From positions 1-64,000 of the forward strand of contig JAIXUQ010000084.1 of NCBI GenBank assembly GCA_027483465.1: DNA of 64,000 nt, in the 5' to 3' direction. The position numbers and the translations under genes are program-made. Source of the DNA: Sphingomonadales bacterium (lineage in GTDB: Bacteria > Pseudomonadota > Alphaproteobacteria > Sphingomonadales > Sphingomonadaceae). This document shows, in pieces, positions 1 through 64,000 of the stretch. The stretch's first letter is position 1. Each line of letters starts with the position of its first letter. Under the pieces are notes generated by a model that searched no databases, had not been told where the DNA came from, and saw only the letters and a list, made by a program, of their open reading frames with translations.

Positions 1-1
1 C

Positions 2-91
2 CGCAGCCGGGGATTGATCGTGGTCACCGGCAATCTGCGCGAATTCCAGCAGGTGCCGGGGTTGCGCTGCGAGGATTGGCTGGCCCAATAG
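2..91 (+). CDS. C-terminus of a PIN-domain VapC-like toxin (truncated by window edge)
   Basis: Frame 2..91 reads RSRGLIVVTGNLREFQQVPGLRCEDWLAQ*, typical of VapC C-termini (xTxNxREFxxVPGLxxEDW). Confidence 0.6.
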   Translation, partial: RSRGLIVVTGNLREFQQVPGLRCEDWLAQ

Positions 92-108
92 GGGCGAAGG
101 GCGGGGGG

Positions 109-2412
109 ATGATGATGCGACAGGCGATGATGGCAATGCTGCTGCTGGCCACGGCGGCCACCGCGCAGGAGGTGCCGCCCGGGGTGCGGCAAGACCGGCT
201 GCAACTGCCCGGCCTCTCGGCCCCCGGCGAGATCGTGATCGATCGCGCCGGTATCCCGCACATCTATGCCGCCAACGCCCGCGACGGCTTTTTCCTGCAG
301 GGCTATGCCGTGGCGCGCGACCGGCTGTGGCAGATCGATCTGTGGCGCAAGCGCGGGCTGGGCCGGCTGGCGGCCAGTTTCGGCCCGGCCTATGTGGCGC
401 AGGACCGGGCGGCGCGGCTGTTCCTCTATCGCGGCGACATGGCGGCGGAATGGGCGGCCTATGCCCCCGGCGCCAAGGACTGGACCGAAGCCTTCGTGGC
501 CGGCATCAACGCCTATGTTGCCGAGGTGGAGGCCGGCCGGGCGCCGCTGCCGGCCGAATTCACCGCCACCGGCAGCCGGCCGGAACGCTGGCAGGCCGAT
601 GATGTGGTGCGCATCCGTTCCAACGCGCTGATCCGCAACATCCCCGACGAGGTGGCCCGCGCCCGTGCCCTGTGCGGCGGCGACGTGAAGCTGGAACCGC
701 TGCGCCGCACCATCGAGCCGGCCCGGTCGGTCACCATCCCCAAGGGCCTGGATCCGTGCAGCATCCCCCAGGGCGTGCTGGACGATTTCACCCTGGGCAC
801 CGGCGACGTGCGTTTTGACGGGCAGAAGGTGGTGCTGGCCAGCCGCGATCCGGAGGCGCTGGAAGGCTCCAACAACTGGGTGATCGCGCCGGCGCGCTCG
901 GCCACCGGCCGGCCGATCCTGGCCAATGATCCCCATCGCGCCCATTCGATCCCCAACCTGCGCTATCTCTCCCACATCGACACGCCCGAACTGAAGATCG
1001 CCGGGGCCGGCGAGCCCGCCCTGCCCGGCATCAGCTTTGGCCACAACGAGGATGCCGCCTGGGCCATCACCATCTTTGCCATCGATCAGCAGGATCTGGT
1101 GGTGAACCCCAAGGGCACGAAACTGGCCGACGTGCGCGAGACCATCGCGGTGAAGGGCGAGGCGCCGCGCGAGGTGGTGCTGAAATTCAGCGAGGATGGC
1201 CCGATCATCCACGAGGACCCCGCCAGCGGCCGCAGCTTTGCCCTGCGCGCCACCTGGGCCCGGCCGGGCGCGTCGGCCTATTTCAACGCCACCTGGGCGT
1301 TCCAGGCCAAGGGCTGGACCGATTTTCTGGCGGCGCGTGACCATTGGGGGGCACCGCCGCTCAACCTTCTCTATGCCGGGCGCGATGGCGACATCGGCTG
1401 GGCACCGGGCGGCTTCGTGCCGGTGCGCGCCGCCGGCGATGGCCTGCTGCCGGTGCCGGCGGGCAAGGCCCACCGCTGGACCGGTCTGCTGGATGCGCGG
1501 CTGATGCCGGTGCAGCACAACCCGGCCCAGGGCTGGCTGGCGACCGCCAACGAGATGAATATTCCGGCCGGCTATCCCCACCTGCTCGGGCTGGAGTGGG
1601 CCGATCGCAGCCGCATCACCCGCATCACCGAAGTGATTGCGGCCAAGCAGAAATTCGGCCTCACCGATGCGATGGCATTGCAGAATGATGCCACCTCGCC
1701 GATGGCGCGGCGGGCGGTGGCGATCCTTCGCGGCCTGGCCGGGCGCAGCGATGGCGAACGCGCCGCGCTGGCACTGCTGGCCGGCTGGGATGGCCATGAA
1801 GGCCCCGATTCGGCGGCCGCTGCGCTTTATGAGATCTGGGCCGGCCGCCATCTGCCGGGCGCGGCGGTGAAGGCGATCGTGCCGGCCGCGATGCAGGCGG
1901 GCTTTGGCCGCACCGGCATCGGCGCGGTGCTCGCCGTGCTGGAGGAAGGCAAGCTGGTCACACAAGAACAGCGCAGCGCCATCCTGCTGGATTCGCTGGG
2001 CACCGCCTTTGCCGATGCCAGCCGCCTGCTCGGCCCCGATCCGGCGAAATGGCGCTGGGGCGCGCTGCATGTCGCCGATTTCCGGCCGGCGCTGGCGATT
2101 GCCGGGCGCGAGGCCGAACGCCGGGTTGGCCCGCTGCCCATCGGCGGCAGCGGCTCCACCCCGATGGCGATGAGCCCGGCGGCCGATTGGCATGTTGCCG
2201 CCGGCGCCTCGGTGCGGCTGGTGCTGGATGTCGGCCAGTGGGACAACAGCGTGGCGATCAACACGCCGGGCCAGAGCGGCGACCCCGCCAGCCCGCATTA
2301 TCGCGACCTGTTCCCACGCTGGGCCACGGGCCACTATGTGCCCTTCGCCTGGAGCCGCAGCCGCGTGCTGCAGGAGGCGGAGACGCTGATCCGGGTGACG
2401 CCTCAGCCCTGA
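109..2412 (+). CDS. Penicillin acylase family protein (Ntn hydrolase, secreted)
   Basis: Signal peptide MMMRQAMMAMLLLATAATA; EGSNNWVIAP nucleophile-Ser motif at subunit junction; AxDRLWQIDLWRKRGLGRLA motif. Confidence 0.88.
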   Translation: MMMRQAMMAMLLLATAATAQEVPPGVRQDRLQLPGLSAPGEIVIDRAGIPHIYAANARDGFFLQGYAVARDRLWQIDLWRKRGLGRLAASFGPAYVAQDRAARLFLYRGDMAAEWAAYAPGAKDWTEAFVAGINAYVAEVEAGRAPLPAEFTATGSRPERWQADDVVRIRSNALIRNIPDEVARARALCGGDVKLEPLRRTIEPARSVTIPKGLDPCSIPQGVLDDFTLGTGDVRFDGQKVVLASRDPEALEGSNNWVIAPARSATGRPILANDPHRAHSIPNLRYLSHIDTPELKIAGAGEPALPGISFGHNEDAAWAITIFAIDQQDLVVNPKGTKLADVRETIAVKGEAPREVVLKFSEDGPIIHEDPASGRSFALRATWARPGASAYFNATWAFQAKGWTDFLAARDHWGAPPLNLLYAGRDGDIGWAPGGFVPVRAAGDGLLPVPAGKAHRWTGLLDARLMPVQHNPAQGWLATANEMNIPAGYPHLLGLEWADRSRITRITEVIAAKQKFGLTDAMALQNDATSPMARRAVAILRGLAGRSDGERAALALLAGWDGHEGPDSAAAALYEIWAGRHLPGAAVKAIVPAAMQAGFGRTGIGAVLAVLEEGKLVTQEQRSAILLDSLGTAFADASRLLGPDPAKWRWGALHVADFRPALAIAGREAERRVGPLPIGGSGSTPMAMSPAADWHVAAGASVRLVLDVGQWDNSVAINTPGQSGDPASPHYRDLFPRWATGHYVPFAWSRSRVLQEAETLIRVTPQP

Positions 2413-3137
2413 CCGTTCAACGCCTGCCACACGGCCACGGCGGCCAGCGCTGCGGTTTCGGCGCGCAATATGTTGGGCCCCAGGCTGATCGCCACGGCGG
2501 CCGGGTGGGCGCGGATGGCCTCGCGCTCGGCCGGGGTGAAGCCGCCTTCCGGGCCGATCAGGATGGCGGCCGGCGCCGGCGCGGCGGCCCTGGCCAGTGG
2601 CATGCCGCCCTGTTCGTCGGCAAACAGCAGGGCGCGCCCCGCCGGCCAGTCCCGGAGCAGGCGTTCCAGCGGCAGCGCCTCGGGCAGGTCCGGCACCGCG
2701 GTGCGGCCGGATTGTTCTGCCGCTTCAACCAGATGCGCGGCCAGCCGCTCAAGGTTGGGCTTGTCCACCACGGTGCGCTGCGTCGTCACCAGTTGCAGGC
2801 GCGCCACGCCCAGTTCGCAGGCCTTTTCCACCAGCCAGTCGATGCGGCCCTTTTTCAGCGGCGCGGCGCACAGCCACAGATCGGGCACCGCCGCCTGCGG
2901 GGCGCTCTGCCATTCGGCGGCGAGGGTCACGGTGCGCTTGCCCGCTGCTGTCACCCGCGCCGCCCATTCGCCATCCCGCCCGTTGAACAGCCGCACCAGA
3001 TCGCCCGGCTGGCGGCGCATCACGTTGAAAAGATAGTGGGATTGCATCTGGTCCAGCGTGATGGCGGCCCCGGTTGACAGGGCATCGCCAACGAACAGCC
3101 GCGGCGTGGTTGACAAACGGGGCGCTTCTTCGCTCAT
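2403..3137 (-). CDS. rsmE: 16S rRNA (uracil(1498)-N(3))-methyltransferase
   Basis: MSEEAPRLSTTPRLFV...HYLFNVMRRQPGD...ILIGPEGGFTPAEREAI...SLGPNILRAETAALAA. Confidence 0.93.
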   Translation of the reverse strand: MSEEAPRLSTTPRLFVGDALSTGAAITLDQMQSHYLFNVMRRQPGDLVRLFNGRDGEWAARVTAAGKRTVTLAAEWQSAPQAAVPDLWLCAAPLKKGRIDWLVEKACELGVARLQLVTTQRTVVDKPNLERLAAHLVEAAEQSGRTAVPDLPEALPLERLLRDWPAGRALLFADEQGGMPLARAAAPAPAAILIGPEGGFTPAEREAIRAHPAAVAISLGPNILRAETAALAAVAVWQALNGQG

Positions 3138-4056
3138 GGCGGCTGTGATTACGCCGCCTGCTCCCGCCACGCCAGATGCTGTCAGAAGCTGGATCGATCG
3201 GCTGCCGGCGCGCGCCCAGGGCTTTGCCCGACTGGCCCGGATGGATCGGCCGGCGGGCACCTGGCTGCTCTATTGGCCGTGCGCCGCCGGCCTGGCGCTG
3301 GCCGGCGGGCTGGCACACAAGCCCTTGTTGCTGCTGTGGTTTGGCCTTGGCGCCATGGCCATGCGCGGGGCCGGCTGCGTGTGGAACGACATTGTTGACC
3401 GTGATCTGGATGCCCAGGTGGAGCGCACCCGCGACCGGCCGGTGGCATCGGGCCGGATCAGCGTGAAGGCGGCGCTGGCCTTTGCCGTGGCGCTCTCGCT
3501 CATCGGCCTGATCGTGCTGCTGCAACTGCGGCCACTGGCGCAAGCCGTTGCGCTGGCAAGCCTTTTTCCCGTCGCCGCCTATCCCTTCATGAAGCGCATC
3601 ACCTGGTGGCCGCAGGCCTGGCTGGGCCTCACCTTCAACTGGGGGGCGCTGGTGGGCTGGGCGGCGGTGGCGCGCATCGATGCCGCGCCGATGTGGCTGC
3701 TGTGGGCCGGCGGCATCGCCTGGACCCTGGGCTATGACACCATCTATGCCCTGCAGGATATCGAGGATGATGCGCTGGCCGGCATCAAGTCATCGGCCCG
3801 GGCGCTTGGCCAACGGGCGCGGGCCGGGGTGGCGGTTTTCTATGCCATCGCCCTGATATTGTGGGGGATTTCCCTCTATCTGGTGGCCGGTCAATGGCTC
3901 GCGGTGGCCGCACTCGGGCCGCTGGTGGCCCATTTCGGGTGGCAGGTGACGGCGTTGCGGTCAACGGTGCCCGAAACGGCGCTGCGCCTGTTCCGCGCCA
4001 ACCGCTGGGCCGGCGCGCTGCTCACCGCCGCCTGCGCCGCCGTCGGAATGGCCTGA
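3136..4056 (+). CDS. ubiA: 4-hydroxybenzoate polyprenyltransferase
   Basis: RMDRPAGTWLLYWPCAAGLAL; NDIVDRDLDAQVERTRDRP; DxxxD motif YDTIYALQDIEDD. Confidence 0.93.
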   Translation: MAAVITPPAPATPDAVRSWIDRLPARAQGFARLARMDRPAGTWLLYWPCAAGLALAGGLAHKPLLLLWFGLGAMAMRGAGCVWNDIVDRDLDAQVERTRDRPVASGRISVKAALAFAVALSLIGLIVLLQLRPLAQAVALASLFPVAAYPFMKRITWWPQAWLGLTFNWGALVGWAAVARIDAAPMWLLWAGGIAWTLGYDTIYALQDIEDDALAGIKSSARALGQRARAGVAVFYAIALILWGISLYLVAGQWLAVAALGPLVAHFGWQVTALRSTVPETALRLFRANRWAGALLTAACAAVGMA

Positions 4057-4257
4057 AAACAGGCCTGCACATGGCTGCGGGGCCGGACCGGATTGGTCAC
4101 GGCCCCGCGCCGGACCCTGGCTGCAGACCGGCCCATCGCTTACCGGCTGCACTGCTGATCCTTGCCAGCATCGGCCGCGCCGCGATTGCACGAAAGCGAC
4201 AAATGGGCGCCGGAAATTGGCCGTGACAGCCGGGCTGCCGCTCCCTACATCAAGGTC

Positions 4258-5604
4258 ATGTTGTCTCCTGATGATGCCCTGAACCGGCTTGATGCCGCCC
4301 TTGCCGCCGCCGCCCGTGCCGGCGCCGATGCCGCCGATGCGCTCTATGTCGGCGATGGCTCCACCTCGGTTTCGGTGCGGCTGGGCAAGCTGGAGGATGT
4401 CGGCCGCTCCGAAGGCGAGGAGGTGGGCATCCGCGTCTTCGTCGGCCGCCGCTCGGCCAGCGTCTCCTCCTCCGATCTGTCGGCCGCCGCGCTGGCCGAG
4501 GCGGCGGAGCGCGCGGTGATGATGGCCCGGCTCGCCCCGGAAGACCCGTTTGCCGGCCTCGCCCCGGCCGAACGCCTGGCCACGGGGCCCTTTGCCGATC
4601 TGGATATCGATGATCCCACCGAGCCGGCCTCGGCCGATCTCAAGGCCCGCGCGCTGGCCGCCGAGGCGGCCGCCCGCGCCATTCCCGGCGTCACCAACAG
4701 CGAGGGCGGCGGCGCTTCGGCCGGGGTCGTGGTGATGGCGCTGGCCACCTCCACCGGCTTTCGCGGCGCCAAGCGCTCCAGCAGCCATGGCTGTTCGGCA
4801 TCGGTGGTGGCGGGCACCGGGGCCGACATGCAGCGCGATTATGCCTGGCACAGCGCCCGGCACCTTGCCGATCTCGAATCGCCGGAAACCATCGGCACCC
4901 GCGCCGGCATCCGCGCCGTCAGCCGGCTGCACCCGATCAAGCTGAACAGCGGCACCATGCCGGTGCTGTTCGATCCGCGCGTTGCCACCTCGCTGCTGGG
5001 CCATCTGGCCGGCGCCATCACCGGCAGCGCCATCGCGCGCGGCACCAGCTTCCTGAAAGACCGGCTGGGCACCGCCATCCTGCCCGCCGGCCTGTCGATC
5101 ATCGATGATCCGCTGCGCCCCCGCGCCCTGCGCAGCCGCGCCTTTGATGGCGAGGGGCTGGCCACGCGCCGCACCGCCATCGTCGAGGATGGCGTGCTCA
5201 CCACCTGGCTGCTCGATTCCGCCAGCGCCCGGCAACTCGGCCTCGCCCCCACCGGCCATGCCAGCCGCGGCACCTCGGGGCCGCCGGGGGCCGGCACCAC
5301 CAACCTGCACCTGGAAGGCGGCACGCTGAGCCCGGCCGAACTGATGGCCGACATCAAACAGGGCGTGCTGGTGACCGAACTGATCGGCATGGGCGTGAAC
5401 GGGCTGACCGGCGATTACAGCCGCGGCGCCAGCGGCTTCCTGATCGAAAATGGCGAGATCACCCGGCCGGTGGCGGAAATCACCATCGCCGGCAATCTGA
5501 TCGAGATGTTTGCCCGGCTGGTGGCGGCCAATGATCTGGCCTTCCGCCACGCCAGCAACGCCCCCACGCTGCGCATCGATGGCATGATGGTGGCCGGCAG
5601 TTGA
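4258..5604 (+). CDS. pmbA: TldD/PmbA family metalloprotease
   Basis: Translated ORF shows PmbA-like architecture (GASGFLIENGEITRPVAEITIAGNL). Confidence 0.88.
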   Translation: MLSPDDALNRLDAALAAAARAGADAADALYVGDGSTSVSVRLGKLEDVGRSEGEEVGIRVFVGRRSASVSSSDLSAAALAEAAERAVMMARLAPEDPFAGLAPAERLATGPFADLDIDDPTEPASADLKARALAAEAAARAIPGVTNSEGGGASAGVVVMALATSTGFRGAKRSSSHGCSASVVAGTGADMQRDYAWHSARHLADLESPETIGTRAGIRAVSRLHPIKLNSGTMPVLFDPRVATSLLGHLAGAITGSAIARGTSFLKDRLGTAILPAGLSIIDDPLRPRALRSRAFDGEGLATRRTAIVEDGVLTTWLLDSASARQLGLAPTGHASRGTSGPPGAGTTNLHLEGGTLSPAELMADIKQGVLVTELIGMGVNGLTGDYSRGASGFLIENGEITRPVAEITIAGNLIEMFARLVAANDLAFRHASNAPTLRIDGMMVAGS

Positions 5605-6446
5605 ACCCATATTCGCCCCAGCAGCGGGCGGCCGATCTGGCGCTGGCCGCCGAAATCGCCGGCAATGCCGGGACACTCGCGCTCGGCCACTTCGATGGCC
5701 GCGCCCGCCGTTCGCCGCGCAGCTGGGCCAAGGCCGATGGCAGCCCGGTGAGCGAGGCCGACATGGCGGTAAACGCCTATCTGAAAGGCGTGATCGCCGC
5801 CGCCCGGCCCGAGGATGGCTGGCTGTCGGAGGAAAGCGTGGATTGCGCCAGCCGGCTGGACAAGCGCCGGCTGTGGGTGGTCGATCCCATCGATGGCACC
5901 CGCGATTTCCTGCGCGGCCGCAGCGGCTGGGCGGTGTCGGTGGCGCTGGTGGAGGATGGCGCGGTGAGCGTGGCGGTGCTGGCCGCCCCGGCGCAGAAAC
6001 GCCTGTATGCCGCCAGCGCCGGCCAGGGCGCGACGCTGAACGGCAAGCGCCTGCGCGTGTCGGGCCTTGGCAGCCTGGCCGGCGTGCGCCTGCCGATCGA
6101 TGCCGCCAATCTGGCCGCCAGTTTCTGGCCCAGCCCGTGGCCGGGCAGCGCCGTCGCCAAGCCGAACAGTCTGGCACTGCGCATGGCCATGCTGGCCGCC
6201 GACGAGGCCGATGCCTGGCTGGAAGGGCGCAGCGTGGCGGAATGGGATGTCGCCGCCGCCAGTCTGATCCTGGCCGAAGCCGGCGGCACCGTCACCGACC
6301 GGCACGGCGCGCCGCTGCGCTTCAACCAGCCGCAGCCGCTGATCCACGGGATCGCCGCCGCCACCCCCGCGCTCCACACCGAGGTGCTGGCCCGGCTTGA
6401 CCATGCCTTGAAGGCATTGGCCGCCCGGCGCCGCGCGGTTGCCTGA
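5601..6446 (+). CDS. Inositol monophosphatase family / 3'(2'),5'-bisphosphate nucleotidase-like
   Basis: WVVDPIDGTRDFLRG and EWDVAAASLILAEAGG motifs; TTG start overlapping pmbA stop. Confidence 0.87.
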   Translation: MNPYSPQQRAADLALAAEIAGNAGTLALGHFDGRARRSPRSWAKADGSPVSEADMAVNAYLKGVIAAARPEDGWLSEESVDCASRLDKRRLWVVDPIDGTRDFLRGRSGWAVSVALVEDGAVSVAVLAAPAQKRLYAASAGQGATLNGKRLRVSGLGSLAGVRLPIDAANLAASFWPSPWPGSAVAKPNSLALRMAMLAADEADAWLEGRSVAEWDVAAASLILAEAGGTVTDRHGAPLRFNQPQPLIHGIAAATPALHTEVLARLDHALKALAARRRAVA

Positions 6447-6556
6447 AGCGCCCGTCAGCGGGCGGTGCCTGCCCCCCAAAATCTCCCGCATTCCACAGGC
6501 TTGCGCCCGCCCCGGCCCCGCCCCACTATGGCCCCGGCCCTGGGGAGGAGCCGCAT

Positions 6557-7885
6557 GTGCATCTGAAACGCCGGACGCTGGCGGCCTTTGCCGCGCCCTG
6601 CCTGCCGTTGACCGGGGTGGGCCTGCCGATGGTGGTCTATCTGCCGCCTTATTATGCTGGCACGCTGGGGCTGGATCTGGCGCTCACCGGCATCCTGTTT
6701 TCCGCGGTGCGCTGGGTTGATTTGCCTCTGGATGTGCTGTTCGGGCGCGGGATTGACCGGACGTCCACGCGGCTGGGCCGCTTCCGGCCGTGGCTGCTGG
6801 GAGGCGGGCTGGTGATGCTGCTGGGCCTGGCGCTGAGCTTCTTTGCCGAACCCGGCCTGTCGGTGTGGCGGGCGTTTTTCGGGCTGTTCGTCGTCTACGC
6901 CGGCTTTTCGGCGGCGCAGGTGGCGCACACCAGCTGGGGCCAGTCGCTGTCCACCGATTATCACGAGCGCAGCCGCATCTTTGGCTGGTGGCAGGCGGCC
7001 AACATGCTGGCGCTGATCTCGATATTGGCGGTGCCGCCGCTGGCCAATGCGCTGGGGCCGCGCTTTGGGCTGGAACCATCGGCCAGCCTGGGCGTGCACG
7101 CCATGGGCTGGGTGCTGCTGGCGCTGGTGGTGCCCACCCTGCTGGCCGCCGCGCTGGTGGTGCCCGAAGGCCGGCCCGGCGGCGGCGAGCATCACAGCTG
7201 GGCGGCGATGTGGGCGGCACTGAAACGGCCGCTGCTGGGCCGGCTGATGCTGATCGATCTGCTGGCCAGCCTGCCGCCGGGCTTTGGCGGCGCGCTGCTG
7301 GTGTTTTTCTTCGAGGCCGCGCGCGGCTTCAGCGTGAGCGAGGCGCGGCTGCTGCTGCTGTTCTATTTCGCCGCCGGGCTGATCGGCGCGCCGCTGTGGA
7401 GCTGGGTGGCGCGGCGCACATCGAAGCACCGGGCGGTGGCCTGGTCCATCGGCAGCTATGCCCTGCTGCACGCCGCGCTGGTGCTGGCGCCGGCGGCGGA
7501 TTTCAAATGGGCGGCGCTGGGCATGCTGCTGGCCGGGCTGCCGGCGGTGGCGCCGCCCTTTCTGGTGCGCGCCATGCTGGCCGATGTCACCGATGCCGAA
7601 ACCCTGGCCAGCGGGCGCAACCATGCCGGGCTTTATTACGCCGTGCTGGTGGGGGTGCAGAAGATCGGTTACGCCATCCCGGTGGGGCTGGCCTATATCG
7701 TGCTCGACATGGTGGGATTTGATGCCAAGCTGGGCCCGGCCAACACGCCGGCAGCCATCGACGGGCTAGTCACGCTGTTCCTGTTGCCGCCGATCATCGC
7801 GGCGCTGGGCGCGGCCTGGCTGGCCTGGGGCTGGACGATCGACAAGGCGGCGCAGGAACGCATCATCGCCGGGCTGAAATCATGA
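6557..7885 (+). CDS. MFS transporter, GPH/MelB-like
   Basis: 12-TM hydrophobic pattern; DxxFGRGIDRTSTRLGRFRPWLLGG loop; GTG start after GGGGAGGAG. Confidence 0.82.
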   Translation: MHLKRRTLAAFAAPCLPLTGVGLPMVVYLPPYYAGTLGLDLALTGILFSAVRWVDLPLDVLFGRGIDRTSTRLGRFRPWLLGGGLVMLLGLALSFFAEPGLSVWRAFFGLFVVYAGFSAAQVAHTSWGQSLSTDYHERSRIFGWWQAANMLALISILAVPPLANALGPRFGLEPSASLGVHAMGWVLLALVVPTLLAAALVVPEGRPGGGEHHSWAAMWAALKRPLLGRLMLIDLLASLPPGFGGALLVFFFEAARGFSVSEARLLLLFYFAAGLIGAPLWSWVARRTSKHRAVAWSIGSYALLHAALVLAPAADFKWAALGMLLAGLPAVAPPFLVRAMLADVTDAETLASGRNHAGLYYAVLVGVQKIGYAIPVGLAYIVLDMVGFDAKLGPANTPAAIDGLVTLFLLPPIIAALGAAWLAWGWTIDKAAQERIIAGLKS

Positions 7886-7895
7886 GGGTGCGGCC

Positions 7896-8852
7896 ATGAC
7901 CTTGCGCATCGGCATCATCGGCGCGGCCCGGGTGGCGACCTATGCGATGATCGCGCCGGCGCGCAGCCGCACCGATGTGGTGGTGGCCGCGGTGGCAGCG
8001 CGCGACCCGGTGCGGGCCGCCGATTATGCCGCCACCCACGGCATTGCCCGGCATTTTGGCGATTATGCCGCGATGGTGGCCGATCCCGATGTTGACGCCC
8101 TCTATGTGGCGACGCCGCCGGCCTTTCATCTGGAACAGGCGCGCCTGGCCATCCGCGCCGGCAAGCCCTGCCTGGTGGAAAAGCCCTTCACCCTGAACGG
8201 CGCCGAGGCCGAAACCCTGCTGGCCGAAGCGGCAGCCGCCGGCGTGGTGATGGTGGAGGCGCAGCACAGCCGTTGCCACGGCTTGTGGGCCATCGTGGCG
8301 CAGCATCTGCCGGCGCTGGGCCGCTTGCAGCGGCTTGAGGCGTGGTTCAACGCCACGGTGAAGACCGACGACGCCGAATTCCGCTGGCAGGCCGGGCTGG
8401 GCGGCGGCGCGCTGATGGATCTGGGCGTCTACCCCCTCAGCTGGGTGCGCGCCGTGGCCGGGGAGCCGCTGGCCGCGCGCGATGTGCGCTTCCGCCGCCA
8501 GCGCGCCGCCGATGCCGCCTTTGCCGCCACGCTCGATCTGCCCGGCGGGGTGACGGCGCGGGTGGCGGCCGACATGGCGGCCCCGTTCGATGCCGGCCTG
8601 CGCATCACCGGGGCAGCCGGGGTGCTGCACATCGCCAATCCGCTCGCTCCGCAGCGCGGCGGCCACGCCATCAGGCTGGAAACGGCGGCGGGCGTGACCG
8701 AAATTGCCAGCCCGGCCGAACCGGGCAGTTATGATGCGCAACTGGCGGCCTTTGTGGACCATGTCGCGGGCCGGGCGGCCTGGCCGTTGCCGGCCGATGA
8801 TCCGGTGCAATCCATGCGCGCCATCGATCTGGTGCGAACAGCGGGAGAGTGA
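7896..8852 (+). CDS. Gfo/Idh/MocA family oxidoreductase
   Basis: LRIGIIGAARVA Rossmann start; CLVEKPFTLN EKP motif; GGGALMDLGVYPLSW. Confidence 0.9.
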   Translation: MTLRIGIIGAARVATYAMIAPARSRTDVVVAAVAARDPVRAADYAATHGIARHFGDYAAMVADPDVDALYVATPPAFHLEQARLAIRAGKPCLVEKPFTLNGAEAETLLAEAAAAGVVMVEAQHSRCHGLWAIVAQHLPALGRLQRLEAWFNATVKTDDAEFRWQAGLGGGALMDLGVYPLSWVRAVAGEPLAARDVRFRRQRAADAAFAATLDLPGGVTARVAADMAAPFDAGLRITGAAGVLHIANPLAPQRGGHAIRLETAAGVTEIASPAEPGSYDAQLAAFVDHVAGRAAWPLPADDPVQSMRAIDLVRTAGE

Positions 8853-8854
8853 CG

Positions 8855-9466
8855 ATGCTGCTTTATGATTCGATCGGGCCCAATCCCCAGGTGGTGCGCA
8901 TGGCGGCGGCGGAAAAGGGCCTGACCCTGCAGCGCGAGACCATCGACATCAGGGCCGGCCACAACCGCAGCGGCGATTACATCAAGAAGGTGCCGGCCGG
9001 CGGCACCCCGGCGCTGCTGCTGGATGATGGCCGGGTGATTTCCGAGATCACCGTGATCGTGGATTATCTGGAGGAGCTTCACCCCACCCCGGCGATCATC
9101 GGCACCACGCCCGAGGAACGCGCCGAAACCCGCAAATGGGTGCGCATCATCGATCTGGGCTATTGCGAGCCGATGGCCAACGGCTTTCGCGCCACCGAGG
9201 GCCGGCCGATGTTCGAACCGCGCTTCCCGGTGGTTTCGGTGGGCGCCGGCCAGGAATTGAAGGCCATCGCGGCGAAGAAATTGCAGTGGCTGGATGGGCT
9301 GATGGCCGGTGATTTCGTGTGCGGCAGCCGCTTCACGCTGGCCGATATCCTGCTGTTCTGCTTCGTGGAATTCGGTGCCCAGGTGGGCCAGCCGCTGCCC
9401 GGGGGCCTCACCTGGCTGCCGGCGTGGCGGGCGCGGGTGGCAGCGCGGCCCAGCGCGTCAGCCTGA
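8855..9466 (+). CDS. Glutathione S-transferase family protein
   Basis: MLLYDSIGPNPQVVRMAAAEKGL...KVPAGGTPALLLDDGRVISEITVIVDYLEE. Confidence 0.88.
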   Translation: MLLYDSIGPNPQVVRMAAAEKGLTLQRETIDIRAGHNRSGDYIKKVPAGGTPALLLDDGRVISEITVIVDYLEELHPTPAIIGTTPEERAETRKWVRIIDLGYCEPMANGFRATEGRPMFEPRFPVVSVGAGQELKAIAAKKLQWLDGLMAGDFVCGSRFTLADILLFCFVEFGAQVGQPLPGGLTWLPAWRARVAARPSASA

Positions 9467-9483
9467 GGGCGGGCCCACGACAA

Positions 9484-9529
9484 GGTCCTCCCCCTTTGGG
9501 GGAGGTGCCCGCAGGGCGGAGGGGGCGGC
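9484..9529. repeat. REP-like G/C-rich hairpin repeat, copy 1
   Basis: GGTCCTCCCCCTTTGGGGGAGGTGCCCGCAGGGCGGAGGGGGCGGCG; near-identical inverted copy at 53130-53179. Confidence 0.75.
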
Positions 9530-9549
9530 GGATTGGGAGGTTCAGCCCC

Positions 9550-10218
9550 TCACAGCTCGATCAGCCCGTCGGGCAGCTCGTTCACATCATCGGCGGCGCG
9601 CGGCAGGTGGCGGGCCAGCACCGCGCCGGCCCGCGCGATGGCGGCCACCATGCCATCGGCGGCACGGCCGGCCTTGATGCCGGCGGTGAGCGCCGCGATG
9701 GTTTCGGCCCATTCATCGGGCGCCACACAGGCGAACACGCCCTCATCGGCGATCACCTCGGCGACATGCTCCGGCTCGTCCACATAGAGCAGCAGCCCGG
9801 TGCGCCCGGCGGTGCGGGTGAGGCCGCGGGCGCGGAACTGGGTCATGGCGGCGGCGTGCACCCGGTCCCGGCGCAGCCCGGCCGGGGTGAGCGCGCGATC
9901 AAGCCGGGCCAGCGCCACCAGCGCCAGCGTGGCGAGGAAGACCAGCGCCTGCACGGCGGCAAAACCCTCGATGGCGTGCAGTTCGCGGTTGGCGGCGTCC
10001 AGCGTGTCCCAATCCGGGAACAGTGCAGACGGCGCCCAGCCGGCCACCACCGCCCCGAACGGCAGCGCCAGTGCCGCCAGGATGGCGACGGCCAGGGCGG
10101 TGTCGTGATAGCGGTGCGCCTGCGTGTTGACGATCACCACGATCTCGCCGGCCGTAGTGGCTTCGGCAGCCCGGATCGCCTCGGCAATGCGGGCACGGTC
10201 CTGATCGCTGAACAGCAT
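9550..10218 (-). CDS. TPM domain-containing membrane protein
   Basis: DQDRARIAEAIRAAEATTAGEIVVIVNTQAHRY plus TM segments; start overlaps upstream stop (ATGA). Confidence 0.82.
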   Translation of the reverse strand: MLFSDQDRARIAEAIRAAEATTAGEIVVIVNTQAHRYHDTALAVAILAALALPFGAVVAGWAPSALFPDWDTLDAANRELHAIEGFAAVQALVFLATLALVALARLDRALTPAGLRRDRVHAAAMTQFRARGLTRTAGRTGLLLYVDEPEHVAEVIADEGVFACVAPDEWAETIAALTAGIKAGRAADGMVAAIARAGAVLARHLPRAADDVNELPDGLIEL

Positions 10219-11042
10219 CACCAGCTCCCCGATGCGCCGCCGCCACCGCCGGAACCGCCGCCGCCGGAAAAGCCGCCAAAGCCGCCGCCACCACCGCCGC
10301 CCCAATCGGAGCCGCCACGATTGCTCCAGCTGCCACCCAGATCGGGGCCCCAGATGATCACCGGGCCGCCACCCCGGCCCCAGCGGCGGCCACGCTTGCC
10401 ACGCCGGCTGGCCAGCACCACGAAGGTGACGATGATCGCCAGCCAGACGATCGCGCCCAGGCCGGGGCTGTCATCGCTGGCGGCGCGGCGTCGGCTCAGT
10501 TTCTTCACGGCGGCGGCCTGCTGATCGGGCGGCAACTGCAGCAGGGCGATCAGCTGGTCGGCCCCGGCCTCCACCCCGCCGGCCAGATCGCCGGCCTTCA
10601 AACGCGGCACGATGGCGCCGCGGATGATGCGGCTGGAGACGGCATCGGTCAGCGTGCCTTCCAGGCCATAGCCCACCTCGATGCGCAATTTGCGCTGGGC
10701 CGGCGCGATGATCAGGATGGCGCCGTTGTTCTGGCCCTTCTGGCCGATGGCCCAGTGGCGGATCAGGCCAACGCCATAATCCTCGATCTCATAGCCGCCC
10801 AGATCGGGCACGGTCGCCACCACCAATTGGGTGCCGGTGGTGTCCTCCAGGGTTTTCAGCTTGCCCTCCAGCCGGGTGACGACATCGGCCGGCAGCACGC
10901 CGGCGGCATCGGTGACCCGGCCGGTGAGCGGCGGATAGGCCGGTTCGGCCAGGGCCGGCACCGCCAGTTGCAGGATCAGCAGCAGGGCCGACAGCCAGAA
11001 GGCCAGATTGGCCCAGCGGCGCACATCAGGGGGCGTGTTCAT
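10218..11042 (-). CDS. TPM domain-containing protein, YgcG-like with Gly-rich C-terminus
   Basis: RVTDAAGVLPADVVTRLEGKLKTLEDTTGTQLVVATVPDLGGYEIEDYG; C-term [15 protein letters not shown]. Confidence 0.9.
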   Translation of the reverse strand: MNTPPDVRRWANLAFWLSALLLILQLAVPALAEPAYPPLTGRVTDAAGVLPADVVTRLEGKLKTLEDTTGTQLVVATVPDLGGYEIEDYGVGLIRHWAIGQKGQNNGAILIIAPAQRKLRIEVGYGLEGTLTDAVSSRIIRGAIVPRLKAGDLAGGVEAGADQLIALLQLPPDQQAAAVKKLSRRRAASDDSPGLGAIVWLAIIVTFVVLASRRGKRGRRWGRGGGPVIIWGPDLGGSWSNRGGSDWGGGGGGGFGGFSGGGGSGGGGGASGSW

Positions 11043-11071
11043 GGCGCGCCTTTCGCGGCCAGAGGGCGTGA

Positions 11072-11671
11072 TCAGAACTTCACTTCCGGCGCCTTTTCGG
11101 CATTCACCGTCGTGGCCTTGAACGGCGCGATCGGCTGGGCGCCATAGACCACCTTGGCGGTGATCAGCGCCGGGAAGGTGCGGATTTCGGTGTTATAGTC
11201 CTGCACGGCCAGGTTGTAATCGCGCCGGGCCACCGCGATGCGGTTTTCCGTGCCTTCCAGCTGGCTCTGCAGATCGCGGAACTGCTCGTTGGATTTCAGC
11301 TCGGGATATTTCTCCACCGTCATCAGCAGCCGGCCCAGCGACTGGCCAAGCGCGCCCTGCGCCTGTTCGAACTGGGCGAGCTGCGCCGGGTCCGACAGCT
11401 TGGTCGGGTCAACCGTCACCTGCGTGGCGCTGGCGCGGGCCCTGGTCACGCCTTCCAGCACGGCCTGTTCCTGGGCGGCAAAGCCCTTCACCGTGGCGAC
11501 CAGATTGGGGATCAGATCGGCGCGGCGCTGATACTGGTTTTCCACATCGGCCCACTTGGCCTTCACCGCCTCTTCCTTGGCGGGGATGCTGTTCACCCCG
11601 CAGCCCGACAGCAGCAGCGCGCCGCCGGCCAGGGCAAGCAGCGTGGCGGAGCGACGGATCGCGATGGTCAT
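11072..11671 (-). CDS. lemA: LemA family protein
   Basis: [33 protein letters not shown]...[22 protein letters not shown]. Confidence 0.93.
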
Positions 11672-11783
11672 CTGGAAACTCTCCCGTGGGGCGGCTTGCG
11701 CAGCGCCGCGATTGTGGCAGATTGAGCGCAACACAGAACCAAAGATAGTGCGTGTGTTGGAATTTCAAGGGGGGCAAGGGGCG

Positions 11784-12230
11784 GTGCTGCAGGAATTCAA
11801 GGCGTTCATCGCGCGCGGCAATGTGCTGGATCTGGCCGTGGCGGTGATCATCGGCGGCGCGTTTGGCAGCATTGTCACCGCCTTCACCGAGGATCTGGTG
11901 ATGCCCATCGTGGGCCTGTTCACCGGCGGCATCGATTTCACCAGCCTGTTCGTGGTGCTGGGTGAGATCCCGGCCGATTACAAGGGCAGCCCCAGCGATT
12001 ACGAGGCGCTGAAAAAGGCCGGCGTTGCCCTGTTCGGCTATGGCAAGTTCCTCACCGCGCTGATCAATTTCCTGATCATCGCCTTTGTCATCTTCGTGAT
12101 GGTGAAGGCCGCCAACAAGGCCATGCCGCCGCCGGCCGCGGCCCCGGCCCCGGCCGAACCGCCGCCACCCACCCCGGCCGAAGTGCTGCTGGCCGAAATC
12201 CGCGACGAGCTGCGCAAGGCCCGCGGGTGA
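11784..12230 (+). CDS. mscL: Large-conductance mechanosensitive channel
   Basis: [46 protein letters not shown] start inferred. Confidence 0.93.
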
Positions 12231-13033
12231 ACGCCGCCGGCCTGATCAACCAGCTCGCCGGGCTGCTTGATCAGCTGTCGCTGCTGGCGATCCCGGCGGT
12301 GCTGCTGCTGCTGTTCCTGGCGGCCGCCGAGATCGGCTTTGCCTGCCACCGCCGCTTTGGCGGCCGCCATGATGGCAGCGAGGATGAAAAGCAGGTGCTG
12401 TCCACCGCGCTGCTGGTGCTGGCGCTTCTGCTGGGCTTCACCTTCTCGATGGCGCTGGAACGCTATGACGAGCGCCGCCAGCTGGTGGTGCAGGAAGCCA
12501 ACGACATCGGCACCGCCTGGCTGCGCGCCGGGCTGGTGCCGGGGCCAACCGGGCCGGCGCTGCAGAATGCGCTGCGCGATTATGCCGGCCTGCGCCAGAC
12601 CAGCCCGCTGCCCAGCGAAACCGCGAAACTGGCCGCTGCCGCCGCCCAGCGCAACCGGGTGTGGGCGCTGGCCGCCCAGGCCCAGGCCGGGCTTGACGGG
12701 GCGCGCGCCGCCAGCCTGATCAGCGCGGTCAACGCCGTGCTGGATACCGGCACCCAACGCGAAAAGGCGGTGGCCGCCCGCGTGCCCGGCGAGGTGATGC
12801 TGCTGCTGGTGCTGTTCAGCCTCGTCACCTGCTTCCTGCACGGCTATGTGCTCGCCGCCCACGGCAATGATCATCACCGCGTGGCATCGGGCATATTGTT
12901 CCTGCTGATGGGCCTCACCATCATGCTGATCCTCGATCTGGATCGGCCCAGCAACGGCGCCATCCTGGTTGACCAGTCGGCGATGCAGGCGCTGGTGGCG
13001 GGTCTTGCACCGGTGCCCCCGGCTGGGCCATGA
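12227..13033 (+). CDS. DUF4239/bestrophin-like membrane protein
   Basis: [33 protein letters not shown] pattern; GTGA overlap with mscL. Confidence 0.6.
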
Positions 13034-13039
13034 AGGGCC

Positions 13040-13498
13040 ATGCGCCCGCCCCTGCCCGCCCTGCTGATCATGGCCGCCCTTGCCACTGCCGGTTGTGCCG
13101 ATGAACGGCGGCAACTGGGCCAGGCGCTTTCGGGCAAGCCGCCGGTGATCAACGGCAGCCTGGTGGGCCGCTGGGCCATCGCCGATCTGAACGGCGGCGG
13201 GCCGGTGGCCGGCGCGCTGCTGGAATTTGCCGATGGCGGCCAGATCAGCGGCAGCGCCGGCTGCAACCGCATCACCGGCCGCTGGCAGGCCGGCAGCGAT
13301 GGCAGCCTGGGCATCGGGCCGCTGGCCACCACGCGGCGGGCCTGCGAGGAACCGGGCATGGGCATCGAGGATCGCGTGCTGGCGCTGCTGGGCGCGGTGC
13401 GGCGGGTGGAGCATGACGGGCGCGGCAATGCCGCGCTGGTGGCACCCGATGGCCGGCGTCTGCGCCTGATCCCGGCCCTGCCCGAACCGCCGCGCTGA
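13040..13498 (+). CDS. META domain-containing lipoprotein
   Basis: Lipobox LATAGC; GSAGCNRITGRWQ...TTRRACEEPGMGIEDRVLALL. Confidence 0.8.
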   Translation: MRPPLPALLIMAALATAGCADERRQLGQALSGKPPVINGSLVGRWAIADLNGGGPVAGALLEFADGGQISGSAGCNRITGRWQAGSDGSLGIGPLATTRRACEEPGMGIEDRVLALLGAVRRVEHDGRGNAALVAPDGRRLRLIPALPEPPR

Positions 13499-13506
13499 AG
13501 CGTCGT

Positions 13507-13932
13507 TCAGGCCGCCAGCCGGTCGAGCGAGAGATCAGCCAGGCTGGTGGTATCAAGGATATTGGCGGTCTGTTCGCGCACCACCAGCATCACCTTGCGG
13601 ATCACGCAGGTGGTTTCCTCGAAACAATCGGTGCAGCGCTGATAGGCCGAAACCGACACGCAGGGCACCAGCGCCAGCGGCCCTTCGATCAGGCGGATGA
13701 TCTCGCCGAAACTGATCTGGCTGGCCGGGCGGGCGAGGCGATAGCCGCCCATCTTGCCGCGATAGCTGGTGACCACGCCGCCATTCTTGAGATCGAGCAG
13801 GATCGCTTCGAGGAATTTGCGCGGCAATTTCTGATCGGCGGCGATGGTGGAAATCGGCACCGGCGCCATGCTGCCCGAACGGGCAATGAAGATGAGCGCG
13901 CGCAGCGCATAGCGGGATCGCTGGGTCAACAT
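13507..13932 (-). CDS. Rrf2 family transcriptional regulator with four-Cys cluster motif
   Basis: MLTQRSRYALRALIFIA wHTH; C-X8-C-X2-C-X5-C in PCVSVSAYQRCTDCFEETTC. Confidence 0.88.
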   Translation of the reverse strand: MLTQRSRYALRALIFIARSGSMAPVPISTIAADQKLPRKFLEAILLDLKNGGVVTSYRGKMGGYRLARPASQISFGEIIRLIEGPLALVPCVSVSAYQRCTDCFEETTCVIRKVMLVVREQTANILDTTSLADLSLDRLAA

Positions 13933-14018
13933 GGTCGGTGCTTTTCCTATGCACCAGCAAGGGATTGGTGCCAAGCCCGATCAGCAGGCCGGCAGCTGCG
14001 CATAATTTCCCGCAAATT

Positions 14019-14057
14019 GGGAAATTTCCCCAAAATTCATGATCAGGAAATTTCCTG
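14019..14057. promoter_or_regulatory. Paired palindromes GGGAAATTTCCC (14019-14030) and CAGGAAATTTCCTG (14044-14057)
   Basis: Perfect dyads; extra half site AATTTCCC at 14004-14011. Confidence 0.7.
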
Positions 14058-14139
14058 CGTCATGCCGTTGTAACACGCCGGTACAGGCAAGTGTTTGATT
14101 TTATTGAAAAGGGAAAAATCAGCGGGGCTGGCATGGCAG

Positions 14140-14156
14140 TTGGCACGGCGGTTGCA
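14140..14156 (+). promoter_or_regulatory. Sigma-54 (-24/-12) promoter TTGGCACG-GCGG-TTGCA
   Basis: Match to YTGGCACG-N4-TTGCW, GG-to-GC spacing 12; 60 bp upstream of the urcA ATG. Confidence 0.8.
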
Positions 14157-14215
14157 AAGCTGTTGGCATCGGCAGCCGGATAGGCCGGCAGCCGAAACAG
14201 ATACGAGGTCCCCCA

Positions 14216-14572
14216 ATGTTCACCACCGTCAAGAACCTGTCCCGCAACCTGGTCGGCGCTGCCGGCACCCTGTTGTTCGCTGGCCTGTGCATCACCGGCG
14301 CCACCGCCCCGGCCAACGCCCAGATCGCCTACAGCGTGAACGCCAGCGGCCACCGCGTTGCCCATGTGTCCTATGCCGATCTGGATCTGGCGAGCAAGGC
14401 CGGCCAGAACCGCCTGGAGAACCGCCTGCGCACCGCCTCCAAGCAGGTCTGCCATGGCAGCGCCAACGATCCCTGGGCCGTGGCCGAGGAATATCGCTGC
14501 TATCAGGAAACCCTGAAGGCCACCCGTTCGGCCACCATCGCCGCCATCGAAGCCGAGAAGATCGGCGGCTGA
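14216..14572 (+). CDS. UrcA family protein
   Basis: Signal peptide; VSYADLDLASKAGQNRLENRLRTASKQVC signature. Confidence 0.85.
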   Translation: MFTTVKNLSRNLVGAAGTLLFAGLCITGATAPANAQIAYSVNASGHRVAHVSYADLDLASKAGQNRLENRLRTASKQVCHGSANDPWAVAEEYRCYQETLKATRSATIAAIEAEKIGG

Positions 14573-14649
14573 TCGGCTGACCCGCACGACATGGCTGGCT
14601 TGGGCCATTGGGCAGGGGCTGGGGCCGCCTCTGCCAGCCACGGGCCAAG

Positions 14650-14681
14650 GTGGTGGGGTTGATGCCCCCCAACCCCACCAC
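14650..14681 (+). other. 12-bp perfect hairpin in 3' region of urcA
   Basis: GTGGTGGGGTTG-ATGCCCCC-CAACCCCACCAC. Confidence 0.7.
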
Positions 14682-14793
14682 TGAGGCCCAAATCACCGCC
14701 GCTTCGCTGCCCGCCCCCGGCAGCCCGCGGCCGGCAGGCCCCCAGGTTCACTTTGGTGCTGTCCCACCCGCCCCCTCGGGACACACCATTCCG

Positions 14794-14836
14794 GTGCCGC
14801 CCGGCGTTTCACCACGCCGGGCGGCACTTTCCTTTT
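14794..14836 (+). terminator. Rho-independent terminator
   Basis: GTGCCGCCCGGCG-TTTCACCA-CGCCGGGCGGCAC then TTTCCTTTT (13-bp perfect stem). Confidence 0.85.
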
Positions 14837-14861
14837 GGCCGCAAGCCGGCATGATGCGGCG

Positions 14862-15977
14862 ATGCGCATCATTCTCCCCTTCGTCCTGCTCGCCCTCCTC
14901 GCCGCGCCGGCCATTGCCGCCCCGGCGCGCGATCTGGGCATCGCGCCCGGCCCGCTGCCAACGGGGCCGCTGAACGCCATCACCGATGTGCCCGGCGTGC
15001 TGGTGGGGCAGGTGACGATCAACCGCGGCGAGACGATCCGCACCGGGGTGACGGCGATCCTGCCGCACGGCGGCAATATCTTTGCCGACAAGGTGCCAGC
15101 CGCGATCGTGGTGGCCAATGGCTTTGGCAAGCTGATGGGGCTTTCCCAGGTGCAGGAACTGGGCGAGATCGAAACCCCGATCCTGCTCACCAACACGCTG
15201 AACGTGGCCGAGGCCGCCAGCGCCATCATCACCCACACGCTGGGCCAGGCCGGCAACGAGGCGGTGCGATCGGTGAACGCCGTGGTGGGCGAAACCAATG
15301 ACGGCGGGCTGAACGATATCCGCGCCCGCGCCGTGACGCCGGCCGATGTGCTGGCCGCCATCCGCGGCGCCAGCGCCGGCCCGGTGGCGCAGGGCGCGGT
15401 GGGCGCCGGGCGCGGCACCATCGCCTTTGGCTGGAAGGGCGGCATCGGCACCGCCTCGCGCCGGCTGCCCGATGGCAGCACCCTGGGCGTATTGGTGCAG
15501 AGCAATTATGGCGGGCGGCTGATCCTGGCCGGGGTGCCGGTGCCACCACCGCCACAGAACCAAGCCATGCCGGCGCGGCCGGCGGGGGCCGATGGCTCGA
15601 TCATGATCGTGCTGGCCACCGATGCGCCGGTGGGTGATCGCAACCTGAAACGGTTGGCGCTGCGCGCCATGGCCGGGCTGGCGCGCACCGGTTCGGCCTT
15701 TTCCAACGGCTCGGGCGATTATGCCATCGCCTTTTCGGTGCACCCCGATCTGCGCCGCACCCCGGCGCGGCGGGCGGCCACCACCGCCTGGCCCGAACTG
15801 GGCAACGAGGCGATGACCCCGCTGTTCATCGCCGCCGCCGATGCGACCGAGGAGGCGATCGCCAACAGCCTGCTTGCCGCCGAGGATGTGGAAAGCCGCG
15901 ATCCCGCCACCGGCCAGCTGCGCCGCGTGCCGGCGCTGCCGGCCGATCTGGTCAGGCGGCTTCTGGGCCGGCGCTGA
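14862..15977 (+). CDS. P1 family peptidase (DmpA/S58)
   Basis: LNAITDVPGVLVGQVTI...NGFGKLMGLSQVQELGEIETPILLTNTLNV; C-terminal SGDYAIAFS. Confidence 0.9.
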   Translation: MRIILPFVLLALLAAPAIAAPARDLGIAPGPLPTGPLNAITDVPGVLVGQVTINRGETIRTGVTAILPHGGNIFADKVPAAIVVANGFGKLMGLSQVQELGEIETPILLTNTLNVAEAASAIITHTLGQAGNEAVRSVNAVVGETNDGGLNDIRARAVTPADVLAAIRGASAGPVAQGAVGAGRGTIAFGWKGGIGTASRRLPDGSTLGVLVQSNYGGRLILAGVPVPPPPQNQAMPARPAGADGSIMIVLATDAPVGDRNLKRLALRAMAGLARTGSAFSNGSGDYAIAFSVHPDLRRTPARRAATTAWPELGNEAMTPLFIAAADATEEAIANSLLAAEDVESRDPATGQLRRVPALPADLVRRLLGRR

Positions 15978-16577
15978 TCACAGCGCGCCCCAGCCAGCGA
16001 GCAGGGCGGCGGCGCCATCGGCGGCCAGCGTTTCGACATCGGCCAGATAGGCATCATTGGCCAGCGTGGCGATGCCGTGCACCAGCGCCCAGATGATCTG
16101 GCCGGCCTGCGCCGGATCGGTGCCGCGCAGCCGGCCGGCGGCGGCGAGTTCGGCCAGCATCGCCGCCAGGCTTTCGCCCGGCCGGGCGGCGGCGCGGGCC
16201 AGTTCGGGATGGGCGGCGCGATCGGCCAGCGCCGGGCTTTTCATCAGACGGTAGAGCGCCGGATGTTCGGCGGCAAAGCGCACATAGGCGATGCTGCCGG
16301 CAACGATGCGCCGGGCGGGATCGCCGGGCGCCGTGCTGAGCGCCGCCATTTTCTCGCTGTACAGCTGGGCAAAGCCCTCGGCGGCCACCGCGGCGACCAG
16401 CGCCGCCCGGTCCTTGAAGTGATGATAGGGCGCCATCGCCGAAACGCCGGTGGCGGCGGCCACGCCGCGCAGGGTCAGCGCCTCGGGCCCGTCCCGCTCG
16501 ACGATGGCGCGGGCGGCGCTGACGAGGGCGGCCTTCAGATCGCCGCCATAATGCCAGGCTGATTCGGCTTTCACCAC
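15978..16577 (-). CDS. TetR/AcrR family regulator (WHG-type C-terminus)
   Basis: LTLRGVAAATGVSAMAPYHHFKDRAALVAAVAAEGF. Confidence 0.9.
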   Translation of the reverse strand: MVKAESAWHYGGDLKAALVSAARAIVERDGPEALTLRGVAAATGVSAMAPYHHFKDRAALVAAVAAEGFAQLYSEKMAALSTAPGDPARRIVAGSIAYVRFAAEHPALYRLMKSPALADRAAHPELARAAARPGESLAAMLAELAAAGRLRGTDPAQAGQIIWALVHGIATLANDAYLADVETLAADGAAALLAGWGAL

Positions 16578-16613
16578 CCGTGTCTATCTTGACCGGCGGC
16601 GGCGTGCAATTTA

Positions 16614-16636
16614 TACAGCGTAAAGTTTACACTGTA
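16614..16636. promoter_or_regulatory. TetR-type operator dyad
   Basis: TACAGCGTAAA-G-TTTACACTGTA, 10/11 arm pairs, between divergent TetR and SDR genes. Confidence 0.8.
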
Positions 16637-16646
16637 AGGATTGGCG

Positions 16647-17537
16647 ATGCAGATCTTGATGACCGGCGGCAGCCGCGGGATCGGGGCCGAAGCGCTGCGC
16701 CATTTGGGCCGCCTGCCCGGCGCGCGGCTGTGGCTGGGGGTGCGCTGGCCAGCCCCAGCGGGCGTGACCGCGCTGCCACTTGATCTGGCCAGCCTGGCCA
16801 GTGTGGCCGGTTTTGCCGATGCGGTGATCGCCGGGCTGGCCGGGCAGCGCATCGATGCGCTGGTGCTGAACGCCGGCGGGCAGCGGCCCAGCGTGGCCGA
16901 ACGCTCGGCGGATGGCCATGAATTGACCTTTGCCGCCAATCATCTCGGGCATTTCCTGTTGCTGCACCGGCTGGCGCCGCATCTGGCCGATGGCGCGCGG
17001 GTGGTGATCACCAGCAGCGGCACCCATGATCCCGATGAGCGCACCGGGGTGCCGCCGCCGCGCCATGCCGATGCCCGCTGGCTGGCCGATCCGGCGCAGG
17101 ATCCGGGGCTGGATGGCAACCCGATCACCGCCGGCATGCGCGCCTATGCGGCATCGAAACTGTGCAACCTGATGACGGCGCGGGTGCTGGCCGGCGATGC
17201 GGCGATGGCGGCGCGCGGCATCAGCGTGGTGGCCTATGATCCCGGCCTCACCCCCGGCACCGGGCTGGTGCGGCAGCAGATGTGGCCGGTGCGCGTGCTG
17301 CTGTGGCCGTTGCTGCCGCTGCTGCTGCCGTTCGGCAAGACGATGAACAGCCTGGCTGATGCCGGCCGCCACCTCGCCCTGCTGGCCAGTGATCTGCGGC
17401 CGCCGCCGGGCCGTGTCTATGCCTCGTTGCGCAAGGGGCGGATCACCTGGCCGGAGCCTTCGGCATTGGCCCGGGACGACATGGCCTGCCGCCGCCTGTG
17501 GCAGGACAGCCTGGCGCTGTGCGGCCTGGCGGCCTGA
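16647..17537 (+). CDS. SDR family NAD(P)-dependent oxidoreductase
   Basis: ILMTGGSRGIGAEA; LNAGGQRP; YAASKLCNL; AAGGA ribosome site upstream. Confidence 0.88.
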   Translation: MQILMTGGSRGIGAEALRHLGRLPGARLWLGVRWPAPAGVTALPLDLASLASVAGFADAVIAGLAGQRIDALVLNAGGQRPSVAERSADGHELTFAANHLGHFLLLHRLAPHLADGARVVITSSGTHDPDERTGVPPPRHADARWLADPAQDPGLDGNPITAGMRAYAASKLCNLMTARVLAGDAAMAARGISVVAYDPGLTPGTGLVRQQMWPVRVLLWPLLPLLLPFGKTMNSLADAGRHLALLASDLRPPPGRVYASLRKGRITWPEPSALARDDMACRRLWQDSLALCGLAA

Positions 17538-18068
17538 TCAGGCCCGCACCCGTTCCCACAGGCCCACCGGCTCGTCGCGGTAGGTCGCCTCGCCATATAT
17601 GGCAAAGCCGCAGCGGCGGGCCACCGCGATGCTGGCGGCATTGCCGGGGTTGATCATGGCGACGGTGCGGGCAAATTCGGGATTGGCACCCGCATCGGCC
17701 CAGCCCAACGCACAGGCCACCGCCTCGCTGGCATAGCCCTGGCCCTGGGCTTCGGGATGGAAGCTCCACGCCGCCTCCGGGCACCCGAAGGAGGCGATGC
17801 CGTCCCGCTCCCCATGCAGGAAGCCGACATCGCCCAGATGCACATCCTCACCCGGCCGCGTGACCGCCCACATGCCATAGCCCATCAGCTGCCAATGGCC
17901 GGCATAGCGCAGCAGCCGGTTCCAGCTGTCTTCCCGGTTGAACGGCTTGCCGCCGAAATGGGTGACCACCACCGGATTGGCCCACATGTCGGCCAGCCGC
18001 TCGAAATCATCGAGGCGGTGCGGGCGCAGGACAAGGCGATCGGAGGTGAGGATGGGCGGGGGAGCCAT
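17538..18068 (-). CDS. GNAT family N-acetyltransferase (RimJ/RimL-like)
   Basis: LTSDRLVLRPHRLDDFERLADMW...HPEAQGQGYASEAVACALGWAD. Confidence 0.88.
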   Translation of the reverse strand: MAPPPILTSDRLVLRPHRLDDFERLADMWANPVVVTHFGGKPFNREDSWNRLLRYAGHWQLMGYGMWAVTRPGEDVHLGDVGFLHGERDGIASFGCPEAAWSFHPEAQGQGYASEAVACALGWADAGANPEFARTVAMINPGNAASIAVARRCGFAIYGEATYRDEPVGLWERVRA

Positions 18069-18159
18069 GGCACGACCATAGGCAGGGCCGGCCACGATTT
18101 CCAGTGAAGCCTTGTTGACAGGCTGTTGCGCGGGTGGGCTGCCATGGTAGCGATGGCGG

Positions 18160-18663
18160 ATGATCCGCCCTGCCCATGCTGCCGATCTGCCGCTGCTGCC
18201 GGCCATCGAGGCTTCGGCGGCACGCCTGTTCGCCGGAACCGCCATGGCGCATCTTGTGGAGGGGCCGACCACGCCCATGGACGCGCTGGAACGGGCCCTC
18301 AACGGCGGCACGCTCTGGGTGGCGGCGGAGGCGGCGCCCTGCGGCTTCCTGCTGGCCGCGGCCGAAGCGGCGTGGCTGCACATCCTCGAACTTTCGGTGG
18401 CGCTGCCGGCCCAGGGCCGGGGCAATGGCCGTGCCCTGTTGCAGGCCGCGATTGCGGCGGCACCGCAGCTGGGCTGCCGCCACCTGTCGCTCACCACGGA
18501 TCGGCTGCTGGCCTGGAATGCGCCCTTCTATGCGCGCCACGGCTTTGCCGAGCGGGCGGCCAATGATCCCGCCCTGCCCGATTGGCTGGCGGCGATGCCG
18601 GCGCGCGAAGCGGCCAGCGGGCTGGATCCGGCCCGGCGCTGCATCATGGTGCGGGCGGCATGA
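18160..18663 (+). CDS. GNAT family N-acetyltransferase
   Basis: MIRPAHAADLPLLPAIE...LSVALPAQGRGNGRALLQAAI...PFYARHGF. Confidence 0.85.
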   Translation: MIRPAHAADLPLLPAIEASAARLFAGTAMAHLVEGPTTPMDALERALNGGTLWVAAEAAPCGFLLAAAEAAWLHILELSVALPAQGRGNGRALLQAAIAAAPQLGCRHLSLTTDRLLAWNAPFYARHGFAERAANDPALPDWLAAMPAREAASGLDPARRCIMVRAA

Positions 18664-19667
18664 CCGAGATTGATCGCCTGGCGGCGTGGCTGGCCGGCCA
18701 GGGCCTGGCGCTGGCCGTGGACGCGCGGCTTACCCGGCTGAGCGGCGGCATCGCCAACCGCAACGAGCTGGTGCCGCTGGCCAGCGGGCCGGCGGTGCTG
18801 CGGCGGCCACCGCCCGGCCTGCTGGCGGCCGGGGCCAGCGACATGGCGCGGGAAGCGCGCGTGCTGGCCGCGCTGGCGCCGCATTTTCCGTTGGCACCGC
18901 GCCTGATCGCCTATTGCGATGACGCGGCGGTGCTGGGCACGCAATTCCAGCTGATCGAATGGCGGCCGGGTGTGGCCATCGCCGGCCAGCTGCCGGACGG
19001 GGTGGGCGACGGGCTGGTGGAAACCACCCTGCAGGCCATGGCCGCCCTGCATGCGCTGGATCCGGCCGCCGTGGGCCTGGGCGATCTGGGCAAGCCCGAA
19101 GGCTTTTTCGCCCGCCAGTTGAAGGGCTGGACCCAGCGCGCCGCCGCCGTGTGGCCGGATGGCCTGCCGGCCGATGTGGCGGCGCTGATCGCGGCGCTTG
19201 CAGCCGCCGTGCCGGCCGAAGCGGGCGCACCGGTGCTGCTGCACATGGACCTGAAGCCCGACAATCTGCTGATCGATCCCGCCAATATGCAGGCGCGCGC
19301 CATGATCGATTGGGACATGGCCACCCGCGGCCCGCGCGGCTTTGATCTGGCCATCCTCCTCTCCTACTGGATCGAGCCGGGCGATCCCGAGGGGGTGAAG
19401 CCCTTGCAGGCCGTGCCCTCGCTCACACCGGGCTGGCCGGGGCGGCGCGGGGTGGCGGCGCGCTATCAGGCGATCAGCGGCGGCGATGTGGGCGATCTCG
19501 TCTGGCCGCTGGCGCTGGCGCGGCTGCGGCTGGCGGTGGCGTGGATGCAGCTTTACCGAAAATGGCAGCGCGGCGAGATGGACGGCAGCCGCTATCAGGG
19601 GTTTGAACCGCTGGCCGGGGCGATCATCGCCCACGCCCTGGCGGCCTATGGGAAAGGCGACTTGTGA
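18660..19667 (+). CDS. APH-fold phosphotransferase, ACAD10/11 kinase-domain / LvaA-like
   Basis: HMDLKPDNLLID and MIDWDMATRGPRGFDLA catalytic motifs; ATGA overlap upstream and 4-bp overlap with the ACAD gene. Confidence 0.82.
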   Translation: MTEIDRLAAWLAGQGLALAVDARLTRLSGGIANRNELVPLASGPAVLRRPPPGLLAAGASDMAREARVLAALAPHFPLAPRLIAYCDDAAVLGTQFQLIEWRPGVAIAGQLPDGVGDGLVETTLQAMAALHALDPAAVGLGDLGKPEGFFARQLKGWTQRAAAVWPDGLPADVAALIAALAAAVPAEAGAPVLLHMDLKPDNLLIDPANMQARAMIDWDMATRGPRGFDLAILLSYWIEPGDPEGVKPLQAVPSLTPGWPGRRGVAARYQAISGGDVGDLVWPLALARLRLAVAWMQLYRKWQRGEMDGSRYQGFEPLAGAIIAHALAAYGKGDL

Positions 19668-20866
19668 CCGATTTCACCCTGCCGGAAGCGACCAAGGCGC
19701 TGGCCCGCCGCGTGCGCCAGTTCGTCATCGAGCGTGTCATCCCGTTCGAGCGTGACCCGCGCCTGACCGCGCATGGCCCCAACGACGCGCTGCGCGCCGA
19801 ACTGGTGGCGCTGGCCCGCGCCGAAGGGCTGCTCACCCCGCAGGCGCCCAGGGAATTGGGCGGCATGGGCTTTGATCACGCCACCCAGGCCGCGGTGTTC
19901 GAGGCGGCGGGCTGGTCAACGCTGGGCCCGGTGGCGATGAACTGCGCCGCGCCGGACGAGGGCAACATGTATCTCCTCTCCCGCATCGCGCGGCCGGATC
20001 AGGTGAAGCAGTTCCTGCAGCCGATGATCGACGGCCACCGCCGCAGCGTGTTCGCCATGACCGAGCCCGACGGCGCCGGCAGCGACCCCGGCCAACTGAA
20101 GACGCGCGCCGTCTTCAACGGCAATGATTATGAGATTTCCGGGCTGAAATGGCTGATCACCGGGGCCAATGGCGCGAAAACCTGGATCATCATGGCCAAT
20201 GTCGAGCCCAATGCGCACGGCCCGCACGGCCCCACCTTGTTCCTGACCGAAGGCGACACGCCGGGCATCCATATCGAACGGGTGATGGATTCGATGGACC
20301 GCAACTATGTCGAGGGCCATTGCGTGGTGCGCTTCGACGGGCTGCGGCTGGGGCCAACCCACGTGCTGGGCGAGATCGGTTCGGCCTTCCGCTATGCCCA
20401 GATGCGCCTCGCGCCGGCGCGGCTCACCCATTGCATGCGCTGGCTGGGCGCGGCGGCGCGCTGCCAGCACATCGCGCTTGAGCATGCGCGCACCCGCACC
20501 GCCTTTGGCAAACCGCTGATCCAGCATCAGGGCGTCAACTTCATGCTGGCCGACAACGAGATCGCCATGCACCAGGCCCGGCTGAGCATCCGCCATGTCG
20601 CCTGGCTGCTGGATCAGGGCGTGCGCGCCCGCCACGAGAGCAGCATCGTCAAGGCCAGCGTGTCGGAGGAATTGTTCAAGGTGGCCGACCGCTGCGTGCA
20701 GATCCTGGGCGGCATCGGCGTCACCAACGAGACGGTGGTGGAGATGATCTTCCGCGACATGCGGCCGTTCCGCCTGTATGACGGCCCGACCGAGGTGCAC
20801 AAATTCGCCATCGCCACCCAGCTGGAGCGGCAAGGCAGCGCCTTTGCCGATCCAGTGGGCTGGTGA
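19664..20866 (+). CDS. Acyl-CoA dehydrogenase, ACAD10/11 / LvaC-like
   Basis: NCAAPDEGNMYLL; FAMTEPDGAGSDP; RLAPARLTHCMRWLGAA; LYDGPTEVHK. Confidence 0.9.
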   Translation: MTDFTLPEATKALARRVRQFVIERVIPFERDPRLTAHGPNDALRAELVALARAEGLLTPQAPRELGGMGFDHATQAAVFEAAGWSTLGPVAMNCAAPDEGNMYLLSRIARPDQVKQFLQPMIDGHRRSVFAMTEPDGAGSDPGQLKTRAVFNGNDYEISGLKWLITGANGAKTWIIMANVEPNAHGPHGPTLFLTEGDTPGIHIERVMDSMDRNYVEGHCVVRFDGLRLGPTHVLGEIGSAFRYAQMRLAPARLTHCMRWLGAAARCQHIALEHARTRTAFGKPLIQHQGVNFMLADNEIAMHQARLSIRHVAWLLDQGVRARHESSIVKASVSEELFKVADRCVQILGGIGVTNETVVEMIFRDMRPFRLYDGPTEVHKFAIATQLERQGSAFADPVGW

Positions 20867-20881
20867 TGCTGGGCTGGTGAT

Positions 20882-22018
20882 TCAATAACCCAGGGTGCGC
20901 GCGATGCGGTCGGAATGGAAGGCCGCATCGCCGAAGGTTTCCTGCGCGGCGCGGGCGCGCTTCATGAAGAAGCCGATGTCATACTCATCGGTCATGCCGA
21001 TGCCGCCGTGCATCTGCACGCCCTCGTTGGTGGCCAGGATCGCGACCTCGCCGGCCTTGGCCTTGGCCAAGCTGACATACATGGGGGCGCGGTCACTGCC
21101 CTCGTCCAGCGCCTGCAACGCCTTCAGGGTGGCCGAACGCGCCAGTTCCACCTCGCAGAACAGATGCGCGGCGCGGTGCTGGAGCGCCTGGAAACTGCCG
21201 ATCTTCTGGCCGAACTGTTCGCGCTGCTTGAGATAATCCACCGTCATGCCGAACGCCGTGCCCGAAAGCCCAAGCATTTCGGCGGCGAGGCAGGCGCGGC
21301 CGGCGTCGAGCACCTTTTCCAATATGGCATGGCCTTCGCCCACCGTGCCCAGCACGTCGGCGCCGTCCACCTGCACGTCATTGAGCGTGACGCGCGCGGC
21401 GCCCCGGCTGTCCACCATCGAGCGGCGATCGATGGTCACGCCGTCGGCCTTGGGGTTGACGAGGAACAGGGTGATGCCGGCGGTGTCACCCACCTCGCCG
21501 CTGGTGCGCGCCGCCACGATCAGCGTGTCCGCCGCCGCGCCATCCAGCACAAAGCCCTTGACGCCGTTCAGCCGGAAGCCGTTGCCCGACGGGGTGGCCT
21601 GGCAAGCGACATGCGCCGGCTTGTGGCGGGCGGCCTCATCGGCGGCCAGCGCGAACAGATGCGCGCCGGCGGCGATCAGCGGCAGATATTTCGCCTGTTG
21701 TTCGGGCGTGCCCTGTTTCAGCGCGGTGGCGCCCAGCACGGCAGTGGAGAGCATCGGCGCGGCCGAGAGATTCTTGCCCATCGCCTCCATGATGATGCCG
21801 GCGGCGACATGGCCCATGTCGGCGCCGCCATGGGCTTCGGGCACCAGCACGCCGGCAAAGCCCATCTCGGCCATGCGCGTCCACACATCGCGCTTGAAGC
21901 CCACGGGGTCAGCGGCATCGCGCAGGGCGCGGTGCTGGGCCACCGGGGCTTCGTCCTTGAAGAACCCGTCCGCCGAATCGCGGATCATCAGTTGGTCGTC
22001 AGTCAGGATCAGCGGCAT
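20882..22018 (-). CDS. Acyl-CoA dehydrogenase (possible beta-type subunit)
   Basis: ILTDDQLMIRDSADGFFKDEAP...REQFGQKIGSFQALQHRAA...EGVQMHGGIGMTDEYDI. Confidence 0.88.
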   Translation of the reverse strand: MPLILTDDQLMIRDSADGFFKDEAPVAQHRALRDAADPVGFKRDVWTRMAEMGFAGVLVPEAHGGADMGHVAAGIIMEAMGKNLSAAPMLSTAVLGATALKQGTPEQQAKYLPLIAAGAHLFALAADEAARHKPAHVACQATPSGNGFRLNGVKGFVLDGAAADTLIVAARTSGEVGDTAGITLFLVNPKADGVTIDRRSMVDSRGAARVTLNDVQVDGADVLGTVGEGHAILEKVLDAGRACLAAEMLGLSGTAFGMTVDYLKQREQFGQKIGSFQALQHRAAHLFCEVELARSATLKALQALDEGSDRAPMYVSLAKAKAGEVAILATNEGVQMHGGIGMTDEYDIGFFMKRARAAQETFGDAAFHSDRIARTLGY

Positions 22019-22021
22019 GGT

Positions 22022-23224
22022 TCAGGCTCCCGGCAGGTCGAGCACGCGCTTGGCGATGATGTTCAGCTGCACTTCCGAGGTGCCGCCCTCGATCGAATTG
22101 GCGCGGCTGCGCAGCCAGGAGCGGGCGAGGTCGCCGTCGCCCTTTTCCTCGCCTTCCCAGGTCAGGCCGTCGCTGCCGCGGATCGACATCAGCAATTGCA
22201 TGCGTTCCTTGTTCAGTTCGGTGCCATAATATTTCAGCATGGATGAGAGCGCGCCGGTGCCCTGGCCGCTCTTGGTTTCGGCCATCACCCGCTCCATCGT
22301 CAGCGAAAAGGCGAGCGCGTTGATCTCGTGGCGGGCGATGTCGGTGCGCAGCGCCGTGTCGGCCAGGATGGCGGCATCCAGCCCGATCAGCCGCTTGGCC
22401 ACGTTGGAAACCGAATCGCGCTGGCCGCCGCCGGTCGAATCGCTGCCGCCGATCATGTCCCGCTCGTGGGTGAGCAGATATTTGGCGATCTCCCAGCCCT
22501 TGCCGGCGGTGCCCATCAGATTGTCCTTGGGCACTTTCACATTGTCAAAAAATGTCTGGCAGAATGGCGAGGAACCGGAAATCAGCTTGATCGGGCTGGT
22601 CGAAACGCCGGGGCTGGCCATGTCAAACAACAGGAAGCTGATGCCCAGATGCTTGGGCGCCTGCGCGTCGGTGCGCACCAGGCAGAAAATCCAGTCCGCC
22701 TTGTCGGCATAGCTGGTCCACACCTTGGAGCCGTTGACGAGATAATGATCGCCCCCCACTGGATCGACGACTTCTTCGGCGCTGGTGCGCAAGGAGGCGA
22801 GGTCTGACCCGGCGCCCGGCTCGGAATAGCCCTGGCACCAGCGGATTTCGCCGCGGGCGATCCGGGGCAGATGCTCCTTCTTCTGCGCCTCGTTGCCATA
22901 TTTCAGCAGCGCCGGGCCCAGCATCCAGATGCCAAAGCTGCTCAGCGGCGAGCGCGCCTTGATGCGCTTCATCTCCTCGGCCAGCACCTTGGCCTCGGCC
23001 CGGCTCAGCCCGCCGCCGCCATATTCGGCCGGCCATTCCGGCACCGTCCAGCCCTTGGCGCCCATGCGCTCCAGCCACAGGCGCTGGCCCTCGCTCTTGA
23101 ACTGGCAGTTGCGGCCGCCCCAGCAGATATCCTCATCGCCGCGGATCGGCTCCCGCATGTCGGGCGGGCAATTGGCTTCCAGCCAGGCCCGGGTTTCGGC
23201 GCGGAACGCGTCAAGGTCAGACAT
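22022..23224 (-). CDS. Acyl-CoA dehydrogenase (possible alpha-type subunit)
   Basis: WCQGYSEPGAGSDLASLRT...GSKVWTSYADKADWIFCLVRT...NSIEGGTSEVQLNIIAKRVL. Confidence 0.9.
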   Translation of the reverse strand: MSDLDAFRAETRAWLEANCPPDMREPIRGDEDICWGGRNCQFKSEGQRLWLERMGAKGWTVPEWPAEYGGGGLSRAEAKVLAEEMKRIKARSPLSSFGIWMLGPALLKYGNEAQKKEHLPRIARGEIRWCQGYSEPGAGSDLASLRTSAEEVVDPVGGDHYLVNGSKVWTSYADKADWIFCLVRTDAQAPKHLGISFLLFDMASPGVSTSPIKLISGSSPFCQTFFDNVKVPKDNLMGTAGKGWEIAKYLLTHERDMIGGSDSTGGGQRDSVSNVAKRLIGLDAAILADTALRTDIARHEINALAFSLTMERVMAETKSGQGTGALSSMLKYYGTELNKERMQLLMSIRGSDGLTWEGEEKGDGDLARSWLRSRANSIEGGTSEVQLNIIAKRVLDLPGA

Positions 23225-23310
23225 CAGCCACTCCCACTGGAAAATTCCCTGCCCGGCTTTATGGTGCGCCGCGCCGGCCCCGCAAAGCTGGCAGTTGATG
23301 CAGAGGCGCG

Positions 23311-24168
23311 ATGTTTTCCGATCTTCTCATGGCCGCAGTGGACTTCACCACCCTGCCGGTGCGGCCAGAGGCCTTCACCATCCCCGCCTTTTCCCTGGCC
23401 GGCAGCGAATGGGGCCCGTTTGCGCTGCGCTGGTACAGCCTGGCCTATATCTTCGCCATTTCGGCCGGCTGGTGGCTGCTCACCCGCATGATCCGCCGGC
23501 CCGGTGCCCCGCTGAATGCCCGCCAGCTGGATGATTTCATCACCTGGGTGACGCTGGGGGTGATCGGCGGCGGCCGGCTGGGCTATGTGATCTTCTACAA
23601 CCCGCAGAAATATCTGGCCGATCCGGTGGAGATCTTGCGGCTGTGGGATGGCGGCATGAGCTTTCACGGCGGCTGTTTCGGGGTGATCGCCGCCTGTTTC
23701 CTGCACGGCCTTGCCGCGCGCTATTCCGGCCTGAGGCTGCTGGATTATGTTGCCACCGTCACGCCGCTGGGGCTGGGTGCCGGCCGGCTGGCCAATTTCG
23801 TCAATGGCGAATTGTGGGGCCGGCCCACCGGCAGCGATTGGGGCATCATCTTCCCCGATGCCGGGCCGCAGCCGCGCCACCCCAGCCAGTTGTACGAGGC
23901 CGGGCTGGAAGGCGGCGTGCTGCTGATCATCCTGACCATCCTGTTCTGGTTCACGCCGGCGCGGCTGCGGCCGGGCCTGCTGGCCGGCGTGTTTGGCATC
24001 GGCTATGGCTGCTCACGCTATATCGTTGAAAATTATCGCGAGCCGGACCGGCAACTGGGCATACTTGAGAGCGGGCTGACCATGGGGCAAACCCTCACCC
24101 TGCCGCTGATCGCCGCCGGGCTGCTGCTGCTGGTGCTGGCGCTGGTGAGGAAGCCCGTATCGGCATGA
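23311..24168 (+). CDS. lgt: Prolipoprotein diacylglyceryl transferase
   Basis: GGRLGYVIFYNP; GGMSFHGGCFGV; GRLANFVNGELWGRPT; HPSQLYEAGLEG. Confidence 0.95.
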   Translation: MFSDLLMAAVDFTTLPVRPEAFTIPAFSLAGSEWGPFALRWYSLAYIFAISAGWWLLTRMIRRPGAPLNARQLDDFITWVTLGVIGGGRLGYVIFYNPQKYLADPVEILRLWDGGMSFHGGCFGVIAACFLHGLAARYSGLRLLDYVATVTPLGLGAGRLANFVNGELWGRPTGSDWGIIFPDAGPQPRHPSQLYEAGLEGGVLLIILTILFWFTPARLRPGLLAGVFGIGYGCSRYIVENYREPDRQLGILESGLTMGQTLTLPLIAAGLLLLVLALVRKPVSA

Positions 24169-25172
24169 ACCTGGCCGACATTTTGCGCCAGCGCATCGCC
24201 GCCGATGGCCCGCTGCGCCTCGATCACTGGATGGCGGCCTGCAACGCCGCCTATTATGCCGCCGCCGATCCGCTGGGCCGCGATTTCACCACGGCGCCGG
24301 AAATCAGCCAGATGTTTGGCGAACTGATCGGCGGCTGGATCGGGGACCTTTGGCTGCGCGCCGGCCGCCCGCCGCTCAATCTGGTGGAATTGGGGCCGGG
24401 GCGCGGCACGCTGCTGGCCGATGCGCTGCGGGTGCTGGGCCGGTTGCCGGGCTGGCAGGCGGCGGCTGGGCTGCATCTGGTGGAAACCAGCCCCGCACTG
24501 ATCGCCGTGCAGCGCCAGCGGCTGGCCGGCTGGCCGGCGCAGTGGCATCAGGGCACCGACACATTGCCGGCCGATCGCCCGCTGATCATCATCGCCAATG
24601 AATTTTTCGATGCGCTGCCCATCCGCCAGCGCCGGGGCGGGCAGGAATTGCATGTTGGTTGGGGCGATGCGGGGTTTGCGCCGATATGGCTGCCGGCCGC
24701 CGGCCCGGATGCGGAATGGAGCGAAGGCAGCGAGGGCGTGATGGCCGATCTGGCCGGGCGGCTGGCGGCGCAGGGCGGCGCGGCGCTGATCATCGATTAT
24801 GGCCATGCTGGCGGCGGCGGTGTTGACAGTTTGCAGGCCGTGCACCGCGGCCAGCGCGTGAGCCCCTTTGACCATCCGGGCCGGCATGATCTGACCGCCC
24901 ATGTGAATTTCGCCGCGCTCAGCCGTGTGGCAGCGGCGGCCGGGCTGGCCTGCCACGGCCCGGTGGCGCAGGGCGGCTTTCTGGGCCAATTGGGCATCGG
25001 GCCACGGGCCGAGGCGCTGAAGCGCGGGCGCCCCCCGGCCACGGCCGGCGCGATCACGGCGGCACTGCTGCGCCTCACCGCGCCGCAGCAGATGGGCGCG
25101 CTGTTTCAGGTGCTGGGGCTGGCCGCGCCGGGCTGGCCAGCGCCGGCCGGATTTGCCATGGAGCCGGCATGA
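24165..25172 (+). CDS. SAM-dependent methyltransferase, MidA/NDUFAF7 family
   Basis: YYAAADPLGRDFTTAPEISQMFGELIGGW; ELGPGRGTLLADALR; IIANEFFDALPIRQ. Confidence 0.9.
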   Translation: MNLADILRQRIAADGPLRLDHWMAACNAAYYAAADPLGRDFTTAPEISQMFGELIGGWIGDLWLRAGRPPLNLVELGPGRGTLLADALRVLGRLPGWQAAAGLHLVETSPALIAVQRQRLAGWPAQWHQGTDTLPADRPLIIIANEFFDALPIRQRRGGQELHVGWGDAGFAPIWLPAAGPDAEWSEGSEGVMADLAGRLAAQGGAALIIDYGHAGGGGVDSLQAVHRGQRVSPFDHPGRHDLTAHVNFAALSRVAAAAGLACHGPVAQGGFLGQLGIGPRAEALKRGRPPATAGAITAALLRLTAPQQMGALFQVLGLAAPGWPAPAGFAMEPA

Positions 25173-25690
25173 GCGCCGACCTCATCTCCTACCGCGATGC
25201 CACGCCGGCCGATGGCCCGGTGCTGGGCGGGATCGCGCGCGCCACCTTCATCGACACGTTCGGCAGCCTGTATGCGCTGGCGGATCTGGCGACCTTCCTC
25301 GAACAGGGCAGCGATGCCGCCTATGCCGCCGAACTGGCCGATCCCGCCATCCAGGTGCGCTTTGCCCTCACCGGCGGCGCGCCGATCGGGTTCTGCAAGA
25401 TCAGCCCGCTGAAACTGCCGGCCCCGGCGCCGGCACCCGGCGCGATGGAGTTGCGGCAGCTGTATATCTACCGGCCGTGGCACGGGCTGAAGATCGCCGA
25501 TGTGCTCACCGATTGGGCCAAGGCGCAGGCGCGGGCGCGTGGCGCCACCGAATTGTGGCTGAGCGTGTTCACCGAAAACCACCGCGCCCGCCGCTTCTAT
25601 GCCCGCCATGGCTTTGCCGAGGTGGCGCCCTATCATTTCATGGTCGGCAATCACGCCGATGAGGATATCTTGTGCCGGGCGATGCTGTAG
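25169..25690 (+). CDS. GNAT family N-acetyltransferase
   Basis: YRDATPADGPVLGGIARATFIDTFG...LYIYRPWHGLKIADVLTDWA...ENHRARRFYARHGF. Confidence 0.88.
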   Translation: MSADLISYRDATPADGPVLGGIARATFIDTFGSLYALADLATFLEQGSDAAYAAELADPAIQVRFALTGGAPIGFCKISPLKLPAPAPAPGAMELRQLYIYRPWHGLKIADVLTDWAKAQARARGATELWLSVFTENHRARRFYARHGFAEVAPYHFMVGNHADEDILCRAML

Positions 25691-26442
25691 AATTCCTGAC
25701 CGTGCCGGCGCTGGCCGGCGTGCGCCACGGCTTCGTGACGCGGCGTGGCGGCGTTTCGGGCGGGCTGTTTGCCAGCCTGAACGTGGGGCTGGGCAGCAGC
25801 GATGATCGCGCCGCCGTGCGGGAAAACCGCGCCCGCGCCGTGGCCGCCGTCGCCCCTGGCGCGCAGTTGGTGACGCTGCACCAGGTCCATTCGGCGACGG
25901 TGATTCCGGTGACGGCGCCCTTCCCCGGCGATGAGCGCCCGGCCGCCGATGCGCTGGTGACCGCCACACCCGGCCTGGCGCTGGGCATCCTCACCGCCGA
26001 TTGCGCGCCGATCCTGCTGGCCGATGCCGCCGCCGGGGTGATCGGCGCGGCGCATTCGGGCTGGAAGGGCGCGCTGGCCGATGTCGGGCCGGCCACGGTG
26101 GCGGCGATGGAGCAACTGGGCGCGCGGCGGGACCACATCGTGGCCGCCATCGGGCCCACCATCGCGCGCGCCAGTTACGAGGTGGATGATGGCTTCGTGG
26201 CGCGTTTCTGCGCCGCCGATCCCGCCAACGAGGCGTTCTTCGCCGCCGGCCGGCCGGGCCATGCGCAATTTGATCTGGAAGGCTTCATCGCCGCACGGCT
26301 GGCGGCGGCCGGCGTCAAGACGGTGGTGGCGATGGGCGTTGACACCTACCCCGACGCGGCGCGCTGGTTCAGCTATCGCCGCACCACCCACCGCGGCGAG
26401 CCGGATTACGGCCGGCAATTGTCGCTGATCGCGCTGGCCTGA
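25672..26442 (+). CDS. pgeF: YfiH/laccase-domain protein (polyphenol oxidase family, purine nucleoside phosphorylase-like)
   Basis: HGFVTRRGGVSGGLFASLNVGLGSSDD; TADCAPILL; AAHSGWKGALADV. Confidence 0.88.
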   Translation: MPGDAVEFLTVPALAGVRHGFVTRRGGVSGGLFASLNVGLGSSDDRAAVRENRARAVAAVAPGAQLVTLHQVHSATVIPVTAPFPGDERPAADALVTATPGLALGILTADCAPILLADAAAGVIGAAHSGWKGALADVGPATVAAMEQLGARRDHIVAAIGPTIARASYEVDDGFVARFCAADPANEAFFAAGRPGHAQFDLEGFIAARLAAAGVKTVVAMGVDTYPDAARWFSYRRTTHRGEPDYGRQLSLIALA

Positions 26443-26450
26443 GGCCGCAG

Positions 26451-26487
26451 GGGCCGGGGGCAAAAGCGCGATTCCCTTTTTGCCGGC
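26451..26487 (+). terminator. Possible terminator after pgeF
   Basis: CCGGGGGCAAAA...TTTTTGCCGG inverted repeat just past the stop. Confidence 0.45.
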
Positions 26488-26509
26488 CACCCCCTAACAT
26501 CAGGGCCGC

Positions 26510-27427
26510 ATGGACATTTATCTGCCCATTGCCGAATTGTCGGTGAACGGCCTGCTCATCGTGCTGCTGGGCGGCGCGGTTGGCTTCCTGTCGGGCATGT
26601 TCGGCGTGGGCGGCGGCTTCCTCACCACGCCGCTGCTCATTTTCTATGGCATCCCGCCGGCGGTGGCGGTGGCCTCCTCGGCCACGCAGATCACCGGCTC
26701 CTCGGTGTCGGGCGCGCTGGCCTATCTGCAGCGCGGCCAGGTGGATATCCGCATGGGGGCGGTGCTGGTGGCGGGCGGGCTGGTGGGCGCCAGCATCGGC
26801 CAGATCATCTTTTCGGCGCTGCAAACCGTGGGCCAGATCGATATCGTCATCGCGCTGGTCTATGTGCTGTTCCTCTCGGTGATCGGCGGGCTGATGTTGC
26901 GCGATGCGCTGGCGGCGCTGAAGGCGGCGCGGGCCGGCACGGCGGCCCCGGCGCGGCGGGCGCGCCATCTGCCGTGGGTGGCCGCGCTGCCGGGCCGCAT
27001 GAAATTCCCGCGTTCCGGCCTCTATATCTCGCCGCTGGCGCCGATGTTGCTGGGGGCGGGCGTGGGCATGCTCACGGTGATCATGGGCATCGGCGGCGGC
27101 TTCATCATGGTGCCGGCGATGGTCTATATCCTCGGCATGCGGGCGCAGGCGGTGGTGGGCACATCGCTGTTCCAGATCATCTTTGTCACCGCCGCGACCA
27201 CGCTGCTGCACGCCACCGCATCGAAAACGGTCGACATCGTGCTGGCGCTGCTGCTGCTGCTGGGCGGCGTGGTGGGGGCGCAGATGGGGGTGCGCGCCGC
27301 CCAGAAACTCTCGCCCGACCGGCTCCGCCTGGCGCTGGCGCTGATCGTGCTGGGCGTGGCGCTGCGCCTGGCCATCGGCCTCACCTGGACCCCGGCCGAA
27401 CCCTTTGCCCTGTTCGAGGGCGCATGA
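26510..27427 (+). CDS. Sulfite exporter TauE/SafE family protein
   Basis: GFLSGMFGVGGGFLTTPLLIFYGIPPAVAVASSATQI and a second IGGGFIMVPAMVYILGM repeat. Confidence 0.9.
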   Translation: MDIYLPIAELSVNGLLIVLLGGAVGFLSGMFGVGGGFLTTPLLIFYGIPPAVAVASSATQITGSSVSGALAYLQRGQVDIRMGAVLVAGGLVGASIGQIIFSALQTVGQIDIVIALVYVLFLSVIGGLMLRDALAALKAARAGTAAPARRARHLPWVAALPGRMKFPRSGLYISPLAPMLLGAGVGMLTVIMGIGGGFIMVPAMVYILGMRAQAVVGTSLFQIIFVTAATTLLHATASKTVDIVLALLLLLGGVVGAQMGVRAAQKLSPDRLRLALALIVLGVALRLAIGLTWTPAEPFALFEGA

Positions 27428-28185
27428 GCGGGCGGGCCCTCGCCGCGTTGATCCTGTGGCTGGCGCTGGCCGGGGCCGCGCCGGTGCGGCTGATCACCCA
27501 GCTCAGCACGGCGCGCATCGATATCAACACCAGCTTTCGCGGCGCCGAACTGCTGGTGTTTGGCGCCATCCAGTATCCGCGCGGGCAAACCCCCGATCGC
27601 ACCCCCGATATCGCCGTGGTGGTGCGCGGGCCGGCCGCGCCGGTGACGGTGCGGCGCAAGGTGCGCATCGCCGGCCTGTGGCTCAACGGCGCAGCGGTGC
27701 GCTTTGAATCGGTCCCCGGCTTTTATGCGGTGGCGGCAACACGGCCGATCACCGATCTGGCCGATGAACGCATCACCGCCATCTATGAAATCGGCACGCG
27801 CAACCTGCAATTGTCCCCGGCCAGCAGTGCCGATGATGCCACCACCCGCGCCTTTGAGGCCGGGCTGATCAGCCAGCGCCTGCGCGCCGGGCTGTTTGCC
27901 GAACGGCCGGGCAGCGTGCAGATCACCCGCGACGTGCTCTATTCGGCCCGCATCGCGCTGCCGGCGGCGGTGCCGGTGGGGGATTATGCCGCCGAAATCC
28001 ACCTGATCGATTCCGGCCGGGTGCTGGCCAGCACGTCGGCGCCGTTCAGCATCGGCAAATCCGGTTTTGAACGCTGGGTCTATGTCATGGCGCATGAACA
28101 TAGTATTGCGTATGGATTGTCAGCGATCATCGCCGCCGTGCTGGCCGGCGGGCTGGCGGCGGTGGTCACCCGGCGCAGCTGGTGA
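27424..28185 (+). CDS. TIGR02186 family membrane protein
   Basis: ARIDINTSFRGAELLVFGAI...PDIAVVVRGP; adjacent to TauE/SafE with ATGA overlap. Confidence 0.82.
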   Translation: MSGRALAALILWLALAGAAPVRLITQLSTARIDINTSFRGAELLVFGAIQYPRGQTPDRTPDIAVVVRGPAAPVTVRRKVRIAGLWLNGAAVRFESVPGFYAVAATRPITDLADERITAIYEIGTRNLQLSPASSADDATTRAFEAGLISQRLRAGLFAERPGSVQITRDVLYSARIALPAAVPVGDYAAEIHLIDSGRVLASTSAPFSIGKSGFERWVYVMAHEHSIAYGLSAIIAAVLAGGLAAVVTRRSW

Positions 28186-28324
28186 TCCCAACAATCGACT
28201 CGCACCCTGCGACGTTTTCGACTATAAAGCCTGTCGGCGCATAGTCGGCCGGCTGCCTTGAGCTCTCAACTGCATCGCCCGAACAGGCTCCAACGACACG
28301 AACACAGGAAGATTTGGAACGATA

Positions 28325-29158
28325 ATGAGCTTTGATCGACGCGGACGTGGTCCGGGGCGCGGTGGGTTTGACAAGCGCGAGCGCGGGTTTGACAGCTTCG
28401 ACGATTTTGGTGGCGGCAACCGGGGTTTCGGTGGCGGTGACCGGTTCGGCGGCGGTAGCGGCTTTGGCGGTGGTGACCGTTTTGGCGGCGGCGGCGGTGG
28501 CCGCGGCGGCTTTGGCGGTGGCGGTGACCGGTTCGGCGGCGGTGGCGGTGGCGGCGGTGGCCGCTTCGGCGGCGGCGGCGGTGGTGGCGGCTTCGGCGGC
28601 CCGCGCCGCGAGATGTCCCCCGGCATCACCGTGGGCACCGGCCGTGGCACGGTGAAATTCTTCAACGCGCAAAAGGGCTTTGGCTTCATCGTCCGCGAAG
28701 ACGGCGGTGAAGATGTGTTCGTGCACATCTCGGCGGTGGAAGCCGCTGGCCTGACCGGCCTCGCCGATGGCCAGCCGCTGGAATTCACCCTCGTTGAACG
28801 CAACGGCCGCATCTCCGCGACCGAGCTGAAAATCGAAGGCGAACCGCTGCCGGTGGCCGAACGCGCCCCGCGCGAAGACCGCCCGCCCCGCGAAGGCGGC
28901 TTCGAGCGTCGCCCGTCGGGCCGTGACCGCGCGCCGATGACCGATGGCGTCCGCGTCGAAGGCACGGTGAAATTCTTCAACGGCCAGAAGGGCTTTGGCT
29001 TCATCCAGCGCGACGACGGCGCGCCCGATGCCTTTGTCCACATCTCGGCGGTGGAACGCGCCGGCTTCGCCAATCTCAACGAAGGCCAGCGTGTCTCGTT
29101 CGAGCTGGAGGAAGACCGCCGCGGCAAGCAGGCTGCGGTGAATCTCCAGTCGATCTGA
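28325..29158 (+). CDS. Double cold-shock-domain protein with FGG/RGG low-complexity N-terminus
   Basis: Two CSDs (GTVKFFNAQKGFGFIVRED and GTVKFFNGQKGFGFIQRDD) after a Gly-rich region of about 90 residues. Confidence 0.92.
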   Translation: MSFDRRGRGPGRGGFDKRERGFDSFDDFGGGNRGFGGGDRFGGGSGFGGGDRFGGGGGGRGGFGGGGDRFGGGGGGGGGRFGGGGGGGGFGGPRREMSPGITVGTGRGTVKFFNAQKGFGFIVREDGGEDVFVHISAVEAAGLTGLADGQPLEFTLVERNGRISATELKIEGEPLPVAERAPREDRPPREGGFERRPSGRDRAPMTDGVRVEGTVKFFNGQKGFGFIQRDDGAPDAFVHISAVERAGFANLNEGQRVSFELEEDRRGKQAAVNLQSI

Positions 29159-29182
29159 TCGGCAGCAGCTGCAACAGAAATC

Positions 29183-29213
29183 GGGCGGCGGCCGCAGGGC
29201 TGCCGCCCTTTTT
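29183..29213 (+). terminator. Rho-independent terminator after cold-shock gene
   Basis: GGGCGGC...GCCGCCC followed by TTTTT. Confidence 0.8.
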
Positions 29214-29355
29214 CGTTGCTGTCCAGCCGCTTGATCGATGCTGCGCTGCGGCATGTGCGCCCGCGGCACTGGCACCCCTGTGATCAAACTTACCAAGCTG
29301 TCATGTGGCTGCCCTCGCGCGCCCGCCTGTTGCCGGCGCCGCCATGGAGCCCCCG

Positions 29356-29664
29356 ATGCTTGCCAACAATGTCGTCACGATCCTGATGATCGTGTTTTCT
29401 TGGATCACCGCCATGGGCGTGCTCGCCTGGGTGGGCATATTGGCGCCGCGCCAGCTTGATACCCGCCGCCAGCGCCAGATTGCCCGGTTGCAGGCCGGCA
29501 CCGCCGCGCTGGCCGATGCCATCGCCCGCAATGGTGCCGATCCGGCCCATCTCGCCCGGCTTTCGGCGCAATATGCCGCCCATGTCCGCGCGCTGACCCA
29601 GTTGGGCCAGGCCGTACCGCCGCTGCCGGCCGCCGAAGCCGCGCCGCTGGCCAAAGCTGCCTGA
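29356..29664 (+). CDS. Hypothetical small membrane protein
   Basis: One N-terminal TM segment then Ala/Leu-rich helix; start uncertain (29344 or 29356). Confidence 0.5.
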   Translation: MLANNVVTILMIVFSWITAMGVLAWVGILAPRQLDTRRQRQIARLQAGTAALADAIARNGADPAHLARLSAQYAAHVRALTQLGQAVPPLPAAEAAPLAKAA

Positions 29665-29709
29665 TTTCGCCAGTGGACAGGCCGGCCGGGTGTGCGCACC
29701 CTGCCGGCC

Positions 29710-31221
29710 ATGACCACCACGCCCGATCCGATCTTCGATTTCCCCGCCGCGCTGGCCGCCAACGCCGCCGCCCGGCCCGATCATCCCGCCGTGATCTGCG
29801 GTGATGACCGGCTGAACTGGCGCCAATTCGTGGCCCGTGCCGAAAAACTGGCCGGCACGCTGGCCGATCATGGGGTGGGCCCCGGCGACTCGGTGGCCAG
29901 CATCGCGCTTTCCAGCGTGGATTATGTCGTGCTGTGGGCCGCCGTGCTGCGGCTGCGCGCCACCATGGCGCCGCTCGCCCCCTCCTCCACGCCCGATCAG
30001 ATTGCCGCCATGGTCGCCGATTCGGGCGCGCGTTTCGTGTTCGTCGATGCTCCCAATCGCGCCGCCTTCGCCGCCGTGCTGGCCGGCCAGACGCTGGTGG
30101 ACCTCGACCGGCTCAACACGTTCATCGATCCCACCGCCCAGGCCCCGGCGCTGGCCCCGCTCGATCCCAAGGCCGGGTTCAACATCATCTACAGCAGCGG
30201 CACCACCGGCACGCCCAAGGGCATCGTGCAAAGCTGTGCGATGCGGTCGCTGCACATCACCGGCGGCCGCCGTGTCGGCTATGGCCCGGATTGCGTCACG
30301 CTCTGCTCCACCCCGCTCTATTCCAACACCACGCTGGTCAGCTTCATTCCCACCCTGGCCTGGGGCGGCAGCGTGGTGCTGATGCCCAAATTCGATACCG
30401 GCCAATGGCTCCGCCTTGCCCAGGCCCACCGGGTGACCCACGCCATGCTGGTGCCGGTGCAATATCGCCGCCTGCTCGCCGATCCCGGCTTTGATGCCAC
30501 CGATCTGTCATCACTGCAGATGAAATTCTGCACGTCGGCACCGTTTGCCGCCGAATTGAAGGCCGAGGTGCTGCGCCGCATGCCCGGCGGCCTGATCGAA
30601 TTTTTCGGCATGACCGAAGGCGGCGTTGGCTTCATGCTGGTGGCGCACGAGCATCCCGACAAGCTGCACACCGTGGGCCTGCCACAGCCCGGCCACGAGG
30701 TGCGGATCATCGACGAGGATGGCAATGACGTGCCGCCGGGCACGCCGGGCGAGATTGTCGGCCGCTCGCCGGCCACCATGAACGGCTACCGCAACCGGCC
30801 CGATCTCACCGCCAAGGCCTATTGGATCGACCCAACCGGCAAGGAGTGGCTGCGCACCGGCGACATCGGCCGGCTGGACGAGGATGGCTTCCTCACCCTG
30901 ATGGACCGCGCCAAGGACATGATCATTTCGGGCGGGTTCAACATCTACCCCTCCGATATCGAGGCGGTGCTGCTGACGTTGCCGGGCGTGGTGGAGGCCG
31001 CCGTGGTGGGCGTGGCCAGCGAGGCGTGGGGCGAAACGCCGGTGGCCTTTGTGGTGGCGCGCGATGGCGATGCGGAAGGCTTGCGCACGGCGGCCAACGC
31101 GCAGCTGGGCAAGACGCAGCGGCTGGCGGCGGTGGTGCTGATCGATGAATTGCCGCGCAGCCATATCGGCAAGGTGCTGAAACGTGAATTGCGTGACAGT
31201 TTCCGTGGATCGGTTGCCTGA
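29710..31221 (+). CDS. Class I adenylate-forming enzyme (acyl-CoA synthetase)
   Basis: IIYSSGTTGTPKGIVQS; FFGMTEGG; WLRTGDIGRLDEDGFLTLMDRAKDMIISGGFNIYPSDIE. Confidence 0.93.
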   Translation: MTTTPDPIFDFPAALAANAAARPDHPAVICGDDRLNWRQFVARAEKLAGTLADHGVGPGDSVASIALSSVDYVVLWAAVLRLRATMAPLAPSSTPDQIAAMVADSGARFVFVDAPNRAAFAAVLAGQTLVDLDRLNTFIDPTAQAPALAPLDPKAGFNIIYSSGTTGTPKGIVQSCAMRSLHITGGRRVGYGPDCVTLCSTPLYSNTTLVSFIPTLAWGGSVVLMPKFDTGQWLRLAQAHRVTHAMLVPVQYRRLLADPGFDATDLSSLQMKFCTSAPFAAELKAEVLRRMPGGLIEFFGMTEGGVGFMLVAHEHPDKLHTVGLPQPGHEVRIIDEDGNDVPPGTPGEIVGRSPATMNGYRNRPDLTAKAYWIDPTGKEWLRTGDIGRLDEDGFLTLMDRAKDMIISGGFNIYPSDIEAVLLTLPGVVEAAVVGVASEAWGETPVAFVVARDGDAEGLRTAANAQLGKTQRLAAVVLIDELPRSHIGKVLKRELRDSFRGSVA

Positions 31222-31282
31222 ATCCGCGCCACGCCGCACACTCCGGCCCGGCGGGCATCGTCCCGCCTGAGAGGGGGGACAC

Positions 31283-31612
31283 ATGAAGATACTGGCCTTT
31301 GCCACCATCATCGGCAGCGTTGCCCAGATCATCATGGTGCTGGGTGGCCACAGTTCGCCGGCGATTGCCGAAAATTTCGCGATTGGCGGCATGGGGATTT
31401 CGGCTGTTGCCGGCTGGCTGGCGACCCGGGGGCAGAGCATCGGCCTGATCAACGCGCTCGCGCGCGGCGGTGTTGCCGGCGGCCTGTGCGCCGCCCTCGG
31501 CATCGCGGTTTCGGTGGCGCTGGGCGATGTGCCGGAAAGCCTGCTGCTGCTGGGCACGGCCAGCAGCGCCGTCACCGGCGCGATCGGCGGGGTGTTTGGC
31601 CGGCGGGGCTAG
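31283..31612 (+). CDS. Hypothetical membrane protein
   Basis: MKILAFATIIGSVAQIIMVLGGHSS, several TM segments, SD GAGAGGGGGG upstream; stop TAG lies inside the left TIR. Confidence 0.6.
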   Translation: MKILAFATIIGSVAQIIMVLGGHSSPAIAENFAIGGMGISAVAGWLATRGQSIGLINALARGGVAGGLCAALGIAVSVALGDVPESLLLLGTASSAVTGAIGGVFGRRG

Positions 31613-31802
31613 AGCGGTTTCCGAGCAATCTGAACCACCATCATCGCCCTTGCGGGCGACCCCTGGCGGGGCGGGCCGATTTCGGCCCGGTGCAGCGTCG
31701 CTGTGTCGGTTGCGATGCGCTGCATCGCGCCCTTCTACTCCTTGCACTGAACCAAAATCGGCTCCGTGCTGGCGATCCGGATTGCTCGGAAACCGCTCTA
31801 GC
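31608..31802. mobile_element. 195-bp MITE-like element with 23-bp perfect terminal inverted repeats
   Basis: GCTAGAGCGGTTTCCGAGCAATC (31608-31630) and its exact reverse complement (31780-31802); no ORF; internal hairpins. Confidence 0.75.
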
Positions 31803-33201
31803 GCAACGCCGCCAATGCCTGCGCCGCCGCCGCCACGGTGCGGCGCACATCGTCGGCGTTGGTCTGCCAGTTGCACACGCTGATGCGCATGGTGCGCTCA
31901 CCCTGCCACAGCGTCCCGCTGAAGAACGCCTCGCCGCTGGCGTTGATGGCGGCGATCACCGCATCGCTGATGTTGCGGCCGGCACGATCGTGGAAACGGA
32001 TCATGCCCTGGTTCATCACCGGCCGGGCGATGCTGGTGGCACCATCCAGCGCGGCGATCCCATCGTGGATGCTTGCCGCATGATCACAGCAGCGCTCGAT
32101 CAGATCGGCCAGGCCATCGCGGCCCAATTCCAGCAGCGCGGCCAGCGTGGGCAGGGCGCGGGCGCGGCGTGACCATTCGGGCGTGTAATCCATGGGATCG
32201 CGCGTGTCGCCGCCTTCGGTCAGGTAACTCGCCGTCATCCGCATGCTGGCCTTCAGCGCATCGCCATGGCGGGTGATGGCCATGCCGGCATCATAGGGCG
32301 TGTTGAGCCATTTGTGGCCATCGGTGGCCCAGCTGTCGCAGCGTTCGATGCCGGCCACCTGGTGGCGCAGCCGCGGGCTGGCATTCAGCCACAGGCCGAA
32401 GGCGCCATCCACATGCACCCAGGCGCCGGCGGCATGGGCGATCGGCACCAGCCGGGCAAAATCATCGCAGGCACCCAGATTGAGATCGCCGGCATTCAGG
32501 ATGACGATGGTGGGCGCGCCCTGCGCCGAGGCCAGCGCCGCGACCAGTTCATCAACGCCGACCTTGCCCAAGCCCGCTTCGGTTCCGCCGCCGCCCAGTG
32601 GCACGATGCAGCCGGTGCCGAGGCCAAGCAGGCGCAGCGCCCGGTCCACACTGGAATGGCGGTGGGCGTTGGCCAGCACCATCACTGGCGGGGCACCGAT
32701 CAGCCCGTCCACCTCCACATCCCACCCGGCCTTGGCCAGCACATGATTGCGGGCGGCGGCCAGCGCGGTGGCATGGCTCATCTGGCAGCCGGTGGTGAAG
32801 CTGTAGGCGCAGGTTGGCGGCAGGTGCAGCGCCTCCAGCAGCAGCCGGCCGGCCACCTCCTCCAGCACCGCGCTGGCCGGGCTGGTGGCAGCCAGCACGG
32901 CATTCTGATCCCACAATGTCGCCATCACATCCGTGGCCTGCGCGGCCGGCAGCGCGCCGCCCTTCACCCAGGCGAAAAATCGGCCCGAAAGATTGCCCAT
33001 CAGCCCCGGCTCGGCGGCGCGGGCGATCAGATCAACCACGGCGGCCGCATCCATGCCGGTGGCCGGCAGCGCGGCAGGCAGCGGCGCCAGCATGTCGGCA
33101 CGGGTGCCGGTGGGGGCGACGCTGCGGCTGGACTGGGCCTCCACAAAGCGGCGGCCGTGGGTGATGGCAAGATCAAGCGGGCTGGTCATGGCGGTTGGCA
33201 T
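31798..33201 (-). CDS. Pyridoxal-dependent group II decarboxylase family protein
   Basis: SWATDGHKWLNTPYDAG Schiff-base Lys motif; CAYSFTTGCQMSHATALAAARN; start 33201 or 33189. Confidence 0.88.
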   Translation of the reverse strand: MPTAMTSPLDLAITHGRRFVEAQSSRSVAPTGTRADMLAPLPAALPATGMDAAAVVDLIARAAEPGLMGNLSGRFFAWVKGGALPAAQATDVMATLWDQNAVLAATSPASAVLEEVAGRLLLEALHLPPTCAYSFTTGCQMSHATALAAARNHVLAKAGWDVEVDGLIGAPPVMVLANAHRHSSVDRALRLLGLGTGCIVPLGGGGTEAGLGKVGVDELVAALASAQGAPTIVILNAGDLNLGACDDFARLVPIAHAAGAWVHVDGAFGLWLNASPRLRHQVAGIERCDSWATDGHKWLNTPYDAGMAITRHGDALKASMRMTASYLTEGGDTRDPMDYTPEWSRRARALPTLAALLELGRDGLADLIERCCDHAASIHDGIAALDGATSIARPVMNQGMIRFHDRAGRNISDAVIAAINASGEAFFSGTLWQGERTMRISVCNWQTNADDVRRTVAAAAQALAALR

Positions 33202-33318
33202 AGCGCGGCAGGCGCCCGGCGTCTCGCCGAAATCAGACGGCGCCAGCGGCAGAATCCGGCTGGCGCGGCTGCGACAATCTGGCTATTTCGCATCTGCAAC
33301 ATGGGAACAGGAGGCCGT

Positions 33319-34029
33319 GTGGCCAACAAACTCTACCCCGATGCCGCCGCCGCGCTGGATGGCCTGCTGTTTGATGGCATGACGATCATGTCGGGCGGCT
33401 TTGGCCTGTGCGGCATTCCGGAAAATCTGATCACCGCGCTGCGGGCTTCGGGCGTGAAGGGGCTCACCTGCATCTCCAACAATGCCGGCGTGGATGGCTT
33501 TGGGCTGGGCCTGCTGCTGGAGACACGGCAGATCGCCCGGATGATCTCCTCCTACGTGGGGGAGAACAAGGAGTTCGAGCGGCAATATCTGGCTGGCGAG
33601 CTGCAACTGGAGTTCAACCCGCAGGGCACCCTGGCCGAACGCATCCGCGCCGGCGGGGCCGGCATTCCGGGGTTCTATACCAAGACCGGCGTGGGCACGC
33701 TGGTGGCGGACGGCAAGGAACACAAGGATTTCAATGGCGAGACCTATATCCTGGAAACCGGGCTGGTGGCGGATCTGAGCATCGTCAAGGCGTGGAAGGC
33801 CGATCCCCACGGCAACCTCGTCTTCCGCAAGACGGCGCGCAATTTCAACCCGATGATGGCCACTGCCGGCAAGGTGACCGTGGCCGAGGTGGAGGAGCTG
33901 GTGCCGGCCGGCAGCCTTGATCCGGACCATATCCACACGCCGGGCATTTTCGTGCAGCGATTGTTCGTGGGGACGAATTACGAGAAGCGCATCGAGCAGC
34001 GCACGGTGCGCCAGAAGGAGCAGGCGTGA
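33319..34029 (+). CDS. scoA: 3-oxoacid CoA-transferase subunit A
   Basis: DGMTIMSGGFGLCGIPENLI...GELQLEFNPQGTLAERIRAGGAGIPGFYTKTGVGT; SD AGGAGG before GTG. Confidence 0.92.
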   Translation: MANKLYPDAAAALDGLLFDGMTIMSGGFGLCGIPENLITALRASGVKGLTCISNNAGVDGFGLGLLLETRQIARMISSYVGENKEFERQYLAGELQLEFNPQGTLAERIRAGGAGIPGFYTKTGVGTLVADGKEHKDFNGETYILETGLVADLSIVKAWKADPHGNLVFRKTARNFNPMMATAGKVTVAEVEELVPAGSLDPDHIHTPGIFVQRLFVGTNYEKRIEQRTVRQKEQA

Positions 34030-34661
34030 TGTGGACGCGTGACAGCCAAGCTGCCCGTGCCGCGCAGGAATTGCAGGACGGGTTTTATGTGAACCTGGGG
34101 ATCGGCATGCCCACCCTGGTGGCCAATTTCATCCCCGAAGGCGTGGATGTGACGCTGCAAAGCGAAAACGGCATGCTGGGCATGGGGCCGTTCCCGTTCG
34201 CGGGCGAAGAAGACCCGGATCTGATCAACGCCGGCAAGCAGACCATCACCGAACTTGACCGCACCAGCTATTTCAGCAGCGCCGACAGTTTCGCCATGAT
34301 CCGCGGCGGCCATGTGGACCTTTCGATCCTGGGCGCCATGGAAGTGGCCGACAATGGCGACATCGCCAACTGGATGATCCCCGGCAAGATGGTGAAGGGC
34401 ATGGGCGGCGCCATGGACCTGGTGGCCGGCGTGAAGAAGATCATCGTGTTGATGGAGCACAATGCCAAGGACGGATCGGCCAAGTTCAAGCGCGCCTGCA
34501 CCCTGCCGCTCACCGGCAGGCAAGTGGTGGACATGGTGATTTCCGATCTGGCGGTGCTGGCGCGGCCGGCCAAGGGCGCGCCGTTCAAGCTGATCGAACT
34601 GGCGCCAGGCGTTGATCTGGAAACGCTGAAGGCCCGCACCGAAGGCCATTTCGAGGTCTGA
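34029..34661 (+). CDS. scoB: 3-oxoacid CoA-transferase subunit B
   Basis: YVNLGIGMPTLVANFIPEGVDVTLQSENGMLGMGPFP. Confidence 0.93.
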   Translation: MWTRDSQAARAAQELQDGFYVNLGIGMPTLVANFIPEGVDVTLQSENGMLGMGPFPFAGEEDPDLINAGKQTITELDRTSYFSSADSFAMIRGGHVDLSILGAMEVADNGDIANWMIPGKMVKGMGGAMDLVAGVKKIIVLMEHNAKDGSAKFKRACTLPLTGRQVVDMVISDLAVLARPAKGAPFKLIELAPGVDLETLKARTEGHFEV

Positions 34662-34722
34662 AACCCGCCAGACCGGGCGGGGTGAGCGGGATTAGGCCGG
34701 GCTTCCGGACAAGGAGCCCCGC

Positions 34723-35184
34723 ATGACCGATTTCCGCGCCATCGGCATGGATGCCGCCACCGCCGCCCGCCTGCGCACCGCCGGCCTTGATGATGCCGGC
34801 AACGCGGTTGTGGCGCGCGACAGCGGCGGGCCGTGCCGCTTCACCCTGAGCGATCATCCAGCCGGCAGCGCCATGCGCCTGCTCAGCTGGGCCGTGCCGC
34901 GCCCGGCCGGCGTCTATGCACTGGCCTCGCCGATCTTCCTGTCGGCAACGGGCGGTGCGGCCTGGGATGCGCCCGGCGTGGTGCCGCCGGTGGTGGCGGC
35001 GCGGCAGGTGGCGCTCAGGGCCTATGATGCCGCTGGCATGATGGTCTATGCGGCCAACCGGCTGGTGCTGGATGGCGGCCATGGCGATGTGATCAGGTCA
35101 TTGCTTGACCAGCACGAGGTGGCGTTCCTGAATTGCCACACCGCGCTGGCCGGCTGCTATCTCTGCCGGTTCGAACGGGTGTGA
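34723..35184 (+). CDS. DUF1203-like hypothetical protein
   Basis: CRFTLSDHPAGSAMRLLSW...VAFLNCHTALAGCYLCRFERV. Confidence 0.65.
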   Translation: MTDFRAIGMDAATAARLRTAGLDDAGNAVVARDSGGPCRFTLSDHPAGSAMRLLSWAVPRPAGVYALASPIFLSATGGAAWDAPGVVPPVVAARQVALRAYDAAGMMVYAANRLVLDGGHGDVIRSLLDQHEVAFLNCHTALAGCYLCRFERV

Positions 35185-35237
35185 CAATGGGGCCGGCAGA
35201 CTGGCTGCCGGCCCGATGCCCTGGCCTGTTCGCCGGA

Positions 35238-35843
35238 TCAGAAGCGGAAGTTGATGCCGGTCATCACCGCGTGGCGGTGATAGTTCAGCGTGGACGGCCC
35301 GCCCGTGCCGGGCAGCGTATCGTTGCCATAATCGGCATAATTATACTCCAGCCGGGCCGAGATGTTGCTGCCCAGCTTGTGCTCATAGCCAACGCCCAGC
35401 AGATAGCCGTCGCGGTTTTCGGACGGGCCGGTGGGGTTGCTGATGCTGTAGCGCGCATTGGAATAGCCGCCGCGGGCATAGACAAGGCCATTGGGCGCGA
35501 TCACCCAGCCGGCGCGGCCGGTCACATTGATGGTGCGGCCCTGCTCAACGTCAAAGCCCGCGAAGCGCGTCTGCCCGGTGCGGCCGGTGATCGACGTTTC
35601 CAGGCCCAGCACGGCCGAACCGATCTGGAAATCATAGCCGATCTGGCCGCCATAGGCGAAGCCGTCGCTGCTGGCGCGCACCGTCGCCGGCGGCACCGTG
35701 CTGGTGGTGAGCGACTGGCGATCCTGCTGCCAGCCGAACTGGCCGCCGATGAACGGGCCCTGGAAAGGCTTGTCCCCGTCAGCCGCCAGCGCGGGCGAGG
35801 CAAAGGCGGCGGCGGCAACAGCGGCAAGGATGAGACGTGACAT
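35238..35843 (-). CDS. Outer membrane beta-barrel protein
   Basis: Signal peptide ALAADGDKPFQGPFIGGQFGWQQD; alternating strands; C-terminal GINFRF. Confidence 0.85.
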   Translation of the reverse strand: MSRLILAAVAAAAFASPALAADGDKPFQGPFIGGQFGWQQDRQSLTTSTVPPATVRASSDGFAYGGQIGYDFQIGSAVLGLETSITGRTGQTRFAGFDVEQGRTINVTGRAGWVIAPNGLVYARGGYSNARYSISNPTGPSENRDGYLLGVGYEHKLGSNISARLEYNYADYGNDTLPGTGGPSTLNYHRHAVMTGINFRF

Positions 35844-35993
35844 GGATTTTGATCCTTCTTGTTGGGCCGGCGATGGGGGTGCCGGCTGCCCTGCTTGTGG
35901 CGCAGCCGCACTGGCCGGGTGATGAACGGATTTGGGCAAACCGTTGATATCCTGCCCTTTTTCGTTCAGCCGCGCTTCAGCTTCCCCGAGTGC

Positions 35994-36022
35994 TTGACGT
36001 AAAGAGCAAATCTTTTTATGTT
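35994..36022 (+). promoter_or_regulatory. Housekeeping-type promoter for DUF2975/XRE pair, with ACGTAAAG direct repeats
   Basis: TTGACG-N17-TATGTT; ACGTAAAG at 35997-36004 and 36025-36032. Confidence 0.55.
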
Positions 36023-36052
36023 TCACGTAAAGTTCATTACGGGAGAAATCAT

Positions 36053-36541
36053 GTGACCGCCACCGCTTCCAACCCCCGCCACCTGCGTGAGGATTTCGCC
36101 AGCCTGGCCCGGTTCCTGAAATTGCTGTTTGGCTTTGCCGCCCTGTCGCTGTTTGCCGAAGCCTATGTGCCGATGAAGCACATGGCGGCCGGGCTGGTTG
36201 ATGGCGTGCAAGGGGACTGGATGGCGGCTTCCGAGCGGCTCATCGCACTGGTCCCGGCTGCCCTCCTGCTGGGCGCCCTGTGGCAGGGATTGCAGCTGTT
36301 CAGCCATCTTGAACAGGGGCCGCTGCTCTCGCCGCCCACCGGCCGCCTGGTGAAACGCGCGGGTGAATGGATGGTCGCGGCGGCCGTGGCGGGTGTGGCG
36401 ATCGGCGAGATCCAGAATGGCGCCGCCCATGGTCTGGCGCTGCTGGTCGGCCTGGCCGCCGTTGGGCTTGCCCTGCGCAGTCTGGCCGGCGTGCTGGACC
36501 ATGCCGCCGCCCTTCAAGCCGATCTCGATCAGATCGTCTGA
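36053..36541 (+). CDS. DUF2975-like membrane protein
   Basis: Four predicted TM segments; directly upstream of small XRE gene; GTG start after GGGAG. Confidence 0.6.
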   Translation: MTATASNPRHLREDFASLARFLKLLFGFAALSLFAEAYVPMKHMAAGLVDGVQGDWMAASERLIALVPAALLLGALWQGLQLFSHLEQGPLLSPPTGRLVKRAGEWMVAAAVAGVAIGEIQNGAAHGLALLVGLAAVGLALRSLAGVLDHAAALQADLDQIV

Positions 36542-36544
36542 ACC

Positions 36545-36769
36545 ATGGCGATCATCGTCACCCTCGACATCATGCTCGCCCGCCGCAAGCTGAAGGCGCG
36601 CGATGTCGCCGCCGCCATCGGCATCGCCGAAACCAACCTGTCGCTGCTGAAATCCGGCAAGGTGAAGGGCGTGCGCTTCGATACGCTGGCCAGATTGTGC
36701 CGTGTGCTTGATTGCCAGCCCGGCGATCTGCTCAGCTTCGATGCCAGCGCACCGGACGAGACGGATTAG
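36545..36769 (+). CDS. XRE-family HTH regulator, YozG-like
   Basis: MLARRKLKARDVAAAIGIAETNLSLLKSGKVKGVRFDTLARLCRVLDCQPGDLL. Confidence 0.88.
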   Translation: MAIIVTLDIMLARRKLKARDVAAAIGIAETNLSLLKSGKVKGVRFDTLARLCRVLDCQPGDLLSFDASAPDETD

Positions 36770-36778
36770 CGGACTCCA

Positions 36779-36832
36779 GGCCCCTCCGCCTCGCTGCGCT
36801 CGGCACCTCCCCATCCTTCGGCTGGGGAGGAC
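36779..36832. repeat. REP-like repeat, copy 2 (inverted, diverged)
   Basis: GGCCCCTCCGCCTCGCTGCGCTCGGCACCTCCCCATCCTTCGGCTGGGGAGGACC. Confidence 0.65.
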
Positions 36833-36836
36833 CGAT

Positions 36837-37877
36837 TCAGCCTTTTTTCAGGTGGCGACGGCCCAGCAGTTCGGCGATCTGCACGGCGTTCAGCGCGGCG
36901 CCCTTGCGCAGATTGTCCGAAACGCACCACAGGGCGAGGCCGTTTTCCACCGTCGGGTCCTTGCGCACGCGGGACACGAAGGTGGCATAATCGCCCACAC
37001 ATTCCACCGGGGTGACGTAGCCACCGTCCTCGCGCTTGTCGATCAGCATGACGCCGGGGGCTTCCCGCAGCAGGCCCTGCGCCTTGGCCACGCTGATCGG
37101 CATTTCGAATTCGACGTTGATGGCCTCCGAATGGCCGACAAACACCGGCACGCGCACGCAGGTCGCCGTCACCTCGATCTCGGGATCGAGGATCTTGCGG
37201 GTCTCCGCGGTCATCTTCCACTCTTCCTTGGTGTATCCGTCCATGCCGCTGTCGGCGCCCATGAAGCTGTCGATGTGCGGGATCACGTTGAAGGCGATGC
37301 GCTTGGTGAACTTGGTCTGTTCGGGCTCGTCGCCCACGAAGATGGCGCGGGTCTGGTTGAACAGCTCGTCCATGCCGGCCTTGCCGGCGCCCGACACTGA
37401 TTGATAGGTGCTCACCACCACGCGCTTGATGATGGCGGCATCGTGCAGCGGCTTCAGCGCCACCACCATCTGGGCAGTGGAGCAATTGGGATTGGCGATG
37501 ATGTTGCGCTTCTTATAACCGTCGATGGCGTCCGGGTTCACCTCCGGCACGATCAGCGGCACATCGGGCTCCATGCGGTAGAGCGACGAGTTGTCGATCA
37601 CCACGCAGCCCTGCGATGCGGCCCTGGGCGCATGGATTTTCGTGGGGCCGGAACCGGCGGCGAACAGGGCGATATCCCAGCCGGTGAAATCGAAATGCTC
37701 GATATTCTGCACCTTGAGCGTGCGGCCATCCTCACCGAAATCGATGATGTCGCCGGTGGAACGCGGGCTCGCCACCGCGGCAATCTCGGCCAGCGGGAAC
37801 TGGCGTTCCGCCAGGATATTCAGCATTTCGCGCCCGACATTGCCGGTGGCGCCAACGACAACAACCTTGTAGCCCAT
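36837..37877 (-). CDS. asd: Aspartate-semialdehyde dehydrogenase
   Basis: VVGATGNVGREMLNILAERQFP; NPNCSTAQMVVALKPL; RVPVFVGHSEAINVEFE. Confidence 0.95.
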   Translation of the reverse strand: MGYKVVVVGATGNVGREMLNILAERQFPLAEIAAVASPRSTGDIIDFGEDGRTLKVQNIEHFDFTGWDIALFAAGSGPTKIHAPRAASQGCVVIDNSSLYRMEPDVPLIVPEVNPDAIDGYKKRNIIANPNCSTAQMVVALKPLHDAAIIKRVVVSTYQSVSGAGKAGMDELFNQTRAIFVGDEPEQTKFTKRIAFNVIPHIDSFMGADSGMDGYTKEEWKMTAETRKILDPEIEVTATCVRVPVFVGHSEAINVEFEMPISVAKAQGLLREAPGVMLIDKREDGGYVTPVECVGDYATFVSRVRKDPTVENGLALWCVSDNLRKGAALNAVQIAELLGRRHLKKG

Positions 37878-37971
37878 GTTCCACTCCTTGGGCTGCGGCT
37901 GTTAGCGCATCGGGGCGCAGAGTCAAAATGGGCTTTTGGCCAGACAGGCGCTGCGCCGGGCGGCGGCGGAT

Positions 37972-38397
37972 TCAGGCCGGTGGCAGGAACGGGTTGAGCA
38001 GCGCCACACCCATCGCGGCAAAATCGGCGGTGTTGCGGGTCACCACGGTCAGGCCGGCATCCAGCGCGGTGGCGGCAATCCAGGCATCACGCTCCGACTT
38101 GGGATCGGGAATATGCAGCCCGGCACAGCGCAGCGCCACGGCGCGGTTCAGCGGCAGGGTGCGCCGTTCCCAGCATGGCAGCACCCGGGTGGCAAACCAC
38201 GCCCGCAGCCCGGCCCCCTGCACCGGATCGCGGCGCTCCATCTGCTGCACGCCGCGTTCCAGTTCAAACAGGCTCATCACCGAGATGCTGGTGGTTGCCA
38301 CATCCACCCCGGCCAGCCAGCGCGCGGCATGGGGATCGATCCGGCTGGTCCCCAACTTGCGCGATTCGGAAATGATGTTGGTATCGAGCAGGAACAT
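37972..38397 (-). CDS. vapC: PIN-domain VapC toxin
   Basis: MFLLDTNIISESRK; DAWIAATALDAGLTVVTRNTADF. Confidence 0.92.
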   Translation of the reverse strand: MFLLDTNIISESRKLGTSRIDPHAARWLAGVDVATTSISVMSLFELERGVQQMERRDPVQGAGLRAWFATRVLPCWERRTLPLNRAVALRCAGLHIPDPKSERDAWIAATALDAGLTVVTRNTADFAAMGVALLNPFLPPA

Positions 38398-38642
38398 CAG
38401 TCGCCCAGATCGGGCACCGGCGATTGCAGCCCAGATCGCGGCGGTTCCCACGCGAAATCCAGCGGCGTTGCCGGCGCCAGCGCAGCGGCCAGCGTCTGAT
38501 GCCCGGCGGCCAGTTGTTCCAGCGCGTCCTCGATCACCTCGGCCTGGCTGCGGCCGCCAGCCGTGAGCCGCGCCAGCAAGGCGGCAGCGCGGGCCGACCG
38601 GATGGTGATCGGCGGTTGATGGCGGCGGGCAATACCAGACAT
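38397..38642 (-). CDS. vapB: VapB-type antitoxin
   Basis: Small protein upstream of VapC with ATGA overlap; ITIRSARAAALLARLTAGGRSQAEVIEDALEQL. Confidence 0.78.
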   Translation of the reverse strand: MSGIARRHQPPITIRSARAAALLARLTAGGRSQAEVIEDALEQLAAGHQTLAAALAPATPLDFAWEPPRSGLQSPVPDLGD

Positions 38643-38659
38643 GCCAGCCAGCATATCAT

Positions 38660-38687
38660 CGTGCATGCACGCGTGCAAGCACGTGCA
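38660..38687. promoter_or_regulatory. Overlapping palindromes, candidate VapBC operator
   Basis: CGTGCATGCACG (38660-38671), TGCACGCGTGCA (38666-38677), GCACGTGC (38679-38686). Confidence 0.7.
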
Positions 38688-38688
38688 G

Positions 38689-39903
38689 TCAACGCCGGCG
38701 GGACAGGATTGCCGTCACCGCCAGATCGGCGGTGACATTGCCCAGGGTGCGGAACACGTCGGGCACCAGCTCCACCGCCAGCAGCACCGGCAGCACGGCG
38801 ATGGGCACGCCCATGGCGTTGGCGATCGGCACGCAGGCCGCCAGGAAGGTGATGGAGCCGGGCAGGCCGCCGGTGGAGACGGCCGCCACCAGCGCCGCCA
38901 GCAGCGCGCCCAGATAGGCCAGCGCCGAATGCTCCATGCCATAAAGATGGCCGCAATAGAGCACGACCGCGACATTGGCGCAGGGGCTGGTGATGCGGAA
39001 GATGCTCACCGCCAATGGCAACACCACCTGGGCGGTGGCGCGCGGCAGGCCGAGCCGCTCCGCCCCATCGAAGATGGCCGGCAGCGAGGCGATGCTGGAC
39101 TGGGTGGAGACCGCCACCGTCTGCGCCGGCAGCACGGCGCGGGCAAAGGCCAGCGGCCCGACCCGGCCGAGCAGCACGGCGAGCGGATAGACAAGGATGA
39201 TGAGGCCGACCTGCACCGCCACCAGCACGGCGATATAATGGCCGAGCAGGCCAAAGGCGCCCAGCCCGGCCTTGATCCCCACGCTCACCGCCAGCGCAAA
39301 CACGCCCACCGGCGCGATCAGGAAAATCCAGCCGACCAGCACCAGCATGGCATCCTTCACCGCATCGAACAGGCTGACCAGCTGGCGGCGGCGGTCATCA
39401 TCCAGCCGGCTGGCGGCCAGCGCAAACAGGCTGATGAAGGTGACAACCGGCAGCATGTCGCCCTTGGCAAGCGATTCGAAGATATTGGCCGGCACCAGGC
39501 TGAGCAGCCACTTGCCGATGTCCACCTTGATCTCCCCCACCGGCTGGGCGCCGGCGCTGGTGGCGACGATGGCGGCGGCCGCCGCCGGCGGCGCCGGCCA
39601 CCAATCGAGCAGCAGCGGCACGAACAGCATCGACCAGCCGGCCGAAAACACCAGCAGCAGGAAGAAGGCCAGCAGCGCCCGGCCGGCGGTGCGGCCGCCG
39701 CCGGCCTGGCCCACCGATTGCGCGATCCCGCTGAACAACAGGCCGGCGATCAGCGGAATGATCGTCATCTGCAGGCCCTGCAGCCACAGATTGCCGATGG
39801 CATCGCTCACCGGCAGCAGCGGCTTGCCCATGCCGGCCGGCAACAGCGCGCCGGCCGCCAGCCCGGCGATCAGCGCCAGAAAAATCCGCAGCGTCAGGCT
39901 CAT
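38689..39903 (-). CDS. Dicarboxylate/amino acid:cation symporter (DAACS)
   Basis: QSSIASLPAIFDGAERLGLP; VSTGGLPGSITFLAA. Confidence 0.88.
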   Translation of the reverse strand: MSLTLRIFLALIAGLAAGALLPAGMGKPLLPVSDAIGNLWLQGLQMTIIPLIAGLLFSGIAQSVGQAGGGRTAGRALLAFFLLLVFSAGWSMLFVPLLLDWWPAPPAAAAAIVATSAGAQPVGEIKVDIGKWLLSLVPANIFESLAKGDMLPVVTFISLFALAASRLDDDRRRQLVSLFDAVKDAMLVLVGWIFLIAPVGVFALAVSVGIKAGLGAFGLLGHYIAVLVAVQVGLIILVYPLAVLLGRVGPLAFARAVLPAQTVAVSTQSSIASLPAIFDGAERLGLPRATAQVVLPLAVSIFRITSPCANVAVVLYCGHLYGMEHSALAYLGALLAALVAAVSTGGLPGSITFLAACVPIANAMGVPIAVLPVLLAVELVPDVFRTLGNVTADLAVTAILSRRR

Positions 39904-40529
39904 TTCTCGGCCTCCGGCCCGGTCAGCGTGCCCATGGTGACATAGAGCTTGGCCAGATCATCCACCCCCATGCCGGGCACCGGCTTCACCCGGCTGGCCT
40001 CAACGAACAACATGCCGCCGCCCACCGGCACCGGCGCGGTGGGGATGAGGATGAGATAGCGCGGGCCCTGGCCGAAATCATGCAATCGGGGGCTGGTGAG
40101 CAGGGCCAGCGCCTCGACATGATCGCCGAAGCTGACCGAAACGACCGACATGCCGCTCATCTCGCCACCGGGGCTGGTGCCCATCATGCGCACGAATTGC
40201 GCCAGCGGGCGATAGAGCGCGCCCAGGCCGGGAATGCGGCTGATCAGGCCATCCAGCCCGCCTTCCAGTTGCGGGCGGAACCGTGTCTGCACCATCAGCC
40301 CCACCACCCACACCAGCAGCGCCGCCATGCCCAGCCCGGCCCAGAAGGCGGCCAGCGGCGAGGGCGTGAAGAACATGCCGGCGCGGCCCAGCAACTGGCC
40401 CAGCGGCGTTTCCGGCCCCAGCGCGGCGATCAGATAGCCCGACAGCCAGTTGAGGATGATGATGGTGACCAGCACGGGCGCCAGAAACAGCAGCCCGGTG
40501 GCAAAGGGGGTGAGGATGCGCCTGATCAA
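39900..40529 (-). CDS. DUF502 domain-containing membrane protein
   Basis: [29 protein letters not shown]...[19 protein letters not shown]. Confidence 0.88.
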
Positions 40530-41590
40530 AGCCCGGCCAGGATCGCGTCACCCATGGCCGCCGTGGTCATGGTGCCACCCAGATCCGGCGTGCGCGCCCC
40601 CTTGTCGAGCGCGGCTTCAACCGCGGCCTCCACCCGGCTGGCCAGTTCGGCGGCGCCCAGGCTGTAGCGCAGCGCCATGGCGAGGCTGAGCACCGCGGCG
40701 CACGGATTGGCCACCCCGCGCCCGGCGATATCGGGGGCCGAACCATGGATCGGCTCATAGAGGCCGGGCGTGCCGGGATCGCCGATCGCCGCCGAGGGCA
40801 GCATGCCCAGTGATCCGGTGAGCATGCCGGCTTCATCGGAGAGGATGTCGCCGAACAGATTGTCGGTGAGGATCACATCGAACTGCTTGGGATTCTTCAC
40901 CAGCTGCATGGCCATATTGTCGGCCAGCATGTGGCTGAGCTTGATGTCGGGATATTCGGCGTCGCGCAGCGCCTGCACATCCTCCCGCCACATCAGACCG
41001 GCTTCCATCACATTGCCCTTTTCCGCCGAGCAGACTGCACCGGTGCGGCCGCGCGCCAGTTCGAAGGCAACGCGGGCGACCCGCTGGATCTCGCTGGTGG
41101 TGTAGACATGGGTGTTCACCCCGCGGCGCTGGCCATCGGGGAGGGTTTCGACGCCGCGCGGGCTGCCGAAATAGACCCCGCCGGTCAGCTCGCGCACGAA
41201 CAGCAGATCAAGCCCGTCTACAAAGACGCGTTTCAGGCTGGAGGCATCGGCCAGCGCCGAGAAACAGCGCGCCGGGCGCAGATTGGCATAGACATTCATG
41301 CCGGCGCGCAAGGCGAGCAGGCCGGCCTCGGGCCGCTTGTCATAGGGTTGGCCGGCCCATTGCGGCCCGCCCACCGCGCCCATCAGCACGGCATCGGCGC
41401 CCTTGGCCTGCGCCAGCACCTCAGGGGTGAGCGGCAGGCCGGTGGCATCGATGCTGGCGCCGCCGAACAGCGCCTCCTCCACCTTGAGCGCGAGGCCCTG
41501 GCTGATCAGCCGCCCGGCCACACGGCGGGCAACGGCGGAAACTTCAGGCCCGATGCCATCCCCGGGCAGCAGCAACAGTGTCTTGGTCAT
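40526..41590 (-). CDS. leuB: 3-isopropylmalate dehydrogenase
   Basis: [67 protein letters not shown]. Confidence 0.96.
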
Positions 41591-41644
41591 GCTGGCAGGC
41601 CTTAGCCAGATTGCGCGGCCGTGCCAACATGGCCAAATGCGCCA

Positions 41645-41935
41645 TCAATCGGCCATGGTGGCCGGGCGCAGTTCGCGGGCGCGGGCCAGGGCGCTGGCGC
41701 GGCAGCGATCGACCAGCCGCGATTCGCTCAGATCACGCAGGCTGGTGAAGCTGCACACCTGCGTGGCGGCGCGGCGCAGGCGATCATCCAGCCGGCGCTG
41801 ATCGCCGGGCAGGGCCAGATCAAGATCGGCCACCACGACCTGGACGCTGGGCCCGGCGGCAACGGTGATCGTGTCAGTGGATGCAGCGGCGGCCGGCGCG
41901 GCGATCACCAGCGCGGCAAACAGGATATGGCGCAT
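41645..41935 (-). CDS. UrcA family protein (second paralogue)
   Basis: VVVADLDLALPGDQRRLDDRLRRAATQVC, same signature as 14216-14572. Confidence 0.75.
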   Translation of the reverse strand: MRHILFAALVIAAPAAAASTDTITVAAGPSVQVVVADLDLALPGDQRRLDDRLRRAATQVCSFTSLRDLSESRLVDRCRASALARARELRPATMAD

Positions 41936-42039
41936 TGCTCTCTCCCCGGCCGGCGGCGGCGCGATGCGCGGCCACGTGCGGCCCGGCCATCGCCAGATGC
42001 GACAGCCTGACGCAGCATGCGCCTGTTTGGTGCGGCTGT

Positions 42040-42057
42040 CTACGTCAAATGACGTAG
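42040..42057. promoter_or_regulatory. 8-2-8 inverted repeat upstream of second urcA
   Basis: CTACGTCA-AA-TGACGTAG, perfect. Confidence 0.65.
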
Positions 42058-42078
42058 GCCGGATTGAGCGGCCACGGT

Positions 42079-42669
42079 TCAGCCGGCCGCGCCGGCGATC
42101 CACGGCCGCTCGGCGGCCAGCCGGGCCTCGTGGGTGGCAATGGCTTCGCCCATCCCCATGGTCAGGCCGATCTCGTCCAGGCCGTTCACCAGGCAATGCT
42201 TGCGGAACGGGTCCATGGCGAATTCGAACCGGTCCTGAAACGGCGTCGTCACCACCTGGTTTTCCAGGTCCACCGTGATCGGCTGGCCTTCGCGCGCCAC
42301 CGCCAGCAGCCGGTCAACCGCCTCTTGTGGCAGGGTCACCAGCAGCAGGCCGTTCTTGAAGGCATTGCCGGCAAAGATATCGGCAAAGCCCGGCGAGATC
42401 ACCACGCGGATGCCCAGATCGGCCAGCGCCCAGGGCGCATGCTCGCGGCTGGAGCCACAGCCGAAATTGTGCCCGGCGATCAGGATCGGCGCGCCGGCGT
42501 GGGCATCAAACACATTGTCCGGCGTTTCGCGCAGCGCGGCAAAGGCGCCCTTGCCCAGCCCGGCGCGGGTGATGGTTTTCAGATAGCGGGCCGGGATGAT
42601 CACATCGGTATCGATGTTGGCGGCGCCAAACGGGATGGCCTGGCCAGAAAGGGTGGTGAAGGCTTGCAT
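42079..42669 (-). CDS. leuD: 3-isopropylmalate dehydratase small subunit
   Basis: [33 protein letters not shown]. Confidence 0.95.
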
Positions 42670-42746
42670 GGCCCAGCGCGATGCCACAGCCCGTTCCCGC
42701 CGGCAATCATGCTTTCGCGCTGCCGCCGGGGGGCCTACAAGGGCGC

Positions 42747-45503
42747 ATGGCCCAGCATCTCTATCTCGTCGATGGCAGCAGCTTCATCTTCCGCGCCTAT
42801 CACCGGCTGCCGCCGCTCACCGATCCCGAAGGCACGCCGGTGGGCGCGGTCTATGGCTTCACCGCCATGCTGTGGAAACTGATCGCCGAGCTCAACCGGG
42901 CCGAGGCGCCCACCCATCTGGCCGTGGTGCTCGATGCCGGCAGCCACACCTTCCGCAACGACATGTATGATCAATACAAGGCCAACCGGCCGCCGCCGCC
43001 CGAAGATCTGGTGCCGCAATTCCCGCTGATCCGCGATGCGGTGCGGGCCTTTTCGGTGCCCTGTTTCGAACAGGCCGGCGTTGAGGCCGACGATATCATC
43101 GCCAGCTACACCCAGGCCGCCCGCGCCGCCGGCATGCATGTCACCATCGTCAGTTCCGACAAGGATCTGATGCAGTTGGTCGCCCCCGGCGTGAACCTGC
43201 TCGACACGATGAAGAACCAGATCATCAACCGCGAGGAGGTGATCGAGAAGTTCGGCGTGCCGCCCGAAATGGTGGGCGAGGTGCTGGCGCTGATGGGCGA
43301 CACCGCCGACAATGTGCCCGGCGTGAAGGGCGTGGGGCCCAAGACGGCGGCCGAACTGATCATCGCCCATGGCAGCGTGGAAGGCGTGATCGCCAATATC
43401 GAAGCGATCAAGAAGCCCAAGCTGAAGGAAACGCTGGCCGCGTCGGTGGAGATGGCCCGCCTCTCCCGCGAACTGGTGCGCCTGAAGGACGATCTGCCGC
43501 TGCCCGCCCCGCTCGATGCCCTCACCCTGAAGGAGCCGCCGCACGAACCGCTGGCCGCCTTCCTGAAAAAGCACGGGTTCCGCGCCATGCTGGCCAAGCT
43601 GGGCAGCAGCGGCGCCAGCGGCCCGGCGCCCGACACGCACCGCCCCTCCACCGCCGCGGCGCCGGCCGATGATGCCCCCTTCACCCACGCCGATTATGAA
43701 TGCGTGACCGATATGGCCCGGCTCGATTGGTGGCTGGCCCAGTGCGCCGCCGCCGGCGCCTTTGCCATCGACACCGAAACCACCAGCACCGATCAGATGC
43801 GCGCTGATCTCGTTGGCATCAGCCTGGCCTATGCCCCCGGCAAGGCCTGCTATATCCCGCTTGCCCACGGCAGCGGCGACGGCATGTTCGCCGAGCGGCC
43901 GCCGCAGCTGGCCATGGCCGACGTGATCGCAAAGGTGAACCCGCTGCTCGCCGATCCGTCGCTGCTGAAAATCGGCCACAATCTCAAATATGATCTGATC
44001 GTGCTGCGGCGCCACGGCGTGCCTTGCCTCGCCCCTCATGACGACACCATGCTGCTCAGCTATGCGCTTGATGCCGGGCGCTGGAACCATGGCATGGATG
44101 ATCTGTCGTCCCGCCACCTGGGCCACACGCCGATTGCCTACAAGGATGTGGCCAAGGGGCTGAAGCGCTTTGCCGAAGTCGATCTGCGCCGCGCCACCGA
44201 TTATGCCGCCGAGGATGCCGATGTCACGCTGCGGCTGTGGCAGGGCTTCCGCCGCCGGCTGTGGCAGGAACAGGTGACGGCGATCCACGAGCAGGTGGAC
44301 CGGCCGCTGCTGCCGGTGATCGCGCAAATGGAAATGGCCGGCATCCGCGTGGACCGCAGCGAACTGGCGCGGCTGTCCGCCCTCTATGAAGCCGAAATCA
44401 CCCGGCTGGAGGGCGAAATCCATGATCTGGCTGGCGGGCCGTTCACCATCGGCAGCCCCAAGCAGCTGGGCGAAATATTGTTCGACAAGCTGGGATATAA
44501 AGGCGGCAAGAAGGGCAAGACCGGGGCGTGGACCACCGATGCCAGCGAACTGGAACGGCTGGCCGAGGAAGGCGCGCCGATCGCCCAGCGCGTGCTCGAC
44601 TGGCGCCAGCACAGCAAGCTGAAATCCACCTACACCGATGCGCTGCAGGCCCAGATCAACCCCGAGACCGACCGGGTCCACACCAATTTCCACCTCGCCG
44701 CCACCTCAACCGGGCGGCTCTCGTCCAACGATCCCAATCTGCAGAATATCCCGATCCGCACCGAACTGGGCCGCCGCATCCGCCACGCCTTTGTCGCCGC
44801 GCCCGGCAATGTGATCATGGCGGCCGATTACAACCAGATCGAACTGCGGCTGGTCGCCCACATCGCCGATGTGCCCGAACTGAAGGCGGTCTATGCCGCT
44901 GGCGAGGATGTCCACGCGCTCACCGCCCGCGAGGTGTTCGGGCATGTGGACCGGGACACGCGCGCGCGCGCCAAGACGATCAATTTCTCCATCATCTATG
45001 GCATTTCCGCCTTTGGCCTGGCCGCGCGGCTGGGCATCGATCGCGGCGAGGCCGCCCGCTATATCGAGCTGTATTTCAGCCGCTTCCCCGGCATCCGCAA
45101 TTACATGGCCGAAACCATCGCCTTCGCGAAGGAGGCCGGTTTCGTGACGACCTTGTTTGGCCGCAAGTGCCACGCGCCACTGATCACGTCGAAAAATCAG
45201 GGCGAGCGCCAGTTCGCCGAACGCGCCGTGGTCAACGCCCGCGTGCAAGGGACGGCGGCCGACATCATCAAGCGCGCCATGGTGCAGATGCCCGCCGCCC
45301 TGGCCGAAGCCGGCCTGTCCGGCACCAAGATGCTGCTGCAAGTCCACGACGAACTCGTGTTCGAAGTGCCGGAAGCCGAGGTGGAAGCGGCCAAGCCGGT
45401 GATCCGCGCCGTGATGGAAAACGCCCACCGCCCGCTGGTGGACCTGTCCGTGCCGCTGGGGGTGGAAATTGGCCAGGGCGTGTCATGGGGGGATGCGCAC
45501 TGA
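42747..45503 (+). CDS. polA: DNA polymerase I
   Basis: 5' nuclease ([13 protein letters not shown]), DxE proofreading (AIDTETTS) and family A polymerase motifs ([26 protein letters not shown]). Confidence 0.97.
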
Positions 45504-45553
45504 GTTTCGGGTCGCGATGATGCCTTGATTGGCAAACCACCCGCGCTGCCCTA

Positions 45554-45568
45554 TACCAATATTTGGTA
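45554..45568. promoter_or_regulatory. Palindrome upstream of parDE
   Basis: TACCAA-TAT-TTGGTA. Confidence 0.65.
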
Positions 45569-45589
45569 CAGCACAGGCGGGGCCACTCC

Positions 45590-45841
45590 ATGTCCGCGAA
45601 AAACACCTCCGTGAGTCTGGGCGATCATATGCTGCGTTTTGCCCAGCAGCAGGTGGCGTCCGGCCGCTACAGCTCGACCAGTGAAGTCGTCCGCGCCGGG
45701 CTGCGGTTGCTGGAGGAACATGAGGCCCGGGTGCAGGCCCTACGGGACGCCCTGATCGCCGGCGAGAACAGCGGCGAATCAACCCCGTTCGATTTCGACG
45801 CGTTCATCGCGGCCAAGCGGACACGGCAGCCCGCGGCGTGA
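45590..45841 (+). CDS. parD: ParD-type antitoxin
   Basis: KNTSVSLGDHMLRFAQQQVASGRYSSTSEVVRAGLRLLEE. Confidence 0.93.
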   Translation: MSAKNTSVSLGDHMLRFAQQQVASGRYSSTSEVVRAGLRLLEEHEARVQALRDALIAGENSGESTPFDFDAFIAAKRTRQPAA

Positions 45842-46140
45842 CCCGGTACATCCTGTCCCCGCTGGCGCGGGCCGATCTGGATCAGATCTGGGAATATACG
45901 GCGCAGCACTGGGATGATGACCAGGCGGAAACCTATCTGCGCATGATCCAGGCAGGGATCGAGGCTGTGACGATCAATCCCAAACTCGGAAGGCCGTTCG
46001 ACGCGGTTCGCGCCGGGTATCGGCGACATCGTGCCGGCGCGCATCTCATCCTGTATCGCGAGACGCCAGACGCCATCGATATCGTGCGCATCCTGCACGA
46101 ACGGATGGATATTGGCGCGCACCTGCCCGATCTGAACTGA
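45838..46140 (+). CDS. parE: ParE-type toxin
   Basis: LSPLARADLDQIWEYTAQHW...GRPFDAVRAGYRRHRAGAHLILYRE; overlaps parD by 4 bp. Confidence 0.93.
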   Translation: MTRYILSPLARADLDQIWEYTAQHWDDDQAETYLRMIQAGIEAVTINPKLGRPFDAVRAGYRRHRAGAHLILYRETPDAIDIVRILHERMDIGAHLPDLN

Positions 46141-46195
46141 AGCGGCCCACCTTGCGGACCCGCCGGTCAGGGCCGTCTGCGCCAATCGCCGTCGT

Positions 46196-47053
46196 TCACG
46201 AACCCGCCGCAAAACCCTTTGCCCGCAGCCAGTCCAGCATCGCCGCGTTCACCGGCCCCGGCGCTTCCTGCTGCACCCAGTGGGAGACTTGCGGGAAGCG
46301 CCGCAGCGTGAAATCCTGCACATGGGGGCCATAGCCCTCGGTCAGTTTCACATCGAGCGCCGTGTCCTCCTCCCCCCACAGCATCAGGGTCGGGACTTCA
46401 ATGGGCGCACTCGTCTCATCGAGGATGCCCAGATTGGCGCGGTAATAATTGATCATCGCGGTGAGCGCGCCGGGCGCCAGGGCGTTGTGGCGATAATGGT
46501 CCAGCACGTCGGGCGGGAAGGCGCTCTTGTCCACCGCCATGTTCCGGAAGGCATTGGCGATGCCCTCGGCCCGGCGCTGGCGCAGCAGAAATTCCGGCAG
46601 CCAGGGGATCTGGAAGAAGGCGACATACCAGCTTTTCAGCCGCTGCGGCCAGTAATGGCGGATCAGGTCGCGGAACACCGTGGGGTGCGGCACGTTCATG
46701 ATGATCAGGCCATCCAGCGGCACGGCGCGGCGCATCGCCACCACCCAGGCGATCACCGCGCCCCAATCATGCGCCACCAGCAGCCGGCGGCGGCCGCCAA
46801 GCGCATCAAACATGCCCACCACATCATCAACGAGATGATCGATGTGATAGGCCGCCTTCCCAACCGGCCGGCTCGATCCGCCATAGCCGCGCAAATCCGG
46901 CGCCACCGCCCGCCAGCCGGCATCGGCCAGCACCGGCAACTGGTGCCGCCAGGAAAAGCGCGATTCGGGAAAGCCGTGCAGGCAGAGCGCCACGTCATCG
47001 CCCTCGCCCGCCACATCGCAGGCGAAGTCCAGCCCGTTGGCGCGCAGCAGCAT
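46196..47053 (-). CDS. Alpha/beta hydrolase (epoxide hydrolase/dehalogenase-like)
   Basis: LCLHGFPESRFSWRHQLPVLADAGWRAVAPDLRGYGGSSRP; VAHDWGAVIAW. Confidence 0.9.
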   Translation of the reverse strand: MLLRANGLDFACDVAGEGDDVALCLHGFPESRFSWRHQLPVLADAGWRAVAPDLRGYGGSSRPVGKAAYHIDHLVDDVVGMFDALGGRRRLLVAHDWGAVIAWVVAMRRAVPLDGLIIMNVPHPTVFRDLIRHYWPQRLKSWYVAFFQIPWLPEFLLRQRRAEGIANAFRNMAVDKSAFPPDVLDHYRHNALAPGALTAMINYYRANLGILDETSAPIEVPTLMLWGEEDTALDVKLTEGYGPHVQDFTLRRFPQVSHWVQQEAPGPVNAAMLDWLRAKGFAAGS

Positions 47054-47979
47054 CAGGCGTTGAAATTCAGCTGCAAGCCCGGCCGCGGCCAGCGGCATCT
47101 GGCGAGCTTGCCGGTGGTGGACAGGCAAACCCAGGCATCCATCATGTCCGCCCCGCCAAAGCAGATGTTGGTGGTGAGGAGATCGGGGAAGGCGAAAAAT
47201 TCCTGGGCGCCGGTGGCCGGATCGATGCTCGTCACCCCGGCATTCTCGATCAGCGTGGCCTGCGCGATATTGCCGTTGGCCTCGATCGCCATCGAATCGA
47301 GATAGGTCTTGTTGGCCCAGGTGGTGACGAAGCGGCCGGGCACCGCCGGCAGCGGTTCCGGCGCCAGCACGCCGGGAGCCAGTATGTCAAAGGCCAGCAC
47401 CACGCGGCGGCTGGTGGAGGCGGCATACACCGTCTTGCCATCCGGGCTGAGGCCCACCCCGTTCAGATCGGGGCCATGGATCAGCCGGGTGATCTTCGAC
47501 CCATCGGGCAGGGCATAGAACAGCCCACCGGCATCGCTGTGATGATCGAAATGCTTGCCCAGATCGGTGAAATAGAAACCGCCATGGGCATCGAACACAA
47601 TGTCGTTGGGGCCCGACAGGCGGTGGCCGTCGCAACGGTCATACAGGCGGGTCACCGCGCCGGTGGCGATGTCGATCCGCTCGATGCGGCCGGTGCTATA
47701 ATCCTTCGCGGCATTGCCGGGCAGCAGGATGCCGTCCTGCTCATACCAGTCAAACCCGCCGTTGTTGCAGACATAGAGCGCACCATCCGGGCCGACGGCC
47801 ATGCCGTTGGGGCCGCCGCCGGGTTCCGCCACCGTCTCCTTGCGGCCATCGGGATGGATGCGGGTGATGCGGCCGGGGCGGATTTCCACCACCAGCACAC
47901 TGCCATCGGCCACCGCCACCGGGCCTTCGGGAAAGCCCAACCCCTCGGCCACGATCTCGTGTGGATGAAATCCGCTCAT
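47053..47979 (-). CDS. SMP-30/gluconolactonase/LRE family protein
   Basis: EGLGFPEGPVAVADGSVLVVEI; GPNGMAVGPDGALYVCNN; GPNDIVFDAHGGFYFTDLG. Confidence 0.9.
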   Translation of the reverse strand: MSGFHPHEIVAEGLGFPEGPVAVADGSVLVVEIRPGRITRIHPDGRKETVAEPGGGPNGMAVGPDGALYVCNNGGFDWYEQDGILLPGNAAKDYSTGRIERIDIATGAVTRLYDRCDGHRLSGPNDIVFDAHGGFYFTDLGKHFDHHSDAGGLFYALPDGSKITRLIHGPDLNGVGLSPDGKTVYAASTSRRVVLAFDILAPGVLAPEPLPAVPGRFVTTWANKTYLDSMAIEANGNIAQATLIENAGVTSIDPATGAQEFFAFPDLLTTNICFGGADMMDAWVCLSTTGKLARCRWPRPGLQLNFNA

Positions 47980-48118
47980 GCGTCCTGCCTCCCCTTTTGG
48001 TGCCATGGTGGCGGGTTGCGGGGCGGCTGGCAAATGGCGGGTTTTGGGAGGGGGGGCAGCCGCGGGATCAGGAAGGGAGAAGGAAGGGGCGCGGCAAAGC
48101 CGCGCCGTCAGACGACAC

Positions 48119-48149
48119 AAAAAAGGCGGCCTGTGGGGGCCGCCTTTTT
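48119..48149 (-). terminator. Bidirectional-type terminator downstream of aceA
   Basis: AAAAAA-GGCGGCC-TGTGGG-GGCCGCC-TTTTT. Confidence 0.85.
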
Positions 48150-48176
48150 CGGTCGCTGGCCGGGCTTGGTGCGAGT

Positions 48177-48202
48177 CCGGAAACAGCTTGCGCTGTTTCC
48201 GG
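48177..48202. other. 11-bp perfect hairpin just after aceA stop
   Basis: CCGGAAACAGC-TTGC-GCTGTTTCCGG. Confidence 0.75.
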
Positions 48203-48208
48203 CCGCCC

Positions 48209-49801
48209 TCAAGCCGCAAACTGGTTCATCGTGTTGTGCACGCCGCCAGCCTTCAGCGCCGCCTCCCCGGCAAAATATTCCTTGTGGTCATCGCCAATGT
48301 CGGAGCCCGACATGTTCTGGTGCTTCACGCAGGCGATGCCCTGGCGGATTTCGGCGCGCTGCACATTCTTGACATAGCCCAGCATGCCCTGGCTGCCGAA
48401 ATATTCCTTGGCCAGATTGTCGGTGGACAAGGCCGCGGTGTGATAGGTCGGCAGGGTGATCAGGTGGTGGAAGATGCCGGCGCGGGCCGCCGCATCGCGC
48501 TGGAAGGTGCGGATGCGCTCGTCGGCCTCGGCGGCCAGTTCGCTGCCGTCATAATCCACGCTCATCAGGCGGGCGCGGTCATAGGCGCTCACGTCGCGGC
48601 CGTCCCGGGCCCAGGCATCAAACACCTGCTGGCGGAAATTCAGCGTCCAGTTGAAGCTGGGCGAGTTGTTGTAAACCAGCTTGGCATTGGGGATCACGGC
48701 GCGGATGCGGTCAACCATGCCGGCGATCTGGCCGATGTGGGGCTTTTCGGTTTCGATCCACAGCAGGTCGGCGCCGTTCTGCAAGCTGTTGATGCAATCC
48801 AGCACCACCCGGTCCTCACCCGAACCGGCGCGGAACTGGAACAGGTTGGAGGGCAGCCGCTTGGGCCGCAGCAGCTTGCCGTTGCGGCTGATCACCACGT
48901 CGCCATTGCCCACCTGGGACACGTCGATCTCGTCGCAATCCAGATAGGAGTTGTACTGGTCACCAATGTCGCCGGGCTCGCGGCTGAAGGCGATCTGCTT
49001 GGTCAGGCCGGCGCCCAGCGAATCGGTGCGGGCGACGATGATGCCGTCCTCCACGCCCAGTTCCAGGAAGGCGTAACGGATGGCGCGGATCTTGGCCAAA
49101 AAGTCCTCGTGCGGCACCGTCACCTTGCCGTCCTGGTGGCCGCACTGCTTCTCGTCGCTCACCTGATTCTCGATCTGCAGCGCACAGGCGCCGGCCTCGA
49201 TCATCTTCTTGGCGAGCAGATAGGTCGCCTCGGCATTGCCAAAGCCGGCATCGATGTCGGCGATGATCGGCACCACGTGCGTCTGGAAATTGTCGATCTG
49301 GTTCTGGATCGATTGCGCCTTCACCGCATCCCCGGCGGCGCGGGCGGCATCCAGATCGCGGAACAGGCCGCCCAGTTCGCGGGCATCGGCCTGGCGCAGG
49401 AAGGTGTAAAGCTCCTCGATCAGCGCCGGCACGCTGGTCTTCTCGTGCATCGACTGGTCGGGAAGCGGGCCGAATTCGCTGCGCAGCGCCGCCACCATCC
49501 AGCCCGACAGATAGAGGTAACGCTTGTCGGTGGTGCCGAAATGCTTCTTGATCGAAATCAGCTTCTGCTGGCCGATGAAGCCATGCCAGCAACCCAGCGA
49601 CTGGGTGTATTGGCCGGGATCGGCATCATAGGCGGCCATGTCGCGGCGCATGATGGCGGCGGTGTATTTCGCGATGTCCAGCCCGGTCTTGAACCGGTTC
49701 TGCAGGCGCATGCGGGCCACGCTCTCGGCGCTGATCGATTCCCAGCCGGGCTTGCCGGTGATGGCCGCGGCGGCGGCGCCCACTTCGCTTTGATAGCTCA
49801 T
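48209..49801 (-). CDS. aceA: Isocitrate lyase (long form, 530 aa)
   Basis: KKHFGTTDKRYLYLSGWMVA; QIENQVSDEKQCGHQDGK catalytic loop; YNNSPSFNW. Confidence 0.94.
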   Translation of the reverse strand: MSYQSEVGAAAAAITGKPGWESISAESVARMRLQNRFKTGLDIAKYTAAIMRRDMAAYDADPGQYTQSLGCWHGFIGQQKLISIKKHFGTTDKRYLYLSGWMVAALRSEFGPLPDQSMHEKTSVPALIEELYTFLRQADARELGGLFRDLDAARAAGDAVKAQSIQNQIDNFQTHVVPIIADIDAGFGNAEATYLLAKKMIEAGACALQIENQVSDEKQCGHQDGKVTVPHEDFLAKIRAIRYAFLELGVEDGIIVARTDSLGAGLTKQIAFSREPGDIGDQYNSYLDCDEIDVSQVGNGDVVISRNGKLLRPKRLPSNLFQFRAGSGEDRVVLDCINSLQNGADLLWIETEKPHIGQIAGMVDRIRAVIPNAKLVYNNSPSFNWTLNFRQQVFDAWARDGRDVSAYDRARLMSVDYDGSELAAEADERIRTFQRDAAARAGIFHHLITLPTYHTAALSTDNLAKEYFGSQGMLGYVKNVQRAEIRQGIACVKHQNMSGSDIGDDHKEYFAGEAALKAGGVHNTMNQFAA

Positions 49802-49943
49802 ATCCTGTCCTTTTTGCGGCGGCTTCTCGTAAAACTTGTCAAACCCCTGCGCCTGGGCTACGGCCGGGTCAACCCGATTCAGTCAAAGAATCGTGTGTAA
49901 ATGTGCCGTTTTCGCCGCGAGATGATGTGACGTTGTAAAAATC

Positions 49944-51368
49944 TTGACAGATGCGCCCGCCTTCCCCGCCGATGCGCTGCCCGATCAATTGGGCAGCGGC
50001 CGCAAGATTTTCGCCGGCGCCCGCATCCGGCGCCTGCGCAACCAGCGCGGCCTCACCCAAACCCGCATGGCCGGCGATCTTGGCGTTTCCGTCAGTTATC
50101 TCAACCTGATCGAGCGCGATCAACGCCCGCTCTCGGCCAGCTTCCTGCTCAAGCTGGCGGAAAATTATGATCTGGATATCCGCAGCCTCACCGGCGGTGA
50201 CGATGGCGGGCTGATCGATGACTTGTCAAAACTCTTCACCGATCCGCGCCTGATCGGCATCGATGTGCCCAAATCCGAACTGCGCGAACTGGCCGCCCGG
50301 TCACCGGCCATCGCCCATGCCTTGCTGCGCCTGGCTGCCGCCACGCCGGCGGTGGCGCCCGAACCGCCGCCGCCGGGCCCGCTGGCCGCTGTCGCCGCCA
50401 TGCTGGATGCCGCCGGCAATTATTTCCACGGCCTCGACGAAGCCGCCGAGCGGCTGGCCGACGAGCTGCGCCTGTCCGGCCCCGATCTCAACGCCGCGGT
50501 GGTTGACCGGCTGCGCGCCCGCCATGCCATCGCCGTGCGCGCCCTGCCGCTGGAGGTGCTGCCCGCCCATTTGCGCCGCCTCGATCTCCACGCCCGCCAG
50601 CTGCAATTGTCGGAGTCGCTGGATGCCGCCAGCCGGGGCTTTGCCGCCGCTGTACAACTGGTGCTGATCGAGCTGAAGGCCGAGATTGCCGCCACCATCG
50701 CCGCGGCCGGCATCGCCGATCCGCTCGCCACCCGCGCCGCCACCGTGGCGCTGGCCAAATATGCCGCCGCCGCCACGCTGATGCCCTATGGCCGCTTCCT
50801 CAGCGCCTGCGAGGCCACCGGCTATGACGTGGAATTGCTCCAGGCCCGCTTCGGCCGCGGCCTTGAGCAGGTTGCCCACCGCCTCACCACCCTGCACCGC
50901 CCCGGCGCGCGCGGCGTGCCCTTCTTCTTCTGCCGGGTGGACCGCGCCGGCACCATCTCCAAACGCTTCGCCCCCGGCCCGTCGCCCTTGCCGCTCACCG
51001 GCGGCTGCGCGCTCTGGCATGTCTATCACGCCTTTGACCGGCCGGGCGAAATCCGCCGCCAATTGGTGGAGCTTGAGGATGGCCAGCGTTTCCTGACGCT
51101 GGCCCGCACCGTGCGCACCGCCGCCATGCCCTGGGGCAGCGACCGGCCCAGCTTTGCCATCGGCATCGGCTGTGCCGTCGCCCACGCCCCGGCGCTGCGC
51201 TGGAGCGCCGGCCTTGATCTCAACGGCCCCGCCGCACCCATCGGCCCCGGCTGCGCCGCCTGCCACCGCGCCACCTGCCGCCAGCGCGGCCTGCCACCCG
51301 CCAATGCCCATCTGGCGTTTGACGAGCGCCAGCGCGGCCTCACCCCGTTCCGCTTCACCGATGAATGA
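49944..51368 (+). CDS. XRE-type short-chain fatty acyl regulator (ScfR/RamB-like, DUF2083)
   Basis: IRRLRNQRGLTQTRMAGDLGVSVSYLNLIERDQRPLSASFLLKLA; Cys-rich C-terminus GPGCAACHRATCRQRG; TTG start uncertain. Confidence 0.85.
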   Translation: MTDAPAFPADALPDQLGSGRKIFAGARIRRLRNQRGLTQTRMAGDLGVSVSYLNLIERDQRPLSASFLLKLAENYDLDIRSLTGGDDGGLIDDLSKLFTDPRLIGIDVPKSELRELAARSPAIAHALLRLAAATPAVAPEPPPPGPLAAVAAMLDAAGNYFHGLDEAAERLADELRLSGPDLNAAVVDRLRARHAIAVRALPLEVLPAHLRRLDLHARQLQLSESLDAASRGFAAAVQLVLIELKAEIAATIAAAGIADPLATRAATVALAKYAAAATLMPYGRFLSACEATGYDVELLQARFGRGLEQVAHRLTTLHRPGARGVPFFFCRVDRAGTISKRFAPGPSPLPLTGGCALWHVYHAFDRPGEIRRQLVELEDGQRFLTLARTVRTAAMPWGSDRPSFAIGIGCAVAHAPALRWSAGLDLNGPAAPIGPGCAACHRATCRQRGLPPANAHLAFDERQRGLTPFRFTDE

Positions 51369-52992
51369 AAGGCCCTTTTGCGTGTCCAATCCCCTCACCA
51401 GCCACCCGGCCCTGCAAGGCGTGGAGATCAAGGGCGCCATGCAGCCCGGTTACGAGACGATCCTGGTGCCCGAGGCGCTGGCCTTCGTCGCCCAGTTGCA
51501 CCGGCTCTACAATCCCACCCGGCTGGCGCTGCTGCGCGCCCGGGATCAGCGGCAGGAATGGATCAACCGCGAAGGCTTCATCGGCTTTGAACCGGAATAT
51601 GCCTCGATCCGCGATGATCGCAGCTGGCAGGTGCGCCCCGCCCCGGCCGATCTGGCCGATCGCCGCGTCGAGATCACCGGGCCGTGCGATCGCAAGATGG
51701 TGATCAACGCGCTCAACAGCGGCGCGCAGTGCTTCATGGCCTGCCTTGAGGATGCCTCCGCCCCCACCTGGGACGTGATGGTGCAGGGCCAGATCAACCT
51801 GCGCGATGCGGTGGCCGGCACGATTTCCCTTGAGGACAAGGGCAAGACCTACAAGCTGAACGACCAGACCGCCGTGCTCATCTGCCGCCCGCGCGGCTGG
51901 CATCTGGATGAAGCCCACATGATCGTGGATGGTGAGCGCGTGGCTGGCGCCATCTTCGATTTCGGCCTCTATTTCTTCCACAATGCCCGCCCGCTGCTGG
52001 CCAAGGGCAGCGGCCCCTATTTCTATCTGCCCAAGTTGCAGCACAGCCTGGAGGCGCGGCTGTGGAACAATATCTTCATCACCGCCCAATCCATGGCCGG
52101 CCTGCCGCTGGGCACCATCCGCGCCACCGTGTTGATCGAAACCCTGCCCGGCGCCTTCATGGCCGAGGAAATCCTGTATGAACTGCGCGATCACATCACC
52201 GCGCTGAATTGCGGCCGCTGGGATTATATCTTCAGCTATACCAAGACCTTCCAGAAGGATCGCACCAAGCTGCTGCCCGACCGGGCGCAGGTGACGATGA
52301 AGGTGCCGTTCATGGCCGCCTATGCCGCCCACGTGGTGCGCGTCTGCCACCGCCGCGGTGCCCATGCCATGGGCGGCATGAGCGCCTTCATCCCGGTGAA
52401 GGACGATGAAGCCGCCAACAGCCAGGCTTTTGCCGCCGTGCGGGCCGACAAGGAGCGCGAGGCCAGCCTGGGCCATGATGGCACCTGGGTCGCCCACCCC
52501 GGCCTCGTCAGCGTGGCGCGCGAGGTGTTTGACCGGTTGATGCCCACGCCCAACCAGCTGCACGTCATCCCGCCCGGCGAAGCCACCAAGGACGATCTCA
52601 TCACCCCGCCCGACGGCACGCGCACGCTGGCCGGCCTCACCAACAACATCAATGTCGGCATCGGCTATATCGCCGCCTGGCTGCGCGGCCAGGGCGCGGT
52701 GCCGCTGCACAATCTGATGGAGGATGCCGCCACCGCCGAAATCAGCCGCACGCAATTGTGGCAATGGAAACAGGCCGGCGCCACGCTGGACAGCGGTGAG
52801 CTGGTGGACGCCGCGCTGATCACCCGGGTCACTGAGGAGCAACTGGCGCTGTACAAGGCCCAGGTGGGGGACAATTTCTTCGCGACCGGCAAATATGCCG
52901 AAGCCGCCGAGCTGTTCCGCACCCTGGTGCTGGCCGACCGGCTGGAGCCGTTCCTGACCAACCCGGCCTACGACTTCTACTTCGCGCGCTGA
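51361..52992 (+). CDS. aceB: Malate synthase A
   Basis: CLEDASAPTWDVMVQGQINLRDAV; RPRGWHLDEAHM; YIFSYTKTFQKD; start 51361 (ATG) or 51382 (GTG). Confidence 0.95.
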   Translation: MNERPFCVSNPLTSHPALQGVEIKGAMQPGYETILVPEALAFVAQLHRLYNPTRLALLRARDQRQEWINREGFIGFEPEYASIRDDRSWQVRPAPADLADRRVEITGPCDRKMVINALNSGAQCFMACLEDASAPTWDVMVQGQINLRDAVAGTISLEDKGKTYKLNDQTAVLICRPRGWHLDEAHMIVDGERVAGAIFDFGLYFFHNARPLLAKGSGPYFYLPKLQHSLEARLWNNIFITAQSMAGLPLGTIRATVLIETLPGAFMAEEILYELRDHITALNCGRWDYIFSYTKTFQKDRTKLLPDRAQVTMKVPFMAAYAAHVVRVCHRRGAHAMGGMSAFIPVKDDEAANSQAFAAVRADKEREASLGHDGTWVAHPGLVSVAREVFDRLMPTPNQLHVIPPGEATKDDLITPPDGTRTLAGLTNNINVGIGYIAAWLRGQGAVPLHNLMEDAATAEISRTQLWQWKQAGATLDSGELVDAALITRVTEEQLALYKAQVGDNFFATGKYAEAAELFRTLVLADRLEPFLTNPAYDFYFAR

Positions 52993-53030
52993 GGACGGCC
53001 CTGCCCCCCTTGCGGGGGATGGGCGCAGAC

Positions 53031-53096
53031 AAGGATCCTCCCCCTCTGGGGGAGGTGCCGACCCCGGCGAAGGCCGGGGGAGGCGGAGGGGGCGGC
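53031..53096. repeat. REP-like repeat, copy 3
   Basis: AAGGATCCTCCCCCTCTGGGGGAGGTGCCGACCCCGGCGAAGGCCGGGGGAGGCGGAGGGGGCGGCG. Confidence 0.75.
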
Positions 53097-53129
53097 GCCG
53101 GGCGCGCGTTTCGGCGTGGAGTCGCGCTG

Positions 53130-53179
53130 CCCAGCCCCCTCCGCCCTGCGGGCACCTCCCCCAACGGGGGAGGACCCTG
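53130..53179. repeat. REP-like repeat, copy 4 (inverted relative to copy 3)
   Basis: CCAGCCCCCTCCGCCCTGCGGGCACCTCCCCCAACGGGGGAGGACCCTG. Confidence 0.75.
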
Positions 53180-53253
53180 TTCGCCTGTTCCAATCCCCAG
53201 CTGTCTTGCGCGTGACGGCTAAGGCACAGCAGGCGCGCAAGGGAGGCACCCAC

Positions 53254-53877
53254 ATGGTCAAGGCGGTGATTTTCGATTTCGGCGGGGTGATCACCTCCTC
53301 CCCGTTCGAGGCCTTTGCCCGGTACGAGGCGGCCCACGGCCTGCCGGCCAATTTCATCCGCACGGTCAACGCCACCAATCCCGATCACAATGCCTGGGCG
53401 CTGCTGGAACGGAACGAGATCGGCGCCGCCGAATTCGATGGGCGCTTCCGCGCCGAGGCGCTGGCGCTGGGCCATGATGTGCCGGGCAGCCATGTGCTGC
53501 CGCTGCTGGCCGGCGATGTCCGCCCCGGCATGGTGGCGGCGCTGAAGGCGTGCAAGGCCGCATTCAAGGTGGGCTGCATCACCAACAATGTGGCGAGCGA
53601 GGAGGATATCGGCTGGGGCCGCAGCGTCACCGACATTCTCGCCCTGTTCGATCATGTGATCGAAAGCAGCAAGGCCGGGGTGCGCAAGCCGGATCCCCGC
53701 ATCTATCTGATGATGTGCGACGCGCTGGGCGTGGCGCCTGTGGACTGTGTCTATCTCGATGATCTGGGCATCAACTGCAAACCGGCGGCGCAATTGGGCA
53801 TGCACGCCATCAAGGTGACCGGCGAAGCCCAGGCGCTGGCCGATCTCGCCGCCGCGACCGGGCTGCGGCTTGGCTGA
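53254..53877 (+). CDS. HAD-IA hydrolase, ACAD10 N-terminal-like
   Basis: VIFDFGGVITSSPFEAFARYEAAHGLP; GCITNNV; KPDPRIYLMMCDALGVAPVDCVYLDDLGIN. Confidence 0.88.
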   Translation: MVKAVIFDFGGVITSSPFEAFARYEAAHGLPANFIRTVNATNPDHNAWALLERNEIGAAEFDGRFRAEALALGHDVPGSHVLPLLAGDVRPGMVAALKACKAAFKVGCITNNVASEEDIGWGRSVTDILALFDHVIESSKAGVRKPDPRIYLMMCDALGVAPVDCVYLDDLGINCKPAAQLGMHAIKVTGEAQALADLAAATGLRLG

Positions 53878-53904
53878 TCGGGTGGCGGCGTTCATGGTGC
53901 CGCC

Positions 53905-56016
53905 ATGCCGGCCCCGCCGAACCCCGCCACCCTGAAACAGGCCCGCGCGCTGCCGCTGCTGCTGCTCGGCCTGCTCGTGCTGTTGCTGTGGCGCACCCAG
54001 CCGGCGCCAGTGCCGGATTTTGCCGCCGTGGCCGGCACGCCGGGCAGCATCGCCGTGCTGGTGGACCGGCGCGGCCGCGAACTGGCGCGGCGGCGCACCG
54101 ATGCACTGGCCGATCGCGGCGACTGGCTGCCGCTGGCCGCCATCAGCCCCGATCTCGTCCGCCGGCTGGTGGCGGCCGAGGACCGGCGATTTTTCCGGCA
54201 CCACGGCATTGATTGGCGCAGCGTGGCCAGCGCCGCGCTGGCCCGGCTGGGCGGCGAGCCGCAGCGCGGCGCCTCCACCGTCAGCATGCAACTGGCCGCC
54301 CTGATCGATCCCACGCTGGGCCGCGCCGGGCAGCGCGGCTGGCTGGCCAAGCTGAGGCAGGCCCGCGCCGCCCGCGCCATCGAGGCACGCTGGAGCAAGA
54401 CGCAGATCCTTGAAGCCTGGATCAACCTGCTGCCGTTTCGCGGCGATGTGGTGGGCATTGGCAGCGCCGCCCGCCGGCTGGCCGGGCGCCCGGCGCGCGC
54501 GCTGGCCGCCGAGGACAATGCCGTGCTGGTGGCGCTGGCGCGGCGGCCATCGGCGCCGCCGGCCGCCGTGCTGGCCCGCGCCTGCCGCGCCGCGCCCGAT
54601 CTGGATTGCAGCGCCATCGCGCTGGCCGCCGCCCGCCTGCTCACCGCCCGGCCCAGCGATGCCGATCCGGGCCTGGCCCCGCATCTGGCCAGCCGGCTGC
54701 TGCGCCCCGGCGTGCGCGGCCGGGTGGCGACCAGCCTGGATGCCGATGTGCAGGCGATGGTGCAGGCGGCGCTGGATCGGCAACTGGCGGCGCTGGCCAG
54801 CCGCAACGTGCGCGACGGCGCGGCGCTGGTGGTGGACAATGCAACCGGGCAGATATTGGCCTGGGTGGGCAGCGCCGGCCGCGCCAGCCGGGCCGCGGCG
54901 GTTGACGGGGTGACGGCGCCGCGCCAGGCCGGCTCCACGCTGAAACCGCATCTCTATGCGCTGGCCATCGAACGCCGGCTGCTCACCGCCGCCTCCCTGC
55001 TGGACGACAGCCCGGTTGATCTGGAAACCGCCACCGGCCTGTATGTGCCGCAGAATTATGATCATCGGTTTCGCGGGGCGGTCAGCCTGCGCAGCGCCCT
55101 GGGCAACAGCCTGAACGTGCCGGCGGTGCGCGCCCTGCTGCTGCTGGGGCCGGAACCGTTCCGCCAGCGCCTGTTTGATCTGGGCTATCGCGGGCTCGAC
55201 CGGCCCGGGGATCATTATGGCTATGCGCTGGCGCTGGGGGCGGCCGATGTCAGCCTGCTCGAACAGGCGGCGGCCTATCGCGCGCTGGCGCTGGGCGGGC
55301 GCGGCGGGCCGCTCACGCTCGATCCGGCGGCGCGGCCGGCCACCACGCCGCTGATCGATCCCGGCGCGGCGGCGATCATCACCGCCATCATCGCCGATCC
55401 GGCCGCCCGCAGCGCCAGTTTCGGCGAGGACTCGGGCCTCTCCCTGCCCTTTGCCGCAGCGGTGAAAACCGGCACCTCCAAGGCGATGCGGGACAATTGG
55501 GCCATCGGCTATTCGCGCCGCTTCACCGTGGCGGTGTGGGTGGGCAATTTCGAAGGCGATGCGATGATCGGCGTTTCGGGCACCAGCGGCGCGGCGCCGG
55601 CCTGGGCGGCGATCATGCGGGCGCTGCACCCGGCGCCGCCGCCGGGCTTTGCGCTGCCACCGGGGGTGGAGCGGCAGCCGATCCGGTTTGAGCCGGCCAT
55701 CGAGCCGCCCCGCAGCGAATTGTTTCTGGCCGGCACCTGGCAGCCGCTGTTTGCCCGCGCCAGCCCGGCCGAAACCGCCCCGCGCCTGACCGCGCCCACC
55801 GATGGCAGCATCATCGCCATCGATCCCGATATCCCGCCGGCCCGCCAATATCTGGTGATCCGCAGCAGCGGCGCCCGCCCCGGTCTGCATGTGACGGTGG
55901 ACGGCCGCCGCCTGCCCGGCCTGCCGGCGCGCTGGGCCCCGGTGCCCGGCCGCCACGAGATCGCGCTGGCCGATGGCCGGACCGTGTATGACCGGGTGCG
56001 CCTGACGGTGCGCTGA
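53905..56016 (+). CDS. pbpC: Penicillin-binding protein 1C
   Basis: Transglycosylase AAEDRRFFRHHGIDWRS; transpeptidase AGSTLKPHLYALAIE and VKTGTSKAMRDNWAIGYS; C-terminal beta domain. Confidence 0.93.
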   Translation: MPAPPNPATLKQARALPLLLLGLLVLLLWRTQPAPVPDFAAVAGTPGSIAVLVDRRGRELARRRTDALADRGDWLPLAAISPDLVRRLVAAEDRRFFRHHGIDWRSVASAALARLGGEPQRGASTVSMQLAALIDPTLGRAGQRGWLAKLRQARAARAIEARWSKTQILEAWINLLPFRGDVVGIGSAARRLAGRPARALAAEDNAVLVALARRPSAPPAAVLARACRAAPDLDCSAIALAAARLLTARPSDADPGLAPHLASRLLRPGVRGRVATSLDADVQAMVQAALDRQLAALASRNVRDGAALVVDNATGQILAWVGSAGRASRAAAVDGVTAPRQAGSTLKPHLYALAIERRLLTAASLLDDSPVDLETATGLYVPQNYDHRFRGAVSLRSALGNSLNVPAVRALLLLGPEPFRQRLFDLGYRGLDRPGDHYGYALALGAADVSLLEQAAAYRALALGGRGGPLTLDPAARPATTPLIDPGAAAIITAIIADPAARSASFGEDSGLSLPFAAAVKTGTSKAMRDNWAIGYSRRFTVAVWVGNFEGDAMIGVSGTSGAAPAWAAIMRALHPAPPPGFALPPGVERQPIRFEPAIEPPRSELFLAGTWQPLFARASPAETAPRLTAPTDGSIIAIDPDIPPARQYLVIRSSGARPGLHVTVDGRRLPGLPARWAPVPGRHEIALADGRTVYDRVRLTVR

Positions 56017-56046
56017 AGCTGCTCCTCCCCCGCTGGGGGGCGCCGC

Positions 56047-56748
56047 TTACGGGTGCCAGTGGATGTCGATGTCCATGTCAAGCTCGGCGAGCAGGCGGCC
56101 GATCGGCAACTTGCTTGACGCGCCCTGCTTCAACGCCTGCTCCACGACCTTGCGCTTGGCCTTGCCCGAAACGGTGAGCGTGACGGTGCGGGCCGACACC
56201 AGCGTGGGGCCGGTGAGGGTGACGCGGTTGACCGGGGCATGTTCGGGCAGCGGATCGGGGCGCACGCCGATGGCGCGGCGGGCCTTGGGGCCGGCGATGG
56301 CCGCCTCGAAATCCGGGCCGGGAAAGATGGAGGCAGTGTGGCCATCCTCGCCCACGCCCAGCCAGGCCACATCCAGCGGCCATTCCAGATCGGCGATGCG
56401 CTCGTCAGCCGCGCGGCCGGCGGCCACGGCGTCCTTCTCGCCCGCCGTCAGCGGCAGCACACGGGCCTTTTTCGGCAGGAACAGCCGGGCCAGCATGCCG
56501 GCGTTTGACAGGGGATCAGTGACGGGCACCAGCCGGTCATCGGTGGGCAGGATGGTGACATCGGCCCATTCCAGCTTGGTGGCGGCCAGCAGCTTCAGCG
56601 CCGGCAGCGGGGTGTTGCCACCGGGGAAGGCGACCAGCGCCCGGCCGCGCGCCTCCAGCGCCTGGCCGATGATATAGGAAATGTCCCCGGCCACCGCCTC
56701 GGCCATCTCCTCGGCGCTGTCATATTCCCACCACTCGGCATCAATCAC
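56047..56748 (-). CDS. pgl: 6-phosphogluconolactonase
   Basis: ALVAFPGGNTPLPALKLLA; TDDRLVPVTDPLSN; WLGVGEDGHTASIFPG. Confidence 0.94.
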   Translation of the reverse strand: MIDAEWWEYDSAEEMAEAVAGDISYIIGQALEARGRALVAFPGGNTPLPALKLLAATKLEWADVTILPTDDRLVPVTDPLSNAGMLARLFLPKKARVLPLTAGEKDAVAAGRAADERIADLEWPLDVAWLGVGEDGHTASIFPGPDFEAAIAGPKARRAIGVRPDPLPEHAPVNRVTLTGPTLVSARTVTLTVSGKAKRKVVEQALKQGASSKLPIGRLLAELDMDIDIHWHP

Positions 56749-57518
56749 GCATCATCTCCAACCGGCACGGTATAGTTGAGGCCGAGCCGGCCACCGTCCG
56801 CATAAAGTGTCTCGCCGGTAATGTAACTGGCATCGTCGCTCAACAGAAAGGCGGCGATGGCGGCGATTTCCTCCGGCTCCCCGGCGCGGCCCAGCGGCGT
56901 GCGCGACAGGATCTGCCGGCGCGCCGCATCATCGGCCATCACGGCATTTTTCGCCAGTTCGGTGAGGATGGTGCCCGGCCCGATGCCGACCACGCGGATA
57001 TTGTGCGGCGCCAGCGCCACCGCCGTGTTGCGGGTGAGCTGGTTCAGCCCGCCCTTGGCAACATTATAGGCCAGGAGCGAGGGGATGGTGAGCAGCGCGT
57101 TGACGCTGGACATGTTGATGATCACCCCGCCGCCGGCCGCGATCAGGTGCGGCACCGCCAATTGGGTGGCATGAAAGGCGGCGGTGAGATTGGTGGCGAT
57201 CACCCGGTCAAAGCCTTCGGGCGTCTCGCTGAAGATGTCGCCGCGCGGCGCGATGCCGGCATTGTTGACCAGGCCGTCAACGCCCCCGAACGCCGTCACC
57301 ATGGCGCCGAACGCCGTCACCAGCGACCCGCGATCGGCCACATCGCACCGCACACCGGCCACCGATGGCCCGATTTCGGCCACGCGATCGGGCAATTCCT
57401 CGGCCACATCGGCCATCATCACCCGGGCGCCTTCGGCCACCAGCCGGCGGGTGATGGCCAAGCCCAGCCCGCGCGCGGCCCCGGTGACGAGATAACGGCG
57501 ATTGGCAAGGCGCTGCAT
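56745..57518 (-). CDS. SDR family oxidoreductase
   Basis: YLVTGAARGLGLAITRRL; LVNNAGIAPRG; YNVAKGGLNQLTRN. Confidence 0.93.
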   Translation of the reverse strand: MQRLANRRYLVTGAARGLGLAITRRLVAEGARVMMADVAEELPDRVAEIGPSVAGVRCDVADRGSLVTAFGAMVTAFGGVDGLVNNAGIAPRGDIFSETPEGFDRVIATNLTAAFHATQLAVPHLIAAGGGVIINMSSVNALLTIPSLLAYNVAKGGLNQLTRNTAVALAPHNIRVVGIGPGTILTELAKNAVMADDAARRQILSRTPLGRAGEPEEIAAIAAFLLSDDASYITGETLYADGGRLGLNYTVPVGDDA

Positions 57519-57561
57519 CGCCCTGCGTTAGCGCATGGGCACCGGCGGGCCTAGCGCAATT

Positions 57562-58704
57562 TCAGGTCAGCTCGTTCCAGGCGTCTTTCAACTTGTCGAA
57601 AAAGCCTTGGCTTTTCGGGGTGTTGCGCCCGCCTTCGGCCATTTCGATGGCGCGGAATTCCTCCAGCAGTTCGCGCTGACGGGCAGTCAGCTTGACCGGG
57701 GTTTCCACCTCCACCTGGATCACCAGATCGCCGGCCCCGCCACCGTTCAGGGAAGGCATGCCCTTGCCGCGCACCCGGAACTGCTTGGCCGATTGGGTGC
57801 CGGCCGGGATCCTGATGACGGTCTTCTCCTTGTCCAGGCTGGGCACGTCAATCTCCCCGCCCAGCGCCGCCAACGTGAACGACAGCGGCGCCACGGCAAA
57901 CAGGGTGGTGCCGTCCCGCTTGAAAACCGGGTGCGATTTCAAGTGGATGAAGATATAAAGATCGCCGGGCGGGCCGCCCCGGCTGCCAGCCTCGCCTTCG
58001 CCTGCCAGGCGGATGCGGGTGCCATCATCCACGCCGCGCGGGATGTTGACGTTCAGGCTCTTCTGCTTTTCCACCCGGCCGGCGCCACCGCAGCTGCCGC
58101 AGGGATCGGCGATGATCTGGCCTTGGCCGTGGCAGGCCGGGCAGGTGCGCTCCACCATGAACAGGCCCTGGCGCATGGCCACCCGGCCGCTGCCGTTGCA
58201 GGTGGTGCAGGTGCGGGCCGACGTGCCGGGCTTGGCGCCGCTGCCGCCGCACGGATCGCAGGTGGCGGCCACGTCGATGGTGATCGTGGCCTGGCGCCCG
58301 GCAAACGCCTCTTCCAGCGTCATTTCAAGATCATAACGCAAATCGGAACCGCGCGCCGGCCCGCCGCGGCGCTCGCCACGGCCGCCACCGCCCATGAATT
58401 CGCCGAACACGCTTTCGAATATGTCGGCAAAGCCGCCGAAATCCTGCGGCCCGCCGCCACTGCCGCCGCCGCCCTGGCGGAAGGCGGCATGGCCAAAGCG
58501 ATCATAAGCGGCGCGCTTCTGCGGGTCCTTCAGCACATCATAGGCTTCGTTGATCGCCTTGAATTTCTGCTCGGCCGCCGCATCGCCCGGATTGCGATCC
58601 GGGTGGAATTTCATCGCCAGGCGCCGATAAGCGGATTTCAGCGCCGCCTCGTCGGCGCCGCGCTCCACTTCCAGCAGTTCGTAATAATCGGTCTCGGTGG
58701 CCAT
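57562..58704 (-). CDS. dnaJ: Chaperone DnaJ
   Basis: [35 protein letters not shown]; four CxxCxGxG-type zinc motifs. Confidence 0.97.
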
Positions 58705-58731
58705 GGCTCAGTCGCCCCGCAAACATGATGG

Positions 58732-58760
58732 GGGCGCGCGCGGCCGTGCCGTGCGCGCCC
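58732..58760 (-). other. Hairpin in dnaK-dnaJ intergenic region
   Basis: GGGCGCGC...GCGCGCCC. Confidence 0.55.
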
Positions 58761-58771
58761 ACCGCGACTGC

Positions 58772-60670
58772 TTATTTCTTGCTGTCGTCCACGTCGGTGA
58801 ACTCGGCGTCCACCACGTCATCACCCTTGGGCGAATCGGTGGCCACCGGCTCGGCCTTGGCCTGTTCGGCCTGGTAGATGGCCTCGCCCAGCTTCATGGC
58901 CACCTGGCCCAGCGCCTGCACCTTGGCGTTGATCGCCTCGGCATCGCCCGAATCGAGCACCGAGCGGACATCGGCCAACGCGGTTTCGATATTGGCCTTC
59001 ACCTCCGGGGTCACCTTGTCGCCATGCTCGGCCAGCTGGCGTTCGGTGCTGTGCACCAGGCTGTCGGCCTGGTTGCGGGCCTCGGCGGCGGCGCGGCGGC
59101 GCTTGTCCTCTTCGGCAAAAGCCTCGGCGTCCTTCACCATCTTCTCGATATCGTCCTTCGACAGGCCGCCCGAGGGCTGGATGCGGATCTGCTGTTCCTT
59201 GCCGGTGCCCTTGTCCTTGGCGTTCACCGAAACCAGGCCGTTGGCGTCGATGTCGAAGGTCACCTCGATCTGCGGCACGCCGCGCGGGGCCGGCGGAATG
59301 CCCACCAGATCAAACTGGCCGAGGATCTTGTTGTCGGCGGCCATCTCGCGCTCACCCTGGAAAACCCGGATGGTCACGGCCGACTGGTTGTCATCGGCGG
59401 TGGAGAAGACCTGGCTCTTCTTCGTCGGGATGGTGGTGTTGCGATCGATCATGCGGGTGAAGACACCGCCCAGCGTCTCGATGCCCAGCGACAGCGGGGT
59501 GACATCGAGCAGCAGCACGTCCTTCACATCGCCCTGCAGCACGCCGGCCTGGATGGCGGCGCCCATGGCCACCACTTCGTCGGGGTTGACGCTGGTGTTC
59601 GGCTCCTTGCCAAACAGATCCTTCACGAACTGGCGCACGCGCGGCATGCGGGTCATGCCGCCCACCAGGATCACTTCCGACAGATCACCGGGGCGGATGC
59701 CGGCTTCCTTCAGCGCGTCGAGGCAGGGCTGGCGGGTGCGTTCAATCAGATCCAGCACCAGCCGTTCCAGATCGGCGCGGGTGATGGATTTCACCAGATG
59801 CTTGGGCCCATTGGCGTCGGCGGTGATGAACGGCAGGTTCACCTCGGTCACCGCCGAGGAGGACAGCTCGATCTTGGCCTTTTCGGCCGCTTCCTTCAGG
59901 CGCTGCAGGGCCAGCTTGTCCTTGGTCAGGTCAATGCCTTCGGCCTTGCGGAAATCGGCCGAGAGGAATTCCACCAGCTTGGCATCGAAATCCTCGCCGC
60001 CCAGGAAGGTGTCACCGCTGGTCGATTTCACTTCGAACACGCCATCACCCAGTTCGAGGATGGAAATGTCGAAGGTGCCGCCGCCCAGGTCATAGACGGC
60101 CACGGTCTTGGCATCGTCCTTCTTGTCGAGACCATAGGCCAGCGCCGCCGCGGTCGGCTCGTTGATGATGCGCAGCACTTCCAGGCCGGCGATCTTGCCG
60201 GCATCCTTGGTCGCCTGGCGTTGGGCATCGTTGAAATAGGCCGGCACGGTGATCACCGCCTGGGTGACGGTTTCGCCCAGATAGGCCTCGGCGGTTTCCT
60301 TCATCTTCTGCAGGATGAAAGCGGAAATCTGCGACGGGCTGTAATCCTGGCCGCCAGCATTCACCCAGGCATCACCATTGGGGCCACGGGCAATGCTGTA
60401 GGGCACCAGACCGGCGTCCTTGGCGGTCAGCGGATCATCGAAACGGCGGCCGATCAGGCGCTTCACGGCAAAGATGGTGTTGGCCGGGTTGGTCACCGCC
60501 TGGCGCTTGGCCGGCTGGCCAACCAGACGCTCGCCATCCTTGGTGAACGCCACCTGGCTCGGCGTGGTGCGCGCGCCCTCGGCGTTCTCGATCACCCGCG
60601 GCGCGCTGCCTTCCATCACGGCAACGCAGCTGTTGGTGGTGCCCAGATCGATCCCGATAACCTTCGCCAT
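58772..60670 (-). CDS. dnaK: Chaperone DnaK
   Basis: [37 protein letters not shown]-terminal [16 protein letters not shown]. Confidence 0.98.
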
Positions 60671-60922
60671 GATGGCCTCTTTTCCCTTGCCTGTGGATCC
60701 GGCCCCGGCACCCCTTCAAGGCAGCGCGGCACGGGCCGATCCTGGTTGCACTCACAGCCGGTGCCCCGGCCAAACGAAATCGCATCGGCGATATAGGATC
60801 GGATTCCCTGCCTGCAAGGCCCGCGCCGCATTTGCCGCGGCCGGCGCCGGGCAGCGGGATGGCCAGCAGGCGGGGCAATCCACCCTCTTGCGATGCCGGC
60901 CGGGCTCGGCCAGCGTGGAGCG

Positions 60923-62260
60923 ATGAACACTGTCACGCCGCGCCGCATCCTGGGCCCCTTTGCCGCTGCATCGGTGGTGGTTGGCATGGTGGTGGGGGCC
61001 GGTATCTTCCGTTCGGCCAGCCTGGTGGCCGCCACCCTGCACAATGATGGGCTGGTGCTGCTGGCCTGGGCGGTGGGCGGGCTGTTCGCGCTGGCCGGCG
61101 CCCTCGTCTATGCCGAACTGGCCAGTGCCTTTCCGCATCCGGGCGGCGATTATCGCTTCCTGAAACTCGCCTATGGCCCGCTGGTCGGTTTCCTGTTTGC
61201 CTGGTCGCGCTTTGCGGTGATCTTTTCAGCTTCGGCCGCCATGCTGGCCTTTGTGGCGGCCGATTATGCCGCCGAACTGGTCCCCTTGTCGGCCTCCGCA
61301 CGGGGCGGCGTGGCGGCGCTGGCGGTGGTTACGCTCACCGGGCTCAATCTGGCCGGGGTCAGGCGCTCCACCGGCGGGCAGGTGGTGCTGGTGGCCGGCG
61401 ACGTCATTGCGCTGCTGGCGCTGGGCGCGGCCGCCACCAGCCTGATTGCGGCGGGCACCCCGGCGGTGGCGGCCACCGTGGCGCCGCAACCCTTTGCCGC
61501 TGCCGCCTTTGGCCAGGCCATGGTGTTTGTCATGCTGGCCTTTGGCGGCTTCAACGATGCCGCGACGCTGTCAGCCGAAGTGCGGCGCCCGCGTGACATG
61601 ACGCTGGCACTGGTTGGCGGCATGGGGCTGGTCACCGCACTCTATCTGCTGGCCAACTGGGCTTATCTGGCCGGCCTGGGCGGCGACGGCCTGGCCAACA
61701 GCGCCGCGCCGGCCGCGCAGCTGATGGCGCAGGCGTTCGGGCCGGGCGGGCAGGCGGTGATGGTGGTGTTTGTCGGGCTGGCGGCGCTGGCCATTGTCAA
61801 CGCGCTGGTGATCGTGGGCGGGCGCACCCTGTATGCCGTCGCCAGCGAGGAGCCGGCGCTGGGGCGGCTGGCCGTGTGGGATGCCGCTGCCGGGGTGCCG
61901 CGCGGCGCCATCTGGGTGCAGTGCGCGCTGTCACTGCTGCTGATCGCCTGGGGATCGGTTTCCACCGGCTTTGCCCAGATGGTGGATTTCCTCTCGCCGG
62001 TGTTCTGGCTGTTCCTGTCGCTCACCGGGCCGGCGCTGATCATCCTGCGCCGCCGGGCCCCCGATGTGGCACGGCCGTTCAAGGTGCCGCTCTATCCGCT
62101 GGTGCCGCTAGCCTTTTCCGCCGGTTGCCTGTTCGTGCTGCAAAGCAGCGTGCGCTATGTTGGCTGGCGCGGCACCGCGATAAGCTTTGGCGTGCTGGCG
62201 CTGGGCCTTTTGGTGCGGCTGTTGCTCAAAGCCCGGCCGCAACCGCCAGGTGATAGGTGA
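60923..62260 (+). CDS. APC family amino acid permease
   Basis: VVVGMVVGAGIFRSASLVA; YAELASAFPHPGGDYRFLKLAYGPLVGFLFAW; 12-TM pattern. Confidence 0.88.
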   Translation: MNTVTPRRILGPFAAASVVVGMVVGAGIFRSASLVAATLHNDGLVLLAWAVGGLFALAGALVYAELASAFPHPGGDYRFLKLAYGPLVGFLFAWSRFAVIFSASAAMLAFVAADYAAELVPLSASARGGVAALAVVTLTGLNLAGVRRSTGGQVVLVAGDVIALLALGAAATSLIAAGTPAVAATVAPQPFAAAAFGQAMVFVMLAFGGFNDAATLSAEVRRPRDMTLALVGGMGLVTALYLLANWAYLAGLGGDGLANSAAPAAQLMAQAFGPGGQAVMVVFVGLAALAIVNALVIVGGRTLYAVASEEPALGRLAVWDAAAGVPRGAIWVQCALSLLLIAWGSVSTGFAQMVDFLSPVFWLFLSLTGPALIILRRRAPDVARPFKVPLYPLVPLAFSAGCLFVLQSSVRYVGWRGTAISFGVLALGLLVRLLLKARPQPPGDR

Positions 62261-64000
62261 GCCCGGCAGCGGCATAGGCGGCGGCAAAGAGATAGGCGAA
62301 CATGAAGATCGGCCAGCGCCAGCTGGCGGTTTCGCGCCGGGTGATGGCCAGGGTGGAAATGCACTGCGGCGCAAAGACGAACCAGGCCAGGAAGGCCAGC
62401 GCGGTGGGCAGTGGCCAGGCGCTGCGCAGGCGCTGGATCAGGCTGTCGGCATTCTCTTCGCTGACGTCGTTGAGGGCATAGACCGTGCCCAGCGCCGAGA
62501 CCGCCACCTCGCGTGCGGCCATGCCGGGCACCAGCGCGATGGCGATTTCCTTGTTGAAGCCGATCGGCGCAAACAGCGGCTCCAGACCGTCACCGATGCG
62601 GCCGGCCAAGCTATATTCGATCGGCGGGCGATCCGCATCGGCCGGCGGCTGTGGCCAGCTGGCCAGGGCCCACAACAGGATCGTGGAGCCCAGGATGATG
62701 GTGCCGGCGCGGCCCAGGAAGGCCGTGGCGCGGCTATAAAGGCCCAGCGCCATGTCTCGCGCTGCCGGCCATTGATACTTGGGCATTTCCAGCAGGAACG
62801 GCGGCGCCGATCCCTTGGTGACGGTGCGGCGCAGCACAAAGGCAGCCAGCAATGCGCCCAAAATGCCGGCCAGATAGAGGATAAACAGCACCAGCCCCTG
62901 CAGGCCGAACGGCCCGACGGCGCGGGCCGGGATGAAGGCACCGATCACCACCGCATAGACCGGCAACCGCGCCGAACAGGTCATCAGCGGGGCGATCAGG
63001 ATGGTGGTCAGCCGGTCCCGCGGCGAATCGATGGTGCGGGTGGCCATGATGCCGGGGATGGCGCAGGCAAAGCTGGACAGGAGCGGGATGAAGGCCCGGC
63101 CGTTGAGGCCAACACCGGCCATCAGCCGGTCCATCAGGAAGGCGGCCCGCGCCATGTAACCGGATTGTTCCAGCGCGATGATGAAGGCGAACAGGATGAG
63201 GATCTGCGGCAGGAACACCACCACCGCCCCCACCCCGGCCAGCACGCCATCATTGATCAGCGAGAGCAGGATGCCCGGCGGCAGCGCGCCGGCCATGGCG
63301 GCCTGCAGCGCGGCGATGCCGGCCTCGATCCAGCCCATCGGCGCTTCGGCCCAGCTGAACACCGCCTGGAACATGAAGAACAGGATCAGCCCCAGCAGCA
63401 GCGGGCCGGCCAGCGGATGCAGCACCACGCCATCGATGCGCTGCGACCACCGACGGGCGCTGCCGGTGGCGGTTTCGACGGCGTTGGCAATCTGGCGGGC
63501 CTGTTTCTGCAGCGCCTTCAGATCACCGGCGGCAACCACCGGCAACGCCGGCGCCGCATCGCCGATACCGGCGGCCAGCGCCTGGCCCAGCGCCTCCAGC
63601 CCGCGCTTTCTGACCGCCACGGTCTCCACCACCGGCAGGCCAATCAGGGCGGACAGCCGCGCCGCATCGATGCCGATGCCATCGCGGGCTGCCAGATCCA
63701 CCATGTTGAGCGCGACCACCAGCGGCAGGCCCAGCGGCTTCAATTCCAGCACAAAGCGCAGATGGTTGCGCAAATTGGTGGCATCGATCACCGCCACGAT
63801 CGCATCCAGCGGCTTTTCACCAGCAATGCGTCCGAAGATGGCATCGCGGGTCACCGCCTCGTCCGGTGAACGCGGCGACAGGCTGTAGGTGCCGGGCAGA
63901 TCGATCAGATCGCACACCCGGCCATCGGGAAGGGCAAGGCGCCCGGCCTTGCGCTCCACCGTCACGCCCGGATAATTGCCCACCTTCTGGCGGCTGCCGG
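62226..64000 (-). CDS. feoB: Ferrous iron transporter FeoB (5' end beyond window)
   Basis: GSRQKVGNYPGVTVERK; DLPGTYSLSPRSPDE; Gate and FeoB C-terminal membrane domains. Confidence 0.95.
   Translation of the reverse strand, partial: GSRQKVGNYPGVTVERKAGRLALPDGRVCDLIDLPGTYSLSPRSPDEAVTRDAIFGRIAGEKPLDAIVAVIDATNLRNHLRFVLELKPLGLPLVVALNMVDLAARDGIGIDAARLSALIGLPVVETVAVRKRGLEALGQALAAGIGDAAPALPVVAAGDLKALQKQARQIANAVETATGSARRWSQRIDGVVLHPLAGPLLLGLILFFMFQAVFSWAEAPMGWIEAGIAALQAAMAGALPPGILLSLINDGVLAGVGAVVVFLPQILILFAFIIALEQSGYMARAAFLMDRLMAGVGLNGRAFIPLLSSFACAIPGIMATRTIDSPRDRLTTILIAPLMTCSARLPVYAVVIGAFIPARAVGPFGLQGLVLFILYLAGILGALLAAFVLRRTVTKGSAPPFLLEMPKYQWPAARDMALGLYSRATAFLGRAGTIILGSTILLWALASWPQPPADADRPPIEYSLAGRIGDGLEPLFAPIGFNKEIAIALVPGMAAREVAVSALGTVYALNDVSEENADSLIQRLRSAWPLPTALAFLAWFVFAPQCISTLAITRRETASWRWPIFMFAYLFAAAYAAAGLTYHLAVAAGL

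Follow-up and report, generated by a model that had tools for sequence, protein, structure and literature searches.

UrcA proteins are named for their uranium induction in Caulobacter and form a family for which, to our knowledge, no function has been established; the UzcR motif of Caulobacter-type urcA genes is CATTAC-N6-TTAA. In the phage-shock (Psp) system of E. coli, PspA keeps PspF inactive until stress frees it, and IHF aids both PspF binding and looping at pspA (PMC9239133; PMC3709507). Only two PspF targets, pspA-E and pspG, are known in E. coli, and PspF outside the Enterobacteriaceae has been described as hard to link with the Psp response (PMC9239133). Caulobacter urcA is under UzcRS control, its UzcR/m_5 motifs lying 43 or 53 bp ahead of the start (PMC8963506). 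A literature search found no paper joining UrcA with phage shock, and a title and abstract search gave nothing relevant on PspF with Sphingomonas.

The window analysed here, a 64,000-nucleotide stretch, belongs to the 3.58-Mb genome (118 contigs) of a Sandarakinorhabdus-like sphingomonad and carries a urcA gene upstream of which several regulatory features are predicted (Table 1). Comparative sequence analysis (conserved sigma-54 promoter, shared enhancer, PspF and RpoN both encoded, quantised enhancer distances) indicates, with a probability of roughly 0.88, that this gene is a target of PspF and sigma-54 and a member of the phage-shock regulon. We infer binding of PspF at the urcA enhancer from a motif common with the pspF-pspA region.

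Table 1 Features of the urcA locus, in window positions.
Feature	Position	Strand	Basis or remark
Rrf2-family regulator gene, divergent	13510-13932	-	PF02082 E=9e-38; outside the proposed mechanism
Rrf2-proximal element CTATGCACC...CAAG, probable Rrf2 promoter	13947-13975	-	Alignment of 23 urcA-Rrf2 loci and L078-L086
Predicted PspF-type enhancer (UAS), CC-N8-GG-N8-CC-N8-GG	14010-14040	+	Includes palindrome 14019-14030; top window match of pspA-trained matrix
Second palindrome CAGGAAATTTCCTG	14044-14057	.	Specific to the window genome
IHF-like site	14088-14100	-	WATCAANNNNTTR on minus strand; at -52 from the -24 element
Predicted sigma-54 -24/-12 promoter	14140-14156	+	Sole exact genome match; 23/23 loci
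Predicted transcription start	14167	+	About 12 nt past GC of -12 element; from sigma-54 promoter geometry
5′ UTR hairpin, directly after predicted start	14169-14195	+	Fold -18.9 kcal/mol, z about -2.9 in the window
Shine-Dalgarno-like GAGG	14205-14208	+	Sequence
urcA, 118-aa exported UrcA-family protein	14216-14572	+	TIGR04433 55.5 bits, cut-off 25

The promoter reads TTGGCACG-GCGG-TTGCA and its 3′ end lies 60 bp from the urcA ATG. With no mismatches, the pattern TTGGCACGNNNNTTGCW (TTGGCACG-N4-TTGCA) occurs once in the genome, at this site, while up to two mismatches give 157 matches genome-wide versus 83 for a backwards control; rpoN is encoded in the same genome (PF04552, E=1.2e-61). In an alignment of the window's intergenic region with those of L056-L077, the promoter occupies the same position at every one of the 23 Rrf2-urcA loci in the genus (Sandarakinorhabdus and relatives), with [CT]TGGCA[CT][GA]-N5-TGC preceding each urcA reading frame (22 complete, one cut by the end of its contig). 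The original prediction had placed an RpoN-type promoter exactly here, before a gene that it assigned to the UrcA family, and had pointed to related genomes as a check; the position and the family call (Table 1) are confirmed, and RpoN control with enhancer sites upstream is supported by conservation in the genus and beyond.

In the alignment, the enhancer is a block with near-invariant C, G, C and G, one per 10 bp. GGGAAATTTCCC (14019-14030) is the window's version of the centre of this conserved 31-bp element, which in the window is without its last GG. The second palindrome is absent from the 22 other orthologous loci aligned. Both palindromes had been located exactly and proposed as sites for an enhancer-binding protein; this stands for the first, as the core of the conserved enhancer, and not for the non-conserved second, so that only one of the two is part of the element, which also exceeds that palindrome in size.

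Profile matches and gene neighbours identify five clear sigma-54 activators in the genome: PspF (equivalog match, 490 bits vs cut-off 443.6), adjoining divergent pspA, pspB and pspC; PrsR, standing with PrsK; NtrX; and FlbD-like and FlgR-like proteins, both judged by flagellar neighbours. PspF is present in all 24 genus genomes. When a matrix is built from the urcA enhancers, its best match in each of the genus's 24 pspF loci falls at one spot in the pspF-pspA intergenic region, 108-110 bp ahead of the pspA promoter. The matrix trained on pspA has its top match in the 64-kb window at 14008-14041 (score 24.7; next unrelated match, 1.2) and ranks the urcA intergenic region first in 22/22 orthologous loci. 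The urcA-enhancer and sigma-54 matrices were also run together on 73 loci of the window's own genome, among them 23 PEP-CTERM genes and the loci of the remaining activators; the only further pairing of the two was at the pspF-pspA intergenic region. A degenerate enhancer pattern gave 26 rows in 24 whole genomes (some counting one place on both strands) vs 1 control match, 22 rows falling at urcA or pspF and the other 4 at loci lacking a sigma-54 site; the pattern missed many known sites, so further targets may exist. The pspA enhancer (L178:6353-6386) runs right up to the start codon of pspF, and PspF binding there could also repress pspF, by analogy with E. coli, where such repression has been reported (PMC3709507).

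It is conceivable that some factor other than PspF binds the motif at both the urcA and the pspA sites. That urcA is sigma-54 dependent and activated by PrsR, NtrX or the FlbD-like or FlgR-like protein is very unlikely: all of these are encoded in the genome, but the urcA and pspF-pspA enhancers match reciprocally, and neither the PEP-CTERM loci nor those of the other activators have the enhancer. Separately, control of the PrsR/PEP-CTERM type was considered and rejected, the 23 PEP-CTERM loci scanned containing no enhancer-plus-promoter pair. A sigma-54-like site (TTGGCACAGGGTTTGCA; G000:C102:4983-4999, minus strand, L206) upstream of one PEP-CTERM gene, without a PspF enhancer, may be a PrsR target.

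At the family level, 60 of 401 Sphingomonadaceae genomes, which are related and therefore amount to fewer independent observations, matched a composite enhancer-plus-promoter pattern, compared with about a dozen matches for a backwards control and matches in 10 of 401 genomes for a control with the promoter one base short, in which the enhancer part of the pattern also differs slightly. The matches fall into three main classes of locus, namely pspF-pspA regions, UrcA-family genes in other genera and small PspC-domain genes, and those outside these classes look like chance or other genes. The occurrence of urcA enhancers in other genera means that regulatory sequence common to urcA and pspF-pspA extends across genera, and all 17 aligned UrcA proteins, the window's included, match TIGR04433. 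Of 24 family genomes checked, 23 have PspF; the exception, G271, has no PspF match at E<=1e-90, yet contains two UrcA matches with weaker enhancers. G062 (L305) has two urcA genes: one is inside the psp operon, placed between its promoter and pspA, and the other, on the far side of pspF, has an enhancer and a promoter of its own. The small PspC-domain genes of other genera (L261, L262, L289, L309, L313, L314, L321) have an enhancer-plus-sigma-54 arrangement of the same type, which suggests that they are further PspF targets. The window contains a second UrcA-family gene (41672-41923, minus strand); at the loci of this paralog and of another (C33:29-298) no sigma-54 or enhancer match was found.

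An Rrf2 ortholog is present in 24/24 genus genomes, and also in 80 named loci. The palindromes lie in the intergenic region shared with this divergent gene and Rrf2 regulators bind dyad sites, hence the alternative, raised in the original prediction, that they are operators of the Rrf2 regulator. However, at L078-L086, which have the Rrf2 gene and no urcA, the enhancer is absent while the Rrf2-proximal element is largely kept, and the block recurs both at pspF-pspA and at urcA loci of other genera with no Rrf2 match nearby. The enhancer, missing where urcA is absent and present at urcA without Rrf2, thus follows urcA rather than Rrf2, leaving the operator reading highly improbable; the second, non-conserved palindrome may have such a role.

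Enhancer-to-promoter distances across 79 promoters, a count that overstates independence as the genomes are related, are 88, 98-101, 108-110, 119-122 and 132 bp, with no values between. A step of about 11 bp is what DNA looping would produce if it brought activator and polymerase together on the same side of the helix. The window, at 132 bp vs 119-122 bp in its orthologs, is one helical turn longer. An IHF-like consensus (reverse of WATCAANNNNTTR) lies between enhancer and promoter in 19 of the 23 urcA loci, mostly at -40 to -42 from the -24 element. That the sigma-54-like promoter is a chance match is scarcely credible, since sites with one or two mismatches do commonly arise by chance but this one is exact, unique in the genome, conserved in 23/23 loci despite divergent flanks and in constant helical register with a conserved enhancer.

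With urcA as a PspF target, the following sequence of events can be proposed. Stress on the inner membrane or the proton-motive force would cause PspA to let go of PspF, as in the E. coli Psp system, and PspF would then assemble on the enhancer. IHF would bend the DNA between enhancer and promoter, looping again being taken from E. coli, so that PspF could remodel sigma-54 RNA polymerase waiting at the -24/-12 element. The transcript, predicted to start near 14167 and to carry the 5′ hairpin, would encode exported UrcA. As the same Psp parts are present as in E. coli, the simplest reading is that UrcA would be made together with PspABC under membrane stress; stress induction of urcA is thus proposed by analogy with that system.

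Folded individually, the 5′ UTRs of the 23 loci have a mean z of only -1.4, and RNAalifold gives 3 pairs with little covariation, the few pairs being due to a poor 5′ UTR alignment; the hairpin is therefore noted with no claim of a conserved RNA element. Its core, CCGG-AUGGU-CCGG, recurs in the genus and in a few other genera, with modest statistical support. UrcA alignments show a signal-peptide-like N-terminus followed by two invariant cysteines. The AlphaFold model is weak (mean pLDDT 64) and suggests, at low confidence, a beta hairpin and two helices, and a Foldseek search of the model against the PDB returned nothing significant (best E 0.32). Our guess would place the action of UrcA at the periplasmic face of the inner membrane.

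In the genus, 23 of 24 loci have a small ORF of 41-74 aa as the first gene of the psp operon, and a small ORF before pspA is also found in most other family loci read. In the window's genome it lies between the putative PspF/sigma-54 promoter and pspA (L227, G000:C65; e.g. MTINVPQFGRTMMALVAALLIGSTFVAAATLPAMVTPAANSDIVA), as it does in nearly all of L228-L250 and L334-L357. Its profile aligns with the UrcA N-terminus (signal region) at 94% probability, although this likeness may reflect composition rather than descent, both being hydrophobic N-termini. We know of no counterpart to this ORF in the E. coli/Yersinia PspF regulon. Somewhat short of an even bet is the broader idea that the sphingomonad phage-shock response might have its own exported partners, with UrcA-family proteins as separate PspF targets and the signal-peptide-like small ORF together forming a lineage-specific Psp arm on the outer side of that membrane system's inner membrane.

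The predicted link of UrcA with PspF and sigma-54, seen in several genera, points to UrcA as an envelope-stress protein and offers a testable role for a family until now without one. The analysis also defines a PspF-pspABC circuit and its enhancer in Alphaproteobacteria.

The closest described system is the E. coli/Yersinia PspF regulon (pspABCDE plus pspG), which is likewise built from PspF beside divergent pspABC and from an enhancer, an IHF-like site and a sigma-54 promoter. It also has one unlinked extra target, a position that urcA would occupy here, the difference being that the extra target is a UrcA-family exported protein and not PspG. PrsK/PrsR-RpoN control of PEP-CTERM genes is a sigma-54 activator system of the same genome, but the PEP-CTERM loci are without a urcA-type enhancer. 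Caulobacter crescentus urcA (UzcRS; uranium, zinc, copper) belongs to the same TIGR04433 family and is also periplasmic, whereas its UzcR/m_5 motifs are replaced here by a predicted sigma-54 promoter and PspF-type enhancer. PspF control would thus be no rule for the whole UrcA family, whose regulators differ by lineage.
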